The notes under the pieces: generated by a model
Seen by the model: only the letters and a program-made list of their open reading frames with translations
What the model was told of the DNA's origin: nothing
Databases searched by the model: none
Source of the DNA: Luteimonas granuli
Lineage (GTDB): Bacteria > Pseudomonadota > Gammaproteobacteria > Xanthomonadales > Xanthomonadaceae
NCBI RefSeq assembly: GCF_007795095.1
Contig: NZ_CP042218.1
Location: forward strand, 2,397,001-2,461,000
DNA: 64,000 bases
Reading direction: 5' to 3'
Part shown: positions 1 through 64,000 of the stretch, in pieces
Layout: each line of letters opens with the position of its first letter
Numbering within the stretch: the first letter of the stretch is position 1
Program-made: the position numbers and the translations under genes

Positions 1-1666
1 ACGGCAGGACGCACTGCGCGCGCTCGACCGCACCAAGGGCATGATGGTTTCGTCGGGCGACCGGGCCGTCAGCCAGATCGCCGAACTCGACGAGGCCATG
101 GACCAGCTCGCCTCGGGCAACTTCGTCCTCGGCGAGTACCACTTCTCGCTGGCGGTCCATGCGCCGGGACAGGAGGCGCTCGCGCGATACGTCGCCGAGG
201 CGCGCGCCGAGCTGTCCAACGCGGGCTTCGTGTCGGCGAAGGAGGACCTGGCGGTGGCTTCTGCGTTCTACGCGCAGCTGCCCGGCAACTGGCGGTATCG
301 CACCCGGCTGGCGAACCTCAGCTCGCTGAACTTCCTCGGCCTGTCGCCGCTGCACAACTTCGCCGCGGGCAAGCGCAGGCGCAATCCCTGGGGCGAATGC
401 GTGACCACGCTGCAGGCGGGCAATGGCCAGCCCTACCACTTCAACTTCCATGCCACACACCCGGCCGAGGATTCTTCGGGGGAGAAGGCGCTCGGCAACA
501 CGCTGGTGATCGGCAAGTCCGGCACCGGCAAGACCGCCCTGGTCAATTTCCTGATCAGCCAGTCGCAGAAGCTGGATCCGGCACCCACCGTGTTCTTCTT
601 CGACAAGGACCGTGGCGCCGAGATCTTCGTGCGTGCCTGCGGCGGAAACTATCTGGCGCTGGAAAATGGTCGACCCACCGGGTTCAATCCACTGCAGTGC
701 GAGCGCACACCGGCCAATGTCCAGTTCCTCGCCGAACTGGTGAAGCTCCTCGCCGGCAAGGAGGTCTGCACCGCGCGCGAGGACGAAGACGTTTTCCGTG
801 CGGTGGAGGGCATCCTCGACACGCCGATGCACCTGCGCAGCATGGCGAACCTTCGCAACAGCCTGCCCAACCTGGGCGACGACGGACTCCATGCCCGCCT
901 GCGCAAGTGGACCGCCGGCAACAGCCTCGGATGGGTCTTCGACAATCCGGAGGATGCCGTCGACCTGTCGCGGGCGAACATCATCGGCTTCGACTACACC
1001 GACCTCCTCGACAACGCCGAAGTCCGGGTGCCGGTGGTGCGCTACCTGCTGCACCGGCTCGAGGGCATCATCGACGGCCGGCGCCTCGTGTACGTGATGG
1101 ACGAGTTCTGGAAGATCCTCGAGGGTGGCGGCGCGCTCAAGGACTTCGCGCGCAACAAGCAGAAGACCATCCGCAAGCAGAACGGACTCGGCATCTTCGC
1201 GACCCAGAGCCCGGAAGATGCGTTGGCGAGCGACATCGCCGCGGCGCTGGTGGAGCAGACCGCGACCCTCGTGCTGCTGCCGAATCCGAACGCCAGCCGC
1301 GGGGACTACGTCGACGGCCTCCGGCTGACCGAGGCCGAGTACCGCGTGGTGGTGTCACTCGACGAGCGATCGCGCTGCTTCCTGGTCAAACAGGGCCATG
1401 CCTCGGCCGTCTGCCGGCTGGACCTGGAGGGGCTGGACGACATGCTGGCGGTGATTTCCGCGTCGACCGACAACATCGGGGTCATGCACCAGGTGATGGC
1501 CGAGCGCGCGGCTGTCCTGGGCGTGGCCCCGGACGCGCTCCGTCCGGAGGACTGGCTCGAGCGGTTCCAGGCCCGCCGGAAGGGGCGGCGGTCGGCCAGG
1601 GGCGCGGCCGGCACGAACGCCCCCGCGGAGGGCGACGGACCAGCGACCGCCCGGGGCGGCGATTGA
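1..1666 (+). CDS. virB4: VirB4-family type IV secretion ATPase (5' end outside window)
   Basis: The reading frame is open from base 2 and enters from outside the window, so the N-terminal part is missing; the Met at 41 is internal. The visible 554 residues are the C-terminal ATPase half of a VirB4/TrbE protein, the cytoplasmic hexameric motor that energises pilus assembly and substrate transfer. Walker A GKSGTGKT lies at 512-535. A Walker B-like LVYVMDEFW lies near 1085-1112, followed by a conserved Gln-rich sensor region (IFATQSPEDAL). The C-terminal 40 residues are Arg/Gly/Ala rich and probably disordered. virB5 and virB6 follow on the same strand, 42 and 790 bases downstream, so this is one transfer operon. 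The sequence does not decide between a conjugative system and a Xanthomonas-type bacteria-killing system. Confidence 0.9.
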   Translation, partial: RQDALRALDRTKGMMVSSGDRAVSQIAELDEAMDQLASGNFVLGEYHFSLAVHAPGQEALARYVAEARAELSNAGFVSAKEDLAVASAFYAQLPGNWRYRTRLANLSSLNFLGLSPLHNFAAGKRRRNPWGECVTTLQAGNGQPYHFNFHATHPAEDSSGEKALGNTLVIGKSGTGKTALVNFLISQSQKLDPAPTVFFFDKDRGAEIFVRACGGNYLALENGRPTGFNPLQCERTPANVQFLAELVKLLAGKEVCTAREDEDVFRAVEGILDTPMHLRSMANLRNSLPNLGDDGLHARLRKWTAGNSLGWVFDNPEDAVDLSRANIIGFDYTDLLDNAEVRVPVVRYLLHRLEGIIDGRRLVYVMDEFWKILEGGGALKDFARNKQKTIRKQNGLGIFATQSPEDALASDIAAALVEQTATLVLLPNPNASRGDYVDGLRLTEAEYRVVVSLDERSRCFLVKQGHASAVCRLDLEGLDDMLAVISASTDNIGVMHQVMAERAAVLGVAPDALRPEDWLERFQARRKGRRSARGAAGTNAPAEGDGPATARGGD

Positions 1667-1708
1667 GGGAAGGACTGCGCGACAGGCATTCGATCCAGGG
1701 AGAGGACC

Positions 1709-2446
1709 ATGGACCACAGGAACATCGGAGGCGCATGGACGCGCCGAGGGCGGATGGCGGGACTGGCACTGGCGCTGTGCGGGGGCGTTGCGGCGGGCCC
1801 GGCGTCCGCGCAATGGGCGGTGGTGGATCTGCCGCACACGATGAAGACCGCCCTGGGCTGGGTTGCCCAGTACCAGCAGATGGCCGAGACCTACCAGCGA
1901 CAGGTGGAGCAGCTCGACACTCTGGACAGGCAGTACGAGCAGGCGCTGGTGACCGGCGAAGCCTATTCCGGCGCCAGCGGGCATCGCGAACGCTTCCAGA
2001 GGCGCGACGAAGACGCCGGCCTGGCCGAACGCTGCGGCACCGGGCCGGCCAGGAATCCCGGGGCCGCGGAGCTGCGCGCGAGCTGCGCCTCGATCGTGCG
2101 CACGGGGAACCGCCGCTTCAATGCGCTGGTGGCGATGCTCGAGAGCGTCGACGCGCGCGACGGGGAGCTGCGCGCGGCCTATGCCGAGCGCGCCGGCATC
2201 CGGCCGGAGGAAGAGGGCAGACTGGCCTCCAACACCAATCGCATCCTGTCCATCCAGGGCCAGCTCCAGAACGACGTGCAGAGCGGCGAACGACTGATGG
2301 CCGCGTACGACGCCACCCTGCGCGCGCTGCGCGAAAACCACGTACGTCTGGCCAACGAGGCCCTGGACGGGTCGCCCGGCGCGGCGATCGCCCGGGGCGT
2401 GGCGCTGAAGGTCGCGCTCGGGGCCGCACGCGAGCGCGAACGGTAG
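1709..2446 (+). CDS. virB5: VirB5/TrbJ-like pilus-tip component
   Basis: A 245-aa protein with an N-terminal signal peptide: a basic start, a hydrophobic stretch MAGLALALCGGVAAG at about residues 16-30, and an Ala-X-Ala cleavage site before QWAVVD. The mature part is helical and rich in Gln, Glu and Arg, with a YQQMAETYQRQVEQL segment typical of the coiled N-terminal helix of VirB5 and TrbJ minor pilins. These sit at the tip of the T-pilus and help contact the recipient. Two pairs of cysteines lie in the middle (CGTG, CASIV). It sits between virB4 and virB6, the position expected for virB5. Sequence conservation in this family is low, so the name relies partly on context. Confidence 0.75.
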   Translation: MDHRNIGGAWTRRGRMAGLALALCGGVAAGPASAQWAVVDLPHTMKTALGWVAQYQQMAETYQRQVEQLDTLDRQYEQALVTGEAYSGASGHRERFQRRDEDAGLAERCGTGPARNPGAAELRASCASIVRTGNRRFNALVAMLESVDARDGELRAAYAERAGIRPEEEGRLASNTNRILSIQGQLQNDVQSGERLMAAYDATLRALRENHVRLANEALDGSPGAAIARGVALKVALGAARERER

Positions 2447-2456
2447 GCGCGGGGTC

Positions 2457-3461
2457 GTGGCGATCGAAGCTGCGGCTGGCCTGGGGGTGGCGATCCTGGA
2501 CCGGGTCCGGGCCCAGTCCCTGCCCGACATGGTGTTCTTCCATGAGATCAACAGCTTCCTGGACGACGAGATCACCGAGTTCGCAGGGAACCTGCTCGGG
2601 CGAGTGGTGACTGTCGCGGGCAGCGCCGCGCTGAGCCTGCTCACCCTGTGGATCCTCGTGCAGGGCTGGCGCATCGCCACGGGGCTCTCGCGCGAGCCGA
2701 TGATGGCCCTGGTGGGCGACGCGCTGAAGGCCGTGCTGGTGATCGGCATCGCCACCGGCGCCGCCGCGGGTTCCGGCTCGACCTACCGCGTCCTGACCGA
2801 CGGTCTCGGCGAGGCAGTGACCGGAGTCGTGACCGGCCGCGACGACGGCGGTCCGTACCGCGACATCGACCGCGCGCTGGCGCTGATGCAGGTGGCGCTG
2901 GAAGTGATCGATTCGATCGACGGCGACGGCGACCTGCTCACCGAACAGCGCAAGGCGCGTGCGATGTGGTTCGCCGGCGCCGGCCTCGGTGGACCGGCCA
3001 TCATCGCCGCGGGCATGCTGCTGCTGAACAGGATCGCGGTCGCACTGATCGTGGGCCTGGGGCCGCTCTTCATCCTCTGCCTGCTGTTCCGGGCCACGCG
3101 CCCGCTGTTCAGCCGGTGGCTGCACTACGGCCTGGGCACACTGTTCTCGCTCGCGGTGCTGACGGTGATGGTGACCCTGGCCATGGACATGGTGATCGCG
3201 GTCGGCATGGCCTTCTGGGTGGCCGACTGGTTGACCGGAGCCCCGCAGGAGAGCCTCTCCTCGATGGCGATGCAGCAGGGAGGGCTGGGCCTGATCCTGA
3301 CCATGCTGGTGGTCAGTGCGCCACCGATGGCGGCGATGTTCTTCAACGGCGTCCTGGGCCAGTTCTCGCCCTACAACGCGGTGGGTGCGGCGACCGGGCG
3401 CGATCATGCGCCGCCGCCCGGCTCCGGACTGCCTCCCGGAACGGTGGGGCGGGACGGCTGA
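2457..3461 (+). CDS. virB6: VirB6/TrbL-like inner-membrane channel protein
   Basis: A 334-aa polytopic membrane protein with about five to six hydrophobic segments (near residues 35-60, 75-95, 165-190, 195-215, 235-260, 275-300). VirB6 forms part of the inner-membrane pore of type IV secretion systems. The start given is GTG, 10 bases after the virB5 stop; an in-frame ATG at 2529, giving [15 protein letters not shown], matches where many VirB6 proteins begin and may be the true start. The C-terminal 30 residues are Pro/Gly rich and probably periplasmic or cytoplasmic tail. It is the last transfer gene; the next gene is thrS under its own promoter, so the cluster ends here. Confidence 0.8.
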
Positions 3462-3513
3462 CCCCGGCCCGCGCCGGCCACGCCGGCCGCCCCGTCCGGG
3501 CAGCGGTTTGGGC

Positions 3514-3519
3514 TAGAAT
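3514..3519 (+). promoter_or_regulatory. Predicted -10 of the thrS operon promoter
   Basis: TAGAAT preceded by TTTGGGC lies about 180 bases upstream of thrS and 57 bases upstream of the leader ORF. No good -35 is visible at the usual spacing. The same hexamer recurs before other genes in this window. It would start transcription near 3526 and include the leader peptide and attenuator. Confidence 0.5.
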
Positions 3520-3576
3520 CCGGGCATCCTTCCCGGACCAGGTGGCCCGCGCCAACGCGCCGGCCGAGCGTGCGAC

Positions 3577-3603
3577 ATGGACACTACCTTCACCCATTGC
3601 TGA
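3577..3603 (+). CDS. Threonine-rich leader peptide of the thrS operon
   Basis: A nine-codon ORF encodes MDTTFTHC followed by TGA. Three of eight codons are threonine (ACT, ACC, ACC). It stops 22 bases before a perfect GC-rich terminator and lies directly upstream of threonyl-tRNA synthetase. This is the arrangement of ribosome-mediated transcription attenuation: stalling at Thr codons when charged tRNA-Thr is scarce should favour read-through into thrS. The Shine-Dalgarno site is weak. The role is inferred from composition and position; no folding was computed. Confidence 0.55.
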
Positions 3604-3625
3604 GACCCGCCCGCGGCCGATCCGG

Positions 3626-3650
3626 AAGGCGCCCGCGCGGCGCCTTTTTT
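3626..3650 (+). terminator. Attenuator-type intrinsic terminator before thrS
   Basis: Stem AAGGCGCC (3626-3633) pairs perfectly with GGCGCCTT (3639-3646) around a five-base loop and runs straight into T6 (3645-3650). It lies between the Thr-rich leader ORF and thrS, so it would cut the operon's mRNA unless an alternative fold prevents it. It could also serve to end read-through from the virB genes. Confidence 0.8.
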
Positions 3651-3697
3651 CATGCCCAGCCGGGCCGCCGCCCCGCACGATCCAGACACCCATCGCC

Positions 3698-5602
3698 ATG
3701 ATCACGATCACGCTCCCCGACGGCAGCCGCCGCGAATTCGAAGCCCCCGTCACCGTCATGCAGGTCGCCGAATCCATCGGCCCCGGCCTGGCCAAGGCCA
3801 CCGTGGCCGGCAAGGTCGATGGCCGCCAGGTCGATGCCTCCGACCTCATCGACCATGACGCCAGCCTGCAGATCCTGACCCCGAAGGACGCGGAGGGCGT
3901 GGAGATCATCCGCCATTCCTGCGCCCACCTCGTCGGCCACGCAGTCAAGCAGCTCTACCCCGACGCCAAGATGGTGATCGGCCCGGTGATCGAGGACGGT
4001 TTCTACTACGACATCTGGCGCGAGCAGCCGTTCACGCCCGACGACATGGCCGCGATCGAGGCCCGCATGCGCGAGCTGATCGACACCGAGTACGACGTCA
4101 TCAAGCGCATGACCCCGCGCGACGAGGTCATCGAGACCTTCAGGGCCCGCGGCGAGGACTACAAGCTGCGCCTGATCGAGGACATGGGGCCGGAGGTCAC
4201 GGCCATGGGCCTGTACCACCATCAGGAATACGTGGACATGTGCCGCGGCCCGCACGTGCCCAACACCCGCTTCCTGAAGGCCTTCAAGCTGCTGCGCACC
4301 TCCGGCGCCTACTGGCGCGGCGACGCGAAGAACGAACAGCTGCAGCGCATCTACGGCACGGCGTGGGCGGACTCGAAGCAGCTCAAGGCCTACGTCCAGC
4401 GCATCGAGGAGGCCGAGAAGCGCGACCACCGCCGCATCGGCCGGCAGCAGGAGCTGTTCCACCTGCAGGAAGAAGCGCCGGGCCTGGTGTTCTGGCACCC
4501 CAAGGGCTGGGCGCTGTGGCAGGTGGTGGAGCAGTACATGCGCGGCGTCTACCGCGGCAGCGGCTACGGCGAGGTGCGCTGCCCCCAGATCCTCGACGTG
4601 AGCCTGTGGCAGAAGTCCGGGCACTGGGACAACTACAAGGAGAACATGTTCTTCACCGAGTCCGAGAAGCGGACCTACGCGGTGAAGCCCATGAACTGCC
4701 CGGGCCACGTGCAGGTGTTCAACCAGGGCCTGCACAGCTACCGGGACCTGCCGATCCGTTACGGCGAGTTCGGCAGCTGCCACCGCAACGAGCCCTCCGG
4801 CGCGCTGCACGGCATCCTGCGCGTGCGCGGCTTCACCCAGGACGACGGCCACGTGTTCTGCACCGAGGGCCAGATCGAGTCCGAGGTCACCGCCTTCCAC
4901 GCCCAGGCGATGAAGGTCTACGCCGACTTCGGCTTCGGCGAGGTGCAGGTCAAGCTGGCGCTGCGCCCGGAGTCGCGCCTGGGCGACGACGCCACCTGGG
5001 ACAAGGCCGAGGCGGCGTTGCGCAGTGCGCTGTCCGCAGCCGGCGTGGAATGGCAGGAGCTGCCCGGCGAAGGTGCCTTCTACGGTCCGAAGATCGAGTA
5101 CCACCTGCGGGACGCCATCGGCCGCACCTGGCAGCTGGGCACGATGCAGGTCGACTTCATGATGCCGGGCCGACTGGGCGCTGAATACGTCGACGAGCAC
5201 AGCCAGAAGCGCACACCGGTGATGTTGCACCGCGCGATCGTGGGTTCCATGGAGCGCTTCATCGGCATCCTGATCGAGCACCACGCCGGCGCCTTCCCGG
5301 CCTGGCTGGCCCCGGTCCAGGCGGTGGTGATGAACATCACCGACGCCCAGGCGGACTGGGTCGCCGCTGTAGGAAAAACCCTTGTGGATCAAGGGTTCAG
5401 GGTCGAAACCGATTTGCGGAACGAGAAGATCGGCTATAAGATCCGCGAGCACACGCTGCAGCGCGTGCCGTACCTGCTCGTGGTGGGGGACCGCGAGAAG
5501 GAACAGGCTACGGTCGCCGTCCGCACGCGTGGGGGAGAGGATCTGGGTTCGATGCCGCTGGCCGATTTCACGGCGCGGATGCACTCGGAACGGGGTCCCT
5601 GA
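3698..5602 (+). CDS. thrS: Threonyl-tRNA synthetase
   Basis: A 634-aa class II synthetase that charges tRNA-Thr. Domain order is full: a TGS domain (about 1-62), the editing domain with the H-x3-H motif in HSCAH (about 73-77), the catalytic core, and the anticodon-binding domain (from about 535). Zinc ligands are visible as the Cys of MNCPGH (about residue 334) and the His residues of later motifs; motif 2 is [12 protein letters not shown]. The start ATG is the first in frame after the leader terminator and matches the family length. It heads the operon thrS-infC-rpmI-rplT-pheS-pheT-ihfA and is probably controlled by the upstream Thr attenuator. Confidence 0.98.
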
Positions 5603-5694
5603 GTATCATGTAGCCCGGTGCCTGCCATGCGGCAGGCGCCGTGGGTCCCGGGGAACGGGACCCGCCAGGAAGTGCCACCCACGGAGATCGCAAT

Positions 5695-6216
5695 ATCAGT
5701 ACCCCGGACAAGCAGAACCGCAGGAACCTCGAAATCCGCGTGCCGCGCGTGCGCGTGATCGGCTCGGACGGCGAAATGGTCGGCGTGCTTTCGCGCGACG
5801 AAGCCCTCGCCATGGCCCAGGAGGAAGGACTGGATCTCGTCGAGATCCAGCCAAACGCCGATCCGCCGGTCTGCAAGATCATGGACTTCGGCAAGTTCCG
5901 CTTCGAGGCGCAGAAGCGCGCGAACGAGGCCAAGAAGAAGTCCAAGCAGGTCGAGATCAAGGAAGTCAAGTTCCGTCCGGTGACCGACGAGGGCGACTAC
6001 CAGATCAAGCTGCGCAAGATGCGCGAGTTCCTCGAGGACGGGGACAAGATCAAGGTCAATATCCGCTTCCGCGGCCGCGAGATGAGCCACCAGGAGCTCG
6101 GCCGCGGCATGGCCGCGCGCATCGAGGCCGACCTCGGCGAGGACATCGTGATCGAGTCCCGGCCGCGACTGGAAGGCCGCCAGATGGTCATGATGATCGC
6201 ACCCAGGAAGAAGTGA
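5695..6216 (+). CDS. infC: Translation initiation factor IF-3 (ATC start)
   Basis: A 173-aa IF-3, which binds the 30S subunit and checks start-codon pairing. The N-domain (about 1-75), linker rich in Lys ([13 protein letters not shown]) and C-domain are complete. Homologues begin at the residues [10 protein letters not shown]. No ATG, GTG or TTG lies there, but an ATC at 5695 does, eight bases after GGAG (5683-5686). IF-3 genes characteristically use a rare AUU-type start that IF-3 itself discriminates against, giving autoregulation, so ATC is the likely start. A GTG far upstream at 5641 would add an odd Gly/Pro-rich extension and is rejected. Confidence 0.92.
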
Positions 6217-6244
6217 GGTCGCGCGCCTCCGGCGCCTGACGCAA

Positions 6245-6291
6245 CGCCCCCTTCCCGCGGCGGGAAGGTGCCCGAAGGGCGGCAGGGGGCG
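6245..6291. repeat. Nested hairpin element between infC and rpmI
   Basis: An outer stem CGCCCCC (6245-6251) with GGGGGCG (6285-6291) encloses two small hairpins: CCTTCCCG/CGGGAAGG (6250-6257 with 6261-6268, overlapping the outer stem by two bases) and GCCC/GGGC (6270-6280). The second half resembles a dispersed Xanthomonad intergenic element that I know only from memory. No T-run follows, so it is not a standard terminator. Confidence 0.4.
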
Positions 6292-6305
6292 GCCTGGCCA
6301 CGGAT

Positions 6306-6335
6306 TTGCCGCCCGCCCCCTGCTCCGTGCATAAT
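6306..6335 (+). promoter_or_regulatory. Predicted internal promoter for rpmI-rplT
   Basis: TTGCCG (6306-6311), an 18-base spacer and CATAAT (6330-6335) form a reasonable sigma-70 promoter after infC. Transcription from about 6342 would give rpmI a leader of about 145 bases containing a hairpin (CCGGCTCC with GGAGCCCGG near 6383-6404). A leader of that kind could be the site where L20 represses rpmI-rplT; that is inference. Confidence 0.5.
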
Positions 6336-6487
6336 GCGCGGCTCGGTCCGCGTTCCCATTGCGCGGGCCGGTTGGACCCGCCCCGGCTCCCCAGGAGCCC
6401 GGGCCATCAGACCGGCAAGGGCAGGACGGAAAGTGTGGCGCAGCCACCGCCCGGGCCAGTAGAAGACGTACCGACAAGGACACAGCA

Positions 6488-6685
6488 ATGCCCAAGATCA
6501 AGACGCATCGGGGCGCGGCCAAGCGCTTCCGGAAGACCGCTTCCGGCAAGTACAAGGCTGGCCACGCCAACCGCAGCCACATCCTGACCAAGAAGGCGAC
6601 GAAGCGTAAGCGCAACCTCCGCCAGACGAACCACATCCCGGCGTGCGACTCCGGTCGTCTCGACCGCATGCTGCCGTATCTCTGA
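6488..6685 (+). CDS. rpmI: 50S ribosomal protein L35
   Basis: A 65-aa very basic protein ([14 protein letters not shown]...) of the usual L35 length. It belongs to the large ribosomal subunit. AAGGA (6476-6480) precedes the ATG by seven bases. It lies 13 bases before rplT, the conserved infC-rpmI-rplT order. The 271 bases between infC and rpmI hold a hairpin element and a probable promoter, so rpmI-rplT is likely both co-transcribed with infC and separately initiated. Confidence 0.97.
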
Positions 6686-6698
6686 GGAGGACTGAACC

Positions 6699-8235
<1,537 letters not shown>

Positions 8236-8275
8236 GGGCCAACCCGGGCCCCGAATCCAGAATCCAGGAATTTCC

Positions 8276-10651
8276 ATGAAATTCAGCGAAAACTGGCTGC
8301 GCCAGCATGTTTCCACCGACGCCACGCGCGACCAGCTGGCGGCCACGCTGACCGCCATCGGCCTGGAGGTCGAGGAGGTCACGCCGCTGGGCGAGGCGCT
8401 CGATGGCGTGGTGGTGGCGCGCATCGTGTCGGCGGAGAAGCATCCGGAGGCGGACCGCCTGCAGGTCTGCCAGGTCGATGCCGGGGCCGTGGGCATGCTG
8501 CAGATCGTGTGCGGCGCGCCCAATGCGCGGCCCGGGCTCGTCGCGCCGCTGGCGACCATCGGCACGAAGGTCGGCGGACTGACGATCAACGCGACGAAGC
8601 TGCGCGGCGTCGCGTCCAACGGCATGCTGTGCTCGGCGAAGGAGCTCGGCATCGACGCCGACGCCTCCGGCCTGCTCGAACTGCCCGCCGACGCGCCGGT
8701 GGGTGCGCCGCTTGCCGGCTGCCTGGGCCTTCCGGACGCCACCTTCGAGCTGAAGCTCACCCCGAATCGCGCCGACTGCTTCAGCGTGCGCGGCATCGCC
8801 CACGACGTCGCCGCGGCCTGCGGCGCCACGGTGGCGGTGCTGGAGGCCGCCCCGGTGGCGGCCGCGGGCGACGCCGCGCTGGAGGTCCGCCTGGATGCCG
8901 GCGCCGCCGCGCCGCGCTACCTCGGCCGCGTGATCCAGGACGTCGATGCGACCCGCGCCACGCCGGCGTGGATGGCCGAGCGCCTGCGCCGCAGCGGCAT
9001 CCGCCCCGTGTCGCTGCTGGTCGATGTCACCCAGTACGTGATGCTCGAGCTCGGCCAGCCGATGCACGCCTACGACCGCGATCTGCTCAAGGGGCCGGTG
9101 GGCGTGCGTCGCGCGCGCGCCGGTGAATCCCTGGAACTCCTCGACGGACGCCAGGCGGCGCTCGACGACGACTTCCTGGTCATCACCGATGCCGACCGCC
9201 CGGTGGGCCTGGCCGGCCTGATGGGCGGCCTCGACACCCGCGTGACCGGAACGACCCGCAGCGTGTTCCTGGAGGCCGCGCACTTCGCTCCGGCCGCGAT
9301 CATCGGCCGTGGCCGCCGGCTGGGCCTGCACACCGATGCCGGCCATCGCTTCGAGCGCGGCGTGGACCCGGAGCTGCCGCGCACGGCCATCGAGTACGCC
9401 ACGCGACTGATCCTGGACCTCGCCGGCGGCACGCCCGGTCCCGTGGTCGAATCCGCGCTGGCGGACGCGCTGCCGCGGCCGGCGACCATCCTCCTGCGCC
9501 GTGCGCGGCTTGCCCGCGTCCTGGGCGTGGACGTCCCGGAGGCCGAAGTCGAGCGCATCCTGCGCGCGCTGGGGCTGGGCGTGGAGGCGGCGGCGGACGG
9601 ATGGACGGTCACCGCGCCGACGCGCCGCTTCGATCTCGCCATCGAGGAGGACCTGATCGAGGAGGTCGCCCGCATCCACGGCTACGACGCCGTGCCGACC
9701 ACGCTGCCCGGCGGTGCCACTCGCCTGGTCGCGCCCGCCGAAGGGGAGGTGCCCGAACACCACCTGCGCCGCGCGCTGGCCGGCCGCGGCTATCTCGAGG
9801 CCATCAACTACGCCTTCGTGGATGCCGCCCTGCTGGAACGCTGGCAGGCCGACGACAAGGTGGTGCCGCTGGCCAACCCGCTGAGCGCCGAGCTGGGCGT
9901 CATGCGCCCGCGGCTGCTGCCCGGCCTGGTCGATGCGCTGGCGCGCAACGCCGCGCGCCAGCAGGGTCGCGTGCGGCTGTTCGAGCTCGGCAAGGTCTTC
10001 GCCGCGGCCGGAGACGGCCGCGCGCCGCTCGAGACTCCGCGCATCGCCGCGGTCGCCAGCGGCGATGCCTTCGCGGAGCAGTGGGGCATGCCCGCGCGCC
10101 GGGTCGACTTCCACGACCTCAAGGGCGATCTCGAAGCCTTGGCGCAGCTTTCCGGCGCGCGCCTGGACTACCGGCCCGCGGCACCGTCCTGGGCCCATCC
10201 GGGGCGGGGGGCGGAGGTGCTGAGGGATGGCGAGGTGATCGGTGCGATCGCCGAGCTGCATCCGCGCCTGCAGCAGGCGCTGGACCTGGACCATCCAGTG
10301 ATCGCGTTCGAAGTCGACCTCGCGCCCCTGCGCCGGCGCGAACTGCCGCGGGCACGGCCCATGTCGAAGTTCCCGTCGGTGCGCCGCGACCTCGCCTTCA
10401 TCGTCGCCGAGAGCGTGGCCTGGGCCGATCTCGAGGCCACGGCCGTGGCGGCTGCGGGCCCCGCGCTGCGCAGCCTGCGCCTGTTCGACGTCTACGCCGG
10501 GAAGGGCGTGGAAACGGGATTCAAGAGTGTCGCCATGGGCTTGATTCTGCAAGACGATTCGCGCACGCTGACCGATCGCGACGTGGATGCGGCGGTGGCC
10601 TCGGTCACCGCTGCGATGGCGGCGACGCACGGCGCGGGGATCAGGAGCTAG
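8276..10651 (+). CDS. pheT: Phenylalanyl-tRNA synthetase beta subunit
   Basis: A 791-aa protein of normal length. The order is an EMAP-like OB-fold tRNA-binding domain (about 40-150), the B3/B4 editing region that hydrolyses mischarged Tyr-tRNA-Phe (about 210-390), the B5 DNA-binding-like domain (about 400-475), a catalytic-like core, and the FDX-ACB anticodon-binding domain (about 697-791, starting near RPMSKFPSVRRDLAF). It pairs with PheS; the two genes are adjacent and then lead to ihfA after nine bases, as in other gammaproteobacteria. Confidence 0.97.
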   Translation: MKFSENWLRQHVSTDATRDQLAATLTAIGLEVEEVTPLGEALDGVVVARIVSAEKHPEADRLQVCQVDAGAVGMLQIVCGAPNARPGLVAPLATIGTKVGGLTINATKLRGVASNGMLCSAKELGIDADASGLLELPADAPVGAPLAGCLGLPDATFELKLTPNRADCFSVRGIAHDVAAACGATVAVLEAAPVAAAGDAALEVRLDAGAAAPRYLGRVIQDVDATRATPAWMAERLRRSGIRPVSLLVDVTQYVMLELGQPMHAYDRDLLKGPVGVRRARAGESLELLDGRQAALDDDFLVITDADRPVGLAGLMGGLDTRVTGTTRSVFLEAAHFAPAAIIGRGRRLGLHTDAGHRFERGVDPELPRTAIEYATRLILDLAGGTPGPVVESALADALPRPATILLRRARLARVLGVDVPEAEVERILRALGLGVEAAADGWTVTAPTRRFDLAIEEDLIEEVARIHGYDAVPTTLPGGATRLVAPAEGEVPEHHLRRALAGRGYLEAINYAFVDAALLERWQADDKVVPLANPLSAELGVMRPRLLPGLVDALARNAARQQGRVRLFELGKVFAAAGDGRAPLETPRIAAVASGDAFAEQWGMPARRVDFHDLKGDLEALAQLSGARLDYRPAAPSWAHPGRGAEVLRDGEVIGAIAELHPRLQQALDLDHPVIAFEVDLAPLRRRELPRARPMSKFPSVRRDLAFIVAESVAWADLEATAVAAAGPALRSLRLFDVYAGKGVETGFKSVAMGLILQDDSRTLTDRDVDAAVASVTAAMAATHGAGIRS

Positions 10652-10660
10652 GGGGCTGGC

Positions 10661-10963
10661 ATGGCGTTGACGAAGGCGGAAATGGCGGAGCGGCTCTACG
10701 AAGAGGTCGGCCTGAACAAGCGCGAAGCGAAGGAGTTCGTCGACGCCTTCTTCGACGTGCTGCGCGAAGGCCTGCAGGGCGGTCGCCAGGTCAAGCTTTC
10801 CGGCTTCGGCAACTTCGACCTGCGGCGCAAGAACGAGCGCCCGGGCCGCAACCCCAAGACGGGCGAGGAGATTCCGATCTCCGCGCGCACCGTGGTCACC
10901 TTCCGTCCCGGCCAGAAGCTGAAGGAGCGCGTCGAGGCGTATGCGGGAGGAAGCCATGCTTGA
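10661..10963 (+). CDS. ihfA: Integration host factor alpha subunit
   Basis: A 100-aa HU/IHF-fold protein. The beta-arm carries [12 protein letters not shown], with the Pro that intercalates into bent DNA, and the family signature [22 protein letters not shown] is intact. With IHF-beta it makes the DNA-bending heterodimer used in recombination and promoter architecture. Its position straight after pheT is the classic ihfA location and distinguishes it from hupB elsewhere in this window. Its last eight bases overlap the start of the MerR-like gene. Confidence 0.96.
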
Positions 10964-11312
10964 TCCCGGAAGCAACCGCGAACTGCCGCCGATCCCGGCC
11001 AAGCGCTACTTCACCATCGGCGAGGTCAGCGAGCTGTGCGACGTCAAGCCGCACGTGCTGCGCTACTGGGAGACGGAATTCCCCAGCCTCAGCCCGGTCA
11101 AGCGCCGCGGCAACCGCCGCTACTACCAGCGCCACGACGTGCTGATGATCCGCCAGATCCGCGGCCTGCTGTACGAGCAGGGTTACACCATCGGCGGCGC
11201 CCGCCTCCGCCTGGAGGGCGAGGACGCGAAGCAGGAATCGGCGCTCAGCACCCAGATCATCCGCCAGGTGCGGATGGAACTGGAGGAAGTCCTGCAGTTG
11301 CTGCGCCGGTAG
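10956..11312 (+). CDS. MerR-family transcriptional regulator
   Basis: A 118-aa protein whose N-terminal half is a MerR winged-helix domain ([20 protein letters not shown] at about residues 16-35, then the wing with RRGNRRYY). The C-terminal part is a short helical dimerisation segment with no Cys or aromatic effector pocket, so the signal is unknown. The start at 10956 is chosen because GGGAGG lies five bases before it; it overlaps the end of ihfA by eight bases, so the two are translationally coupled. This MerR-like gene after ihfA is conserved in many gammaproteobacteria. Confidence 0.88.
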
Positions 11313-11326
11313 CATGCGGCCTGGGA

Positions 11327-11332
11327 TATAAT
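11327..11332 (+). promoter_or_regulatory. Perfect -10 (TATAAT) of tRNA-Pro(GGG)
   Basis: TATAAT ends eight bases before the first base of the tRNA, so transcription would begin at or just before the tRNA 5' end. No convincing -35 was found at 16-18 bases. Confidence 0.6.
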
Positions 11333-11340
11333 TCTCCGAC

Positions 11341-11417
11341 CGGGGTATAGCGCAGCCTGGTAGCGCACTTGTCTGGGGGACAAGTGGTCGTCGGTTCGAA
11401 TCCGGCTACCCCGACCA
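11341..11417 (+). tRNA. tRNA-Pro (anticodon GGG)
   Basis: A complete cloverleaf of 77 bases with encoded CCA. Acceptor CGGGGTA pairs with TACCCCG, the D-arm is GCGC-AGCCTGGTA-GCGC, the anticodon stem is CTTGT/ACAAG, and GGG is at 11375-11377. The T-arm is GTCGG-TTCGAAT-CCGGC. It reads CCC and CCU. Confidence 0.97.
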
Positions 11418-11423
11418 CTCTTT

Positions 11424-11455
11424 CGAAGCCCGCTCGATGCGGGCTTCGTGCTTTT
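11424..11455 (+). terminator. Terminator after tRNA-Pro(GGG)
   Basis: GAAGCCCGC (11425-11433) and GCGGGCTTC (11439-11447) form a nine-base perfect stem with a TCGAT loop, followed within four bases by TTTT. It sits seven bases after the tRNA CCA. Confidence 0.85.
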
Positions 11456-11507
11456 CCGCCGCCCTGCTGGCGGACGACGGGCCGCTCGAAGCGCCGCGTG
11501 CGAGCGG

Positions 11508-12635
11508 CTACGCGATCGAGTCGCCCTGAGGCGCGTCGGCAGCGGCAGCGACCACGAGGCGGTTGCGGCCACGCCGCTTGGCTTCGTACAGCGCGTCATC
11601 GGCCGCCTGGATCCAGTCCTCGATCCGACCGTGGTCGGGGCGGGCTTCCGCCAGGCCGATGCTCACCGAAAGGGAGAGGCCGGGTGCCTGCTGCAGCTCG
11701 ATGGCCTGGACCGCGGCACGGTAGGCTTCGGCCAGCCGCGCAGCTTCGGCCATCGTGGTATCGGGAAACACCACGGCGAATTCGTCGCCACCGTAGCGGC
11801 CGGCGGCGTCGCCCGGACGCAGCGTCCGCAGGAGCAGCGCGCCCGCTGCACGCAGCAGGGCATCCCCGGCCAGGTGTCCGTGGCCGTCGTTGACCTGTTT
11901 GAACCCGTCCACGTCCACCAGGGCCAGTACGGCGGGAGCGGCGTCCGCACGGGCGCGTTCCAGCAACCGGGCCGCCTCCCGCTCCCAGTGTCCGCGCAGC
12001 GCGAGTCCGGTGACCACGTCGGTCTGCGCGAGCCGGCCGAGCGCCTCGTTCTTCAGGATCAGCTTGCGCAGCAGCTGCACGCGCTGGAGGCTGACCATCA
12101 TCGTGTGCACCAGGAGCATCGGCAGGCTGGCCAGGATCACCGGGATGCTGCTGGCGGGTTCGAAGACGAAGCCGGCGGCGAGGCCTGCGACAAGCAGTGC
12201 GGCCAGCGCCGGGAGCACGCTGCGCCGGAGCAGCCCCGGCACGTCGCTGTTGATCTTGTCGGCGGCGGGCAGCGCCAGCAGCAGCACGCTGGGCAACAGG
12301 TTGAAGTGCAGCAACGGGACCCACGCGGCGGCCAGCACCGAATCGAAGACCAGGTTGCGCTGCTCGGCCTCGAAGGGTGAGCCGCTGCGCCGGGCAAGCC
12401 ACCAGGCGATGTGGGGCCACGCGAATCCCGTGGCCAGGCAGAACGCCCAGCGCAGCGGGCCGGCACCCTGTTCGACCAGCACTGCGGCGATCGCCAGCGC
12501 GCCGAAGGCCATGCCGGCCGTGCGGTAGCGCCAGATGACCCGGGGAAGTGCGTCGCGGGTATGCGCTGAAGCGAATGCACCCTTCCCCGGTGCCGTCGGG
12601 GCCATTCCGTCCGCCCCTCCCCCGGGCTGCTGCAT
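11508..12635 (-). CDS. Membrane diguanylate cyclase, MASE2-GGDEF
   Basis: Makes cyclic di-GMP at the inner membrane. The N-terminal 170 residues contain about six membrane segments with MASE2 hallmarks (ATGFAWPHIAWWLARRSGSP, AEQRNLVFDS, FNLLPSVLL). A C-terminal GGDEF domain has an intact active site (RYGGDEFAVVF) and an RxxD product-inhibition site five residues before it (RPGD). Three starts are possible: 12698 (inside dxs), 12635 and 12605. 12635 was chosen for GGGGGA before it, but 12605, which has GGAGGGG at longer spacing, is nearly as good. It lies just downstream of dxs on the same strand and may share its transcript. Confidence 0.9.
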   Translation of the reverse strand: MQQPGGGADGMAPTAPGKGAFASAHTRDALPRVIWRYRTAGMAFGALAIAAVLVEQGAGPLRWAFCLATGFAWPHIAWWLARRSGSPFEAEQRNLVFDSVLAAAWVPLLHFNLLPSVLLLALPAADKINSDVPGLLRRSVLPALAALLVAGLAAGFVFEPASSIPVILASLPMLLVHTMMVSLQRVQLLRKLILKNEALGRLAQTDVVTGLALRGHWEREAARLLERARADAAPAVLALVDVDGFKQVNDGHGHLAGDALLRAAGALLLRTLRPGDAAGRYGGDEFAVVFPDTTMAEAARLAEAYRAAVQAIELQQAPGLSLSVSIGLAEARPDHGRIEDWIQAADDALYEAKRRGRNRLVVAAAADAPQGDSIA

Positions 12636-12663
12636 GCGTTCCCCCGCGGTCCGGATGTCCGGT

Positions 12664-14583
12664 TCAGCCGGCGGCGGCGTTGCGTGGGGCGGCCGCAAGC
12701 GGCTGCGCCAGTGCCGGCCAGCGCGCCAGCACCGAGGCGCGGATCCCCGCAGCGTCGATGCCGGCCTCGGCCAGCAGGTCCTCGCGGCTGGCGTGGTGCT
12801 GGAAGGCGTCGGGCAGGCCCAGATGGAGCACCGGCAGCAGCACCCCCTCGGCGGCCAGCAGTTCCGACACGCCCGAGCCGGCGCCGCCCATGACCACGTT
12901 GTCCTCGATGGTCACGAAGCCCTCGTGCGTGCGCGCCAGCTCCAGCACCAGGTCGCGGTCGAGCGGCTTCACGAAGCGCATGTTGACCAGGGTCAGGCCG
13001 AGTTCCTCGGCCACGGCCGCGGCGGCCGGCACGGTGGCGCCGAAGGCCAGCAGCGCGATGCGCGCGCCTTCGCGCCGGAGTTGAGCCTTGCCGATCGGCA
13101 GCGTTTCCAGGCCCGGATCGATCGCGACGCCGGGTCCGCTGCCGCGCGGGTAGCGCACCGCGGCCGGACCCTGGAACCTGAAGCCGGTGGACAGCATCTG
13201 CCGGCACTCGTTCTCGTCGGCTGGCGCCATGACCACCATGTTCGGTACGCAGCGCAGGTAGCTGAGGTCGAGGTTGCCGGCATGGGTGGCGCCGTCGGGG
13301 CCGACCACGCCGCCTCGGTCGATCGCGAAGAGCACGTCCAGGTTCTGGATCGCCACGTCATGCACCAGCTGGTCATAGCCGCGCTGGAGGAAAGTGGAAT
13401 AGATCGCCACCACCGGCTTCGCGCCCTCGCAGGCCATGCCGGCGGCCAGCGTCACCGCGTGCTGCTCGGCGATGGCCACGTCGAAGTAGCGCTCCGGATA
13501 CTCCTGGCTGAAACGGACCAGGCCGGAGCCCTCGCGCATGGCCGGGGTGATGCCCATCAGCTTCGGCTCGGACGCGGCCATGTCGCACAGCCAGTCGCCG
13601 AAGATGTCGGTGTAGGTCGGTTTCTTCGCCGCGCCCGGCTTTGCCACCACGCCCTGGTCGGGGTCGAAGGGCGAGACGGCGTGGTAGCCGATCTGGTCGC
13701 CCTCGGCGCGCTCGTAACCCTTGCCCTTGGTGGTGATGAGGTGCAGCAGCTGCGGCCCCTTCATCCCGCGCAGCAGTTTCAGCGCCGAGACCAGGGCCTT
13801 CATGTCGTGGCCGTCGATCGGGCCGGTGTAGTGGAAGCCCATTTCCTCGAACAGCGTGGACGGCAGCAGCATGCCCTTCCAATGCTCCTCCCAGCGGCGC
13901 ACGAAGCGCGCCGGGGGCTTGTTCCTGTCGCCCAGGAGCTTCTTGCCGCCTTCGCGCAGGGCATTGAGCGTATGGCTGCCGGTGGCGCGGCCGAGCATCC
14001 GGGTGAGTCCGCCGACGTTCTCGCTGATCGACATCCGGTTGTCGTTGAGGATCACCAGCAGGTTGGGCTCGGGCTCCATGCCGCCGGCGTGGTTGAGCGC
14101 CTCGTAGGCCATGCCCGCGGTCATGGCACCGTCGCCGATCACCGCCACCACCTGGCGATCGTTGCCGCCGCGGGCGTTGGCGATGGCCATGCCCAGCGCG
14201 GCGGAGATGCTGGTCGAGGAGTGGCCGACGCCGAAGGTGTCGTACTCGCTCTCCTCGCGCTTGGGGAATGGCGCCACGCCGTCCTTCTGCTTGACCGTGT
14301 GGATGGTGTCGCGGCGGCCGGTGAGGATCTTGTGCGGATAGGCCTGGTGGCCGACGTCCCAGACGATGCGGTCGCGCGGGGTGTCGTACAGGTAGTGCAG
14401 GGCGGTGGTCAGTTCGACCACCCCGAGGCCGGCGCCGAAGTGGCCGCCGCTGCGGCCCACGGATTCGATCAGGTAGGCGCGCAGTTCGTCGGCGATGGCG
14501 GGCAGTTCCGCCTCGTCGAACTCGCGCAGGCGGGCCGGATTGTCGATGCGCGCAAGGCGCGGATGGCGCGTGGAGTCGATCAT
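12664..14583 (-). CDS. dxs: 1-deoxy-D-xylulose-5-phosphate synthase
   Basis: A 639-aa thiamine-diphosphate enzyme that joins pyruvate and glyceraldehyde-3-phosphate in the first step of the MEP isoprenoid pathway. Visible landmarks are [15 protein letters not shown], the ThDP/Mg motif [18 protein letters not shown] (start near residue 152), the catalytic Glu in [16 protein letters not shown], and the C-terminal transketolase domain. The start [10 protein letters not shown] fits the family; longer reading frames upstream are not conserved-looking. No farnesyl synthase gene is adjacent, unlike in enterobacteria. Confidence 0.97.
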
Positions 14584-14654
14584 GCGCGCATTGTAGGCCG
14601 CCCCGGCGTACTGCGGCGCATGTAAGCACGCCGGCGGGCGGGAGCGCGCCCCGT

Positions 14655-15644
14655 TCAGCGATTTCGCAGGCGCCCCAGCAGGCCCCGCGCCTTCGCGGGT
14701 TCCTCCGGCGTGGACGGCGTCTCGGGAACGGGTTCGGCGAACCCGGTGGCGAGGTTGGCATTGATGAAGTCGGCGACGTCGGCCTCCGGTACGCCGCTGG
14801 CGGCGGCGATTTCGCCGACCGTGGCCGGGCCCTTCATCATCTGGGTGGCAATGCGGAAGTGGCGCGGATATTCGCGTTCGGTCTGCGGCCACTTGTGGAG
14901 CTGGAAGCGGTCATCGGGTTCGAAGCCGGGCAGCAGTTCGCCGCCCCCGGCCAGCAGGCCGCCGAACCAGCGCAGGCGCGAGAGCGGCTGTGCGGGTCCG
15001 GCCTCCGCCGCCTCGCGGGCCCAGGCCGTGGCGTCCAGGGGCTCGAAGTCGGACGCCTCGACGGCGCCTTCGAAACAGGCCGCGAGCGACTTCAGCGTGG
15101 CCGGACCGTGCCAGCTCTCGGCGCCGGTGTCGATGAGCAGGGTCGGAGCGCCGCCACGGGCGTAGCGGACCTGGCCGTGCAGCACGCCGGGTTCCAGCCA
15201 CGCGGCGAGCGTGCGCTCGGTGACCGCGGGCGGCGCCGGCTCGGGTTCGGGCAGGGGCTCGGCGGGCGCGTCGATGCCGGCATCCTCGACCGTCGCGGTT
15301 TCCTGCTGCGGCGTGTCGTCCGCCTGCAGTGTGACGCCGGCATCGCGCGCGATGCCGGTCAGCAGCTCGACCAACTGTCCGGTATCGAACGGGCGCCCCA
15401 GCCTGTAGTCGGTCTGGGCGCGCGATGCGGAAGTCAGGCCGATGACCTGGCGCCCGGCCGCGTGCAGCCGCAGCCAGCTCATCGGGCCGTACATGCTGTC
15501 CATGTCGACCACGACATGGACGGCATCGGCATCGGGCACCAGCGACCAGCGCCCGCCGAGACGCGCGTTGGCATCGGCGAACGTGGCCTTGAAGGCGGCT
15601 TCGGTAGCGGGATCCATGCCGGTCAGGCCGAGGGTCAACGACAT
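14655..15644 (-). CDS. Conserved-looking protein of unknown function
   Basis: A 329-aa protein I do not recognise. The first 105 residues look like an alpha/beta domain with the hydrophobic pattern of a degenerate receiver ([22 protein letters not shown]) but without a clear phospho-acceptor set. Residues about 120-150 form a Pro/Glu-rich linker. A middle region carries [12 protein letters not shown]. The C-terminal part (about 255-305) has a winged-helix look ([21 protein letters not shown]). No signal peptide or membrane segment is seen. It lies upstream of dxs on the same strand, 71 bases away. A cytoplasmic regulatory or adaptor role is possible but not shown. Confidence 0.7.
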
Positions 15645-15733
15645 CTGCGGTATTCCCCGACGGTGTGAACCCGTCGAGTGTCAGGGAGTGGGCCACGGCC
15701 GTCAACGCGCTCCGCCGTCGGCGGCCCCCGGCG

Positions 15734-16390
15734 TCAGTGCCGGCGCCGCTTCGGCAGCTGGCTGGACAGGAAGGCCATCTGGTCGGCCAGGATGTTCCGG
15801 TTGGAGAGGATCAGGTGCTCGATCCAGCTCGGGCGGTAGGGCACCGCGAGCAGCGGCATGGACGCCTGTGCCGGTGTCCGGCCGCCCTTGCGCGAGTTGC
15901 AGGCGAAGCAGGCGGCGACCACGTTTTCCCAGGTGTCGACTCCGCCGCGCGACACCGGATGCACGTGATCGCGGGTCAGATGCTGGCGCGGAAACGATTC
16001 TCCGCAGTACATGCACAGGTGCTGGTCGCGCGCGAACAGGGCGCTGTTGGTCAGCGCCGGCGTGGGGTCGACGGCGCGCGAGCGCGCATGGCCGCGCGCG
16101 GCCACGATCGGATGCAGTTCGACCAGGCTGCGCGCGCCGGTAGCGCGGCTGGTGCCGCCGCGAACGGCCAGGCAGGGTTCGCCGAGGGTCCATGCCACCG
16201 CGTCGCGCACGTAGAGGCAGGTGGCTTCCTGCCAGCTCATCCAGTCGAGCGCGCGACCATGGGCGTCGAGTGCCAGCAGGCGCACTCGACCCAGCGCCGG
16301 AACCCCCGTCCCGGCCACCTGCCGGGGTGCCGGTCGTGCCTGGGGTTCCATGCCGCTGACGAGGCGAAGCCGCGCTCTGTCGGGTTCCAT
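15734..16390 (-). CDS. HNH endonuclease-domain protein
   Basis: A 218-aa protein with a C-terminal HNH beta-beta-alpha metal finger: CMYCGESFPRQHLTRDHVHP, GG, WENVVAACFACN, with two CxxC zinc pairs around the catalytic DH. The N-terminal 100 residues (LLALDAHGRALDWMSWQEA...) are a separate small domain seen with this type. No methylase or restriction partner is adjacent, so a housekeeping nuclease role is more likely than restriction; the substrate is unknown. A TATAAA -10 at 16402-16407 (minus strand) lies just before the first ATG, which would be nearly leaderless. ATG at 16351 is an alternative. Confidence 0.85.
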   Translation of the reverse strand: MEPDRARLRLVSGMEPQARPAPRQVAGTGVPALGRVRLLALDAHGRALDWMSWQEATCLYVRDAVAWTLGEPCLAVRGGTSRATGARSLVELHPIVAARGHARSRAVDPTPALTNSALFARDQHLCMYCGESFPRQHLTRDHVHPVSRGGVDTWENVVAACFACNSRKGGRTPAQASMPLLAVPYRPSWIEHLILSNRNILADQMAFLSSQLPKRRRH

Positions 16391-16440
16391 GGGAACAGCA
16401 GTTTATACGCTCCAGGCGACAGCGTGGGTAGCCCGTCGGC

Positions 16441-18231
16441 TCAGCCGTCGAAGTGCCCGGCCTCGAGCGCCATCAGCGGCGTGGCGCCGGCGCGGATCGC
16501 CGCGGCGTGGGCGAGTGTGCGCGGCAGGATCCTCGCGAAGTAGAAGCGGGCGGTCTCGCGCTTGGCCTCCCTGAAGGCGGCGGACCGCCCGGACGCGCGT
16601 GCGGCCACGCTGGCTCGGAGCCACCAGTAGGCGAGCACCACATAGCCGGAATAGAAGAGGTAGTCGAACGCAGCCGCACCGAGCTCGTCAGGGTTCGAGG
16701 CCGCGCTGCCGAGGACGCCCCTCGTCAGCTCCGACCATTCCGTGCACTTCGCGCGCAGCGTGGCGACGTCGGCGGCGATGTGGGAATCGCTTTCGTTCGC
16801 GGCGCAGAACGCCTCCACCTCGGCGAGGAACAGCTTCAGGCCGGCCGCCTGGGAGGTCGCGGTCTTGCGCCCCATCAGGTCCATCGCCTGGATGCCGGTC
16901 GTACCCTCGTACAGCGTGGTGATGCGGGCGTCGCGAGCCAGCTGCTCCATGCCGTGTTCGACGATGTAGCCGTGGCCGCCGAAGCATTGCAGCGCGTTGT
17001 ACGTGTTCTCGATGCCCCACTCGGTCTGGCAGGCCTTGGAAATCGGCGTCAGGAAGCTGACCAGGGTCTCGGCGCGCTCGCGTTCGTCAGGGTCATGCGC
17101 ATGCACGACGACGTCGAGCAGGCTGCCGGCGTGCAGGGCCAGCATGCGGCTGCCCTCGGTCAGCGCCTTGATCGACAGCAGCATGCGCCGCACGTCGGGG
17201 TGGACGATGATCGGGTCGGCCGGTTTCTCCGGAAACTTCGGGCCGGTCAGCGACCGCGACTGCAGGCGCTCGCGCGCGTAGCGCAGCGCGTTCTGGTACG
17301 CACGCTCGGACAGGCCGATGCCCTGCAGGCCGACGCCCAGACGCGCGGAGTTCATCATGGTGAACATCGCCCGCAGTCCGCCGTGCGCCTTGCCGACCAG
17401 CCAGCCTTCGGCGCCGTCGAAGTTCATCACGCAGGTGGCCGATCCCTTGATGCCCATCTTGTGCTCGATCGAGCCGCAGCGCACCGCGTTGCGCTCGCCC
17501 ACGGTACCGTCGCGTGCGACCTTGAACTTCGGCACGACGAACAGCGAGATCCCCTTCGCGCCCGGCGGCGCGTCGGGCAGCCTGGCCAGCACCAGGTGGA
17601 TGATGTTGTCGGTGAAGTCGTGCTCGCCGGCGGTGATGAAGATCTTGGTGCCGGTGATCGCGTAGTCGCCCTCGCCGCGCGGTTCTGCGCGCGTGCGCAG
17701 CAGGCCGAGGTCGGTGCCGCAGTGCGGTTCGGTCAGGCACATGGTCCCGGTCCAGCGGCCCTCGAGCAGGGGCCGGAGGAAGACTTCGCGCTGCCAGTCC
17801 TCGCCGTGCTGGCGCAGGGCCTCGACCGCGCCGTGCGAGAGCAGGGGGAAGTTGCCCCAGGCGAGGTTGGCGCCGTTGATCATCTCGCTCACCGCAGTGC
17901 CGACGGCGTGCGGCAGGCCCTGCCCGCCGTATTCGGGCGCCGCGGTGAGGCCGGGCCATCCGGCCTCGACGTACTGCGCATAGGCCGCCTTGAACCCCGT
18001 GGGCGTGGAGACGTCGCCCGTGGTGGGGTCGTGGCGGCAGCCCTGCTGGTCGCCCACGGAGTTCAGCGGCGCGAGTACGCCGGAAGTGAAGCGTGCGGCC
18101 TCCTCCAGCACGGCGTCGACCACCTCGGGGCTGGCGTCGCCGAACCCGAGGCGTGCGAACTGCGACGGCGCGTCGAGCACGTCGTCGAGGACGAAGCGGA
18201 TGTCGTCGAGCGGTGCGGTGTACTGGCTCAT
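16441..18231 (-). CDS. Acyl-CoA dehydrogenase, large DmdC-like subfamily
   Basis: A 596-aa FAD enzyme that introduces a double bond into acyl-CoA during beta-oxidation or a related degradation. Motifs: MCLTEPHCGTDLGLL (substrate and flavin loop), FITAGEHD, the catalytic Glu in TTLYEGTTGIQAMDLMGRK, and QCFGGHGYIVEHGMEQLARD. The extra C-terminal domain (about 470-596) and the length place it in the group that includes 3-methylmercaptopropionyl-CoA dehydrogenase. The true substrate cannot be told from sequence. No other fatty-acid oxidation gene adjoins it. Confidence 0.93.
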   Translation of the reverse strand: MSQYTAPLDDIRFVLDDVLDAPSQFARLGFGDASPEVVDAVLEEAARFTSGVLAPLNSVGDQQGCRHDPTTGDVSTPTGFKAAYAQYVEAGWPGLTAAPEYGGQGLPHAVGTAVSEMINGANLAWGNFPLLSHGAVEALRQHGEDWQREVFLRPLLEGRWTGTMCLTEPHCGTDLGLLRTRAEPRGEGDYAITGTKIFITAGEHDFTDNIIHLVLARLPDAPPGAKGISLFVVPKFKVARDGTVGERNAVRCGSIEHKMGIKGSATCVMNFDGAEGWLVGKAHGGLRAMFTMMNSARLGVGLQGIGLSERAYQNALRYARERLQSRSLTGPKFPEKPADPIIVHPDVRRMLLSIKALTEGSRMLALHAGSLLDVVVHAHDPDERERAETLVSFLTPISKACQTEWGIENTYNALQCFGGHGYIVEHGMEQLARDARITTLYEGTTGIQAMDLMGRKTATSQAAGLKLFLAEVEAFCAANESDSHIAADVATLRAKCTEWSELTRGVLGSAASNPDELGAAAFDYLFYSGYVVLAYWWLRASVAARASGRSAAFREAKRETARFYFARILPRTLAHAAAIRAGATPLMALEAGHFDG

Positions 18232-18268
18232 GTGCGGGCGGGTCCTGTATGGGGGCGTCGGGCGCGCG

Positions 18269-18745
18269 TCAGCGCAGCACGCCGGGAAGGCCGGGAGCGG
18301 GGCTGAGGGCGCTGCTGCGCTTCACCTTCCAGGTGCGCGCCGCGCCCTTGTCGGCCGGGGCCGCCTCGATGCTGCCCTCGAACCCGTAGTCGACGCGGCG
18401 GCCGGCGGCGAGCGCGTCGGCAAGCAACATCCGCGCGTTCGCGGCCGGCTCCATCGCGACCGCGATCACGTCGGCCGTTTCGGGTCCGATCTCCAGGTCC
18501 GGGCGATGCTGCAGCGTGCCCGCAGGCTGTCCGCCGACGGTGAGCTCGAGGGTCACCGCGTCGAAGCGCATCGGAATGCTGCTGTAGTTCTGCAGGCGCA
18601 GGTCGACCGACCAGCTGCCGTCGGCCTGCACGGTGAGCTGCTGGATGCTTGCCGCAGGCTGCGAGATCCTGCGCACCGGGCCGCCGGAGCAGGCTGCTAG
18701 AAGGGCTGCGAGCGGAAGCGCGAGGAAGAGGATTCGACGACCCAT
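18269..18745 (-). CDS. LEA14-like lipoprotein
   Basis: A 158-aa protein with a lipoprotein signal peptide (MGRRILFLALPLAALLAAC, lipobox LLAAC with Cys about residue 19). The mature part resembles a LEA14/WHy beta-sandwich (VDLRLQNYSSIPMRFDAVTLEL), a fold linked to desiccation tolerance in other organisms; its bacterial role is unclear. It is probably outer-membrane or periplasm anchored. It follows ppx after 59 bases and could be the last gene of the pho/ppk transcript. Confidence 0.8.
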   Translation of the reverse strand: MGRRILFLALPLAALLAACSGGPVRRISQPAASIQQLTVQADGSWSVDLRLQNYSSIPMRFDAVTLELTVGGQPAGTLQHRPDLEIGPETADVIAVAMEPAANARMLLADALAAGRRVDYGFEGSIEAAPADKGAARTWKVKRSSALSPAPGLPGVLR

Positions 18746-18804
18746 GGATGGCTCCGGGTTGGGTTGCGCCGAGCATACCACCGGCTCGATACGGTGGCGG
18801 ATGG

Positions 18805-20340
18805 TCAGGGGTCGAGCTGCAGCCTGACCCCCAGCGCCGCGGTTTCCGCCGGCTCGCCGGCGAGGTCGGCCTGCAGCAGCGGGCGTTCGTCCAGCCAACG
18901 GGCAGGCAGGGACAGCAGCAGCGTGTCGTCGCTGGCGCGGATCCCGAGGCCGGGGATGGCGGGGTCGTCGTGGCCGCGATGCAGGAGCACCGCGAGCCGC
19001 AGCAGGCCCGACAGCCTCCGCGCCGCCGGCAGCAGGCGGTCGGGCAGGGCCTCGAACACGTTCCGCGGCACCTTGCGCCGGTGCGCGCGCACCAGGGCAG
19101 CGAGGAACTGCTGTTCCTGGCGGGAGAAGCCGGCGATGTCGGAGTGGGCGAGGACGTAGGCGCCGTGCAGCTGGTACTGGCTGTGGGCGATGGTCAGTCC
19201 GAGTTCGTGCAGGCGCGCGGCCCAGGACAGCATCATCCGGTCGTCCGGCGTCAGCTGCCAGGCCGCCGCCACCTGGTCGAACAGCGCCAACGCGCTGGAC
19301 TCCACGCGCAGGGCCTGGGCGCGATCGATGCCGTAGCGCTGGACCAGCGCGTCCACCGAAGCCTCGCGCGGGTCCTGGTCGCCGGCACGACCGACCATGT
19401 CGTACAGCACTCCCTCCCGCAGCGCGGCCTTGCTGACCACCATCCGCTGCAGCTCCAGGCTGGTGAAGGCGGCTTCCAGCACCAGCAGTCCGCCGGCGAT
19501 GATCGGCCGGCGCTCGTCGGACAGCCCCGGCAGGCGGATGTCGTCGATGTGGCCGGCGCGCAACAGTTCGTCGCGCACGAACGGCAGCGCTTCGGCGGTG
19601 ACCGCGCCCTTGGTCAGCTTCATGGCCGCGCAGATCTCGCCGATCGCCTTGTTGGTGCCGGAGGCCCCGATGGCCTCCTGCCAGCCCAGGCTGCGGTAGG
19701 TGGCGGCGAACTGCTGGAACTCCACCGAGGCTTCGATGAGCGCGTCGCGCCATCGCTTTCGCGACAGCCGGCCGTTGCCGAAGAAACGCAGGGTGGTCGC
19801 CACCGCGCCGAGCTGCATGCTCTCGCGCTCGAGGGTCTCGAAGCCGCGGCCGATGATGCATTCGGTCGATCCGCCGCCGATGTCGATCACCAGGCGGCGA
19901 TGGCCGGGCCTGGGCGGCTGCGCGTGGGCCACGCCGAGGTAGACCAGGCGCGCCTCCTCGCGTCCCGACACCACCTCGATGGCATGGCCGAGCGCCGTTT
20001 CGGCCGGCATCAGGAAGGCCTGCGGCGCATGCAGCCGGCGCACGGTGTTGGTGGCCACCGCGCGGACGCGGTGCGGCGGGATGTCGCGGATGCGCTGGCC
20101 GAAGCGGGACAGGCAGGCCAGCGCCCGCTGGCGGACGTCCGGCAGCAGTCCGCCGCGCCCGTCCAGGCCTTCGGCCATGCGCACGGTCTCGCGCAGGCGG
20201 TCGACGACGCGCAGCTGGCCCAGGGTGTAGCGGGCCACGACCATGTGGTAGCTGTTCGAGCCGAGGTCGATCGCGGCCAGCATGTCGCCGTCGACCAGCG
20301 GCTGGCTCTGCGACGCGGCAGGCGCGGACAAGGTCCTCAT
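18805..20340 (-). CDS. ppx: Exopolyphosphatase
   Basis: A 511-aa Ppx/GppA phosphatase of the actin/ASKHA fold, which removes terminal phosphate from polyphosphate or converts pppGpp. Phosphate-binding motifs are AAIDLGSNSYHMVVA (about 21-35) and VIDIGGGSTECIIG; the C-terminal half is an HD-like helical domain (AARLHELGLTIAHSQY). The ATG overlaps the ppk stop in an ATGA arrangement, so synthesis and degradation of polyphosphate are translationally coupled. Members may prefer pppGpp; operon position argues for polyphosphate. Confidence 0.95.
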   Translation of the reverse strand: MRTLSAPAASQSQPLVDGDMLAAIDLGSNSYHMVVARYTLGQLRVVDRLRETVRMAEGLDGRGGLLPDVRQRALACLSRFGQRIRDIPPHRVRAVATNTVRRLHAPQAFLMPAETALGHAIEVVSGREEARLVYLGVAHAQPPRPGHRRLVIDIGGGSTECIIGRGFETLERESMQLGAVATTLRFFGNGRLSRKRWRDALIEASVEFQQFAATYRSLGWQEAIGASGTNKAIGEICAAMKLTKGAVTAEALPFVRDELLRAGHIDDIRLPGLSDERRPIIAGGLLVLEAAFTSLELQRMVVSKAALREGVLYDMVGRAGDQDPREASVDALVQRYGIDRAQALRVESSALALFDQVAAAWQLTPDDRMMLSWAARLHELGLTIAHSQYQLHGAYVLAHSDIAGFSRQEQQFLAALVRAHRRKVPRNVFEALPDRLLPAARRLSGLLRLAVLLHRGHDDPAIPGLGIRASDDTLLLSLPARWLDERPLLQADLAGEPAETAALGVRLQLDP

Positions 20341-22478
20341 CCGCAGATCGACGCGAGCAGCGAGGCCTGGGCCGAGTGTGGTGCCTCGCCCTCGGCCGGA
20401 GCGAGCGCGCGGTAGCTGCCGTCGGAATGCAGCTCCCAGGCGCCGGTGTTGTCGGCGAGGTAGGTCTCGAGCGCCTCCGCGCGCACGCGCGCGGCGACCG
20501 CCGGGTCGAGGATCGGGAAACAGGTCTCGACGCGCCGCAGCAGGTTGCGCTCCAGCCAGTCGGCGCTGGAACACCAGGTCTCGGGCGCGCCATCGTTCGC
20601 GAACCAGTACACGCGGCTGTGCTCGAGGAAGCGGCCGACGATCGAGCGCACGCGGATGTTGTCGGACACCCCCGGCACCCCCGGTCTCAGCGTGCACGCT
20701 CCGCGGACGATGAGATCGATGCGCACGCCGGCCTGGGAGGCGGCGTACAGCGCGCGCACCACCTGCGGCTCGTTGAGGGCGTTCATCCTGGCGATGATCC
20801 GCGCCGGGCGGCCCGCGGTGGCGAACTGGGCCTCGCGCCGGATGCGCGACAGCACGCCGTCGTGCATGGTGAACGGCGACTGCAGCACGCGCTTCAGGCG
20901 GGTCGCCGGCGCAAGCCCCGAGATCTGCTGGAAGATCTGGTGCACGTCGCTGCTGATGTCGGTGTCGGCGGTCAGCAGGCCGAGGTCGGTGTAGGCGCGC
21001 GCGGTGCCGCTGTGGTAGTTGCCGGTGCCCATGTGCACGTAGCGGCGCAGGCGACGGCCCTCGCGGCGCACCACCAGCAGCATCTTGGCGTGGGTCTTGT
21101 ATCCGACCACGCCATAGACCACCTGCACTCCGGCATCCTGCAGGCGGTCCGCGAGGCCGAGGTTGGCCTCCTCGTCGAAGCGCGCCCGCAGTTCGACCAC
21201 CACGGTCACGTCCTTGCCGTTGCGCGCGGCCTGCACGAGGTGCTCGACGATCGGCGAATCGCGGCCGGTGCGGTACAGGGTCTGCTTGATCGCCAGCACG
21301 TCCGGATCGGCGGCGGCCTGCTTGAGCAGTTCCAGCACCGGGGTGAAGGCGTCGAAGGGGTGGTGGAGCAGGATGTCGCGCTCGGCGATGCGGTCGAACA
21401 TCGCGTCGCTGCCTGGCAGCTGCCGCGGCTGGAACGGTGGGAACTTGAGCTCCGGACGGTCGACGTCGTTGTAGACGTGGATCACGCGGTTGAGGTTGAC
21501 CGGTCCGTTGATGCGGTAGACGGCGTTCGCCGGCAGGTCGAAGTTGCGCAGAAGCTCCGTGACGATCGGTTCCGGGCAGTCGGCGGCGATCTCCAGCCGC
21601 ATCGCGCGCAGGTAGCCGCGCCCGACCAGCTCGTCGCGCAGCGCCAGGGCCAGGTTCTCGACCTCGTCCTCGTCCAGGATCAGCTCCGAGTTGCGGGTGA
21701 CGCGGAACTGGTAGGCGCCCTGGACCTTCATCCCCGGGAACAGGTCCTCGACGAACTCGGACAGCATCGCCGACAGGAACACGAAGTCGTGCTCACCGCC
21801 GGAGACGCGCTGCGGCAGGCGGATGATCCGGGCCAGCGAGCGCGGCGCACGCACGATGGCGAGGTGGCCGCTGCGGCCGAATGCGTCCTTGCCCTTGAGC
21901 ACGACCACCAGGTTGAGCGACTTGTTGAGGATCTTCGGGAACGGATGCGATGGATCGAGGCCCAGCGGCGACAGCACCGGCAGGATCTCCTCGCGGAAGC
22001 AGGCGCGCAGCCAGCGGCGCTGGCGCGCGTTCCAGGTCTCCCGCGCGAGCACGCGCACGCCGGCGTCGGCGAGCGCCGGGCGCAGGACCTCGTTCCAGCA
22101 GGCGTACTGGGCGTCGACCAGCTCGGCGGTGCGTTCGTGGATCCGCCGCAGCACGGTGCCCGGCGACAGGCCGTCCGCCGGCAGCGGCACCTCGAAGTCC
22201 TGGGCATGGCGCACGGTGGCGGCGCGGATCTCGAAGAACTCGTCGAGGTTGGTGCACGAGATGCACAGGAAGCGCAGCCGCTCCAGCAGCGGGATCGTGG
22301 CGTCCTGCGCCTGCGCCAGGACGCGGAAATTGAAGTCGAGCTGCGACAGTTCGCGGTTGAGGTACAGCGCGGGGTCGCGGAGCGAATCCGCCGCGGGGTC
22401 CGGCGCGGGCGCGGCCGGCACCGACGTCCGGCCCCGGGTGGTGGCGGGTGTCCGCCCGCTAGTCATGCGGCTCTTCAT
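20337..22478 (-). CDS. ppk: Polyphosphate kinase 1
   Basis: A 713-aa PPK1 that builds polyphosphate from ATP. The four-domain protein is complete: an N-terminal helical bundle (LYLNRELSQLDFNFRVLAQA), a PHP-like head domain and two phospholipase-D-like catalytic domains. The autophosphorylated His lies in VGYKTHAKMLLVVRREG and a second conserved His follows in HMGTGNYHSG. The start at 22478 is preferred because GAGGA lies five bases before it; ATG at 22466 is also possible. The gene overlaps the 3' end of phoR, so it is coupled to the phosphate-starvation regulators. Confidence 0.96.
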   Translation of the reverse strand: MKSRMTSGRTPATTRGRTSVPAAPAPDPAADSLRDPALYLNRELSQLDFNFRVLAQAQDATIPLLERLRFLCISCTNLDEFFEIRAATVRHAQDFEVPLPADGLSPGTVLRRIHERTAELVDAQYACWNEVLRPALADAGVRVLARETWNARQRRWLRACFREEILPVLSPLGLDPSHPFPKILNKSLNLVVVLKGKDAFGRSGHLAIVRAPRSLARIIRLPQRVSGGEHDFVFLSAMLSEFVEDLFPGMKVQGAYQFRVTRNSELILDEDEVENLALALRDELVGRGYLRAMRLEIAADCPEPIVTELLRNFDLPANAVYRINGPVNLNRVIHVYNDVDRPELKFPPFQPRQLPGSDAMFDRIAERDILLHHPFDAFTPVLELLKQAAADPDVLAIKQTLYRTGRDSPIVEHLVQAARNGKDVTVVVELRARFDEEANLGLADRLQDAGVQVVYGVVGYKTHAKMLLVVRREGRRLRRYVHMGTGNYHSGTARAYTDLGLLTADTDISSDVHQIFQQISGLAPATRLKRVLQSPFTMHDGVLSRIRREAQFATAGRPARIIARMNALNEPQVVRALYAASQAGVRIDLIVRGACTLRPGVPGVSDNIRVRSIVGRFLEHSRVYWFANDGAPETWCSSADWLERNLLRRVETCFPILDPAVAARVRAEALETYLADNTGAWELHSDGSYRALAPAEGEAPHSAQASLLASICG

Positions 22479-23793
22479 GGATATCCTCGGTGCGCGCCAT
22501 GACCCGTTCGGCGCCGAAGCGGCAGGTGAAGATGCTGCCGCGCCCGACCTCGCTGGCGATCTCCAGGCGCGCCTGGTGCAATTGGAGCACATGCTTGACG
22601 ATCGCCAGGCCCAGGCCGGTGCCCCCGGTCTCGCGGGTGCGGCTGCTGGAAACCCGGTAGAAACGTTCGGTCAGGCGCGCCAGGTGGGCTTCGGGGATGC
22701 CGTAGCCGGTGTCTTCGACCGACAGCGCGACGCCGCCCCCCGCGTCCGGGGCGAAGCGCACGCGGATGTGCCCGCCGCTGGGCGTGTAGCGCACGGCGTT
22801 GGCGACCAGGTTGGAGAAGGCGCTGTGCAGCTCGCGGCTGGAGCCGCGCAGGTCGACGCCGGCGGCGTCCTCGACGGCGACGGTGTGGCGGCCCTGGCCG
22901 ATGGCCTCCGCCTCGCGGCGCAGGGTGGAGAGCATGGGAGCCATCGCGACCTCCTCTTCGACCAGGGTGTCCTGGGCCTCGAGCCGGGACAGGGTCAGGA
23001 GATCCTCGACCAGCTGGGTCATGCGCTGGGACTGGCGCCGCATTTCGCCGACGATCGGCTCCCATTCGGGGTTGTCCGACGGATCGAGCATGTCCAGGTA
23101 GCCGTGGACCACGGTCAGCGGCGTCCGCAGCTCGTGTGAGACGTTCGCGACGAAGTCGCGGCGCATCTTCTCCAGCCGCATCAGCTTGCCGACGTCGCGC
23201 GCGACCAGCAGCCACAGGGCGTCGGAATAGGGGATCAGCCGCAGGCTGATGCGGATCGACGGATCGGCCGGCGAGGCGGCGTCATTGATCGGCTCGGCGT
23301 GCCGCCCGCTGCTCAGCCAGTGCGAGACCGGCAGCGGCTGCAGCCGTTCGCCGAGGCTGGCGCCCTTGTCGCGCGGATAGCTCAGGCCCAGCAGCCGCTC
23401 CGCGGCGACGTTGCACCAGATCACCCGCTGGGTGTTGCGATCGGCCACCACCACTGCGTCGGGCAGCGCCGCGGCGACGGCGCGGTAGGCGCGCATCATT
23501 TCGACCAGTCGGCGTTCGCGGCCTCGGACCTCGTTGCGCGCGCGGTGGAGCAGGCGCTCGACGCCGGCCCAGACCCCGCCGCCGGAATGCGGCGGCGGCA
23601 GCCGCACGCGCGCGTCGAGCTGACCCATGATCCTGCGCAGTCGCAGCAGGTGCGCGGCCAGCATCCCGAGCGCGGCCAGCGCGAGGGCCGGCCAGGGCTG
23701 GCCCACGGCCAGCCCCGCGAGCATGGCGCAGCCCAGGACCGCGGCCAGCGTGGCCAGGGTCCGTTGCCAGGAGGTCTGGAGGGTCGGCGGCAT
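22459..23793 (-). CDS. phoR: Phosphate-regulon sensor kinase PhoR
   Basis: A 444-aa membrane histidine kinase. Two membrane segments lie close together near residues 12-50, there is no large periplasmic domain (as in PhoR), then a PAS domain (about 95-190, LPDAVVVADRNTQRVIW), the H-box FVANVSHELRTPLTVVHGY, N-box NLVANAVRYTPSGG, and G-boxes VEDTGYGIP and GGTGLGLAIVKH. It phosphorylates or dephosphorylates PhoB according to phosphate transport. It starts nine bases after phoB and overlaps ppk. Confidence 0.96.
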   Translation of the reverse strand: MPPTLQTSWQRTLATLAAVLGCAMLAGLAVGQPWPALALAALGMLAAHLLRLRRIMGQLDARVRLPPPHSGGGVWAGVERLLHRARNEVRGRERRLVEMMRAYRAVAAALPDAVVVADRNTQRVIWCNVAAERLLGLSYPRDKGASLGERLQPLPVSHWLSSGRHAEPINDAASPADPSIRISLRLIPYSDALWLLVARDVGKLMRLEKMRRDFVANVSHELRTPLTVVHGYLDMLDPSDNPEWEPIVGEMRRQSQRMTQLVEDLLTLSRLEAQDTLVEEEVAMAPMLSTLRREAEAIGQGRHTVAVEDAAGVDLRGSSRELHSAFSNLVANAVRYTPSGGHIRVRFAPDAGGGVALSVEDTGYGIPEAHLARLTERFYRVSSSRTRETGGTGLGLAIVKHVLQLHQARLEIASEVGRGSIFTCRFGAERVMARTEDIHEEPHD

Positions 23794-23802
23794 GCCGCCA
23801 GT

Positions 23803-24492
23803 CTAGACCGAGGCGGAGAATCGATACCCGGCGCCGCGGACCGTCTGCACCATGCCATCGAGCGCGAACGGTTCGAGCGTCTTGCGCAGGCGGCGGATGT
23901 GCACGTCCACCGTGCGCTCTTCGACATAGACGCTGCCGCCCCAGACATGGTCGAGCAGCTGCGAGCGGGAATAGACGCGATCGGGATGGGTCATGAAGAA
24001 ATGCAGCAGGCGGTACTCCGTCGGCCCGATCGCCACCGGCTCGTCGCCGGCGAACACCCGGTGCGCGGCGCCGTCGATGCGCAGGCTGCCGACGGCGACG
24101 CTGCCGTCCTCGTCGTCCTCCCGCGAGCGGCGCATGACGGCGCGGATCCGGGCCAGCAGTTCGCGCGAAGAGAAGGGCTTGACGACGTAATCGTCGACTC
24201 CGGCCTCGAGCCCGCCCACGCGGTCGTTCTCCTCGCCGCGGGCGGTCAGCATGATGATCGGAACTTCGCGGGTGAGGGACTCCCGACGCCAGCGGCGGGC
24301 CAGCTCGATGCCGCTGGTCCCGGGGAGCATCCAGTCGAGCAGGATCAGGTCGGGCACCCGGTCGGCGATCGCTTCCTGGGCCTGGCGGGCATCCGCGGCA
24401 TGGACCGGCTCGTAGTCGCCCTTGCGCACGGCGAAGGCCACCATGTCCCGGATGGCTGGCTCATCGTCGACGATCAGGATGCGCTTCTGCAC
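23803..24492 (-). CDS. phoB: Phosphate-regulon response regulator PhoB
   Basis: A 229-aa OmpR/PhoB-type regulator. The receiver domain (1-120) has the acidic pair in VDDEPAIRD, the phospho-acceptor Asp in [10 protein letters not shown] (about 53), and the Lys of [10 protein letters not shown]. The C-terminal winged helix (about 130-229) ends in [14 protein letters not shown] and VRGAGYRFS. It heads phoB-phoR-ppk-ppx. Three Pho-box repeats sit 39-67 bases before its start, so it probably activates its own operon. Confidence 0.97.
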
Positions 24493-24530
24493 GCTGCTAC
24501 CGCTCGTTCAATGGAGATGGCGGCCATTAG

Positions 24531-24559
24531 ACGACGGTTTGGTGACTGTTTGGTGACAG
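24531..24559 (-). promoter_or_regulatory. Pho box: three 11-bp-spaced repeats before phoB
   Basis: Read on the minus strand, CTGTCAC (24559-24553), CAGTCAC (24548-24542) and CCGTCGT (24537-24531) occur at exactly 11-base steps, each of the first two followed by CAAA. A Pho box is made of 7-bp CTGTCAT-like repeats separated by 4 bp, bound by PhoB dimers. The site lies between the M48 protease stop and phoB, so it points only at phoB. Confidence 0.8.
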
Positions 24560-24581
24560 TGTCACGTGCGGCCGGGCGGCC

Positions 24582-26156
24582 TCACTTGCGCAGCACGGGG
24601 TCGTGGATGCCCTGGCGGCGCAGCTCCAGCACCATCGGCGTGACCGCGGCGATGCGCGCGTCGATCCGCACCCGCGCATAGTAGTCGAGGTCGTCGCGGC
24701 GACGCAGGGTGTTGAGCTGCAGCAGGGCCTGCTCGGCGCGGCCATTCAGCAGGGCGGCTTCGGCCCAGGCCTCGCCGGCGCGGACCGGATCGCCGGCGAT
24801 CTCGCTGGCGCGGGCGAAGATGCGCTGGAAGACGGGGTCATCGCCGGAACCGGCCGTCAACGGCCGCAGGATGTCGCTGGCCCGGCGTCCTGCCTCGGGA
24901 GTGTCGCGCTCGGTCAGCACCTCTGCGTACGCCAGCACCACCGCGCGGTTGCGGGGCATGCGGCGGACCAGGTCTTCGAAGCGGGCGTCGGCGGCCGCGT
25001 GCCGCCCCTGGCGGGCTTCGGCCTGGGCCAGCCCGATCAGCAGCCAGGTGTCGCCGGGGTGGGAGGCCAATAGTTCGCCGAATCCACGTGCCGCCTCCGC
25101 GCCGTCGCCGGCCAGCAGACGGGCCAGGGCCAGGCCGTAACGCTGGGCGTCGTCGAGGGCGCCGGCGCGCGCGAAGCGTGCGTACTCGCCCATGGCCTGG
25201 GCCGGAGTGTCGGCGCTGAGCACGCGCAGGCGCTCGCGCACCCAGCCGTACTGACTGCCGTGGGCGTCCCCGGAAAGGCCGTCCGGGCGCAGCGAGGCAG
25301 GCAGCAGGGGATTGTTCCCCGCAAGCCCGGAGGTCGCGAAGGTCGCCTCCGCCCGCCCGCCGTGCTGCCCGGCGAGCTGCCGCGCCTCGCTGATGCGGGT
25401 GGTGGTGACCGGGTGGGTGCGCAGGTAGTCCGGCATCCGCTCGCGCTCACCACCCTGGTTGGTGCGCGACAGCGCCTGCATGCGCTCGAACATCCGCGCC
25501 ATCGCCGCGGTGTCGTAGCCGCTGCGCGCAAGCGTGCGCATGCCGATTCGGTCGGCCTCGGACTCGTTGGACCGGGTGTAGTCGATCTGCCGCTGGACCA
25601 GCAGCCCCTGCGCACTGGCGAGCGCGGCCATCGTGGCTTCGCCGGAGGAACTTCCGCCAGCCTGCGACGCCACCGCCACCGCGCCCAGCATCGCCAGCAG
25701 GATCGGCACGCTGTCGCGCTGGGCGCGCTCGACGCCGCGCAGCACATGGGCCTGGGTGACGTGGGCCACCTCGTGGGCGAGCACGCCGGCGACTTCGTCT
25801 TCGCTGGCGGCGGCAAGCACCAGGCCGGCGTTGGTCCCGATGTAACCTCCGAGGGTGGCGAAGGCGTTGAGCGACCGGTCCTTCATCATGAAGAAGGTGA
25901 ACGACTGCTCCGGCTGGTCGCTCGCGGCGGCCAGGCGGCTGCCCAGCGCGTGCAGCCAGGCATCGATCAGGGGATCGTCGAGCACGTAGTCGTAATGGCG
26001 CAGCTGCGCCAGCAGCATCTGGCCGTATTCGCGCTGCTGCGCCGGGCCGAGCAGGGTGCCGGCGGAGGAGCCGATGTCGGGCAGCCGGGTCTGCGCGGGA
26101 GCGGCGGCCGCGGCCAGCGCAAGGACCAGGGCGGCGGTGGCGGGAAGCAGGCGCAT
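24582..26156 (-). CDS. BepA-like periplasmic M48 metalloprotease with TPR
   Basis: A 524-aa protein with a signal peptide (LLPATAALVLALAAAAAPAQ). The M48 zinc site is complete: HEVAH in GVLAHEVAHVTQAHVL (about 123-127) and the third ligand in SNESEADRIGM. A short membrane-associated or hydrophobic loop (PILLAMLGAVAVASQAG) follows the active helix. The C-terminal 230 residues are helical TPR-like repeats. This architecture matches BepA/YfgC, which degrades stalled LptD and BAM substrates in the periplasm. ATG at 26183 would give a longer n-region; 26156 fits the signal peptide better. Upstream, a divergent gap of 179 bases separates it from grxC. Confidence 0.92.
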   Translation of the reverse strand: MRLLPATAALVLALAAAAAPAQTRLPDIGSSAGTLLGPAQQREYGQMLLAQLRHYDYVLDDPLIDAWLHALGSRLAAASDQPEQSFTFFMMKDRSLNAFATLGGYIGTNAGLVLAAASEDEVAGVLAHEVAHVTQAHVLRGVERAQRDSVPILLAMLGAVAVASQAGGSSSGEATMAALASAQGLLVQRQIDYTRSNESEADRIGMRTLARSGYDTAAMARMFERMQALSRTNQGGERERMPDYLRTHPVTTTRISEARQLAGQHGGRAEATFATSGLAGNNPLLPASLRPDGLSGDAHGSQYGWVRERLRVLSADTPAQAMGEYARFARAGALDDAQRYGLALARLLAGDGAEAARGFGELLASHPGDTWLLIGLAQAEARQGRHAAADARFEDLVRRMPRNRAVVLAYAEVLTERDTPEAGRRASDILRPLTAGSGDDPVFQRIFARASEIAGDPVRAGEAWAEAALLNGRAEQALLQLNTLRRRDDLDYYARVRIDARIAAVTPMVLELRRQGIHDPVLRK

Positions 26157-26335
26157 GCGGTCTACGGGGCGTCCTCGAAGCATGGATGACAGGATGGAGC
26201 CGGGGCGGAGGGCAGGCGTGAACAGCCGGTTAATCCGTCCCGGCGAACGGTGCGGACCACCGGCGCCTGCTGAAATCGGCGCGCGCGGCCCCCACAATCG
26301 ACCCCGCCAGGCCACGCAAGTTTCCGGAGACCGCC

Positions 26336-26614
26336 TTGAACGAGCAAGCTTCACCCGAGATCACCCTGTACACCAGCGCCGTCTGCGCCTACTGCGTGGC
26401 CGCCAAGAACTTCCTGCGCAGCAAGGGTCTGGAATGGACCGAAGTGAGGATCGACACCGATCCCGAGGAGCGCGCGCGCATGGTGGCACGCGCCGGGCGC
26501 ACCTCGGTGCCGCAGATCTTCGTCGGCAAGGTCCACGTCGGCGGCTACGACGACATGATGGCCCTGCACCGCGCCGGCGGCTTCGAGCCGCTGCTGGTGG
26601 GGAAGGGCGCATGA
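26336..26614 (+). CDS. grxC: Glutaredoxin 3-like protein with CAYC active site
   Basis: A 92-aa glutaredoxin that reduces disulfides with glutathione. The active site reads VCAYC (Cys at about 17 and 20) instead of the common CPYC; the cis-Pro motif TSVPQIFV and the glutathione-site GGYDDMMAL are present. It starts at TTG (26336) with GGAGA seven bases before it. No ATG fits the N-terminus. It overlaps the next gene in an ATGA arrangement, suggesting a joint redox role. Confidence 0.93.
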   Translation: MNEQASPEITLYTSAVCAYCVAAKNFLRSKGLEWTEVRIDTDPEERARMVARAGRTSVPQIFVGKVHVGGYDDMMALHRAGGFEPLLVGKGA

Positions 26615-27003
26615 GCGCCGGTGACGACGGCGATCGCGTCCGGGCCTTCACGGAATTCCGCGAACGCATGAATGAACGCATCCTCGCCGAGCCCAACCAG
26701 GTCGTCCGCCGCTTCTTCGCACTCGACACCCAGGCCTACCAGGCCGGCGCGCTCGACGTGGCGACCAAGGAGCTGCTCGGACTGGTGGCATCGCTGGTGC
26801 TGCGCTGCGACGACTGCATCAGCTACCACGTCGCGCGCTGCCGCGATGCGGGGGTTGGCCGCGACGCCATGTTCGAGGCGTTCTCGATCGGGCTGGTGGT
26901 GGGCGGGAGCATCGTGATCCCGCACCTGCGTCGCGCCGTGGACTTCCTCGACCGGCTCGAGTCCGGCGCCGACGCTCCCCCGGACGGACACCACCACGAC
27001 TGA
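26611..27003 (+). CDS. Carboxymuconolactone decarboxylase/AhpD-like protein
   Basis: A 130-aa all-helical protein of the CMD fold. The AhpD-type redox motif is present: a Glu in TKELLGLVASLVL, then CDDCISYHVARC with CxxC and a His three residues later. That set is the peroxidase/disulfide centre of AhpD rather than the decarboxylase residues. It overlaps grxC by four bases, so an alkyl-hydroperoxide or thiol redox function with glutaredoxin is plausible. The C-terminus ends in a His run (HHH). Confidence 0.88.
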   Translation: MSAGDDGDRVRAFTEFRERMNERILAEPNQVVRRFFALDTQAYQAGALDVATKELLGLVASLVLRCDDCISYHVARCRDAGVGRDAMFEAFSIGLVVGGSIVIPHLRRAVDFLDRLESGADAPPDGHHHD

Positions 27004-27101
27004 GCCCCGCGAGCGCCCCTGGCGGCGCCCCCGGGGCAGGGAAGGGCAGGGCCGCACCGCTGCGTTCCCGGGGGCGCCGGACAGCAGGGGGCCGCATTTG
27101 G

Positions 27102-27107
27102 CATAAT
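27102..27107 (+). promoter_or_regulatory. Predicted -10 of icd
   Basis: CATAAT lies in an otherwise GC-rich 172-base gap, 68 bases upstream of the icd start. No clear -35 is present at the standard distance. Confidence 0.4.
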
Positions 27108-27175
27108 TGCGTGCTGCTTTCCGCCCCCAGACGCCCGCTCGCGCAATGGCGTCCCCCCACCCTGGACCCCACACA

Positions 27176-28189
27176 ATGACCCAGACAATCACGGTCATCC
27201 GCGGCGATGGCATCGGCCCGGAGATCATGGACGCCACCCTGCATGTGCTCGATGCCATGAAGCTCGGGCTCGCCTACGAAGAGGCCGATGCCGGGCTGAT
27301 GGCGCTCGAGAAGCACGGCGAGCTGCTGCCGCAGGCCACGCTCGATTCCATCAGCCGCAACAAGGTGGCGCTGAAGAGCCCGCTGACCACGCCGGTCGGC
27401 GGCGGCTTCTCCTCGGTCAACGTGCAGCTGCGCCGCCACTTCGATCTGTATGCGAACGTCCGTCCGGCGACCTCGTTCCCCAACACCCGGTCGCGCTTCA
27501 GCGAAGGGGTGGACATCGTCACCGTGCGCGAGAACACCGAGGGCGCCTACAGTGCCGAAGGCCAGGAAACGGCGCCCGACGGAAGCTGGGCGGTGTCGGT
27601 GACCCGCAACACCCGCAAGGGCTCCGAGCGCATCGTGCGCTACGCCTTCGACCTGGCCCGCAAGGCCGGGCGGAAGAAGGTGACCGTGGTGCACAAGGCC
27701 AACATCCTGAAATCGACCTCCGGCCTGTTCCTCAACGCCGCGCGCGACGTGGCGAAGGAATATCCGGACATCGAGTGCAACGAAATGATCGTGGACAATG
27801 CCTGCATGCAGCTGGTGATGCGTCCCGAGCAGTTCGACGTGATCGTGACCACCAACCTGTTCGGCGACATCATCTCCGACCTCTGCGCCGGCCTGATCGG
27901 CGGTCTGGGGCTGATTCCCGGCGCCAACATCGGAAAGGACGTCGCGATCTTCGAGGCCGTGCACGGCTCGGCGCCGGACATCGCGGGCAAGGGCGTGGCC
28001 AACCCCTGCGCCCTGCTGCTGGGCGCGGCGCAGATGCTCGAGCACATCGGCATGGTCGACAGGGCCACGCAGCTGCGCGCCGCGATCGTGGACACGCTGA
28101 CGGCCCAGGATTCGCTGACGCCGGACCTCGGCGGCAACGGCAGCACGATGGATTTCGCGCGCGCGATCGCCAGCCGGGTCGCGGCCTGA
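27176..28189 (+). CDS. Isocitrate dehydrogenase, NAD-type
   Basis: A 337-aa member of the beta-decarboxylating dehydrogenase family that oxidises isocitrate to 2-oxoglutarate in the TCA cycle. Motifs: IRGDGIGPEIM, substrate phosphate-switch region (KSPLTTPVGGGFSSVN), ENTEGAYS, VHKANILKSTSGLF, and HGSAPDIAGKGVANP. The short length and absence of the NADP-binding basic residues after HGSAPD suggest NAD use, as in NAD-IDH of this bacterial group; isopropylmalate dehydrogenase is less likely given the substrate loop. The start ATG at 27176 matches the family N-terminus. Confidence 0.88.
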   Translation: MTQTITVIRGDGIGPEIMDATLHVLDAMKLGLAYEEADAGLMALEKHGELLPQATLDSISRNKVALKSPLTTPVGGGFSSVNVQLRRHFDLYANVRPATSFPNTRSRFSEGVDIVTVRENTEGAYSAEGQETAPDGSWAVSVTRNTRKGSERIVRYAFDLARKAGRKKVTVVHKANILKSTSGLFLNAARDVAKEYPDIECNEMIVDNACMQLVMRPEQFDVIVTTNLFGDIISDLCAGLIGGLGLIPGANIGKDVAIFEAVHGSAPDIAGKGVANPCALLLGAAQMLEHIGMVDRATQLRAAIVDTLTAQDSLTPDLGGNGSTMDFARAIASRVAA

Positions 28190-28230
28190 ACCGGCCGCCT
28201 GCCCCCGGGCAGGCCGCCGGGCTGTATGGA

Positions 28231-28258
28231 GACGGGCGCTTCGGCGCCCGTTTCCTTT
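28231..28258 (+). terminator. Terminator after isocitrate dehydrogenase
   Basis: ACGGGCGC (28232-28239) and GCGCCCGT (28244-28251) form a perfect eight-base stem with a TTCG tetraloop, followed by TTTCCTTT. Confidence 0.85.
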
Positions 28259-28357
28259 GGCGCCGTTTCGTTTCTGGAACGCCGCCATTCCGGATGTCGT
28301 CTCGACAGCGCCCGGCAGCGGCCCCACAATCGCCGATCCTTTCATGCGGATAAAGCG

Positions 28358-29707
28358 ATGGATGCACGTCCCAGCGCGCTCGCGCTGACCCCGCTGCTGC
28401 TGTTCCTGGCGCTGTTCTTCGGCTCGGGGCTGTATTTCACCCTGCACGGCGAGGAGATGGGCTTCTACCAGCTGCGCGCGCCGGTGGCGATCCTTCCGGC
28501 GCTCGCGCTGGCGGCGTGGATCGCCCGCCGCCGCGGGGTGAAGGCCGTCGAGGTCCTGCTGCTCGGCATGGGCAACCCGAACATCATGACGATGTGCCTG
28601 ATCTTCCTGCTGGCGGGGGCATTCGCCTATGTCTCGCAGGCCATCGGCGCCGTGGATGCCGTGGTGTCCCTGGGAATCGGCGCGGTGCCGGCGGGGCTGC
28701 TGTTGCCAGGGCTGTTCGTGGTCGCCTCGCTGATCTCGCTGGCCATCGGTACATCGATGGGCACGATCGCGGCCGTGGTTCCGATCGCCCTGGGTGTGGC
28801 CGATGCCTCCGGCCTGGACCGCGCGCTGGTACTGGGCGCGGTGATCGGCGGCGCGATGTTCGGCGACAACCTCTCGGTCATCTCGGATACCACGATCGCC
28901 GCCACGCGCAGCCAGGGCGCCGAGATGCGCGACAAGTTCCGCGAGAACTTCAAGATCGCGTTGCCCGCGGCGCTGGCCACGATCGCGCTGCTGGTCTTCC
29001 TCGGCGACCCGGCGCCGGTCACCACCGACGAGCCCGCCTCGGCCTGGCTGGTCCTGCCCTACGTGCTGGTGCTGGTGCTGGCGCTCGCCGGCCTGGACGT
29101 CATCCTGGTGCTGGGGATCGGCGTGGCGCTGGCCGGTGCATTCGGCCTGGCCCTGGCGCCGGAGTACGACCTGGTGCACTACGCGGGCGACATCTGGACC
29201 GGCTTCGAGGGCATGACCGAAATCCTGCTGCTGTCGTTGCTGATCGGCGGCGTGGGTGCGCTGATGAAGGCCGCCGGTGGGCTGGGGTGGCTGGCCCAGA
29301 CGATCGCGCGTTTCGCGCGCGGTCACACCGGGCGACGCACGGGCGAGTTCAGCATCGCCGTGCTTTCGGCCACCGCCGATGTCTTTACAGCCAACAACAC
29401 CGTCGCCATCCTCGTCAGCGGCGATGTCGCCCGCGACATCGCGGAGCGGCACCGGATCAGCCCGCGGCGCGCGGCCAGCCTGCTCGACGTTTTCGCGTGC
29501 GTACCCCAGGGTGTGATTCCGTACGGGGCACAGATCCTGCTCGCGGCGGGGCTGGCCTCGATGTCGCCGCTGTCGCTTTCGGGCACGGTCTTCTACTGCT
29601 GGATCCTGGCCCTCTTCGCGGCCGCCTTCATCGCCTGGCCATCATCGCGCCCCGTGGGGGCTGACGACGGAGACGCCTGCACCGCTGGCGCCCGGTCGGC
29701 CGGATGA
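28358..29707 (+). CDS. NhaC-family Na+/H+ antiporter
   Basis: A 449-aa polytopic inner-membrane transporter with about 11-12 hydrophobic segments. The conserved NhaC-type sequences include GNPNIMTMCLIFLLAGAF, AIGTSMGTIAAVVPIALG, GAVIGGAMFGDNLSVISDTT and FTANNTVAILVSGDVARDI. It probably exchanges Na+ for protons and supports pH or salt homeostasis; an amino-acid or malate-lactate role seen in some relatives cannot be excluded. The start MDARPSAL is preferred to a longer frame starting at 28226, which crosses the terminator. Confidence 0.9.
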   Translation: MDARPSALALTPLLLFLALFFGSGLYFTLHGEEMGFYQLRAPVAILPALALAAWIARRRGVKAVEVLLLGMGNPNIMTMCLIFLLAGAFAYVSQAIGAVDAVVSLGIGAVPAGLLLPGLFVVASLISLAIGTSMGTIAAVVPIALGVADASGLDRALVLGAVIGGAMFGDNLSVISDTTIAATRSQGAEMRDKFRENFKIALPAALATIALLVFLGDPAPVTTDEPASAWLVLPYVLVLVLALAGLDVILVLGIGVALAGAFGLALAPEYDLVHYAGDIWTGFEGMTEILLLSLLIGGVGALMKAAGGLGWLAQTIARFARGHTGRRTGEFSIAVLSATADVFTANNTVAILVSGDVARDIAERHRISPRRAASLLDVFACVPQGVIPYGAQILLAAGLASMSPLSLSGTVFYCWILALFAAAFIAWPSSRPVGADDGDACTAGARSAG

Positions 29708-29740
29708 AAGCATGGCCACCGCCGTCCGGCGCGGGGCCGC

Positions 29741-30144
29741 GTTGTCGCGCCTGGAAGAGCCAGGAGCCGTTTCGTTGTGGTCCGTGCGGCCCGTCCCGCG
29801 CACAGGGGGTGTGCTTCCCCGGCAGTCTCCGCGTCCTGCTCCCACGGCCGGCCGCCGGCCATCCATGGCCGGCTGTCCGCACACCCCCTGTGCGCGGGAC
29901 GGGCTTCGGCGTTCTTCGGCTTCGGGAGGGAAGATCCAAAGCGGCGGAGCCGGGCAGCTCCCGGTCATGACGCCCTCCGTTTCGACGCGAACGTCGGCGT
30001 AGCCCTCGTCCCGACCGCGACCAAAGGTCGTGCCCCCCTGCGTCCGTGGCGGGCGGCCCGGACTCGAACGGAGCGTCCGTGGCGGGCGGCCCGGACTTCA
30101 CCGGAGCGCCCGTTGCGGCGGAGCGTCCCCTCGATCGGGAGAAG
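29741..30144. repeat. Interspersed intergenic repeat, copy A (with tandem units)
   Basis: The 497-base gap between nhaC and the Bax-inhibitor gene holds no credible gene. It begins with GTTGTCGCGC. Bases 29763-29874 match 51161-51272 over 112 bases with about six differences by eye. Then a 24-base perfect inverted repeat closes a hairpin (29790-29813 with 29880-29903). After a unique spacer, 30034-30144 holds two tandem 33-base units (30042-30074 and 30075-30107, each starting GTCCGTGGCGGGCGGCCCGG) and a tail that ends GGGAGAAG. The second copy at 51131-51342 has the same order with one 33-base unit. Reading frames here are non-coding shadows of the repeat. Confidence 0.85.
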
Positions 30145-30147
30145 AAC

Positions 30148-30173
30148 CAAAAAGAGGCGCCGATGGCGCCTCT
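30148..30173 (-). terminator. Terminator of the Bax-inhibitor-1 family gene
   Basis: On the minus strand GAGGCGCC and GGCGCCTC form a perfect eight-base stem around ATC (30154-30172), followed by T5. It lies 32 bases after the stop codon. Confidence 0.9.
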
Positions 30174-30204
30174 CCGGGATTGCCGCGTGGCGTGTCCGGC
30201 TGCC

Positions 30205-30966
30205 TCAGTCGCGCGACTGCAGCTTGGCCAGCAGGCGAAGGAACTCGATGTACAGCCACACCAGCGTGACCATCAGCCCGAAAGCACCGTACCACTCCAT
30301 GTACTTCGGCGCGCCCCGTTCGGCGCCGGTCCGGATGAAGTCGAAGTCCAGCACCAGGTTCAGCGCCGCGATCACGATCACGAACAGGCTGAAGCCGATG
30401 CCGACGATGCCGTTGCCGTGGATCATCGGGATATCGACCCCGAAGAAGCCGAGCACGATGGTCGCCAGGTAGACCAGGAAGATGCCGCCGGTGGCCGCGA
30501 CCACGCCGAGCTTGAACTTCTCGGTGGCCTGCACCCAGCCGGCGCGGAAGGCGACAAGCATCGCGAACAGCGTGGCGAAGGTCAGCATCACCGCCTGGAT
30601 CACGATGCCCTCGTACAGGTGGCTGTACAGCGCCGAGATCGCGCCCAGGAAGAAGCCCTCCACCAGCGCGTACAGCGGCGCGGTGACCGGCGCCCATTCC
30701 TTCTTGAACACCGTCACCAGGGCGAGGACGAAGCCGCCGATCAGGCCGCCCCACATGTAGACGGGAAAGCCGGGCGCGATCTCGCCGGTGGCGGTGAAGG
30801 CCTGGCTCCAGGCGAACGCCGCCGTGAGCACGGTCAGGAACAGCAGGAACGCGGTCCTGTTGACCGTGCCATTGATCGTCATCGCGCTGGCGTCGCGGGT
30901 GACGACGCTGCCGCTGCCGAGGTCGAGGAAAGTGGATTCGGACAGGACCGGATTGCCGCTACGCAT
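30205..30966 (-). CDS. Bax inhibitor-1/YccA-family membrane protein
   Basis: A 253-aa protein with seven hydrophobic segments typical of the TMBIM family. The first 40 residues are cytoplasmic (MRSGNPVLSESTF...), then membrane helices run from about residue 35 to the end; the last part has LVLDFDFIRTGAERGAPKYM followed by a final helix. Homologues act as pH-sensitive calcium leak channels or interact with FtsH, but the role in this bacterium is unknown. It is a single gene with its own terminator, next to the tRNA cluster. Confidence 0.9.
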   Translation of the reverse strand: MRSGNPVLSESTFLDLGSGSVVTRDASAMTINGTVNRTAFLLFLTVLTAAFAWSQAFTATGEIAPGFPVYMWGGLIGGFVLALVTVFKKEWAPVTAPLYALVEGFFLGAISALYSHLYEGIVIQAVMLTFATLFAMLVAFRAGWVQATEKFKLGVVAATGGIFLVYLATIVLGFFGVDIPMIHGNGIVGIGFSLFVIVIAALNLVLDFDFIRTGAERGAPKYMEWYGAFGLMVTLVWLYIEFLRLLAKLQSRD

Positions 30967-31074
30967 GGATTCCCCCAGGAGGTCGAGTGCGTGTGCCAGT
31001 CGGGAGGATACACGGCCGGGCGTTGCAGCCGCGTGGGCCGGCGGGCCCCGGCCCGCGCTCCGCGGGCTCCGGGT

Positions 31075-31159
<85 letters not shown>

Positions 31160-31221
31160 CTGTGTCCGGGCATCCGATCCGGCAAACAGAAAACGCCCGG
31201 CGGGGCCGGGCGCTTCGGGTT

Positions 31222-31297
31222 TGGTGGGCCGTCAAGGATTCGAACCTTGGACCTATTGATTAAGAGTCAACTGCTCTACCAACTGAGCTAACGGCCC
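31222..31297 (-). tRNA. tRNA-Lys (anticodon CUU)
   Basis: 76 bases with encoded CCA. Acceptor GGGCCGT pairs with ACGGCCC; the anticodon loop in TTGACTCTTAATCAA gives CTT, reading AAG. It lies 62 bases before tRNA-Leu. Confidence 0.95.
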
Positions 31298-31359
31298 CGA
31301 GCGGGAAATCCTACCAAAACAGCGGCCGGCGGATCAACAGCACCGGCCATGCGGGAAGC

Positions 31360-31437
<78 letters not shown>

Positions 31438-31546
31438 ATGGAGTCCTGTCGCGGCCGCGACACGGCCCGCTAAGGGCCTGCGGGAGCCGGCAGGGCCGGG
31501 CATTGTACGCGGTCGGAAGGGAATGTGCGACGTGCGCGTGAGGAGC

Positions 31547-31623
31547 TGGCGCGCCCGGCAGGACTCGAACCTGCAACCACCGGCTTAGAAGGCCGGTGCT
31601 CTATCCGGTTGAGCTACGGGCGC
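31547..31623 (-). tRNA. tRNA-Arg (anticodon UCU)
   Basis: 77 bases with encoded CCA. Acceptor GCGCCCG pairs with CGGGCGC; anticodon stem CCGGC/GCCGG around TCT. It reads AGA and AGG, rare codons in this GC-rich genome. Confidence 0.95.
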
Positions 31624-31627
31624 CGGG

Positions 31628-31704
31628 TGGTCGGGGTAGAGGGATTCGAACCCCCGACATCCTGCTCCCAAAGCAGGCGCGCTACCAGACTGCGCTATAC
31701 CCCG
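31628..31704 (-). tRNA. tRNA-Pro (anticodon UGG)
   Basis: 77 bases with encoded CCA. Acceptor CGGGGTA pairs with TACCCCG; anticodon stem CTGCT/AGCAG around TGG. It is the first gene of the minus-strand cluster Pro-Arg-His-Lys-Leu and lies four bases before tRNA-Arg. Enterobacteria carry a similar Arg-His-Leu-Pro cluster. Confidence 0.95.
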
Positions 31705-31912
31705 AAGGTCGTGGACCGCCGGTTCCGCCCGGCATGCCCTGCGGCATTGTCGGGAGGCCCCGGGATGGTGTCAACGCGCGGAGCTGGCGGTGGGCGCGGG
31801 ATTCCGCCAAAATGTCGCGTTCCGTCGCCGGAGGTGCGGGCCAGACCCGCCGGCTCCCCGGCCAACCAGACAACCAACGCCCGTGGCCCTTGCCGCGGTG
31901 GCAGGAGTGGGT

Positions 31913-33212
31913 ATGCAAGTTTCAGTCGAGACCGTCGGCAACCTCGGACGCAGGATGACCTTCAACCTGCCGGCCGACCGCTTCCAGGACCAGGTCGGGG
32001 GCCGCCTGCGCGAGATGGCGCGCACGGCGCGCATCAAGGGCTTCCGGCCCGGCAAGGTGCCGGCGAAGGTGATCGAGCAGCGCTTCTGGCGAGCAGGTCC
32101 GCAACGAGATCCTCGACGGCATGCTGCGCGAGGGCTTCGACAGCGCCGTGCGCGAGAACGCTCTGCGCATCGCGGGCCAGCCGCGCATCGAGCGCGGCGA
32201 GGGCGACGAGCTGTGCTACGTGGCCACCTTCGAGATCGTCCCCGACTTCGGCGACGTCGACGTCGCCGGCCTCGAGGTCGAGCGCCCGGTGGCCGAGGTC
32301 ACCGAGGAGGACATCGACCGCATGATCGAGAACCTGCGCCAGCAGCGTCGCAGCTGGTCGGAGGTGACCCGTGGCGCGAAGGAGGGCGACGCGGTCGACA
32401 TCGAGACCTGGTCCGAGGTCGACGGCGAGCGCCTGCCCGCCGAGGGTGTCGAACGCGGCGTCACGGTTGTCGGCTCGGGCGCCATGCACGCCGATCTCGA
32501 GGCCGCGCTGGTGGGCATGGCCAAGGGCGGGGAGAAGGACGTCGAAGTCAGCTTCCCGGCCGACTGGCGGGTGCCGCAGCTGGCCGGCAGGACCGCGAAG
32601 GTCCACCTCAAGGCCGAGCAGGTCTCCGAGGCCGTGCTCCCGGAAGCCGACGCGGCCTTCATCAGGAGCTTCGGTGTGAAGAGCGGCGAGATGGAGCAGT
32701 TCCGCGCCGACATCCGCACCAACCTGGAACGCGAGCTGAAGCACGCACTGATGAACCGCTTGCGCCGCGCCGTCGGCGAGCAGCTGGTCGCCGCCTACGC
32801 CCACGTCGAGCTGCCGCCGAACCTGGTCGAACAGGAAGCCCGCGCCCTGGTCGCCCAGGTCGCCGAGCAGGCCCGCCGCCAGGGTCGCCCGTCGGAACCG
32901 CCTGCCAACGCCCACGAGAACTTCATGGAGCCGGCGCGCAAGCGCGTCCTGGTCGGCCTGCTGGTGGGCGAGGTCGCCCGCAGGCACCAGCTGATGCTGG
33001 ACCGCAAGCGCCTGGACGAGAGCCTGCGCCTGATCGCCTCGACCTACGAGGAGCCGCAGCAGGTCATTGACTTGTACCGGAACGATCCCCAGCTTATGGC
33101 GGGACTGCAGAACCGCGTGATGGAGGAGCAGGTGATCGACTGGATCGCCCAGCGCGCCCGCCACACCGACACGCAGCTGACCTTCCAGGAGGCGATCGCG
33201 CCGCAGGCGTGA
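31913..33212 (+). pseudogene. tig: Trigger factor, interrupted by a 1-base frameshift
   Basis: Trigger factor is the ribosome-bound chaperone and prolyl isomerase that meets nascent chains. Residues 1-58 ([15 protein letters not shown]..., with the ribosome-docking GFRPGKVP) read in one frame to 32086. From 32088 the rest of the protein ([17 protein letters not shown]..., PPIase domain and C-terminal arms, 374 residues) is in the next frame. Removing the T at 32087 restores a 432-aa protein of normal length. As written, ribosomes entering at the start would continue in the wrong frame to 33070. The downstream part has no degraded look, so a sequencing or assembly error, or a very recent mutation, is likely. 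clpP follows after 26 bases. Confidence 0.93.
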
Positions 33213-33238
33213 CCGCCTCCCCCTGACCCGGGATTCCA

Positions 33239-33865
33239 ATGAGCATCGAGACCAAGGCCCTCAACCTCGTGCCGATGGTGGTCGAACAGACCAGCCGCGG
33301 CGAGCGCGCGTACGACATCTATTCGCGCCTGCTGAAGGAGCGGGTGATCTTCCTGGTCGGCGGCATCGACGACCACGTGGCCAACGTGATCGTGGCGCAG
33401 ATGCTGTTCCTCGAGGCCGAGAACCCCGAGAAGGACATCAACCTGTACATCAACTCGCCCGGCGGCATCGTCACCGCCGGCATGGCGATCTACGACACCA
33501 TGCAGTTCATCAAGCCCGACGTCAGCACGATCTGCGTCGGCCAGGCGGCCAGCATGGGCGCCCTGCTGCTGGCCGCGGGCGCGGCCGGCAAGCGCTATGC
33601 GCTGCCGAACTCGCGGGTGATGATCCACCAGCCCCTGGGCGGCTTCCAGGGCCAGGCCACGGACATCGAGATCCACGCCCGCGAGATCCTGTCGATGAAG
33701 CAGCGCCTGAACGAGATCCTGGCGCGCCATACCGGCCAGGCGCTCGAGACCGTCGCCCACGATACCGAGCGCGACAATTTCAAGAGCGCCGAGGCCGCGC
33801 GCGAGTACGGCCTGGTCGACCAGGTGCTCGAGCGCCGTCCGGAAGACTCGATCCAGCCCGCCTGA
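33239..33865 (+). CDS. clpP: ATP-dependent Clp protease proteolytic subunit
   Basis: A 208-aa serine protease that forms the 14-mer degradation chamber. The catalytic triad is visible: Ser in [11 protein letters not shown], His in [12 protein letters not shown], Asp in AHDTERDNF. The N-terminus [23 protein letters not shown] carries the propeptide and axial loop typical of ClpP. It partners with ClpX encoded next, and lies in the conserved tig-clpP-clpX-lon order. Confidence 0.98.
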
Positions 33866-33929
33866 ACGGGCGGCGCCCGGCCGCCGCGGCCGTGCCTGCC
33901 CCGGACGCAGCATCCCGCGCCCCCCGCGC

Positions 33930-33957
33930 TTGCGGCCCGGGGCCCGGGTGCTATTCT
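33930..33957 (+). promoter_or_regulatory. Predicted clpX promoter
   Basis: TTGCGG (33930-33935), 16 bases, then TATTCT (33952-33957). It sits in the 139-base gap after clpP and would give clpX a leader of about 40 bases. clpX could therefore be expressed independently of clpP. Confidence 0.5.
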
Positions 33958-34004
33958 CGACCCGGACCACCCGTATTCCCCCCGAAACACCGATTGGCGA
34001 ACGC

Positions 34005-35294
<1,290 letters not shown>

Positions 35295-35318
35295 GTCGCC
35301 CGGCATCGTCCCACGGCC

Positions 35319-35346
35319 CGCGGGAGCCGCCCCGGCGGCTCCCGCG
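35319..35346. other. Strong GC hairpin after clpX
   Basis: CGCGGGAGCCGCC (35319-35331) is followed after two bases by GGCGGCTCCCGCG (35334-35346), a near-perfect 13-base inverted repeat. No T-run follows closely, so it may stabilise the 3' end or act as a weak terminator rather than a classical one. It shares GGGAGCCGC with the REP-like element near 7090. Confidence 0.55.
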
Positions 35347-35429
35347 GCGTTCGCTGCGTGGCTTTTCGATCACTGGGGCCTGGATGTTCAGGCTGAACGC
35401 ACAGTCTGCGATGCCGGCCTGCGATGGCG

Positions 35430-35458
35430 CTTGCATCGGCCGCCGCCGGGCCCCATAA
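35430..35458 (+). promoter_or_regulatory. Predicted sigma-32 heat-shock promoter of lon
   Basis: CTTGCAT (35430-35436), a 14-base spacer and CCCCATAA (35451-35458) match the RpoH consensus CTTGAAA-N13-15-CCCCATNT at 5 of 7 positions and 7 of 8. It would start transcription near 35465, about 45 bases before the lon ATG. lon is a classic heat-shock gene. Confidence 0.65.
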
Positions 35459-35507
35459 CCGGAACCAGGCGGCCCCGGGCCGCATGCATTCCCCCCCAGG
35501 AGTCCCG

Positions 35508-37934
35508 ATGAGCCCCTCCCAGACCGCCGCCACCTTCGACCTTCCGGTGCTGCCACTGCGCGACGTGGTGGTGTTTCCGCACATGGTCATCCCGCTGTTC
35601 GTCGGCCGTGACAAGTCCATCAAGGCACTCGACCTGGCGATGGAAGGCGACAAGCAGGTCCTGCTGGTCGCGCAGAAGTCGGCGGAAACCGACGACCCGG
35701 GCGCGGAGGACCTGCACCCGGTGGGCACGCTTGCGCAGGTGCTGCAGTTGCTGAAACTGCCCGACGGCACCATCAAGGTGCTGGTCGAAGGCGTGGACCG
35801 CGCCACCATCGATGGCGTGCGCGACGTGGACGGAGCCCTCGTCGCCACCGGCACGCTGGTGGAGGCCGTCGAGGACCGCGAGCCGCGCGAGGTCGAGGCC
35901 ATCGCGCGCTCGCTGATGGGCCTGTTCGAGCAGTACGTGAAGACCAACCGCAAGCTGCCGCCGGAGCTGCTGCAGACCCTGGCCGGCATCGACGAACCTT
36001 CCCGCCTGGCCGATACCGTGGCGGCGCACCTGGGCGTGCGCCTGGGCGAGAAGCAGCGCCTGCTCGAGACCTTCTCCACCGCGGAGCGGCTGGAGATGCT
36101 GGTGGGCCTGGTCGACGGCGAGATCGACGTGCAGCAGATGGAGAAGCGCATCCGCGGCCGCGTGAAGTCGCAGATGGAGAAGAGCCAGCGCGAGTACTAC
36201 CTCAACGAGCAGATGAAGGCGATCCAGAAGGAACTGGGCGACATGGACGACGCGCCGAACGACCTCGAGGAGCTGGCGCGGAAGATCGCCGCCGCCGGCA
36301 TGCCCAAGGCGGTGGAAACCAAGGCGAAGAACGAGCTCAACAAGCTCAAGCAGATGTCGCCGATGGCGGCCGAGGCGGCGGTGGTGCGCAACTACCTCGA
36401 CTGGCTGCTGGGCGTGCCGTGGAAGAAGCGCAGCAAGGTGCGCAAGGATCTGAAGGTCGCGCAGGAGGTGCTGGACGCCGACCACTACGGTCTGGAGAAG
36501 GTGAAGGAGCGCATCCTTGAGTATCTCGCGGTGCAGTCGCGCGTTTCGAAGATGAAGGCCCCGATCCTGTGCCTCGTCGGTCCGCCCGGCGTGGGCAAGA
36601 CCTCGCTCGGCCAGTCGATCGCCAAGGCCACCAACCGCAAGTTCGTGCGCATGTCGCTGGGCGGCGTGCGCGACGAGGCCGAAATCCGCGGCCACCGCCG
36701 CACCTACGTCGGCTCGATGCCGGGCCGGATCGTGCAGAACCTCAACAAGGCCGGCACCAGGAACCCGCTGTTCGTGCTCGACGAGATCGACAAGATGTCG
36801 ATGGACTTCCGCGGCGATCCGTCCTCGGCGCTGCTGGAGGTGCTCGATCCGGAGCAGAACCACGCCTTCAACGACCATTACCTGGAAGTCGACCTCGACC
36901 TCAGCGAAGTGATGTTCGTGGCGACCTCCAACTCGCTCAACATCCCTGGCCCGCTGCTCGACCGCATGGAAGTGATCCGCATCCCCGGCTATACCGAGGA
37001 GGAGAAGATCAACATCGCCTTGCGCTACCTGCTCCCCAAGCAGATCAAGGCCAACGGCCTGCGCGAGGGCGAGCTGAAGGTTGCCGAATCCGCGATCCAG
37101 GACATCGTGCGCTACTACACGCGCGAATCCGGCGTGCGCAACCTCGAACGCGAGATCGCCCGGATCTGCCGCAAGGTGGTGAAGGAGCTCGCGCTGGCCG
37201 GCCCGCAGAAGCGGAAGCCGCGCGCTGTCAACGTCGCCCCGAAGAACCTGGAAAAGTACCTGGGCGTGCGGCGCTACGACTTCGGCCGCGCCGAACAGGA
37301 CAACGAGATCGGCCTGGTGACGGGCCTGGCCTGGACCGAGGTCGGTGGCGACCTGCTGCAGATCGAGTCCACCCTGGTGCCTGGCAAGGGACAGCTCACG
37401 CTCACCGGCCAGCTGGGCGAGGTGATGAAGGAATCGGCGTCCGCGGCATTGTCGGTCGTGCGCGCGCGCGCGGAGCGGCTGGGCCTGGAACTCGACTTCC
37501 TGCAGAAGCGTGACGTGCACGTGCACGTGCCGGACGGCGCGACGCCCAAGGACGGTCCCAGCGCCGGTATCGCGATGGCGACCTCGCTGGTGTCGACGCT
37601 GACGCGGATCCCGGTCCGCGCCGACGTCGCGATGACCGGCGAGATCACCCTGCGCGGCAAGGTCACCGCCATCGGCGGGCTCAAGGAGAAGCTGCTGGCC
37701 GCTCTGCGCGGCGGCATCACCACCGTGATCATCCCCGAGGAGAACCGCAAGGATCTCTCCGACATTCCGAAGAACGTCACCCAGGGCTTGAAGATCGTCC
37801 CGGTGAAGTGGATCGATGAGGTGCTCGACCTCGCGCTGGAACGCCCGCTGCCGCCGCTGCCGGCCGGCGGGACGGCCGAGGCGGTGGTGCGCGCGCCGCG
37901 CAAGGCGCCGCCGCGCCAGGACGTCAAACACTGA
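35508..37934 (+). CDS. lon: ATP-dependent protease Lon
   Basis: An 808-aa homohexameric AAA+ serine protease for damaged and regulatory proteins. N-terminal LON domain (about 10-200), coiled linker, Walker [12 protein letters not shown] (about residues 357-367), Walker [12 protein letters not shown], and the C-terminal protease domain with catalytic Ser in [12 protein letters not shown] and Lys in [19 protein letters not shown] lies five bases before the ATG. The C-terminal tail is Ala/Pro/Arg rich. hupB follows under its own promoter. Confidence 0.98.
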
Positions 37935-37950
37935 CGGCCGGCGCTTTTTC

Positions 37951-37979
37951 TTGCGCCCCTGCGGGTGCGCTGGTATAAA
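37951..37979 (+). promoter_or_regulatory. Predicted hupB promoter
   Basis: TTGCGC (37951-37956), exactly 17 bases, and TATAAA with an extended TGG before it (37974-37979). It lies 116 bases upstream of hupB and would also transcribe the two tRNAs after it. Confidence 0.7.
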
Positions 37980-38094
37980 TTCGCGCTCGCAGCGGCCGGG
38001 GGCCGCGGGCGATCCAGGAGCCGCGGCGGCAAGGTCGCCAGCAGGCCCGCCACCAATTCGAGCGGCCGCAGGGCTGCGCAGGAGCACCGAATAG

Positions 38095-38367
38095 ATGAAC
38101 AAGAATGATCTGGTCCAGGCCGTTGCCGATGAGGCCAACCTGTCCAAGGCCGATGCCGCGCGCGCCGTCGACGCCGTGTTGTCCTCGGTCGGCAAGGCCC
38201 TGAAGCAGGGCGACAGCGTTGCCCTGGTCGGCTTCGGCACCTTCCAGGTCAAGGAGCGCGCCGCGCGTACCGGCCGCAATCCGCGCACCGGGGAAGAGAT
38301 CGCGATCGCCGCGTCGAAGAATCCGGTCTTCAAGGCTGGCAAGGCGCTGAAAGATGCCGTAAACTAA
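38095..38367 (+). CDS. hupB: DNA-binding protein HU-beta
   Basis: A 90-aa nucleoid protein with the HU fold. [39 protein letters not shown] and the C-terminal [12 protein letters not shown] are typical of HU-beta. It follows lon, the conserved lon-hupB-ppiD order. tRNA-Val begins 11 bases after its stop, so the mRNA and tRNAs are probably made as one transcript and then cut. Confidence 0.97.
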
Positions 38368-38378
38368 GCGGCCCGCAT

Positions 38379-38453
38379 GGGTGCTTAGCTCAGCGGTAGA
38401 GCGTCTCCCTTACAAGGAGAGGGTCGGGGGTTCGATCCCCTCAGCACCCACCA
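38379..38453 (+). tRNA. tRNA-Val (anticodon UAC)
   Basis: 75 bases with encoded CCA. Acceptor GGGTGCT pairs with AGCACCC; anticodon stem TCTCC/GGAGA around TAC; T-arm GGGGG-TTCGATC-CCCTC. It lies directly after hupB. Confidence 0.96.
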
Positions 38454-38488
38454 CAAGGGTCTGACGTTCGCAACAGGTTCGACAACGC

Positions 38489-38565
38489 GGAGTGGTAGTT
38501 CAGTTGGTTAGAATGCTGGCCTGTCACGCCGGAGGTCGCGGGTTCGAGTCCCGTCCACTCCGCCA
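38489..38565 (+). tRNA. tRNA-Asp (anticodon GUC)
   Basis: 77 bases with encoded CCA. Acceptor GGAGTGG pairs with CCACTCC; anticodon stem CTGGC/GCCGG around GTC. It follows tRNA-Val by 35 bases and is followed by a terminator after 11 bases. Confidence 0.96.
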
Positions 38566-38576
38566 GTCACACCAGG

Positions 38577-38606
38577 AAGGCGCCCGCAAGGGCGCCTTTC
38601 TTCTTT
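38577..38606 (+). terminator. Terminator of hupB-tRNA-Val-tRNA-Asp
   Basis: AAGGCGCCC (38577-38585) and GGGCGCCTT (38590-38598) form a perfect nine-base stem with a GCAA loop, then TTCTTCTTT. Confidence 0.92.
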
Positions 38607-38677
38607 CCGGGCCTCCGGGGCCGCTGCGGGTGGCCATGCGCTAAACTGCGCGGCTACGTCCAACGCCGTGTGCCGAC

Positions 38678-40657
38678 ATGCTGCAAGCACTCCGAGAAAA
38701 GACCTCCGGCTGGATCGCCGTTGCCATCGTCGCCGTCCTGGCGATCCCGTTCGCGTTCTTCGGGATGGAGCAGTACCTGTTCCAGAACTCCGCGGACTAC
38801 GCGGCGAAGGTCGAGGCGCCACCGTCGTGGTGGCGTTCGGCGCCCGACCTCTGGCCGGTGCGCAAGGCGTTCTGGGTCACGCAGGAGATCTCCACGAACG
38901 ATTTCCGCAACGAGTTCGAGGCTGCGCGGCAGCAGGCGCGCGCCACGCAGGGCGAGGCCTTCGACGCGCGTGCCTTCGAGTCGACGGAGAACAAGCTGCA
39001 GGTGCTCGACGGGCTGATCGACCGTACGGTGCTGGCCCTGGCCGCGCGCAATGCCGGCATCGCCGTGGGCAACAGCCAGGTGCGCGAGGTCGTGGCATCG
39101 ATGCCCGACTTCCAGGTGGACGGTCGCTTCGACCAGCAGCGCTACCAGATGCTGCTGCAGGCGCGGGTCCCGGCCCAGACGCCGCGCCAGCACCAGGAGG
39201 AGATCCGCGAACGTCTGCAGATGGTGATGCTGCCCAGCCGGGTCGCCGGTTCGGCGTTCGTGACCGATGGCCAGGTCGAGCGCACGATGCGGCTGCTGGG
39301 ACAGCAGCGCGACGTGGCGATGGCGCTGGTCCCGGCGCCGGCGCCTGATACCGGCGCGATCGCCGCCGCGGACATCCAGGCCTGGTACGACGCCCACCGC
39401 AGCGAATATCGCGCGCCCGAAGAAGTCTCGATCGAATACGTCGAGATCCTGGGTGATGCGATGCCGGCGCCGGCGCCGCCCGACGAGGCCACGCTGCGCG
39501 CGCGCTACGAACAGGAGAAGGCGCGCTTCGTCGAGCCCGAGCAGCGCCTGGTCTCGCACATCCTGGTCGAGGTGCCTGAGGGTGCGGACGCCGCCACGCG
39601 AGAGGCCGCGAAGGAGCGCGCCGACGGGATCGCCGCCCGCGCACGCGCCGAGGGCGCCGACTTCACGGCGATCGCCGCCGAAACGTCCGATGATGCCGGC
39701 TCCAGGGCCGTGGGCGGCGACCTTGGCTGGCTCGAGCCAGGGATCATGGGTGAGGCCTTCGATGCCGCCGTGCAGGCGGCCGTTCCCGGCGTGGCCACCC
39801 GGCCGGTGTTGACCGACTTCGGCTGGCATGTGCTGCTGGTCCGCCAGGTGCGCGAGGGCAAGGAGGTGCCTTTCGAGGAGGCCCGGGCCGAACTCGCCCA
39901 GGCCGAGGCCGCGATCAGCCGCGAACGTGCCTTCAACGACCTGATCGGCCGCCTCGTGGACCAGGTCTACCGCAACCCCAGCTCGCTGGCCGCGGCCGCG
40001 CGCGAAGCCGGGCTGCCGGTGCAGAAGACCGGCCCGTTCCCGCGTGCTGGCGGTGAAGGCATCGCCGCCAACCCCGCAGTGCAGCGCGCGGCCTTCTCCG
40101 ACGCACTCGTGCAGGACGGCACCGTCAGCGACCCGATCGAGCTGGGCCCCAACCACACCGTGCTGATCCGGGTCACCGCGCACCAGCCCGAGAGGGAGCG
40201 TCCGCTGGCCGAAGTCCGCGGGCAGGTCGTGGCCGCCATCCGCGCCGACCGCGCCGGCAAGGCCGCGCTGGCCGAGGCCGACGCCGCGGTGGCAGACGTG
40301 GCCGGCGGCAAGGCGCTGGCGGAAGTCGCCGAGGCGCGGGGGTGGCAGCACATGGCGATCCCGGACATGCGCCGCGGCATGCCGTTGCCGTCCGTCCAGG
40401 CCAATGAAGCGATCTTCGCGGCGCCCCAGCCGGAGGAAGGCAAGGTCTCGGTGGGCCGCGTGCAGCAGGACGACGGCAGCATCGTGGTGTACGCGATCGC
40501 CGGCGTGGTGCCGGGCGACACCAACGAAGCCAGTGCCCAGGAGCGGGAGATGATCGCGACCCAGCTCATGCGCATGGCCGGCGACGAGGACGCACTGGCC
40601 CTGCTGCGCGGCCTGCGCCAGGGGATGCGGGTGACCACGGTCGAAGCGCGCCTGTAA
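38678..40657 (+). CDS. ppiD: Periplasmic folding chaperone PpiD
   Basis: A 659-aa inner-membrane-anchored chaperone near the Sec translocon. One N-terminal membrane segment (GWIAVAIVAVLAIPFAFFGM, about 11-30), SurA-like N-domain, a parvulin domain in the middle (about 285-385, QRLVSHILVEVP ... GGDLGWLEPGIM ... FGWHVLLVRQV), and a C-terminal domain. The family usually has weak or no isomerase activity. The order lon-hupB-ppiD is typical of gammaproteobacteria, here with two tRNA genes inserted. Confidence 0.95.
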   Translation: MLQALREKTSGWIAVAIVAVLAIPFAFFGMEQYLFQNSADYAAKVEAPPSWWRSAPDLWPVRKAFWVTQEISTNDFRNEFEAARQQARATQGEAFDARAFESTENKLQVLDGLIDRTVLALAARNAGIAVGNSQVREVVASMPDFQVDGRFDQQRYQMLLQARVPAQTPRQHQEEIRERLQMVMLPSRVAGSAFVTDGQVERTMRLLGQQRDVAMALVPAPAPDTGAIAAADIQAWYDAHRSEYRAPEEVSIEYVEILGDAMPAPAPPDEATLRARYEQEKARFVEPEQRLVSHILVEVPEGADAATREAAKERADGIAARARAEGADFTAIAAETSDDAGSRAVGGDLGWLEPGIMGEAFDAAVQAAVPGVATRPVLTDFGWHVLLVRQVREGKEVPFEEARAELAQAEAAISRERAFNDLIGRLVDQVYRNPSSLAAAAREAGLPVQKTGPFPRAGGEGIAANPAVQRAAFSDALVQDGTVSDPIELGPNHTVLIRVTAHQPERERPLAEVRGQVVAAIRADRAGKAALAEADAAVADVAGGKALAEVAEARGWQHMAIPDMRRGMPLPSVQANEAIFAAPQPEEGKVSVGRVQQDDGSIVVYAIAGVVPGDTNEASAQEREMIATQLMRMAGDEDALALLRGLRQGMRVTTVEARL

Positions 40658-40695
40658 CGGCGCCACCGGTCGCCACCCGGGCGGCCTCCGGAATA

Positions 40696-40726
40696 CGAAG
40701 AAGCCCGGCGTTGCCGGGCTTCTTCG
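40696..40726. terminator. Bidirectional terminator between ppiD and fabI
   Basis: A 14-base perfect inverted repeat (40696-40709 with 40713-40726) with a GTT loop. The arms begin CGAAGAAG and end CTTCTTCG, so a partial T-run exists on both strands. It separates the convergent ppiD and fabI. Confidence 0.85.
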
Positions 40727-40769
40727 CATGGATCCGTCGGCTTCCGCCGCCGGGCGGCATGCCGGTCGC

Positions 40770-41582
40770 CTACTCGGCGGCTTCGCCCGCCGGTTCTTCC
40801 AGCCCCGTCATGCTGACGATGTTGTAGCCGGCATCGACATAGGTGACCTCGCCGGTGATGCCCGATGCCAGGTCCGAGCCCAGGAAGGCGGCGACGTTGC
40901 CGACGTCCTCGATGCTCACCGTGCGGCGCAGCGGCGCATGCGACTCGACGTGGCCGAGGATCTTCCGGAAGCCGCCGATGCCCGAGGCCGCCAGGGTCTT
41001 GATCGGGCCGGCCGAGATCGCATTGACGCGGATGCCCTCGGGCCCGAGGTTGTAGGCCAGGTAGCGCATCGTGGCTTCCAGGCTGGCCTTGGCCACGCCC
41101 ATCACGTTGTAGCTGGGGAGGGTGCGCACCGCGCCCAGGTAGGTGAGGGTGAGGATGGAGCCCTTGCGACCCCGCATCAGCGGGCGTGCGCCCTTGGCCA
41201 GCGCCGCCAGCGAGTAGGCCGAGATGTCCTGCGCGATCGCGAACGACTCGCGCGACAGGCCGTCCAGGAACTGGCCGGCGATGGCCTCGCGCGGGGCGAA
41301 GGCGATGGCGTGGACCAGGATGTCGAAACCCTCGGGCCAGTGCTTGCCGAGATCGGCGAACAGCGCGTCGATCTGGGCATCATCGGTGACGTCGAGCGGA
41401 AACGCGGGGCCGCCGCCCAGGCGTGCGGCGACGTCCTCGACGCGCGACCTGAGCTTTTCGTTCTGATAGGTGAAGGCCAGTTCCGCGCCTTCGCGGTGCA
41501 TCGCCTCGGCGATGCCGTTGGCGATCGAGCGCTGGCTGGCGATGCCGGTGATCAGTGCGCGCTTGCCCTGCAGGAATCCCAT
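40770..41582 (-). CDS. fabI: Enoyl-ACP reductase (NADH), FabI
   Basis: A 270-aa short-chain reductase that completes each fatty-acid elongation round; the target of triclosan-type inhibitors in related bacteria. The nucleotide site is [16 protein letters not shown]; the active-site Tyr and Lys lie in [32 protein letters not shown] and [11 protein letters not shown] complete the family pattern. It follows the lytic transglycosylase gene by 30 bases on the same strand. Confidence 0.97.
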
Positions 41583-41612
41583 GGTGGTGTTCGACTCGAT
41601 GGAAGGAGCGGG

Positions 41613-42611
41613 CTAGTTTGCCATGGTCGCCGCGGCCGGGACCGCGGTGGCGCCGGCCGGCACCAGGATCGACTGGCGGGCCGTGCCCCCGCGGTGCGCA
41701 GGGTTGAGCCTCTTCAGGCGCGCCGGATCCAGCCCGTTGCGCCGCGCGTAGCTCTCCAGGCCGGCCGACTCGCCGGTGAGCTCGACCGCGACCAGGCGGG
41801 ACACCGGGCGGTCGAGCGCCCGCGTCCATTCGGCGTCGCCGCCTGCCTCCATCATCAGGCACGAGAGCGCATGCAGCTTGCGCACGTAGGCCCGGGTGGA
41901 GCGCGAGAGGCTCTCCAGCGCCTGGGGCTGCGCGTCGGCGGGCCGTTGGCCGTGGCGCCGCAACGCACCGAGCACCCGGTACTCGCCGGCGTTGAACGCC
42001 ATCACCGCCAGGCGCCAGTCGCCGGCGAACATGCCGTGCAGGGTCTTGAGGTAGCGCACTGCCGCACGGGTGGCGTCCACCGGCGAAAGACGGCCGTCGT
42101 ACCCGCCGCGGATCGGAACGTCGTGGTTGCGCGCGGTGGCGGCGATGAACTGCCACAGCCCGGCGGGCCCGCTTGCACTGCGCGCGCCGGGGCGATAGCC
42201 GCTCTCCACGAACGGGATCAGCGCATATTCGGTGGGCAGGTGCGCGCTGCGCAGCGCCTCGACCACGTAGCCGAACAAGGGCAGCACCTCGCCCTCGCCG
42301 GAGGCGAGCTGCCGGGGCACGTGGGCGTAGTGGGCGCGCCAGCGCGGGCTGGCGTCTTCGCAGCCGGGCTGGGCCAGGCCTTCGACGAAGCGGTCATAGA
42401 TGGCGGCGCCGCTGGTGGCCTGCGGCGGCGCCGGAATGGCGGCCGCTTGTCCGGCAGGCGGCGAGGCGCCGGGCATCACGCTCCCGACATCCGGCGGGGG
42501 AGCGGCGCCTTCGCCGGCGTCCGGCGAGGGCGGGGTTCCGATCGCCCCCACCGGGCCTGCGGCGAGCGCCAGCATCAGCGCCAGCGCCGCCACGGCGGGG
42601 CGCGCGCTCAT
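41613..42611 (-). CDS. MltD-like membrane-bound lytic transglycosylase
   Basis: A 332-aa exported protein. Signal peptide [19 protein letters not shown], then a Pro/Ala-rich linker. The SLT family 1 domain has the catalytic Glu in [19 protein letters not shown] and the downstream [28 protein letters not shown]. The C-terminal 70 residues have one LysM-like peptidoglycan-binding repeat ([19 protein letters not shown]). It cleaves peptidoglycan glycan strands. No lipobox Cys was found, so it may be soluble or anchored by an uncleaved signal. It overlaps gloB by four bases (ATGA). Confidence 0.88.
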
Positions 42612-43378
42612 GCGCGGAATCCGTCTTTCCAGCGCCGCAGCGCGGCGAAGGCGTCGACCCGGGACAGCGCCTGGTTGCCGGCCCAGGCGGCGATCGACGC
42701 GCGGACGGCGGGCGCGTCCACGCGCAGGAAGGGGTTGCAGGCGCGCTCGTCGGCGAGCGCCACGGGAAGCGTGGGCAGGGCGTGTTCGCGCATGGTCCTC
42801 ACCTCTTCGCTGCGGCGCGCGAGCGCCGGATTGTCGGGGTCGACCGCCCGTGCGAAGGCGGCATTCGACTGCGTGTACTCGTGCCCGCAGCACACCAGGG
42901 TGTCGTCGGGCAGGGCCGCCAGCCGGTCGAGCGAGGCCAGCATCTGGGCCGGCGTGCCTTCGAACAGGCGGCCGCAGCCGAGACTGAACAACGCATCGCC
43001 GCAGAACAGGAGGCCATTGCCGTAGAAGGCGATGTGGCTCGCGGTATGGCCGGGCACGGCGATCACCTGGAAGTCGCGTCCGGCGGCCTCGATCCGCGCG
43101 CCCTCGGCGACGCGCTCGGTGGCCACCGCGATGCGCTCGTCCTCCGGTGCGACCACCCGGAGTCCGGGCCAGCGCTCGCGAAGTGTCGCCACGCCGCCGA
43201 TGTGGTCGTTGTGGTGATGGGTCAGCAGTACCGCATCGGGTCGCCAGCCGCCGGCGTCGGCGGCCGCCAGCACCGGCGCCGCATCGCCCGGATCGACGAT
43301 CACCGTGCCGCGTCCCCCGCCGGCGGGCAGCATCCAGATGTAGTTGTCGGCGAACGCCGGAATCGGGGCGGGAGTCAT
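42608..43378 (-). CDS. gloB: Hydroxyacylglutathione hydrolase (glyoxalase II)
   Basis: A 256-aa metallo-beta-lactamase-fold enzyme that hydrolyses S-lactoylglutathione in methylglyoxal detoxification. The metal motif [10 protein letters not shown], the later ligands in VPGHTAS and [17 protein letters not shown], and CCGHEYT are present; the C-terminal helical domain has the glutathione-binding residues (NPFLRVD). It heads gloB-mltD-fabI. It is divergent from the methyltransferase gene, the same order as in enterobacteria (gloB, yafS, rnhA, dnaQ). Confidence 0.95.
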
Positions 43379-43409
43379 GCGCTGGGAGCGTGCCGGCGGC
43401 CGGGCCGTC

Positions 43410-43415
43410 TAGAAT
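43410..43415 (+). promoter_or_regulatory. Predicted -10 giving a leaderless methyltransferase mRNA
   Basis: TAGAAT ends seven bases before the ATG at 43423. Transcription would begin at or one base before the start codon, and no Shine-Dalgarno site precedes it. Confidence 0.5.
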
Positions 43416-43422
43416 GGCGACC

Positions 43423-44082
43423 ATGCCGCTCCCTTCCCACCCCGGTCAACCCGACGCAGCCCAGGCCTGGTTCGCGTCCAGCGAGGGTGCGATGGTGCTG
43501 GACAGCGAGCAGGACGTGGTTGCGAGCGCCCTCGAGGAGCGCCCGGCCCAGCCATGGCTGTGGCTGGCGCCACTCCCGCCCGCACGGCGTTCCGCGGCTC
43601 CGGGGCGCGGGCTGGTGCTCCATCCACGCGGGGGCCGGTTCGACGGCGAAGTGGTCTGCGGCCTGCCGCTGCCGCTGCCCAGCGAAACCTTCGGCACGGT
43701 GGTGCTGCAGCATGTGGGCACCGCGGACCCTCGCGGCACCGGGCTGCTGGAGGAGGTCGAGCGCGTGCTTCTGCCCGGAGGGAGGGTGCTGCTCTTCGCA
43801 CTGAATCCGCTGTCGCCCTACCGCTGGCGCTGGCGCGGACACGGGCTCAGCGCCGCCGAGCCGCTGTCGTGGCGCCGCCTGCTGCGCCGGGTGGGACTGG
43901 ATCCGGGCGCCGTCTCCGAGGGCATCGGGCCGCGCTGGGAGCCGATGGTCGACCGGCGGCGCCAGAGTGGCGCCGGCCTGCGCGCCGCCTATCTGCTCCG
44001 CGCCGACAAGCGCAGCCTGCCGCTCACTCCCGTCCGCCGGCGGCGCTTGCTGCCCGTGTCTCCCGGGGCCGCGACCGCATGA
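43423..44082 (+). CDS. YafS-like SAM-dependent methyltransferase domain protein
   Basis: A 219-aa protein whose middle matches a class I methyltransferase core: [16 protein letters not shown], then [28 protein letters not shown]. The first half is short and lacks an obvious glycine-rich SAM motif, so activity is uncertain. Substrate unknown. ATG at 43414 is an alternative start but overlaps the predicted -10. It sits between gloB and rnhA like yafS of E. coli, and overlaps rnhA by four bases. Confidence 0.8.
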
Positions 44083-44528
44083 AGGCGGTCGAGGTGCATA
44101 CCGACGGGGCCTGCCTCGGCAACCCCGGCCCCGGCGGTTGGGCCGCGCTGCTGCGCTACGGCGCGCGCGAGCGCGAACTGGTGGGCGGCGAGGTCCTGAC
44201 CACCAACAACCGCATGGAGCTGACGGCGGCCATCGTCGCCCTGGAAACGCTGAGCGAGGCCTGCGAGGTCACGCTGCACACCGACTCGCAGTACGTGCGC
44301 CAGGGCATCACCGAATGGATGCGCAACTGGGTCCGTCGCGGCTGGAAGACCGCCGCCGGGGCCCCGGTGAAGAACCGCGACCTGTGGGAGCGCCTGCACG
44401 CCGCCGCCGGCCGCCACGTGATCGAGTGGCGTTGGGTCAGGGGGCATTCGGGGGATCCCGACAACGAGCGGGTCGACAGCCTGGCGCGCGCCGAAGCCCT
44501 GAGGTTCAAGGCCACGATGCCCCGCTGA
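44079..44528 (+). CDS. rnhA: Ribonuclease HI
   Basis: A 149-aa nuclease that removes RNA from RNA-DNA hybrids. All four catalytic residues are seen: Asp in [14 protein letters not shown], Glu in NNRMELTAA, Asp in [10 protein letters not shown], and Asp in [13 protein letters not shown] with the helper His in RGHSG. The ATG overlaps the stop of the previous gene. dnaQ lies 81 bases downstream on the same strand; in enterobacteria the pair is divergent. Confidence 0.97.
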
Positions 44529-44609
44529 GCCGCCGGCCGCACACGGAGGACGCGATCCTCGCAGATCCTCTCCGACCCGACCAGACCCCCTCCAACCACG
44601 ACCACGACC

Positions 44610-45353
44610 ATGCGCCAGATCGTCCTCGACACCGAAACCACCGGCCTGGAATGGCGCAAGGGCAACCGCGTCGTCGAGATCGGCTGCGTGGAGCTGTTCG
44701 AGCGCCGGCCGACCGGGCGGACCTGGCACCGCTACATCCACCCCGAACGCGAGTTCGAACCCGGGGCACAGGAAGTCACCGGCCTGACCCTGGAGTTCCT
44801 GGCCGACAAGCCGAAGTTCGCGGCGATCGCCGACGAGTTCCTCGCGTTCATTGCCGGCGCCGAGCTGGTGATCCACAACGCGGCCTTCGACGTCGGCTTC
44901 CTCGACAACGAGCTGTCGCTGCTCGACGGCGCTCACGGCCGGATCGGCGACCACGCACGGGTCCTGGATTCGCTCGAGCTCGCCCGCCAGCGCTTCCCCG
45001 GCCAGCGCAATTCGCTTGATGCGCTGTGCCGCCGCCTGGGCGTGGACAACGCGCACCGCCAGCTGCATGGCGCACTGCTCGACGCGCAGCTGCTGGCCGA
45101 GGTCTACCTGGCGCTGACCGCGGGGCAGACCGAGCTCGGCCTGGCGGGTCCGTCCGCGCCGGAACCGGCCATGGTGCGCATCGACCGGCCGCGGGCGGAC
45201 GCGTTCGCGCCGCGGCCGCGGGTGTCCGTGCCCGCCGCGGAGCTCGCTGCGCACCAGGCCCGCGTGGACGCGATCCGGGGCCGCGCAGGCAAGGCGCTGT
45301 GGGACGAGGCGGAAGGAGAGCCGGAAGTCGAGCTGGTCGCCGGCGGAGCTTGA
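44610..45353 (+). CDS. dnaQ: DNA polymerase III epsilon subunit (proofreading)
   Basis: A 247-aa 3'-5' exonuclease. Exo I is LDTETTGLEW, Exo II HNAAFDVGFLDNEL, and Exo III HGALLDAQLLAEVYLAL, all intact. The C-terminal 60 residues (from about 185) form the segment that binds the alpha subunit, here with a GRAGKALWDEAE end. The start is the first ATG with a purine-poor upstream region. Confidence 0.96.
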   Translation: MRQIVLDTETTGLEWRKGNRVVEIGCVELFERRPTGRTWHRYIHPEREFEPGAQEVTGLTLEFLADKPKFAAIADEFLAFIAGAELVIHNAAFDVGFLDNELSLLDGAHGRIGDHARVLDSLELARQRFPGQRNSLDALCRRLGVDNAHRQLHGALLDAQLLAEVYLALTAGQTELGLAGPSAPEPAMVRIDRPRADAFAPRPRVSVPAAELAAHQARVDAIRGRAGKALWDEAEGEPEVELVAGGA

Positions 45354-45386
45354 GACCGGGCTCGTCGCTGCAGCGGCGACCTCCGC

Positions 45387-46091
45387 TCAGTGGCGGCGCA
45401 CCAGGACCACGGTGACGTTGTCCGAGCCGCCGCCGTCCAGCGCGGCGGCGACCAGGCCGTCCACGCACTCCTGCGCGCTGCACTCGGCATGGGCGAGCAC
45501 GCGCGCGATCGTGCCATCGTCGACCTCTTCGGTCAGGCCATCGCTGCACAGCAGCAGCTGCGTGCCCGGCGCCAGTTCGCCGGACATGGTCTCGACGTTG
45601 AGCGCCTGCGGATCGGTCACGCCCAGGGCCTGGGTGACCACGTTGCGCTGCGGGTGGCTGCGCGCCTGGTCCACGCTGATCACGCCCTGGGTGATCAGCT
45701 CCTGTACGTAGCTGTGGTCCTGCGTCAGCTGCGCCAGCTTCCCGTCGCGCCAGAGATAGACCCGGCTGTCGCCGACCCAGGCCACTTCGAAACGGTTGCC
45801 GCTGATGCGCGCGGCGACCACCGTGGTGCCCATGGGCAGGGCGTCCTGGCGCCTGTGCGAGGCGCTGATGATCTCTTCGTCCGCGATGCGGATGGCCTGG
45901 GCGAGCGGGGTGCCCTGGCGGGTCTCGCGCACGATCGCCTCGCGCGCCAGCGCGCTGGCGACCTCGCCGTACTCGTGTCCGCCCATGCCGTCGGCCACCA
46001 GCCAGAGACCGAGCTCGCTGTCGCCGTAGTACGTGTCTTCGTTCAGCTCGCGACGCAGGCCGACATGAGTGAGGTGGCCGAATTCGATCAT
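45387..46091 (-). CDS. PP2C-family serine/threonine protein phosphatase
   Basis: A 234-aa metal-dependent phosphatase. Motifs: RELNEDTYY, LVADGMGGHEYGEVAS (metal-binding Asp-Gly), GTTVVAARI, VAWVGDSRVYLWRDG, LLLCSDGLTEEV and SDNVTVVLV. No membrane segment or kinase neighbour is present. Related proteins oppose a Ser/Thr kinase in type VI secretion or cell-wall control; no such link is seen here. Convergent with dnaQ. Confidence 0.93.
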   Translation of the reverse strand: MIEFGHLTHVGLRRELNEDTYYGDSELGLWLVADGMGGHEYGEVASALAREAIVRETRQGTPLAQAIRIADEEIISASHRRQDALPMGTTVVAARISGNRFEVAWVGDSRVYLWRDGKLAQLTQDHSYVQELITQGVISVDQARSHPQRNVVTQALGVTDPQALNVETMSGELAPGTQLLLCSDGLTEEVDDGTIARVLAHAECSAQECVDGLVAAALDGGGSDNVTVVLVRRH

Positions 46092-46261
46092 GCGCGGGCC
46101 GCGGCGGTTCCCGGGAGGGCTGTACGGATGAACGGTGCCGGCGGGCGGGAAGGGTCAGCGGGCATGCGGTGCGGGCGGTGCGGGCGCGGGTGGCGTGGCC
46201 GGATGATCGCATACAGCCCGCCGGATACGCGAAACGCCCCGTTCGGGGCGCTTTGCGTATC

Positions 46262-46352
46262 TGGCGGAGAGGGAGGGATTCGAACCCTCGAGGCGCTATA
46301 AACGCCTGCCTGATTTCGAGTCAGGTACATTCAACCACTCTGCCACCTCTCC
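46262..46352 (-). tRNA. tRNA-Ser (anticodon CGA)
   Basis: A class II tRNA of 91 bases with encoded CCA. Acceptor GGAGAGG pairs with CCTCTCC; CGA lies in the loop of CCTGACTCGAAATCAGG; the variable arm (CAGGCGTTTATAGCGCCTC) is long as in serine tRNAs. It reads UCG. Confidence 0.96.
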
Positions 46353-46456
46353 GGTGGTCCCGGCCGCTGGGGCCGGGGGGCGCAATGATACGGGGCGGCG
46401 GCAGGCCCGACAAGGCGAGGGCGTAGACTGTAGGTCCCTTCACGCCGCCCGTGACC

Positions 46457-46861
46457 ATGTCCGAGATTTCCGTCCCCGTGTCCTTCGGCGAGCTGCTCGA
46501 CAAGATCGCCATCCTCCAGATCAAGTCCGAGCGCATGACCGATCCGGCGAAGCTGGCCAACGTCCGCAACGAGCTGTCGGCGCTGGAGAAGGCCTGGATG
46601 GCCCATCCCGCGGCCGGGAAGGACATCGCCCGTCTGCGCGCCGAACTCAAGGCGGTCAACGAGCGGCTGTGGGTGATCGAGGACGAGGTCCGGCTGAAGG
46701 AGAAGGCGCAGGCCTTCGACGCGAAGTTCGTCCGGCTCGCGCGCAGCGTCTATGTGCAGAACGACGAGCGTGCCCGGCTGAAGAAGGAGATCAACCTGGC
46801 CCTGGGCTCGGGCTACGTCGAGGAGAAGTCCTACCAGGACTACGGCGCCGGGCCGGCCTGA
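46457..46861 (+). CDS. Small helical protein, DUF6165-like
   Basis: A 134-aa highly charged helical protein (MSEISVPVSFGELLDKIAIL, then long amphipathic helices with ERM and EKAQ patterns) that resembles the DUF6165 group, whose members often sit beside LPS or glycosyltransferase genes. No enzymatic motif is seen. A GTG six bases upstream is a possible alternative start. A TAGACT -10 (46424-46429) lies 27 bases before the ATG. Its neighbours are a heptosyltransferase-like gene and KDO kinase, which fits an LPS-related context. Confidence 0.75.
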   Translation: MSEISVPVSFGELLDKIAILQIKSERMTDPAKLANVRNELSALEKAWMAHPAAGKDIARLRAELKAVNERLWVIEDEVRLKEKAQAFDAKFVRLARSVYVQNDERARLKKEINLALGSGYVEEKSYQDYGAGPA

Positions 46862-46889
46862 GCCCCCGCCAGCCTTCCGCCACCTGCAG

Positions 46890-46955
46890 GGAGCAGCTCA
46901 GCTGCGACCCCGATGGGCGAGGACCCCGCACGGAGGTCGCAGCTGTAGCTGCTCC
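46890..46955. repeat. REP-like paired palindrome, copy 2
   Basis: An arm of 20 bases at 46890-46909 (GGAGCAGCTC... to ...CGACC) pairs with 46935-46955 (GGTCGCAGCT... to ...CTCC) around a 25-base spacer, with a one-base bulge. The layout and GGAGCxGCT...AGCxGCGA core match the element at 7090-7146. It lies between the convergent DUF6165 and GT9 genes. Confidence 0.7.
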
Positions 46956-46971
46956 TACGGACGGGGGCGGG

Positions 46972-48057
46972 TCAGCGCGGATGGTCGGCGCGGTAGCGCT
47001 CGAAGGCGCCGATGGCGTCGTCCACGGTGATCAGATCCATCACGCCCTCGCGTTCGATCTTCGTGCCCCAGCGCAGCTCCGCCCCGGGCCTGCCGAGGAA
47101 GCGGCGGGCCGCGGCGTCGTAGCGGTCCACGCAATAGCGGCGGTCGGAGTAGGGCCCGCTGCGCGCCGGATCGGTCGCGGCGTGCAGGCCCAGCACCTTC
47201 GTGCCCATGGCGTTGGCGATGTGGGTGGGGCCCGAGTCGGGGGTCATCACCAGGTCCGCGCGTTCGAGCAGGGCCGGCAGCTGCTTCAGGGTGTCCTTGC
47301 CCACCAGGTCCAGCAAGGGCACGCCGGCGGCGGCGAGGATGGCGTCGGCGGTGTCGCGCTCCAGCCGGCTGCGGCCGCCGCACAGCACCACCCGCCAGCC
47401 CTGCGCCACTGCATGTGCGGCCACGGCGGCGTTGCGGTCGGCGGCCCAGTTCCGCAACGGATGGCTGGAGCAGGGCGATACCACGAGCGTCGGCCGGCCG
47501 TCGTCCGGCCACTGCGCGCGCGCCCATTCGCGGGCGTCGCCGGGCACCGGCAGATTCCATTCGACCCGGTCCTGGTGCAGGCCGAGGGGGCGCGCGAAGG
47601 CGCCGAGCACATCGAGCACATGGGCGCCGGCAGCGGCCGGGATCCGTTCGTTGACGAACAGGCCGTGCAGCTCCTTCGAGCGCGCACGGTCGTAGCCGAT
47701 GCGCCGCCGGGCGCGGACCGCGCGCGAGAGCAGGTTGGCGCGCAGCGCCAGCTGCATCAGCAGCAGGGCGTCGAAGTCGCGCCCGGCGAGTTCCCGTCGG
47801 AGGGCGCGCATTCCTTCGCGGCCGGTCTTCTTGTCGTAGACCACGAACTCCACGCCCGGCAGGCCCTCGAGCAGGCGCTGCTCGCCCTTGCCGATGATCC
47901 AGGTGAGTGCCACGTCCGGCCATGCCCGCCGCAGCGTGTGCACCAGGGGCAGGACATGGGTGACGTCGCCCAGCGCGGACAGGCGCAGCAGGCAGATCGA
48001 ACGCGGGGGAGCGGTATCAGGCTGCGACAAGCTTGCTAGACTCGGTTGAATGGCCAT
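46972..48057 (-). CDS. Heptosyltransferase-like glycosyltransferase, family 9
   Basis: A 361-aa GT-B fold enzyme of the ADP-heptose:LPS heptosyltransferase family, which builds the inner LPS core at the cytoplasmic face of the inner membrane. [19 protein letters not shown] at the N-terminus, [37 protein letters not shown], and the donor-binding [23 protein letters not shown] are typical. The start is uncertain: ATG at 48057 overlaps the divergent kdkA start, while TTG at 48030 also fits. The neighbour is KDO kinase, supporting an LPS-core role. Confidence 0.9.
48037..48042 (+). promoter_or_regulatory. Predicted -10 giving a leaderless kdkA mRNA
   Basis: TAGACT ends seven bases before the kdkA ATG (48050). 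No ribosome-binding site separates them. Confidence 0.45.
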
Positions 48058-48811
48058 TTTCGATGCCACCGAGAGCCTGACGCCGTTCCGCGCCGGACCC
48101 GGCGGGGGCGGGTTCGGCTCGATTCTGTTCGACCTGACGCAGCTGCGGCAAGCCGACCCGCGCTGGTTCGAGCCCGAGGCCTGGGGCGCGCGCGCCACGC
48201 CGGTATCGGGCAGCGGTCGCGGCGGGGCCTGGTACATCGACGACACCAGCCACGGTCCCTGCGTGCTGCGCCACTATCTGCGCGGCGGCCTGGTTGCCGC
48301 GCTCAGCCGCGACCGCCATCTCTGGCGGGGCGTGGACCGGGTACGCAGCTTCGCCGAGTTCCGCCTGCTGCGCGAGCTGGGCAAGCGCGGGCTGCCGGTG
48401 CCACAGCCGATCGCCGCCTCCTATCTCCGCACTGGCGCCACCTACCGTGCCGCGATCCTGATGGAGCGGCTGGTCGATGTGCGTTCGCTCGCGGACCGCG
48501 CGGCCGCGGATCCGGCCGGCGTCCCCTGGGAGGAGACCGGCCGCCTGATCGCGCGCTTCCATCGCGAGGGGCTCGACCACGCCGACCTCAATGCCCACAA
48601 CATCCTCTACGACGCCACGGGCAAGGGTTGGCTGATCGACTTCGACCGCAGCCGGATGCACATCCCGGAGACCGCCTGGCGCATGCGCAACCTGGCGCGT
48701 CTCGAGCGTTCGCTGCTGAAGCTCCGCGGGGGACGCAGCGAAGACCAGGTGCGCGAGGATTTCGCACGCCTGCGTAGCGGCTACGACCGGCAGTGGGAAC
48801 GGGGCATCTGA
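48050..48811 (+). CDS. kdkA: 3-deoxy-D-manno-octulosonic acid kinase
   Basis: A 253-aa kinase-like fold protein that phosphorylates KDO in lipid A-core. It has [15 protein letters not shown], the ATP/phosphate loop region [12 protein letters not shown], the catalytic [12 protein letters not shown] and the metal DFDRSRMH. Inner-membrane-associated cytoplasmic enzyme. It is divergent from the GT9 gene, with start codons on opposite strands sharing the 8-base palindrome ATGGCCAT. The next gene starts two bases after its stop. Confidence 0.94.
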
Positions 48812-48813
48812 GC

Positions 48814-49572
48814 ATGACCTGGACGCTCAGGTTCCAGGGCGTGGGCAGCGCGTCGGCACCGGCGCTGGGCGCGACGATGGCGACCATCGAGCGCGACGGC
48901 GCGCCGTGGCTCGCGATCGACTGCGGCGCCGAGGGGCTGACCGCGTACCTCGCCCACTACGGCGCGCCGCCGCCGGCGCTGTTCGTCACCCACGTGCATT
49001 TCGACCACGTCGCCGGCTTCGAGCGCCTGTTCGTGGCGAACTGGTTCGACCCGACGCGCCGTGGCCGCATGCCGCTGTACGTGCCGGTGGACGTGCTGCC
49101 GCTGCTGCACAGGCGGGTCGCGTCCTACCCCAATGCGCTGGCCGAGGGCGGCGCGAACTTCTGGGACGCGTTCCGCGTGGTGCCGGTGGACGACGCCTTC
49201 TGGCATGACGGCCTGCGCCTGGAAGTCTTCGAGGCCCGACACCACTGGCCGCGGACCGCCTTCGGCCTGCGCCTGCGCGGCAGCCTCGCCTGGACCGGCG
49301 ACACGCGTCCGATCCCGGAGGTGCTGGCCGCGATGGCGGACCAGGGCGAGCTGATCGCGCACGACTGCGGCCTTCATGGCAATCCGTCCCACAGCGGCAT
49401 CGACGACCTCGAGCGCGAATACGCGCCGGACCTGTTGCGCCGCTGCGTGCTGTACCACTACGCCAGCGAGGCCGACGGCGAGGCCCTGCGCGCGCGAGGG
49501 CATCGCGTGGCGCGGGCCGGCGAGGCATTCACGCTGGCCCCACCCGTGATGCATCCCGCGCTGGCATCCTGA
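48814..49572 (+). CDS. Metallo-beta-lactamase-fold hydrolase
   Basis: A 252-aa MBL-fold protein. The first metal motif is THVHFDHVAGF (HxHxDH), with later ligands in FEARHHWP, WTGDTRPI and AHDCGLHG. The N-terminus MTWTLRFQGVGSASAPALGA is typical of the cyclic-nucleotide phosphodiesterase/RNase Z-like subgroup rather than glyoxalase II. Substrate unknown. It is tightly linked to kdkA (two bases), so probably co-transcribed. A GTG-like longer start at 48793 would overlap kdkA. Confidence 0.88.
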   Translation: MTWTLRFQGVGSASAPALGATMATIERDGAPWLAIDCGAEGLTAYLAHYGAPPPALFVTHVHFDHVAGFERLFVANWFDPTRRGRMPLYVPVDVLPLLHRRVASYPNALAEGGANFWDAFRVVPVDDAFWHDGLRLEVFEARHHWPRTAFGLRLRGSLAWTGDTRPIPEVLAAMADQGELIAHDCGLHGNPSHSGIDDLEREYAPDLLRRCVLYHYASEADGEALRARGHRVARAGEAFTLAPPVMHPALAS

Positions 49573-49622
49573 TCGGGAGTGCGCCGACATCGGCGCATGT
49601 CCCTCACGAACGGAGGATATCC

Positions 49623-50729
49623 GTGAGCCATCGACGCATCTTCGCCCCGCTGCTGGTCGCGCTGTGCGGCACGTCGGCCGCCATCCCCGCCCTGGCCCAG
49701 TCGCTGGACGCCGCCGCGGGTCCCGCGCGCAAGGCCGCGCTGCTCGTGGGCAACAAGTCCGCCGCCAGCGTCTGGCGCCTGGACCTGGCCGACGGCGCGA
49801 AGCTCGGCGAGGCCGCGACCGGGCAGGGGCCGCACGAGATCGCCGTGGCGCCGGGCGGGCGCATCGCCGTGGTCGCCGACTATGGCGTGGGCGACGTACC
49901 AGGCAATACGCTCACGGTGCTGGACCTGGGCGGCGGCGCAGCGCGCTCGATCGATCTGGGCGACAACACCAGGCCTCACGGTCTGCGCTTCCTGCCCGGT
50001 GGCACGCGCCTGGTCGCGACCGCCGAGGGCAGCGACGCGCTGGTGGTGGTGGACGTCGCCGCCGGCAGTGTCGAAGGCGTGATCGACATCGGCCCAGGGA
50101 CGGGACACATGGTGGCGCTGTCGGCCGACGGGGGCATTGCCTATGTCACCAAGGTCGGCAACGGCGGCCTGGTCCGCGTGGACCTGGCCGCGGCGGGCCG
50201 CGATGGCAACGACGACGCGCGCGCCGCGGACGGATCCAGCGACGGATTCGCCGCAGTCCGCGAGATCCATGCCGGCGCGGGTGCCGAAGGCATCGACGTC
50301 GCGCCCGACGGCACCGTCTGGGTCAGCAATCGCGAGGCCGGCACCGTGACCGTGCACGATCCCGACTCACTGGCGGTCCTCGACACGCTGTCGAGCCCGG
50401 GCTTCCCGATCCGTCTCGTCTTCACTCCCGACGGCCGGCACGCCCTCGTGACCAACGCCCGCGCGGCGACGCTGACGGTGTTTGACGCCGCCATCCGCAA
50501 GCCGGTGGCCACGGTCGCGCTGGAGCCCGAGGGCGTGGAGCTGCACGACACCATGCTCGGCCGCGCGGCGCTGCCCATCGGCGCCATCGCCGACCCCGAC
50601 GGCAGCCGCGTCTTCGTCGCGGTCAGCGGCGCCGACCGCGTCGCGGTCATCGACACGGCGACGTGGACGGTGGCGGAGTACTGGGAGACGGGCCGCGAGC
50701 CCGACGCGCTGGGGATCGTCGCGCCCTGA
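49623..50729 (+). CDS. Secreted YncE-like beta-propeller protein
   Basis: A 368-aa exported protein. GTG start with GGAGG before it and signal peptide (IFAPLLVALCGTSAAIPALAQ). The mature chain contains about seven repeats of a blade pattern (for example PHEIAVAPGGRIAVVADYG, PHGLRFLPGGTRLVATAEG, GHMVALSADGGIAYVTKVG, AEGIDVAPDGTVWVSNREA), as in YncE/lactonase-type 7-bladed propellers. The function of such periplasmic propellers is largely unknown. No quinoprotein Trp-docking motif was noticed. Confidence 0.88.
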   Translation: MSHRRIFAPLLVALCGTSAAIPALAQSLDAAAGPARKAALLVGNKSAASVWRLDLADGAKLGEAATGQGPHEIAVAPGGRIAVVADYGVGDVPGNTLTVLDLGGGAARSIDLGDNTRPHGLRFLPGGTRLVATAEGSDALVVVDVAAGSVEGVIDIGPGTGHMVALSADGGIAYVTKVGNGGLVRVDLAAAGRDGNDDARAADGSSDGFAAVREIHAGAGAEGIDVAPDGTVWVSNREAGTVTVHDPDSLAVLDTLSSPGFPIRLVFTPDGRHALVTNARAATLTVFDAAIRKPVATVALEPEGVELHDTMLGRAALPIGAIADPDGSRVFVAVSGADRVAVIDTATWTVAEYWETGREPDALGIVAP

Positions 50730-50758
50730 GCGCGAGGGTTTCCGCGGTCCGGAATGGA

Positions 50759-50866
50759 GGCGACCCCGCCGACTTGCCTCGGCGCCCGCGTCGATCGATA
50801 CCGTTGCTGCCTTCCGGCCCTGGCGGGGTTTTCGACCTAGCGTCGCGAGGGGCCGACGGGGCCACC
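50759..50866 (-). ncRNA. ffs: 4.5S (SRP) RNA
   Basis: On the minus strand the SRP domain IV core is present: GCCAGGGCCGGAAGGCAGCA with the GGAA tetraloop, the symmetric loop and the asymmetric AC loop. The ends pair over 15 bases (GGTGGCCCCGTCGGC with GTCGGCGGGGTCGCC), giving a 108-base hairpin of the small bacterial type. It binds Ffh and targets membrane proteins co-translationally. It sits 29 bases after the propeller gene, on the opposite strand. Confidence 0.92.
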
Positions 50867-50911
50867 ATGGAAACCTGCGGGCGCGCCCGTTGCGCGGCGC
50901 GCGTTTGAAGC

Positions 50912-51004
50912 TGGCGGAGAGAGGGGGATTCGAACCCCCGAAGCGCGGTTTAGACGCTTACACACTTTCCAGGCGTGCTCCTTCAACCACTCGGACACCT
51001 CTCC
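50912..51004 (-). tRNA. tRNA-Ser (anticodon GGA)
   Basis: 93 bases with encoded CCA. Acceptor GGAGAGG pairs with TCTCTCC, one G-U; anticodon GGA lies in CACGCCTGGAAAGTGTG; a long variable arm (TAAGCG...CGCTTC) follows. It reads UCC and UCU and is 45 bases upstream of the SRP RNA on the same strand, so the two may be one transcript. Confidence 0.95.
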
Positions 51005-51130
51005 GCACCTGGCCCGGACGTCACGCCTGCCTTGGCGCGGCCGCACGGGGGCCGCAATTCTAGCCTTCCGGCCGCTGAACCGACAAGGAAAAGGTTCTTC
51101 CAGACTCCGGGGTGACGGCGTGCGGTTGGC

Positions 51131-51342
51131 GTTGTCGCGCTCCTGCGCCCGTCGCGCCTTGGAGCCGCTTCGTTGTGGTCCGCGCAGCCCGTCCCGCGCA
51201 CAGGGGGTGTGCTCCCCCGGCCGTCTCCGCGTCCTGCTGCCACGGCCGGCCGCCGGCCATCCATGGCCGGCTCTGGGCATCCCCCCTGCGTTCGTGGCGG
51301 GCGGCCCGGACTCCATCGGAGCGTCCCTTCGGTCGGGAGAAG
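51131..51342. repeat. Interspersed intergenic repeat, copy B
   Basis: The 389-base gap between tRNA-Ser(GGA) and dnaX has no gene. It begins with GTTGTCGCGC. Bases 51161-51272 match copy A (29763-29874) over 112 bases with about six differences by eye, and 51281-51342 match the tail of copy A, with one rather than two 33-base units (starting TTCGTGGCGGGCGGCCCGG) and the same end GGGAGAAG. The right inverted-repeat arm seen in copy A is absent, so B looks like a shortened variant. dnaX begins 51 bases after it. Confidence 0.85.
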
Positions 51343-51393
51343 AGTCCGACAAGAAGGAACGGGCGTCACGCGCGTACATGGCAGAATGGCGGC

Positions 51394-53256
51394 ATGTCCT
51401 ACCTCGTCCTCGCCCGCAAGTGGCGCCCGAAGCGGTTCGCCGAACTGGTGGGCCAGGAACACGTGGTCCGCGCCCTGGTCAACGCGCTCGACTCAGGCCG
51501 CGTCCATCACGCCTTCCTGTTCACCGGCACCCGCGGCGTGGGCAAGACCACGATCGCGCGCATCTTCGCCAAGAGCCTGAACTGCGAGCGCGGGGCGTCC
51601 AGCGATCCCTGCGGCGAGTGCGAGACCTGCCAGGCCATCGACGCCGGCCGCTACATCGACCTGCTGGAGATCGACGCCGCCTCGAACACCGGCGTCGACA
51701 ACGTCCGCGACCTGATCGAGAACGCGCAGTACATGCCCTCGCGCGGACGCTACAAGGTGTACCTGATCGACGAGGTGCACATGCTCACCAAGGCGGCGTT
51801 CAACGCGCTGCTGAAGACGCTCGAGGAGCCGCCGGAGCACGTCAAGTTCCTGTTCGCGACCACCGACCCGCAGAAGCTGCTGGTGACGGTGCTGTCGCGC
51901 TGCCTGCAGTTCAACCTCAAGCGGCTGGAGGAGGAGCAGATCGGCGGCCAGCTGGCGAAGATCCTCGCTGCCGAGGGCATCGAGGCCGAGCCGGGTGCGG
52001 TGCGCCAGTTGGCGAAGGCCGCCGACGGCAGCCTGCGCGACGGCCTGTCGCTGCTCGACCAGGCGATCGCCTACAGCGGCGCAGGTGGAAGCGCGGCGCT
52101 AGGCGACGCGGCGGTGGCGTCCATGCTCGGGTCCGTCGACCGGACCCGGGTGGCGGGACTGCTTGCGGCGCTGGCGGATGGCGACGGGGCCTCGCTGATG
52201 GCGACGATCGAGGTGCTGGCGGGCTTCTCGCCCGACTGGAGCGGCGTGCTCGACGCGTTGGCCGAGGCCTTGCACCGCATCCAGGTGAAGCAGCTGGTGC
52301 CCGGCAGCGAGTTCGAGGCCGACGGCATCGACCTCGACGCCCTGGCGGCCGCGCTCCGCCCGGAGCTGGTGCAGCTCTGGTACCAGATGGCGGTCTCCGG
52401 CCGCCGCGACATCAGCCTGGCGCCGAGCGCGCGCGTGGGCTTCGAGATGAGCCTGCTGCGGATGCTGGCGTTCCGGCCGGCCGATGGCGGGGCGGAGGCC
52501 TCGCCTGCAGCGGGCGGGACGGTGGCCGGCGGTATCGGCGCCGGCGGCGGGCGCTCCGCGGCTGCCGCGGCACGCGCCGCGCTGGAGGGCGCCGGCCCGG
52601 TGCGGACGGTCGCCCCGGAGTCCGCCACGGTGCCATCGCGGGTGGCGGAAGCCCCGGCGTCCCTGCAACACGCGGCCCGTCCGCGGGTACCGGCGGAAAC
52701 GGAGGCACCGCCGTGGCCGGAGCCGGCGTCGCACGCCGCGCCAGGGCGGCCCGCCCCGGCAGCGGCAGGGCCACCGCCGCAGGCAAGCTCCTCCGGCCCG
52801 ACGCGACCAGTGGTTGCCGCGGCGCCGGCGGGCGGCCAGGGCACCGCGAGGCCGGTGGATCTCGATGCCGCCTCATGGCCCGACCTCGTCGCCGGCCTCG
52901 ACCTGCGGGGCCCGGTGCGGGAACTCGCCGCCAGCTCGGCCTTCGTCGCCTGCGACGACGGCGTGCTGCGCCTGTCGCTCCCCGAGTCCGACGACCACCT
53001 GCGCGCGCCGTTCCTGGTGCAGCAGCTGGCCGAAGCGCTGGGCGCGCGCTGGGGAACCGCACCCCAGGTCCGTTTCGAGGCCGCTGCGACGGCCGCCGGC
53101 GAGACCCTGCATGCGCGCAACGAGCGCGAGCGGGACGCGCGCCAGGGCGCCGCCGAAGCCGTCTTCCACAACGATCCGCACGTGCAGCGCCTGATGGAGC
53201 AGGGCGCGCGCGTGGTGCCGGATTCGATCCGACCGATACAGCAACAGGAGCACTGA
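51394..53256 (+). CDS. dnaX: DNA polymerase III gamma/tau subunit
   Basis: A 620-aa clamp-loader ATPase. AAA+ domain: Walker [18 protein letters not shown] (about 45-53), a C4 zinc module ([16 protein letters not shown]), Walker [10 protein letters not shown], and SRC motif LSRCLQF. Lid and collar domains run to about 370, then a Pro/Ala-rich linker (about 370-490) and a tau-like C-terminal domain. No A-rich slippery sequence for the gamma frameshift product was noticed; the gene is too GC-rich for the E. coli site. A CAGAAT -10 (51382-51387) lies six bases before the ATG, so the mRNA may be leaderless. Confidence 0.95.
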
Positions 53257-53257
53257 C

Positions 53258-53578
53258 ATGCGCGGGAACATCGCCCAGCTGATGCAGCAGGCGCAGAAGA
53301 TGCAGGAAAACCTGCAGAAGGCGCAGGCCGAACTGGCCAACATCGAAGTCACCGGCAGCGCTGGCGGCGGCATGGTCACGGTCACCCTGACCGGCCGCAA
53401 GGAGTGCCGCAAGGTCCGCATCGATCCCAGCGTGCTGTCCGACCCGGAGATGGCGGAGGACCTGGTCGCCGCCGCGTTCAACGACGCGAGCAACAAGGTC
53501 GACGCCGAATCGCAGGCGAAGATGGGCGCCGCGACCGCGGGCATGCCCCTGCCGCCCGGCATGAAGATGCCCTTCTGA
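53258..53578 (+). CDS. YbaB/EbfC-family nucleoid-associated protein
   Basis: A 106-aa DNA-binding protein that forms tweezer-like dimers ([20 protein letters not shown], then [22 protein letters not shown]). It starts one base after the dnaX stop and precedes recR, the conserved dnaX-ybaB-recR order. The C-terminus is Pro/Met rich and short. Confidence 0.95.
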
Positions 53579-53606
53579 GCGGGCCGCGCCGCCGCACCGC
53601 AGCTCC

Positions 53607-54203
53607 GTGAGCGTTCCCCTGCTCGAACAGCTGGTCGAAGCCTTCCGGGTGCTGCCCGGCGTGGGCCAGAAGACCGCGCAGCGCATGGCCTACCACGTGC
53701 TCGAACGCGGGCGCGACGGCGGCCGGCGCCTGGCCGAGGTGCTGGGCGAAGCGGTGGAGAAGATCGGCCACTGCGAGCGCTGCCGCGACTTCAGCGAGAC
53801 TCCGCTGTGTCCGACCTGCGCCAGCGCTTCGCGCGACGCACACCTCCTCTGCGCGGTGGAATCCCCCGCCGACCGGCTCGCGATCGAGCAGGCTACCGGC
53901 TACCGTGGTCTCTACTTCGTACTGCAGGGGCGGTTGAGTCCGCTCGACGGCATCGGCCCGCGCGAACTCGGCCTGCACACGCTCGGCGAACGCCTGGCCG
54001 AGGGCGAAGTGCAGGAGCTGATCATCGCCACCAACCCCACCGTCGAGGGCGAGGCCACCGCGCACTACCTCGCACAGCTCGCGCGCCAGCACGGCGTGCG
54101 CCCCAGCCGCCCGGCGCACGGCCTGCCGCTGGGCGGCGAGCTGGAATACGTCGACCGCGGCACGCTGTCGCACGCCTTCGGAAGCCGCGGCGAGATGCCC
54201 TAG
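53607..54203 (+). CDS. recR: Recombination protein RecR
   Basis: A 198-aa protein acting with RecFO to load RecA at gaps. An N-terminal HhH motif ([19 protein letters not shown]), a C4 zinc finger ([16 protein letters not shown]) and a Toprim domain ([16 protein letters not shown] ... [12 protein letters not shown]) are complete. It starts at GTG (53607), 28 bases after ybaB; no ATG is available at the conserved N-terminus. Confidence 0.96.
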
Positions 54204-54212
54204 GAGACCACG

Positions 54213-54560
54213 ATGACGACCATCTTCCACCGCATCATCAAGCGAGAGCTCCCCGCCGACATCGTCTACGAGGACGAACACCTCATCGCCTTCCGCGACA
54301 TCGCGCCGCAGGCGCCCGTGCACGTGCTGTTCGTGCCCAAGGTGGACGTGGCCACGCTCAACGACCTGCGGGCGGATCAGGCCGAGATCGTCGGCCGCCT
54401 GGCGCTTGCCGCCGCCGCCTATGCGAAGAAGGAAGGCTTCGACGAGGACGGCTACCGCATCGTCATGAACTGCAACGAAGACGCCGGCCAGACCGTGTTC
54501 CAGATCCACCTGCACCTTCTGGCGGGAGCGCCGCTCGGCCGCTTCGGCACCAAGGGCTGA
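54213..54560 (+). CDS. HIT-family nucleotide hydrolase with altered triad
   Basis: A 115-aa histidine-triad protein of the HinT group, which hydrolyses nucleoside phosphoramidates. The triad region reads VFQIHLHLLAG, so the usual first His of H-x-H-x-H is Gln while the nucleophilic and third His remain. IFHRIIKRELPADIVYEDE at the N-terminus and ALLAGAPLGRFG at the end are typical. It follows recR by nine bases and is tail-to-tail with the Slp gene one base away. Confidence 0.9.
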   Translation: MTTIFHRIIKRELPADIVYEDEHLIAFRDIAPQAPVHVLFVPKVDVATLNDLRADQAEIVGRLALAAAAYAKKEGFDEDGYRIVMNCNEDAGQTVFQIHLHLLAGAPLGRFGTKG

Positions 54561-54561
54561 G

Positions 54562-55047
54562 TTACCAGGAGCCCCACCACGGCCAGGGGGCGGGCCGGGT
54601 CACCACGCGCACCCGCTCCCGCTCCGGCCAGAGGTAGACGACGTCGGCGTCGAGCAGCGGGAAGCGGTAGCTGTAGCCCCCGATGCGGCGGCTCTCGTGC
54701 CCCGACAGGCGCCCGGTGAAGGTGACCTCGCGGTTCACTTCGAAGACCGCCGGGTCGTAGAAGCCGGTACGGCAGGCGATGAAGCGGCCGCCGGCGTCGT
54801 TGTCGCGCCACTGCGGCCGCCCGTAGGCGTCAAGGCGGCTGGAGACCATCTCGAAGCAGGTGCTGTCCGGGCGCGGTTCGACCTGGACGATGCGTCCTCC
54901 CCAGCGGACCTGGCGCCCGGTGGCGTCGGTCTCCGCGGCCTGGTGGGGCGTGAGCGGGGAGTAGTCACCCTGCAGGGGAACCGGCTGGGTGGCACAGGCG
55001 GCCAGCAGGGTGGTGGCGGCCAGTGCGGTGAGGGTGCGGTGGCGCAT
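54562..55047 (-). CDS. Slp-family outer-membrane lipoprotein
   Basis: A 161-aa lipoprotein (LTALAATTLLAACATQPVP, lipobox LLAAC). The mature sequence (SPLTPHQAAETDATGRQVRWGGRIVQVEPR, then FTGRLSGHESRRIGGYSYRFPLLDADVVYLWP) matches the Slp/YeaY beta-barrel-like lipoprotein pattern, linked in enterobacteria to stationary phase or acid stress. The mature part ends in Trp-rich residues. It follows the transglutaminase gene by 33 bases on the same strand and may belong to that operon. Confidence 0.85.
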   Translation of the reverse strand: MRHRTLTALAATTLLAACATQPVPLQGDYSPLTPHQAAETDATGRQVRWGGRIVQVEPRPDSTCFEMVSSRLDAYGRPQWRDNDAGGRFIACRTGFYDPAVFEVNREVTFTGRLSGHESRRIGGYSYRFPLLDADVVYLWPERERVRVVTRPAPWPWWGSW

Positions 55048-55080
55048 GTCGGGTCTCCGGGGCCCCGGCCGGGGCCGTGC

Positions 55081-57030
55081 TCAGGGGCGGTGCGCGCGCA
55101 GGTCCCGCAGCAGCCCGCGGGCCCGGTCGTCGCTCCCCGGAGCGTAGCGCCAATCGCTGAAACGTGCGCTGAGGGCGACCAGTCCCGCCGACCGTGGGCG
55201 CAGCGCCGCCACCCGGGCCGCCCAGGCGCCCGCGGTCTCGTGCCGGTGACGGGCCAGGCCCAAGCGGGCATAGCGTGCGCCCAGGCGGTGCCAGGCGCGC
55301 AGCATCGGGTCATGTTCGCGCTCGCCCCGCGCCACCAGCCAGAGCATCGCGGCCAGGGCCAGGCCGGCCACCAGCGCGAAGAGCAGCGCCAACTGGCCGC
55401 CGCCCGGGTCGCTTCCGCCGAAGGCGTGCAGCAGGCGCGCCTGCCGGCCGGCATCGAAGCCCAGCACCAGGTCGTTCCAGCCGCGCCGCATCCAGTCCCC
55501 GAGATCCAGCACCGGCGCGAGCGCCTGCAGGCCGCCAAGTCCCCGGCCGGCGCGGTCCTCGATGGTGTCGTAGATGCGCTCGGGAGCCACCGCCGCGGTC
55601 GGGTCCACGCGCACCCAGCCGCGCGCCGGGAGCCAGACCTCCGCCCAGGCATGGGCGTCGGAATTGCGCACGATCCAGTAGTCGCCCACGGGGTTGCGAT
55701 AGCCGCCCACGTAGCCGGTGACCACGCGCGCAGGGATGCCCGAGGCGCGCATCAGTACGACGAACGCGGAGCTGAAGTGTTCGCAGAAGCCCTGCTTCCG
55801 GTCGAACAGGAACTCGTCCACCGCGTGGCGGCCGGGCAGCGGCGTGGCCAGGGTGTAGCCGAACTCGGTGCGGATCCAGGAGAGGGCGCGCTCGACGATG
55901 GCGGCATCGGCGGCCGCGCCTTCGCCGGCCGCGGCCCGCCATTGGTCCGCGAGGGCCAGAGTGCGTGGATTGAAGCCTTCGGGCAGGCGCAGTGCGGCCT
56001 CGCGCAGGAGCGGGCGCAGCTCGGGTTCGAACGACACCGGCGCGGCGGAAGTGATCCGCCAGCGGGTGATCCAGGACAGCGGCCGTCGCGTGCCCAGCGT
56101 GTGCTCGTACGCACGGTGCGCGCCTTCGGGCACGGTCACCGGCAGCTCCAGCGCGACGAGCATCCTGCGCTCGGTGGGTTCGACCACGAGCTCATAGGCA
56201 TAGTGCGTGGCGCCGTGTTCGACCGCGGCGGCGGGGAGCGCGGCGTGCCAGCGCGACGCGGTCCACTCGCGCCCGTCGTAGTTCCACAACACGGGGCCGC
56301 GCCAGTACATCTCCGAGGTCGGCGGCGCTGCGCCGTCGAAGGTGACGCGCAGCGCCGGTCTGTCGTCGACCAGCATGTCGACCCATTCGCCAGGCGCCAT
56401 GCTGTCGGACAGGCCGGTGCGGGCGACGGCGTTCTCCGGCACGCCCCACAGCGGCGTGGTCATGCGCGGGAACAGCCAGAACGCGGCCAGGGCCAGCGGC
56501 AGGCCGATGGCCACCATCGTCCCGACGCGGCGCAGCCGCTCCGCCGGGCGCAGGCCGTCGTTCGAGCCGTCCTCCAGCTCGGCCAGGCGCGACATCGCCG
56601 CCAGCGCCAACAGCGCGGCCGCCAGGCCCAGCAGCAGGCTCAGCGGACCCTGGTCGAGCAGGAAGGTTGCGAACGGCGCGAACAGGGCGAAGCCGAGCAG
56701 GCTGCGCGCGTCGCGCAGCGTCACCAGTTCCACCGGCTTGGCCGCGAGCATGGCGGCGAGCAGCGCACAGGCGGTGTCGCGCCCGAAGCCACCGCGCGCG
56801 CCGGTCAGCACCAGTCCAACGAGCACAAGCACCAGCAGCAGCCGCAGCACCGAGGGCAGCCTGCGTCGCCAGGACAGCGCGCTGACCACGGCCGCCACCG
56901 CGGCCAGTCCGACGGCCAGCGGGCCGGGCAGCTGCAGCAGCAGTGGCAGCAAGCAAGCGGCCGCCGCCACCAGGGTCCCGGCGCGCGCCTGCGGATCCAA
57001 CGCGGGACTGCGCCGACGCGCGTCAACCAT
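55081..57030 (-). CDS. TgpA-like membrane transglutaminase (DUF3488)
   Basis: A 649-aa protein with about six N-terminal membrane segments (to about residue 175), a periplasmic papain-like transglutaminase core and a final membrane segment near residue 545. The catalytic Cys is in KQGFCEHFSSAFV, His in SDAHAWAEVWLPARGW and Asp in RVDPTAAV. Related TgpA acts on the bacterial envelope. It is encoded after moxR and DUF58, with its start inside the end of the DUF58 gene. The three-gene set is common, but its substrate is unknown. Confidence 0.92.
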   Translation of the reverse strand: MVDARRRSPALDPQARAGTLVAAAACLLPLLLQLPGPLAVGLAAVAAVVSALSWRRRLPSVLRLLLVLVLVGLVLTGARGGFGRDTACALLAAMLAAKPVELVTLRDARSLLGFALFAPFATFLLDQGPLSLLLGLAAALLALAAMSRLAELEDGSNDGLRPAERLRRVGTMVAIGLPLALAAFWLFPRMTTPLWGVPENAVARTGLSDSMAPGEWVDMLVDDRPALRVTFDGAAPPTSEMYWRGPVLWNYDGREWTASRWHAALPAAAVEHGATHYAYELVVEPTERRMLVALELPVTVPEGAHRAYEHTLGTRRPLSWITRWRITSAAPVSFEPELRPLLREAALRLPEGFNPRTLALADQWRAAAGEGAAADAAIVERALSWIRTEFGYTLATPLPGRHAVDEFLFDRKQGFCEHFSSAFVVLMRASGIPARVVTGYVGGYRNPVGDYWIVRNSDAHAWAEVWLPARGWVRVDPTAAVAPERIYDTIEDRAGRGLGGLQALAPVLDLGDWMRRGWNDLVLGFDAGRQARLLHAFGGSDPGGGQLALLFALVAGLALAAMLWLVARGEREHDPMLRAWHRLGARYARLGLARHRHETAGAWAARVAALRPRSAGLVALSARFSDWRYAPGSDDRARGLLRDLRAHRP

Positions 57031-58003
57031 CGCCGGTCCCCGCGTCCACGGCCGGGGCCGCGGGCAGCAAGGCCAGCGCACGCAGGCAGGCGTGGCGATG
57101 CGCCGCTCCGCGGCCGGGGCCGACGTCCTGCTGCGGCAGGCGGAGCCGGTAGCGACGGCCCTCGCGCTCGGCCTCGTCGACCCAGCGTGCGAGCCTGCGG
57201 ATGCGGTGCTCGTGGCCGAGCGCGAGCGCCGACCAGTCCAGCACCACGTCCCCGCCCTGCGGCTGCTCGTATTCGCGGACGAGGAGGGCACCGCGCCGCG
57301 CCGACGGTTTCCAGGCGATCATCCGCCGCGAATCGCCGCGACGCCAGGCGCGCAGGTGGTGCACGTCGTCGCCGGCGGGATGCAGCCGCGCCTGCGGCGC
57401 ATCGCCGGCGCCCTGCGGCAGCGGCGGCCCCCCGGCCTCCGGGTGCGGATAGACCAGCAGCGGGTCCGCCGGCCAGGCGTAGGCCCAGGCGCGTGCGATG
57501 CCCAGCGGGCGGATGGTGGACAGCGTGATCCGGCCGGGCTGAAGCCAGCCGCGGCGATGGGTGGGCAGGACCAGGCGCGCATCCCCGGCACCGTCGAGCA
57601 GCGGAACCGTGGTCGCCGCCTCGTCCAGCGCCAGTCGCAGGCCGCGTCGCGGACGGCCTGGATCGGTCCGCAGGTGCACGCGTATCTCTATCGGAGCACC
57701 GGCGGGCACCGGCTCGGCGTCGATCGCGACCACGCGCAGGCCGGAAAGCTGCAGATGCGCGGCGAACAGGCTGGCATTGCCCGCGCCCGCCAGCAGCAGC
57801 CCCAGCAGCAGTGCCGGGTTGTTGTTGTAGTTCAGCGCGCCGACCAGCATCACCGTCAGCAGCGCGAGGAAGAAGATCCCGAAGGCGGTCGGCAGGATGT
57901 AGATGCGGCGACGGTCGAACACGACCGGAAGCGGCTCCGGACCCCTCGGACGCGCCAACGCATCCAGGCGCGAGCGCAGGCCGGACAGCCGCCCGCGCGC
58001 CAT
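57023..58003 (-). CDS. DUF58 protein (VWA-like, MoxR partner)
   Basis: A 326-aa protein with two membrane segments close together (YILPTAFGIFFLALLTVML and NNPALLLGLLLAGAGNASL, about 35-80) followed by a soluble region. The DUF58 hallmark WKPSARRGALLVREYEQP lies at about 225-242. Such proteins are thought to be substrates or adaptors of MoxR AAA+ chaperones. It starts two bases after the moxR stop and overlaps the transglutaminase start. Confidence 0.92.
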   Translation of the reverse strand: MARGRLSGLRSRLDALARPRGPEPLPVVFDRRRIYILPTAFGIFFLALLTVMLVGALNYNNNPALLLGLLLAGAGNASLFAAHLQLSGLRVVAIDAEPVPAGAPIEIRVHLRTDPGRPRRGLRLALDEAATTVPLLDGAGDARLVLPTHRRGWLQPGRITLSTIRPLGIARAWAYAWPADPLLVYPHPEAGGPPLPQGAGDAPQARLHPAGDDVHHLRAWRRGDSRRMIAWKPSARRGALLVREYEQPQGGDVVLDWSALALGHEHRIRRLARWVDEAEREGRRYRLRLPQQDVGPGRGAAHRHACLRALALLPAAPAVDAGTGDG

Positions 58004-58005
58004 GC

Positions 58006-58959
58006 TCAGTCGACCGCGACGGCGTGCAGGATCGCCCCCGCCCGCGTCGCGCCGTCGCCGGCGTCGGCATCGACCACCAGACGGTGCGCGGCGACCGCAC
58101 CGAACAGGGCCTGGATGTCGTCAGGCAGCACGTGGCCGCGGCCCAGCAGCAGCGCGTGCGCACGCGCCGCGCGCAGCAGCGCGATGCCGGCGCGCGGCGA
58201 CAGCCCGACCCGGACCCCCGCATGGTGCCGGCTGTGCTCCAGCAGCGCCTGCACGTAGCGCACCAGGGCATCGCTGGCGTGTACCGACAGCACCGATTCG
58301 CGCAGGCGCAGCACCTCGTCCGCGCCCAGCACCGGCGGCACGCGCGCGATCAGGTCGCGGCGGTCGGCACCCGCGAGCAGGGCACGTTCGGCCTCGGCGT
58401 CGGGATAGCCCAGGTGCAGGCGCAGCAGGAAGCGGTCGAGCTGCGAATCGGGCAGCGGATAGGTGCCGGCCAGGTCGACCGGGTTCTGGGTGGCGATCAC
58501 GAAGAACGGCCGCGGCAGCGCATGCGTGATGCCGTCCACCGTCACCTGGTGCTCGGCCATGGCCTCCAGCAGCGCACTCTGGGTGCGCGGCGGGGCGCGG
58601 TTGATCTCGTCGGCCAGCAGCACGTGCGCGAACACCGGCCCCGGATGGAAGCCGAAGCTCCCCGACTGCGCGTCGTACACCGAAACGCCGACGATGTCCG
58701 AGGGCAGCAGGTCCGAGGTGAACTGAACGCGCTGGAAGCCGAGCCCGAGGGTGGCCGCCAGCGCGTGCGCCAGCGTGGTCTTGCCGAGGCCGGGCAGGTC
58801 CTCGATCAGCAGGTGGCCATCGGAAAGCAGGGCGGTGAAGGCGAGGCGCACCTCCCGTGCCTTGCCCAGCACCAGCGAGTTCACCTGCGCCTCGGCGCCA
58901 TGCAGGGCGCTGCGCAGGACGTCGGGTAGCATGTCCGGGTTCGCGGACTGGGCGCTCAT
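58006..58959 (-). CDS. MoxR-family AAA+ ATPase
   Basis: A 317-aa cytoplasmic chaperone-like ATPase. Walker A HLLIEDLPGLGKTTLAHALA, Walker B HVLLADEINRAPPRTQSALLEAM, sensor 1 FFVIATQNPVDLAGTYPLP, and the C-terminal lid LSPRAGIALLRAARA. MoxR proteins act with DUF58/VWA partners in assembling envelope complexes. It is the first gene of moxR-DUF58-tgpA (and probably slp) and divergent from the glycosyltransferase gene 47 bases away. Confidence 0.95.
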   Translation of the reverse strand: MSAQSANPDMLPDVLRSALHGAEAQVNSLVLGKAREVRLAFTALLSDGHLLIEDLPGLGKTTLAHALAATLGLGFQRVQFTSDLLPSDIVGVSVYDAQSGSFGFHPGPVFAHVLLADEINRAPPRTQSALLEAMAEHQVTVDGITHALPRPFFVIATQNPVDLAGTYPLPDSQLDRFLLRLHLGYPDAEAERALLAGADRRDLIARVPPVLGADEVLRLRESVLSVHASDALVRYVQALLEHSRHHAGVRVGLSPRAGIALLRAARAHALLLGRGHVLPDDIQALFGAVAAHRLVVDADAGDGATRAGAILHAVAVD

Positions 58960-59006
58960 GCCGTGCTCCGTAGGGGTCCATCGAAGTGTAGCGAGGTCGT
59001 TGCCGG

Positions 59007-60896
59007 ATGCGGGACAAGTTCGATGCGCGTGCGATCTTCGTCGCGCTCTGGTGCGCGCTGCTGCTGCTCAAGGCCGCGGTCGCCGTGCGCTTGCCGCTGT
59101 TCGTCGACGAGGCGTTCTACTGGCAGGAAAGCCGGCACTTGGCCTGGGCCTATTCCGACCTGCCCGGTCTGACCGCATGGCTGATCCGTATCGGGACCTG
59201 GGCCTTCGGCGAAGGCACGCTGGCGCTGCGCATGCCCTTCCTGCTGCTGGCCTCGCTGGTGCCTTGGCTGGTGGTGCGGATCACCGCGCGCGAGGTCGGC
59301 GAGCGCGAGGGATGGGTCGCCGGCATCGCGGCGCTGCTGCTGCCGCTGTCGGGCACGCTCGGCCTGATGGCGCTTCCGGACACGGCCATGGTGCTGGCCG
59401 CGCTGATGTGCCTGGATGCGGGCACCCGGCTGCTGCGCGGGGTGGACTACGGTGTGGCGCTGCAGCTGGCCGCCGGCCTGGCCATCGGTGCGCTCAGCCA
59501 CTACCGCTTCGCCGCGGTGATCGCGGTGGGCGTGGTGGCGCTGCTGGTCCTGCCGCAGGGTCGCCAGGCGCTTCGCGATCCCCGGCTGTGGATCGCGATC
59601 GCGTTCGGCGCCGCGGCCTGGACGCCGCTGCTGGCCTGGAACTTCGAAAACGCCGAGGCCGGCCTGCGCTTCCAGCTGGTCGATCGACATCCCTGGGCCT
59701 GGCATCCGGACGGCGCCTGGTTCATCGCGATCCAGGCGCTGCTGGCCACGCCGCTGCTGTTCGCGGCGCTGCTGTGGGCGGGCTGGCGCGGAATGCGCGA
59801 CCCTCGCGCGCCGCTGCGTTTCATCGCGCTGTCCGGTGGCCTGGTGGTGCTCGGCTTTTTCCTGCTCGGCTTTTTCGCCGACACCGAGCGCGTGAGCTTC
59901 CATTGGCCGTTGCCGGGGCTGATCGCGCTGCTGCCTCTGCTGCCGGCGGCGCTGCGGCGATGGCCGCGCTGGCTGCGCGCGTTCACCTGGGCGGGTGCGG
60001 CCATCGGCCTGGCCGCGGTGCTCGGCTACTACGCCCTGGTCTCGATGCCGGAGCTGCGCGCGCGCACCGCGGCACTCAAGTGGTATCCGTCGAACTTCGC
60101 GGGCTGGGACGTGCTCGCCGATGCCGTGCGCGAGGAACTGGCGGCGATGCCCGCCGACACCGTCCTCGTGGCGGACAACTTCAAGATCGGCGCCGAACTC
60201 GGCTTCGCGCTCGACGACCCGCGGATCCCCGTCCTCGACCATCCGCTCAACCGCAACCACGGCCGGGCGCCACAGCTGCAGCTCTGGGGCCTGCAGCTCG
60301 ACGGCCGGGCGGAGCTCGCGGGCAGGCCCGCGCTGCTGGTCGTCGGCGCCACCGACGTCAAGTTCAGGGCCCTGCTCGGGCGTTACCAGTGGGTCTGCGA
60401 GCGCATGGGCAGCCTGCCGGCCAGCCGCGTGGTCAACGCCGATCGCGGCGCGCAGCGCTTCGTGCTTGCGCGGATTCCTGCGGCGGCGCCGGCATCCGGG
60501 GGCTGCGTCACGCCCACGCTCGCGCACATCGACGCACCGGCCCCGGACGCGGAGGTGGCGGGGCGCTTCGAGGTGGTCGGCTGGGCGGTCAAGGACGTCG
60601 CCGGCATCGAATCGGTGGTCGTCACCCTGGACGGCAGGCCGGTGGCTCGCGCGCGCTACGGCCTCGCCAACGCCTGGGTGGGCGAGTTCCTGCAGGGCGG
60701 GTCGCGGGATCCGTCGCATCCGGACGTGGCGTTCACGGCGACCGTCGACGCCACCGGGCTGTCGCCCGGACGCCACTGGCTGGGCCTGGAGATCACCGGG
60801 CGCGACGGTTCGGTGGAGCGCTGGGCGGAGCGGCCCGTGCGGGTCGGTCCGGCGCGCCCGGACGCGGCTTCCGGAGGCGGGAGCACGTCCCCCTAG
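59007..60896 (+). CDS. GT-C membrane glycosyltransferase with C-terminal fused domain
   Basis: A 629-aa integral membrane protein. The first 350 residues have about ten hydrophobic segments. The acidic LFVDEAFYWQESRHLAWAYS after the first helix carries the DE of ArnT/PMT-type lipid-linked sugar transferases, which work on the periplasmic side. A soluble region (about 355-500) follows. The last 115 residues (from about IDAPAPDAEVAGRFEVVGWA) look like an Ig-like beta domain with no membrane part, which is unusual for this family. Acceptor unknown; lipid A, a glycan or protein are possible. Confidence 0.85.
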   Translation: MRDKFDARAIFVALWCALLLLKAAVAVRLPLFVDEAFYWQESRHLAWAYSDLPGLTAWLIRIGTWAFGEGTLALRMPFLLLASLVPWLVVRITAREVGEREGWVAGIAALLLPLSGTLGLMALPDTAMVLAALMCLDAGTRLLRGVDYGVALQLAAGLAIGALSHYRFAAVIAVGVVALLVLPQGRQALRDPRLWIAIAFGAAAWTPLLAWNFENAEAGLRFQLVDRHPWAWHPDGAWFIAIQALLATPLLFAALLWAGWRGMRDPRAPLRFIALSGGLVVLGFFLLGFFADTERVSFHWPLPGLIALLPLLPAALRRWPRWLRAFTWAGAAIGLAAVLGYYALVSMPELRARTAALKWYPSNFAGWDVLADAVREELAAMPADTVLVADNFKIGAELGFALDDPRIPVLDHPLNRNHGRAPQLQLWGLQLDGRAELAGRPALLVVGATDVKFRALLGRYQWVCERMGSLPASRVVNADRGAQRFVLARIPAAAPASGGCVTPTLAHIDAPAPDAEVAGRFEVVGWAVKDVAGIESVVVTLDGRPVARARYGLANAWVGEFLQGGSRDPSHPDVAFTATVDATGLSPGRHWLGLEITGRDGSVERWAERPVRVGPARPDAASGGGSTSP

Positions 60897-60897
60897 G

Positions 60898-61479
60898 TCA
60901 GGGCACGGCGAGGCCGGCCTCGCGGAGCAGCCTGGCCGTGGCGATCAGCGGCAGGCCGACGAGGGCGGTCGGGTCGCGGCTTTCGACGGCATCGAACAGG
61001 GCGATGCCCAGGCCCTCGGACTTGAAGCTGCCGGCGCAGTCGAAGGGCCGCTCGGCGTCGAGATAGCGCTCGATCACGTCGCGATCCAGACGGCGGAACC
61101 GCACCAGCGTGGTGTCCAGCGCCGTCGCCACGGCGCCGTCCGCGGCCACCGCAACCGCCGTGCGGAAGGCCACCGCGCGGTCGGACATGGCCTCGAGCTG
61201 GGCGATCGCCGTGGCGCGGTCCCCCGGTTTGCCCAGCGGGGCGCCATCGAAATCGGCGACCTGGTCGGAGCCGATCACGCACGCGCCGGGGCGCAGCGCG
61301 GCCACGGCCAGCGCCTTGGCCGCGGCCAGGCGGAGGGCGAGGGCGTCCGGCGCCTCGCCTTCTCGCGGCGTTTCGTCCACCTCGGGGCGGGCGGTCTCGA
61401 ACCGCACTCCCAGCCGTGCGAGCAGCTCGCGCCGGTAGGGGGAGGTCGAGGCCAGCACGAGCCGCGCGGGAGCGCTCAC
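60898..61479 (-). CDS. Maf-family nucleotide pyrophosphatase
   Basis: A 193-aa Maf protein, a house-cleaning enzyme that hydrolyses non-canonical or modified nucleoside triphosphates. It has LVLASTSPYRRELLARLG, RPEVDETPREGE, IGSDQVADFDGAPLGKPG and the C-terminal SFKSEGLGIALFDAVESRD. The GTG start (61479) gives the conserved N-terminus and overlaps the stop of the upstream small gene (GTGA). The E. coli homologue yceF also lies divergent from yceD-rpmF. Confidence 0.93.
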   Translation of the reverse strand: MSAPARLVLASTSPYRRELLARLGVRFETARPEVDETPREGEAPDALALRLAAAKALAVAALRPGACVIGSDQVADFDGAPLGKPGDRATAIAQLEAMSDRAVAFRTAVAVAADGAVATALDTTLVRFRRLDRDVIERYLDAERPFDCAGSFKSEGLGIALFDAVESRDPTALVGLPLIATARLLREAGLAVP

Positions 61480-61841
61480 GGCAGCGGCGCCCTTGCGCGC
61501 TCGATGCGGCGCAGCTGCTGCTCGATGCGCGCGCGCGCGGCGTCGATCGATTCCCGCACCGCGTCGAGCTGGGATGTCGAGGCGGCCGGGCCGTGCTGCT
61601 GCAGCCACAGCCGCTGGCGCAGCATCTCCTGCAGGGCCTTGCGCACCGGGTCGTCCCTGCCGTCGCCCGCGACCGACTCGATCTCGCTGCGCGCGGTGCG
61701 CAGCCGGGCCTCCAGGGCGTCCGCGGCGTCGAGGACGCCCGCCATCGCCCGCTGATGGCGGCCGCGAGCGGCGCGCCAGCCCCGGAGCCAGAGCCAGCCC
61801 GCCAGAACCAACAGCGCGATGGACAGCAGGGTGGGCGCCAA
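61476..61841 (-). CDS. Small single-pass membrane protein, unknown
   Basis: A 121-aa protein with one N-terminal membrane segment (APTLLSIALLVLAGWLWLRGW) and a charged, mostly helical soluble part (ALEARLRTARSEIES, LRQRLWLQQHG, ARARIEQQLRRIERARA) that may form a coiled coil. The start is not certain; TTG at 61841 is preferred with GAGG eight bases before it, because the reading frame upstream is the shadow of yceD. It overlaps maf by four bases. No family was recognised. Confidence 0.6.
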   Translation of the reverse strand: MAPTLLSIALLVLAGWLWLRGWRAARGRHQRAMAGVLDAADALEARLRTARSEIESVAGDGRDDPVRKALQEMLRQRLWLQQHGPAASTSQLDAVRESIDAARARIEQQLRRIERARAPLP

Positions 61842-61898
61842 GGGCGGGGCCTCGCTTGCGGGCCCCGCAGTCTGGGGGAAACCGCCGGAAGTGGCAAA

Positions 61899-61915
61899 TT
61901 GTCCCGCGAGGACAA
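61899..61915. other. Short inverted repeat in the maf/yceD divergent gap
   Basis: TTGTCC (61899-61904), CGCGA, GGACAA (61910-61915): a perfect six-base dyad, 22 bases before the yceD -35. It could be a regulator operator or only a chance palindrome. Confidence 0.3.
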
Positions 61916-61937
61916 GGGTTTGCTTCGGCGGCGCGGT

Positions 61938-61966
61938 TTGACAGTGGTCGCTTCGACGCCTAATAT
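61938..61966 (+). promoter_or_regulatory. Strong promoter of yceD-rpmF-fabH-fabD
   Basis: A perfect TTGACA (61938-61943), 17 bases, and TAATAT (61961-61966). Transcription would start near 61973, four bases before the yceD ATG (61977), so the transcript is almost leaderless. This is the best-looking sigma-70 promoter in the window. Confidence 0.85.
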
Positions 61967-61976
61967 TCCGCGGCTT

Positions 61977-62501
61977 ATGTCCGCAGACGTGCCCGAGGTA
62001 CTGGACGCTTGGCGCATGGTCGCGGCCCGGCGGGAGTTCGCCGGGCGCCTGCCGCTCTCGGCGCTGCCACGCCTTCGCGACACGCTGGTCGACGCGGAGG
62101 GTGAAGTGGCGTACACGCTGTCTTTCGACCGCGATGCGCTGCAGGTGCCCTACGTCGAGCTGGGGATCGAGGCGCGGCTGCCGCTGGAGTGCCAGCGCAC
62201 GCTGCGGCGCTTCGAGTACCCGGTGTCGCTGGTGCAGCGCCTGGGGCTGCTGCGGGCCGGGGACGACGAGGGCGAGGCTGCCGAGGCCGCGCTGCCGCCA
62301 GGCTACGAAGCCCTGGTGGTGGCGGACGACGGTGCCATCCGCCCCGCGGACCTGGTGGAGGACGAGCTGATCCTGGCGGTGCCGGTGGTACCGATGGCGC
62401 CGGGGTCGGAAAGCGTCGAACGCGACTGGCCGGTCGCCGCCGACGAGGAGGCGAAGTCGAACCCGTTCGCGGCGTTGGCGGCGCTGAAGAAGAACACGTG
62501 A
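61977..62501 (+). CDS. YceD/DUF177 protein, 23S rRNA accumulation
   Basis: A 174-aa YceD-family protein. Residues LPRLRDTLVDAEGEVAYTLSF, the region VPYVELGIEARLPLECQRTLRRF (with the single Cys) and LVEDELILAVPVVP (about 117-130) match the family, which affects 23S rRNA maturation. The C-terminus NPFAALAALKKN is typical. It precedes rpmF by 45 bases; its ATG has almost no leader. Confidence 0.9.
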   Translation: MSADVPEVLDAWRMVAARREFAGRLPLSALPRLRDTLVDAEGEVAYTLSFDRDALQVPYVELGIEARLPLECQRTLRRFEYPVSLVQRLGLLRAGDDEGEAAEAALPPGYEALVVADDGAIRPADLVEDELILAVPVVPMAPGSESVERDWPVAADEEAKSNPFAALAALKKNT

Positions 62502-62546
62502 TCGATCGCGGATCCGATCAACCCATTCCGTTGCTGGAGCAATCCC

Positions 62547-62741
62547 ATGGCTGTACAGAAGTCCCGAGTCTCCCCCTCCCGCCGCGGCATGCGCCGCGCC
62601 CACGACGCGCTGAGCGCCAAGCAGCTGTCGACCGACCCGACCTCGGGCGAGACCCACATCCGCCACCACATGACCGCCGACGGCTTCTACCGCGGCCGCC
62701 AGGTGATCGTGCCCAAGACCCGCGTGGTCGAGGAAGACTGA
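62547..62741 (+). CDS. rpmF: 50S ribosomal protein L32
   Basis: A 64-aa basic protein ([20 protein letters not shown], then [16 protein letters not shown]). It lacks the four Cys residues of the zinc-binding form. It links ribosome and fatty-acid synthesis genes as in many bacteria. Confidence 0.96.
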
Positions 62742-62856
62742 TCCTCCACGCGTCCGCCTTTCGGGCGGGCGATGCCCAGGCCGTGGCGCCCCCGTGCGCC
62801 ACGCGTCCGTTGGCGCCGTCCACGGCGCCCAGCACCCCGCGAGGTCCGTCGCCGAG

Positions 62857-63849
62857 ATGAGTGAGCCCGCAGCACCGCGCGTCTACGCGCGCATCGCAGG
62901 GACCGGCAGCTACCTGCCGTCCAAGGTCCTGACCAACGACGATCTGGCCAAGATCGTCGACACCTCCGACGAATGGATCGCGGCGCGCACCGGCATCCGT
63001 CAGCGCCACGTGGCCGCCGAGGGCGAGACCACCGGCGACCTCGCGTTCCATGCGGCGGTACGGGCGCTCGAAGCCGCGGGCACCGACGCTTCCGAGATCG
63101 ACCTGATCGTGGTCGGCACCACCACGCCGGACCTCGTGTTCCCGTCCACCGCCTGCCTGGTGCAGGCGCGCCTGGGCGTGGCCGGATGTCCCGCGTTCGA
63201 TGTCAATGCCGCCTGCTCGGGCTTCATCTTCGCGCTCAGCGTGGCGGAGAAGTTCATCGCTTCGGGCTCGGTGAAGACGGCGCTGGTGATCGGTTCGGAA
63301 ACGCTCACGCGCATGGTCGACTGGAGCGAGCGCACCACCTGCGTGCTGTTCGGCGATGGCGCCGGCGCGGTGGTGCTGAAGGCCGACACGGAGACCGGCA
63401 TCCTCAGCACCCATCTGCACGCCGACGGCGCGAAGAAGGAGCTGCTGTGGAACCCCGTCGGCGTCTCGGTCGGCTTCAAGGAGAACGAGAAGAACGCCGG
63501 CGTGCGCATCAACATGGCCGGCAGCGACGTCTTCAAGTACGCGGTGAAGGCGCTGGACGGCATCGTCGAGGAGACGCTCGAGGCCAACGGCATCGATCGC
63601 CACGAGATCGACTGGCTGATTCCGCACCAGGCCAACCTGCGCATCATCGAGGCCACGGCCAAGCGCCTGGACATGCCGATGGAGCGCGTCATCGTCACCG
63701 TCGACCGGCACGGCAACACGTCCTCGGGTTCGGTGCCGCTGGCACTGGACGAGGCGGTGCGCTCCGGCAAGGTCGAGCGCGGCCAGCTGCTGCTGCTGGA
63801 AGCGTTCGGTGGCGGCTTCACCTGGGGTTCGGCGCTTCTGCGCTACTGA
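62857..63849 (+). CDS. fabH: 3-oxoacyl-ACP synthase III (FabH)
   Basis: A 330-aa condensing enzyme that starts type II fatty-acid synthesis from acetyl-CoA and malonyl-ACP. The catalytic Cys is in [14 protein letters not shown], His in [11 protein letters not shown] and Asn in [12 protein letters not shown]. The start at 62857 is preferred; the upstream frame to 62794 is not typical. plsX, which usually lies between rpmF and fabH, is not here. fabD begins about 94 bases downstream. Confidence 0.97.
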
Positions 63850-63908
63850 GCCGCTGCGACAGCCTGCTCAATACGGGCGGGTACAGACGGAGCAGGGGGT
63901 TCACGCTT

Positions 63909-63914
63909 ATCATC
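63909..63914 (+). promoter_or_regulatory. Possible -10 of fabD
   Basis: TATCAT lies 30 bases before the fabD start in the 94-base gap after fabH. No convincing -35 is visible. Confidence 0.35.
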
Positions 63915-63943
63915 CCCCGGCTTTTTTCGATCGGATTCCCGCT

Positions 63944-64000
63944 TGACCGCTTCCCAGCTCGCCTTCGTGTTCCCCGGACAGGGTTCCCAGTCGCCGGGCA
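63944..64000 (+). CDS. fabD: Malonyl-CoA:ACP transacylase (3' end outside window)
   Basis: Only the first 19 codons are present: TTG, then TASQLAFVFPGQGSQSPG. FPGQGSQ is the N-terminal FabD signature, and fabH-fabD is the usual order. TTG is the only start near this motif in frame. Confidence 0.88.

Follow-up and report, generated by a model that had tools for sequence, protein, structure and literature searches.

A threonine leader peptide and a covarying antiterminator ahead of thrS suggest ribosome-mediated attenuation in Luteimonas granuli and other Xanthomonadales

Introduction

The enterobacterial thr, his, leu and trp attenuators share a common plan, in which a short open reading frame (ORF) carrying the regulatory codons is followed by an antiterminator and a terminator that exclude each other. 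T-box leaders, by comparison, read tRNA directly and without a leader peptide. The threonyl-tRNA synthetase (ThrRS) gene, thrS, is the textbook example of autogenous translational repression by a synthetase through tRNA mimicry.

In E. coli, ThrRS binds tRNA-like hairpins of the thrS operator and thereby controls translation, as excerpts of PMC9976931 describe. A terminator in the thrS leader of Bacillus is mentioned in an excerpt of PMC3997798. For Streptomyces lividans, excerpts of PMC8079986 describe a thrL-thrS arrangement in which a leader ORF with two Thr precedes thrS; thrL is leaderless and encodes 18 residues, and the same excerpts report no clear terminator. The thr leader of E. coli contains eight ACC codons, according to an excerpt of PMC1183508.

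The thrS locus of Luteimonas granuli

The window, by which we mean the whole 64-kb stretch of L. granuli contig NZ_CP042218.1 that was analysed, was predicted earlier, from its sequence, to carry a Thr leader peptide and attenuator in front of thrS. The elements of the locus, in window coordinates, are as follows.

3514..3519, + strand: TAGAAT, a possible -10 element picked out by eye; transcription would then start near 3526
3540..3544, + strand: AGGTG, the probable Shine-Dalgarno sequence of the leader ORF, judged from aligned relatives
3544..3565, + strand: P2, a hairpin between the Shine-Dalgarno sequence and the start codon (3544-3552 with 3557-3565, one mismatch)
3570..3576, + strand: GTGCGAC, the near-invariant 7 nt before the leader ATG
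3577..3603, + strand: leader ORF ATGGACACTACCTTCACCCATTGCTGA (MDTTFTHC), with ACT, ACC and ACC as Thr codons 3, 4 and 6
3608..3616, + strand: 5' strand of the antiterminator, just past the leader stop codon, from fold and covariation
3628..3650, + strand: predicted intrinsic terminator, GGCGCC-cgcgc-GGCGCC and T6
3633..3642, + strand: 3' strand of the antiterminator (terminator loop and part of the 3' arm; bulge at 3638)
3698..5602, + strand: thrS, threonyl-tRNA synthetase (ATG start; 634 aa; Pfam tRNA-synt_2b, HGTP_anticodon, tRNA_SAD and TGS)
5695..6216, + strand: infC (IF-3), the gene after thrS (Pfam IF3_N and IF3_C; start codon probably ATC, from sequence)

No fixed promoter or -10 position stood out across the family sequences, so TAGAAT is put forward as a candidate. 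The leader ORF reads ATG GAC ACT ACC TTC ACC CAT TGC TGA, with Thr at three of its eight sense codons; these codons, the GC stem and the T6 tract can be read directly from the window, as the original prediction had it. The stem GGCGCC/GGCGCC occupies 3628-3633 and 3639-3644, an AA/TT extension lengthens it to 3626-3646, and the T tract spans 3645-3650. The distance from the stop codon had been given as 22 bases to the GC stem; this value holds for the AA/TT-extended stem, and the GC stem itself lies 24 bases away.

The genes 3' of thrS are, in order, infC, rpmI, rplT, pheS, pheT, an HU/IHF-type gene and a MerR-type gene, assigned by Pfam except for rpmI, which was called by reading the sequence. 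This agrees with the predicted placement of the element directly ahead of thrS and the infC-rpmI-rplT-pheST genes. infC apparently starts at 5695 with the rare codon ATC, and two GC hairpins found by eye (window 5603-5697) separate it from thrS. Ahead of pheS, in window 7088-7179, stand a long inverted repeat seen by eye, consisting of GGAGCCGCTATAGCGGCGAT and its complement, and a second strong hairpin. On the other side of thrS, window 41-3461 holds type IV secretion genes (by Pfam a VirB4-like gene, one unassigned gene and VirB6/TrbL), which stop about 50 bp before the possible promoter of the thrS leader. Two relatives, L002 and L003, carry a different gene of 234 aa in the upstream position, which suggests that a mobile element may have landed or been rearranged upstream of thrS.

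The leader ORF is conserved in the family

A sample of 148 genomes of the family, including that of the window, was assembled from 30 loci and 118 further stretches upstream of thrS; it comprises the best matches listed from 198 genomes searched and leans towards ThrRS most like that of the window. One row (G178), in which the match began at residue 76, was left out, and four rows that begin at residue 2 were taken in. Leader ORFs were located through a motif of the GTGYGACATG kind, looser than GTGCGAC, and the invariance of the motif is partly built in because it served to find the ORFs.

Among these listed matches, an equivalent ORF is present in 144 of the 148 genomes, the other four having no match to the motif. 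Thr occupies codon 3 in 142 of the 144 leaders and codon 4 in 133, residues 2, 5 and 6 are variable, and the stop codon is TGA in 137. At least one Thr occurs in 143 leaders (two or more in 132, one in 11); the single leader without any is MSPPIAHR. The peptide has eight residues in 126 genomes, seven in 13, six in four and 16 in one. Thus, conservation of a Thr-rich leader upstream of thrS, on which the original prediction had hinged, is borne out.

The four genomes without the motif are L002, L222, L225 and L228. The first (genome G003) has lost the leader ORF and the 5' hairpin and kept a terminator-like hairpin, with a ThrRS 91% identical; its upstream gene is of the same kind as in L003, where the leader is intact, and its gap is about 70 nt shorter. 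Loss of the ORF or its Thr codons with retention of the hairpin, a pattern that would speak against attenuation, is absent generally and occurs in this one genome. L222 has AGGTGACGACATG and the peptide MGTTTYHL, without P2, and at L225 and L228 a different 5' hairpin accompanies the leader MTRNGIHR. The latter two belong to a second leader class (L038, L048, L059, L225, L228 and L305-L308), in which a short hairpin of the GUUC-GAAC-GAAC kind is followed by ACGATCACNATGACGCG; peptides of this class begin with MTR, and their Thr count goes down to one in L225 and L228. As a separate observation, the ThrRS identities to the window's, among the matches listed, fall into two groups (about 82-91% and 73-76%), and both are represented under one genus label (g4), a pattern suggestive of gene replacement or transfer.

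Two features go beyond the original prediction: the hairpin between the ribosome-binding site and the leader start, and a near-fixed ACU codon. Codon 3 is ACT (ACU in the RNA) in 141 of the 144 leaders. Elsewhere this codon is rare: of the Thr codons, it makes up 8 of 719 across thirty thrS genes and 2 of 86 across four operon genes of the window. Excerpts of PMC1183508 set out a theory in which codon choice and the selective charging of isoacceptors determine the sensitivity of attenuation, and this theory may provide a lead for interpreting the near-fixed ACU.

Covariation between the terminator loop and the post-stop strand

A script detected a terminator 3' of the ORF in 128 of the 144 family elements, including that of the window; 119 of the 128 have no stem mismatch and at least five T in nine positions, and the remainder are weaker. 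In these 128 elements, changes in the strand that follows the stop codon are matched by changes in the terminator loop. The summed best-helix score was 1739.8, as compared with 1557.9 (sd 25.7) when the strands were dealt among genomes, and the real score was reached in none of 2000 permutations. The permutations ignore descent. With thinned sets, the counts were 0 of 5000 for 44 sequences (one per distinct loop) and 3 of 5000 for 14 sequences with strands less than 55% alike. The compensating series includes CGAGG/CCUCG, CAAGG/CCUUG, CGAAG/CUUCG, CCAGG/CCUGG and CCAGAGG/CUUCUGG, with CGCGG/CCGCG in the window; outside the CCUCG group, the best helices of many elements are short. An initial duplex test was weak (mean z -0.73) because many genomes share one loop, and the permutation test took its place.

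Spacing offers a further line of evidence. In the 90 of 128 elements where the chosen patterns recognised the strand, it lies 33.9 nt (sd 2.2) from the ATG and 7.4 nt (sd 2.6) from the stop codon. The distance from the ATG is 34.0 nt for ORFs of 21 nt (4 genomes), 32.9 nt for those of 24 nt (8) and 33.9 nt for those of 27 nt (78). The mean of 33.9 nt agrees with a mechanism in which the position of the ribosome would decide the outcome. Because this distance is unchanged in the four genomes with 6-codon leaders, a ribosome at the stop codon is not expected to cover the strand there.

We then computed the probability of the terminator fold for a ribosome whose leading edge, by general knowledge, extends some 15 nt beyond the P site. 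On average, this probability is 0.21 when the ribosome sits on Thr codon 4 and 0.79 when it is at the stop codon. The state without a ribosome is mixed, with a mean of 0.39, and no protector helix that would favour termination in the absence of translation was noticed. For the window, the corresponding values are 0.03 on the Thr codons, 0.99 at the stop codon and 0.015 without a ribosome, the last of which corresponds to read-through. The mean size of the switch is 0.58, against 0.09 with shuffled post-stop strands. Of 127 real elements, 80 switch by more than 0.5, as do 16% of the shuffled controls; in 21 elements, the probability of the terminator at the stop codon is below 0.5. Thus, the antiterminator, which the original prediction had left to be looked for, is backed by both covariation and a position-dependent fold.

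The folding energy of the window RNA is ordinary by comparison with shuffles (z -0.02; in the two states of the switch, z 0.10 and 0.26). The stalled form (47 nt, -19.9 kcal/mol) contains a nine-pair antiterminator and the stop form (30 nt, -13.0 kcal/mol) contains the terminator, neither being better than shuffles. A general terminator scan of the window did not list the leader hairpin, perhaps because the scan carries the stem on into the T tract. The case for a putative attenuator draws its strength from comparison.

Proposed mechanism

We consider the element to be, with a probability of roughly 0.87, a ribosome-mediated transcription attenuator through which the level of Thr tRNA charging would set thrS expression. 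In the proposed sequence of events, a ribosome would start on the leader ORF and, if charged Thr tRNA is scarce, stall at codons 3-4 (ACU ACC). The stall would leave 3608-3616 free to pair with 3633-3642, the terminator would fail to form, and RNA polymerase would continue into thrS. With good charging, the ribosome would reach the UGA and cover the strand at 3608-3616, the terminator would form, and transcription would stop at 3645-3650. The most likely consequence is that more enzyme would be made when charged Thr tRNA is short.

The computed support comprises the conserved ORF and Thr codons, the terminator, the covarying antiterminator, the covarying P2 and a fold that switches with ribosome position. 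Comparison among genomes thus lends good support to the attenuation mechanism proposed originally. That the leader is translated, that ribosomes stall on it and that transcription terminates there in the cell are inferences, as are the part played by P2 and any effect beyond thrS.

A conserved hairpin probably splits the leader's ribosome-binding site

In 72 aligned sequences, changes on both sides of P2 were found at all seven pairs tested, and 93.6% of cells are paired, with 0 of 500 shuffles reaching this level. The Shine-Dalgarno position holds GGTG in 66 of the 72 sequences and GGAG or GGAA in three. At five loci that lack P2 (L222, L176, L181, L042 and L310), AGGTG stands 4-5 nt before the ATG, from which we conclude that P2 probably splits the ribosome-binding site of the leader. 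A covarying hairpin in this place, between AGGUG and AUG, had not been expected, and GUGCGAC is nearly invariant beside the leader AUG. Tests gave no support to smaller helices, whether between AGGU and the Thr codons or around the AUG (GUGC/GCAC). A longer ORF beginning at the GTG of AGGTGG was rejected as a general start, the GTG being out of frame in 44 of 116 elements; it is in frame with the leader in the other 72, all of which are stop-free.

These features bear on what the attenuator senses. It is conceivable, if rather unlikely, that there are two inputs: P2 would regulate initiation at the leader through a protein (perhaps one encoded by the operon itself, such as IF-3, L20 or ThrRS), codons 3-4 would report charging during the first steps of elongation, read-through would be the default, and termination would need a ribosome that has both started and finished. 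We consider it improbable that the attenuator chiefly senses leader initiation, with P2 as the sensor for a protein or initiation factor. Such a role would fit the strong conservation of P2 and GUGCGAC, which are kept even where the terminator is lost, and the read-through form that the window RNA adopts without a ribosome. Against it speak the conservation of the Thr codons, which the P2-less variants L222, L042 and L310 retain, and the Thr-rich leaders of other sequence that precede thrS in other lineages.

Elements without a recognised terminator

Sixteen of the 144 elements keep the ORF and the 5' part without a terminator accepted by the script, and some of them resemble a named Xanthomonas locus (L035). 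In these elements, the ORF may act without a terminator, or termination may be of another kind. A rival reading is that the leader peptide acts by a route other than intrinsic termination, for example through exposure or hiding of a Rho site, mRNA stability or thrS translation. We regard this as very unlikely, given that the other 128 elements do have a terminator with whose loop the antiterminator covaries, and that the leader stop codon is at least 64 nt from the thrS start, long for direct reinitiation. Reinitiation at thrS, a hypothesis found in an excerpt of PMC4833913, was set aside on account of this distance.

Distribution in Xanthomonadales and beyond

A model of the 5' part was compared with larger sets of genomes. 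In the genome of the window, thrS is the one place with a match better than E 0.5, two others having values of 0.54 and 0.93. Of 369 genomes of the class, 5 gave a match, and each of these belongs to the order Xanthomonadales; within the order, 149 of 299 genomes matched, 148 with a single hit.

The model also yielded 40 further elements, of which 36 belong to other families of the order and 4 to that of the window; these were examined in the same way. The script read an ORF in 39 of them (35 and 4, respectively), and none of these ORFs has fewer than two Thr. In the remaining element, L270, the motif is shifted by one base, and inspection by eye gives the peptide MSTTSAA. A terminator follows in 37 of the 39 and is absent from two. 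The covariation test on these 37 gave 1 of 5000 permutations. The N-terminus of ThrRS follows 36 of the 39 elements by script and two more by eye. Among 16 genomes of other families of the order, 15 have readable upstream DNA, and 11 of the 15 have a Thr ORF and a terminator, with leaders such as MKTTTKN and MASTLTTVD.

We also inspected 61 other thrS loci, which remained from a set of 80 after 17 with the motif and two that were too short had been removed. By the patterns used, a Thr leader ORF with a terminator is present at 12 loci and an operator-like hairpin at 16; the two never occur together, and neither is seen at the other 33. The Thr leaders include Vogesella MFKRTTTTRISR and Ralstonia MIQAPRTTTASERQ. 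At L069, L072, L081, L086, L088, L098 and L108, which carry Betaproteobacteria labels or genus names, thrS is preceded by its own Thr-rich leader and terminator; these leaders are unlike that of the window by eye. Elsewhere (L046, L049, L050, L066, L082, L104, L110 and others), a conserved hairpin of the GTGGCC-NNNGTANGG-GTCACCACTG kind adjoins the thrS start, with CGU or GGU in its loop, like an operator of the anticodon-arm type.

The operator-like pattern, drawn by eye rather than as a full operator model, was found in none of the 148 family genomes (among the matches listed), as against 16 of the 61 other loci, in keeping with the contrast to E. coli drawn in the original prediction. It is highly improbable that ThrRS binds the leader as in E. 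coli through an operator that mimics the Thr anticodon arm: the gene is the same and such hairpins do occur at 16 of the 61 loci, but none of the 148 family genomes fits the pattern, which was derived by eye from some of those 61.

Specificity of the arrangement in the window

By the criteria of one script, the 64 kb contain one terminator-like site on the plus strand, that of the leader, and five on the minus strand. The leader site is the only one of the six with a Thr ORF (5-15 aa, at least 3 Thr) within 75 nt upstream; an ORF of this kind was found in 35 of 20000 random 75-nt stretches. It is hardly credible that the hairpin simply ends the transcript of the preceding gene or of a small RNA and that the Thr ORF arose by chance. 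Type IV secretion genes do lie right upstream, and shuffled sequence folds as well as the hairpin does, but the ORF, the Thr codons and the antiterminator are conserved across the family, and in L003 a leader of this type follows a different upstream gene.

Comparison with known systems

Attenuation by Thr tRNA charging, the reading we favour, places the thrS leader beside the amino acid operon attenuators, with which it shares a short ORF and an antiterminator exclusive with a terminator. In contrast to these, it would control a tRNA synthetase rather than biosynthesis, and it has eight codons, regulatory codons at positions 3-4 and a hairpin between the Shine-Dalgarno sequence and the AUG. 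The E. coli thr leader uses ACC codons, whereas the thrS leader has ACU-ACC. The Rfam model Thr_leader (RF00506) gave no match to the thrS leader, either at the gathering score or at E up to 10, the T-box model did not match there, and no other Rfam family did so; two weak minus-strand matches, far below the cut-off, were taken as chance.

A survey by Lopatovskaya, Seliverstov and Lyubetsky (2010) reportedly deals, to judge by its title, with attenuation of amino acid and aminoacyl-tRNA operons, and possibly includes a prior prediction of thrS attenuators. A search of the open-licence PubMed Central literature, supplements aside and partly in excerpt, found no description of a thrS leader in Xanthomonadales. 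The thrS leader may thus be a new form of ribosome-mediated attenuation, with which the 2010 survey may overlap.

The switch is small, and because nature offers variants that lack the hairpin at the start site, the terminator or the leader, the contribution of each can be tested. Should transcription continue beyond thrS, as the order of the genes would allow, the supply of IF-3, L35, L20 and PheRS would also track Thr tRNA charging.

Among systems that act on thrS itself, the thrL of S. lividans, as far as the excerpts describe it, shares a Thr leader ORF before the gene, although it belongs to another phylum and its peptide is unlike by eye. The Bacillus thrS T-box shares transcription attenuation that reads Thr tRNA charging, and the leader peptide is found only in the Luteimonas type. 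The E. coli operator, in the excerpts, likewise regulates thrS from the 5' untranslated region; in contrast to it, the locus described here has a leader peptide and a terminator and no match to the operator-like pattern. In Xanthomonadales, and with leaders of other sequence in Betaproteobacteria, a leader peptide and a terminator seem to run thrS instead, which makes this gene a natural comparison of two control logics.
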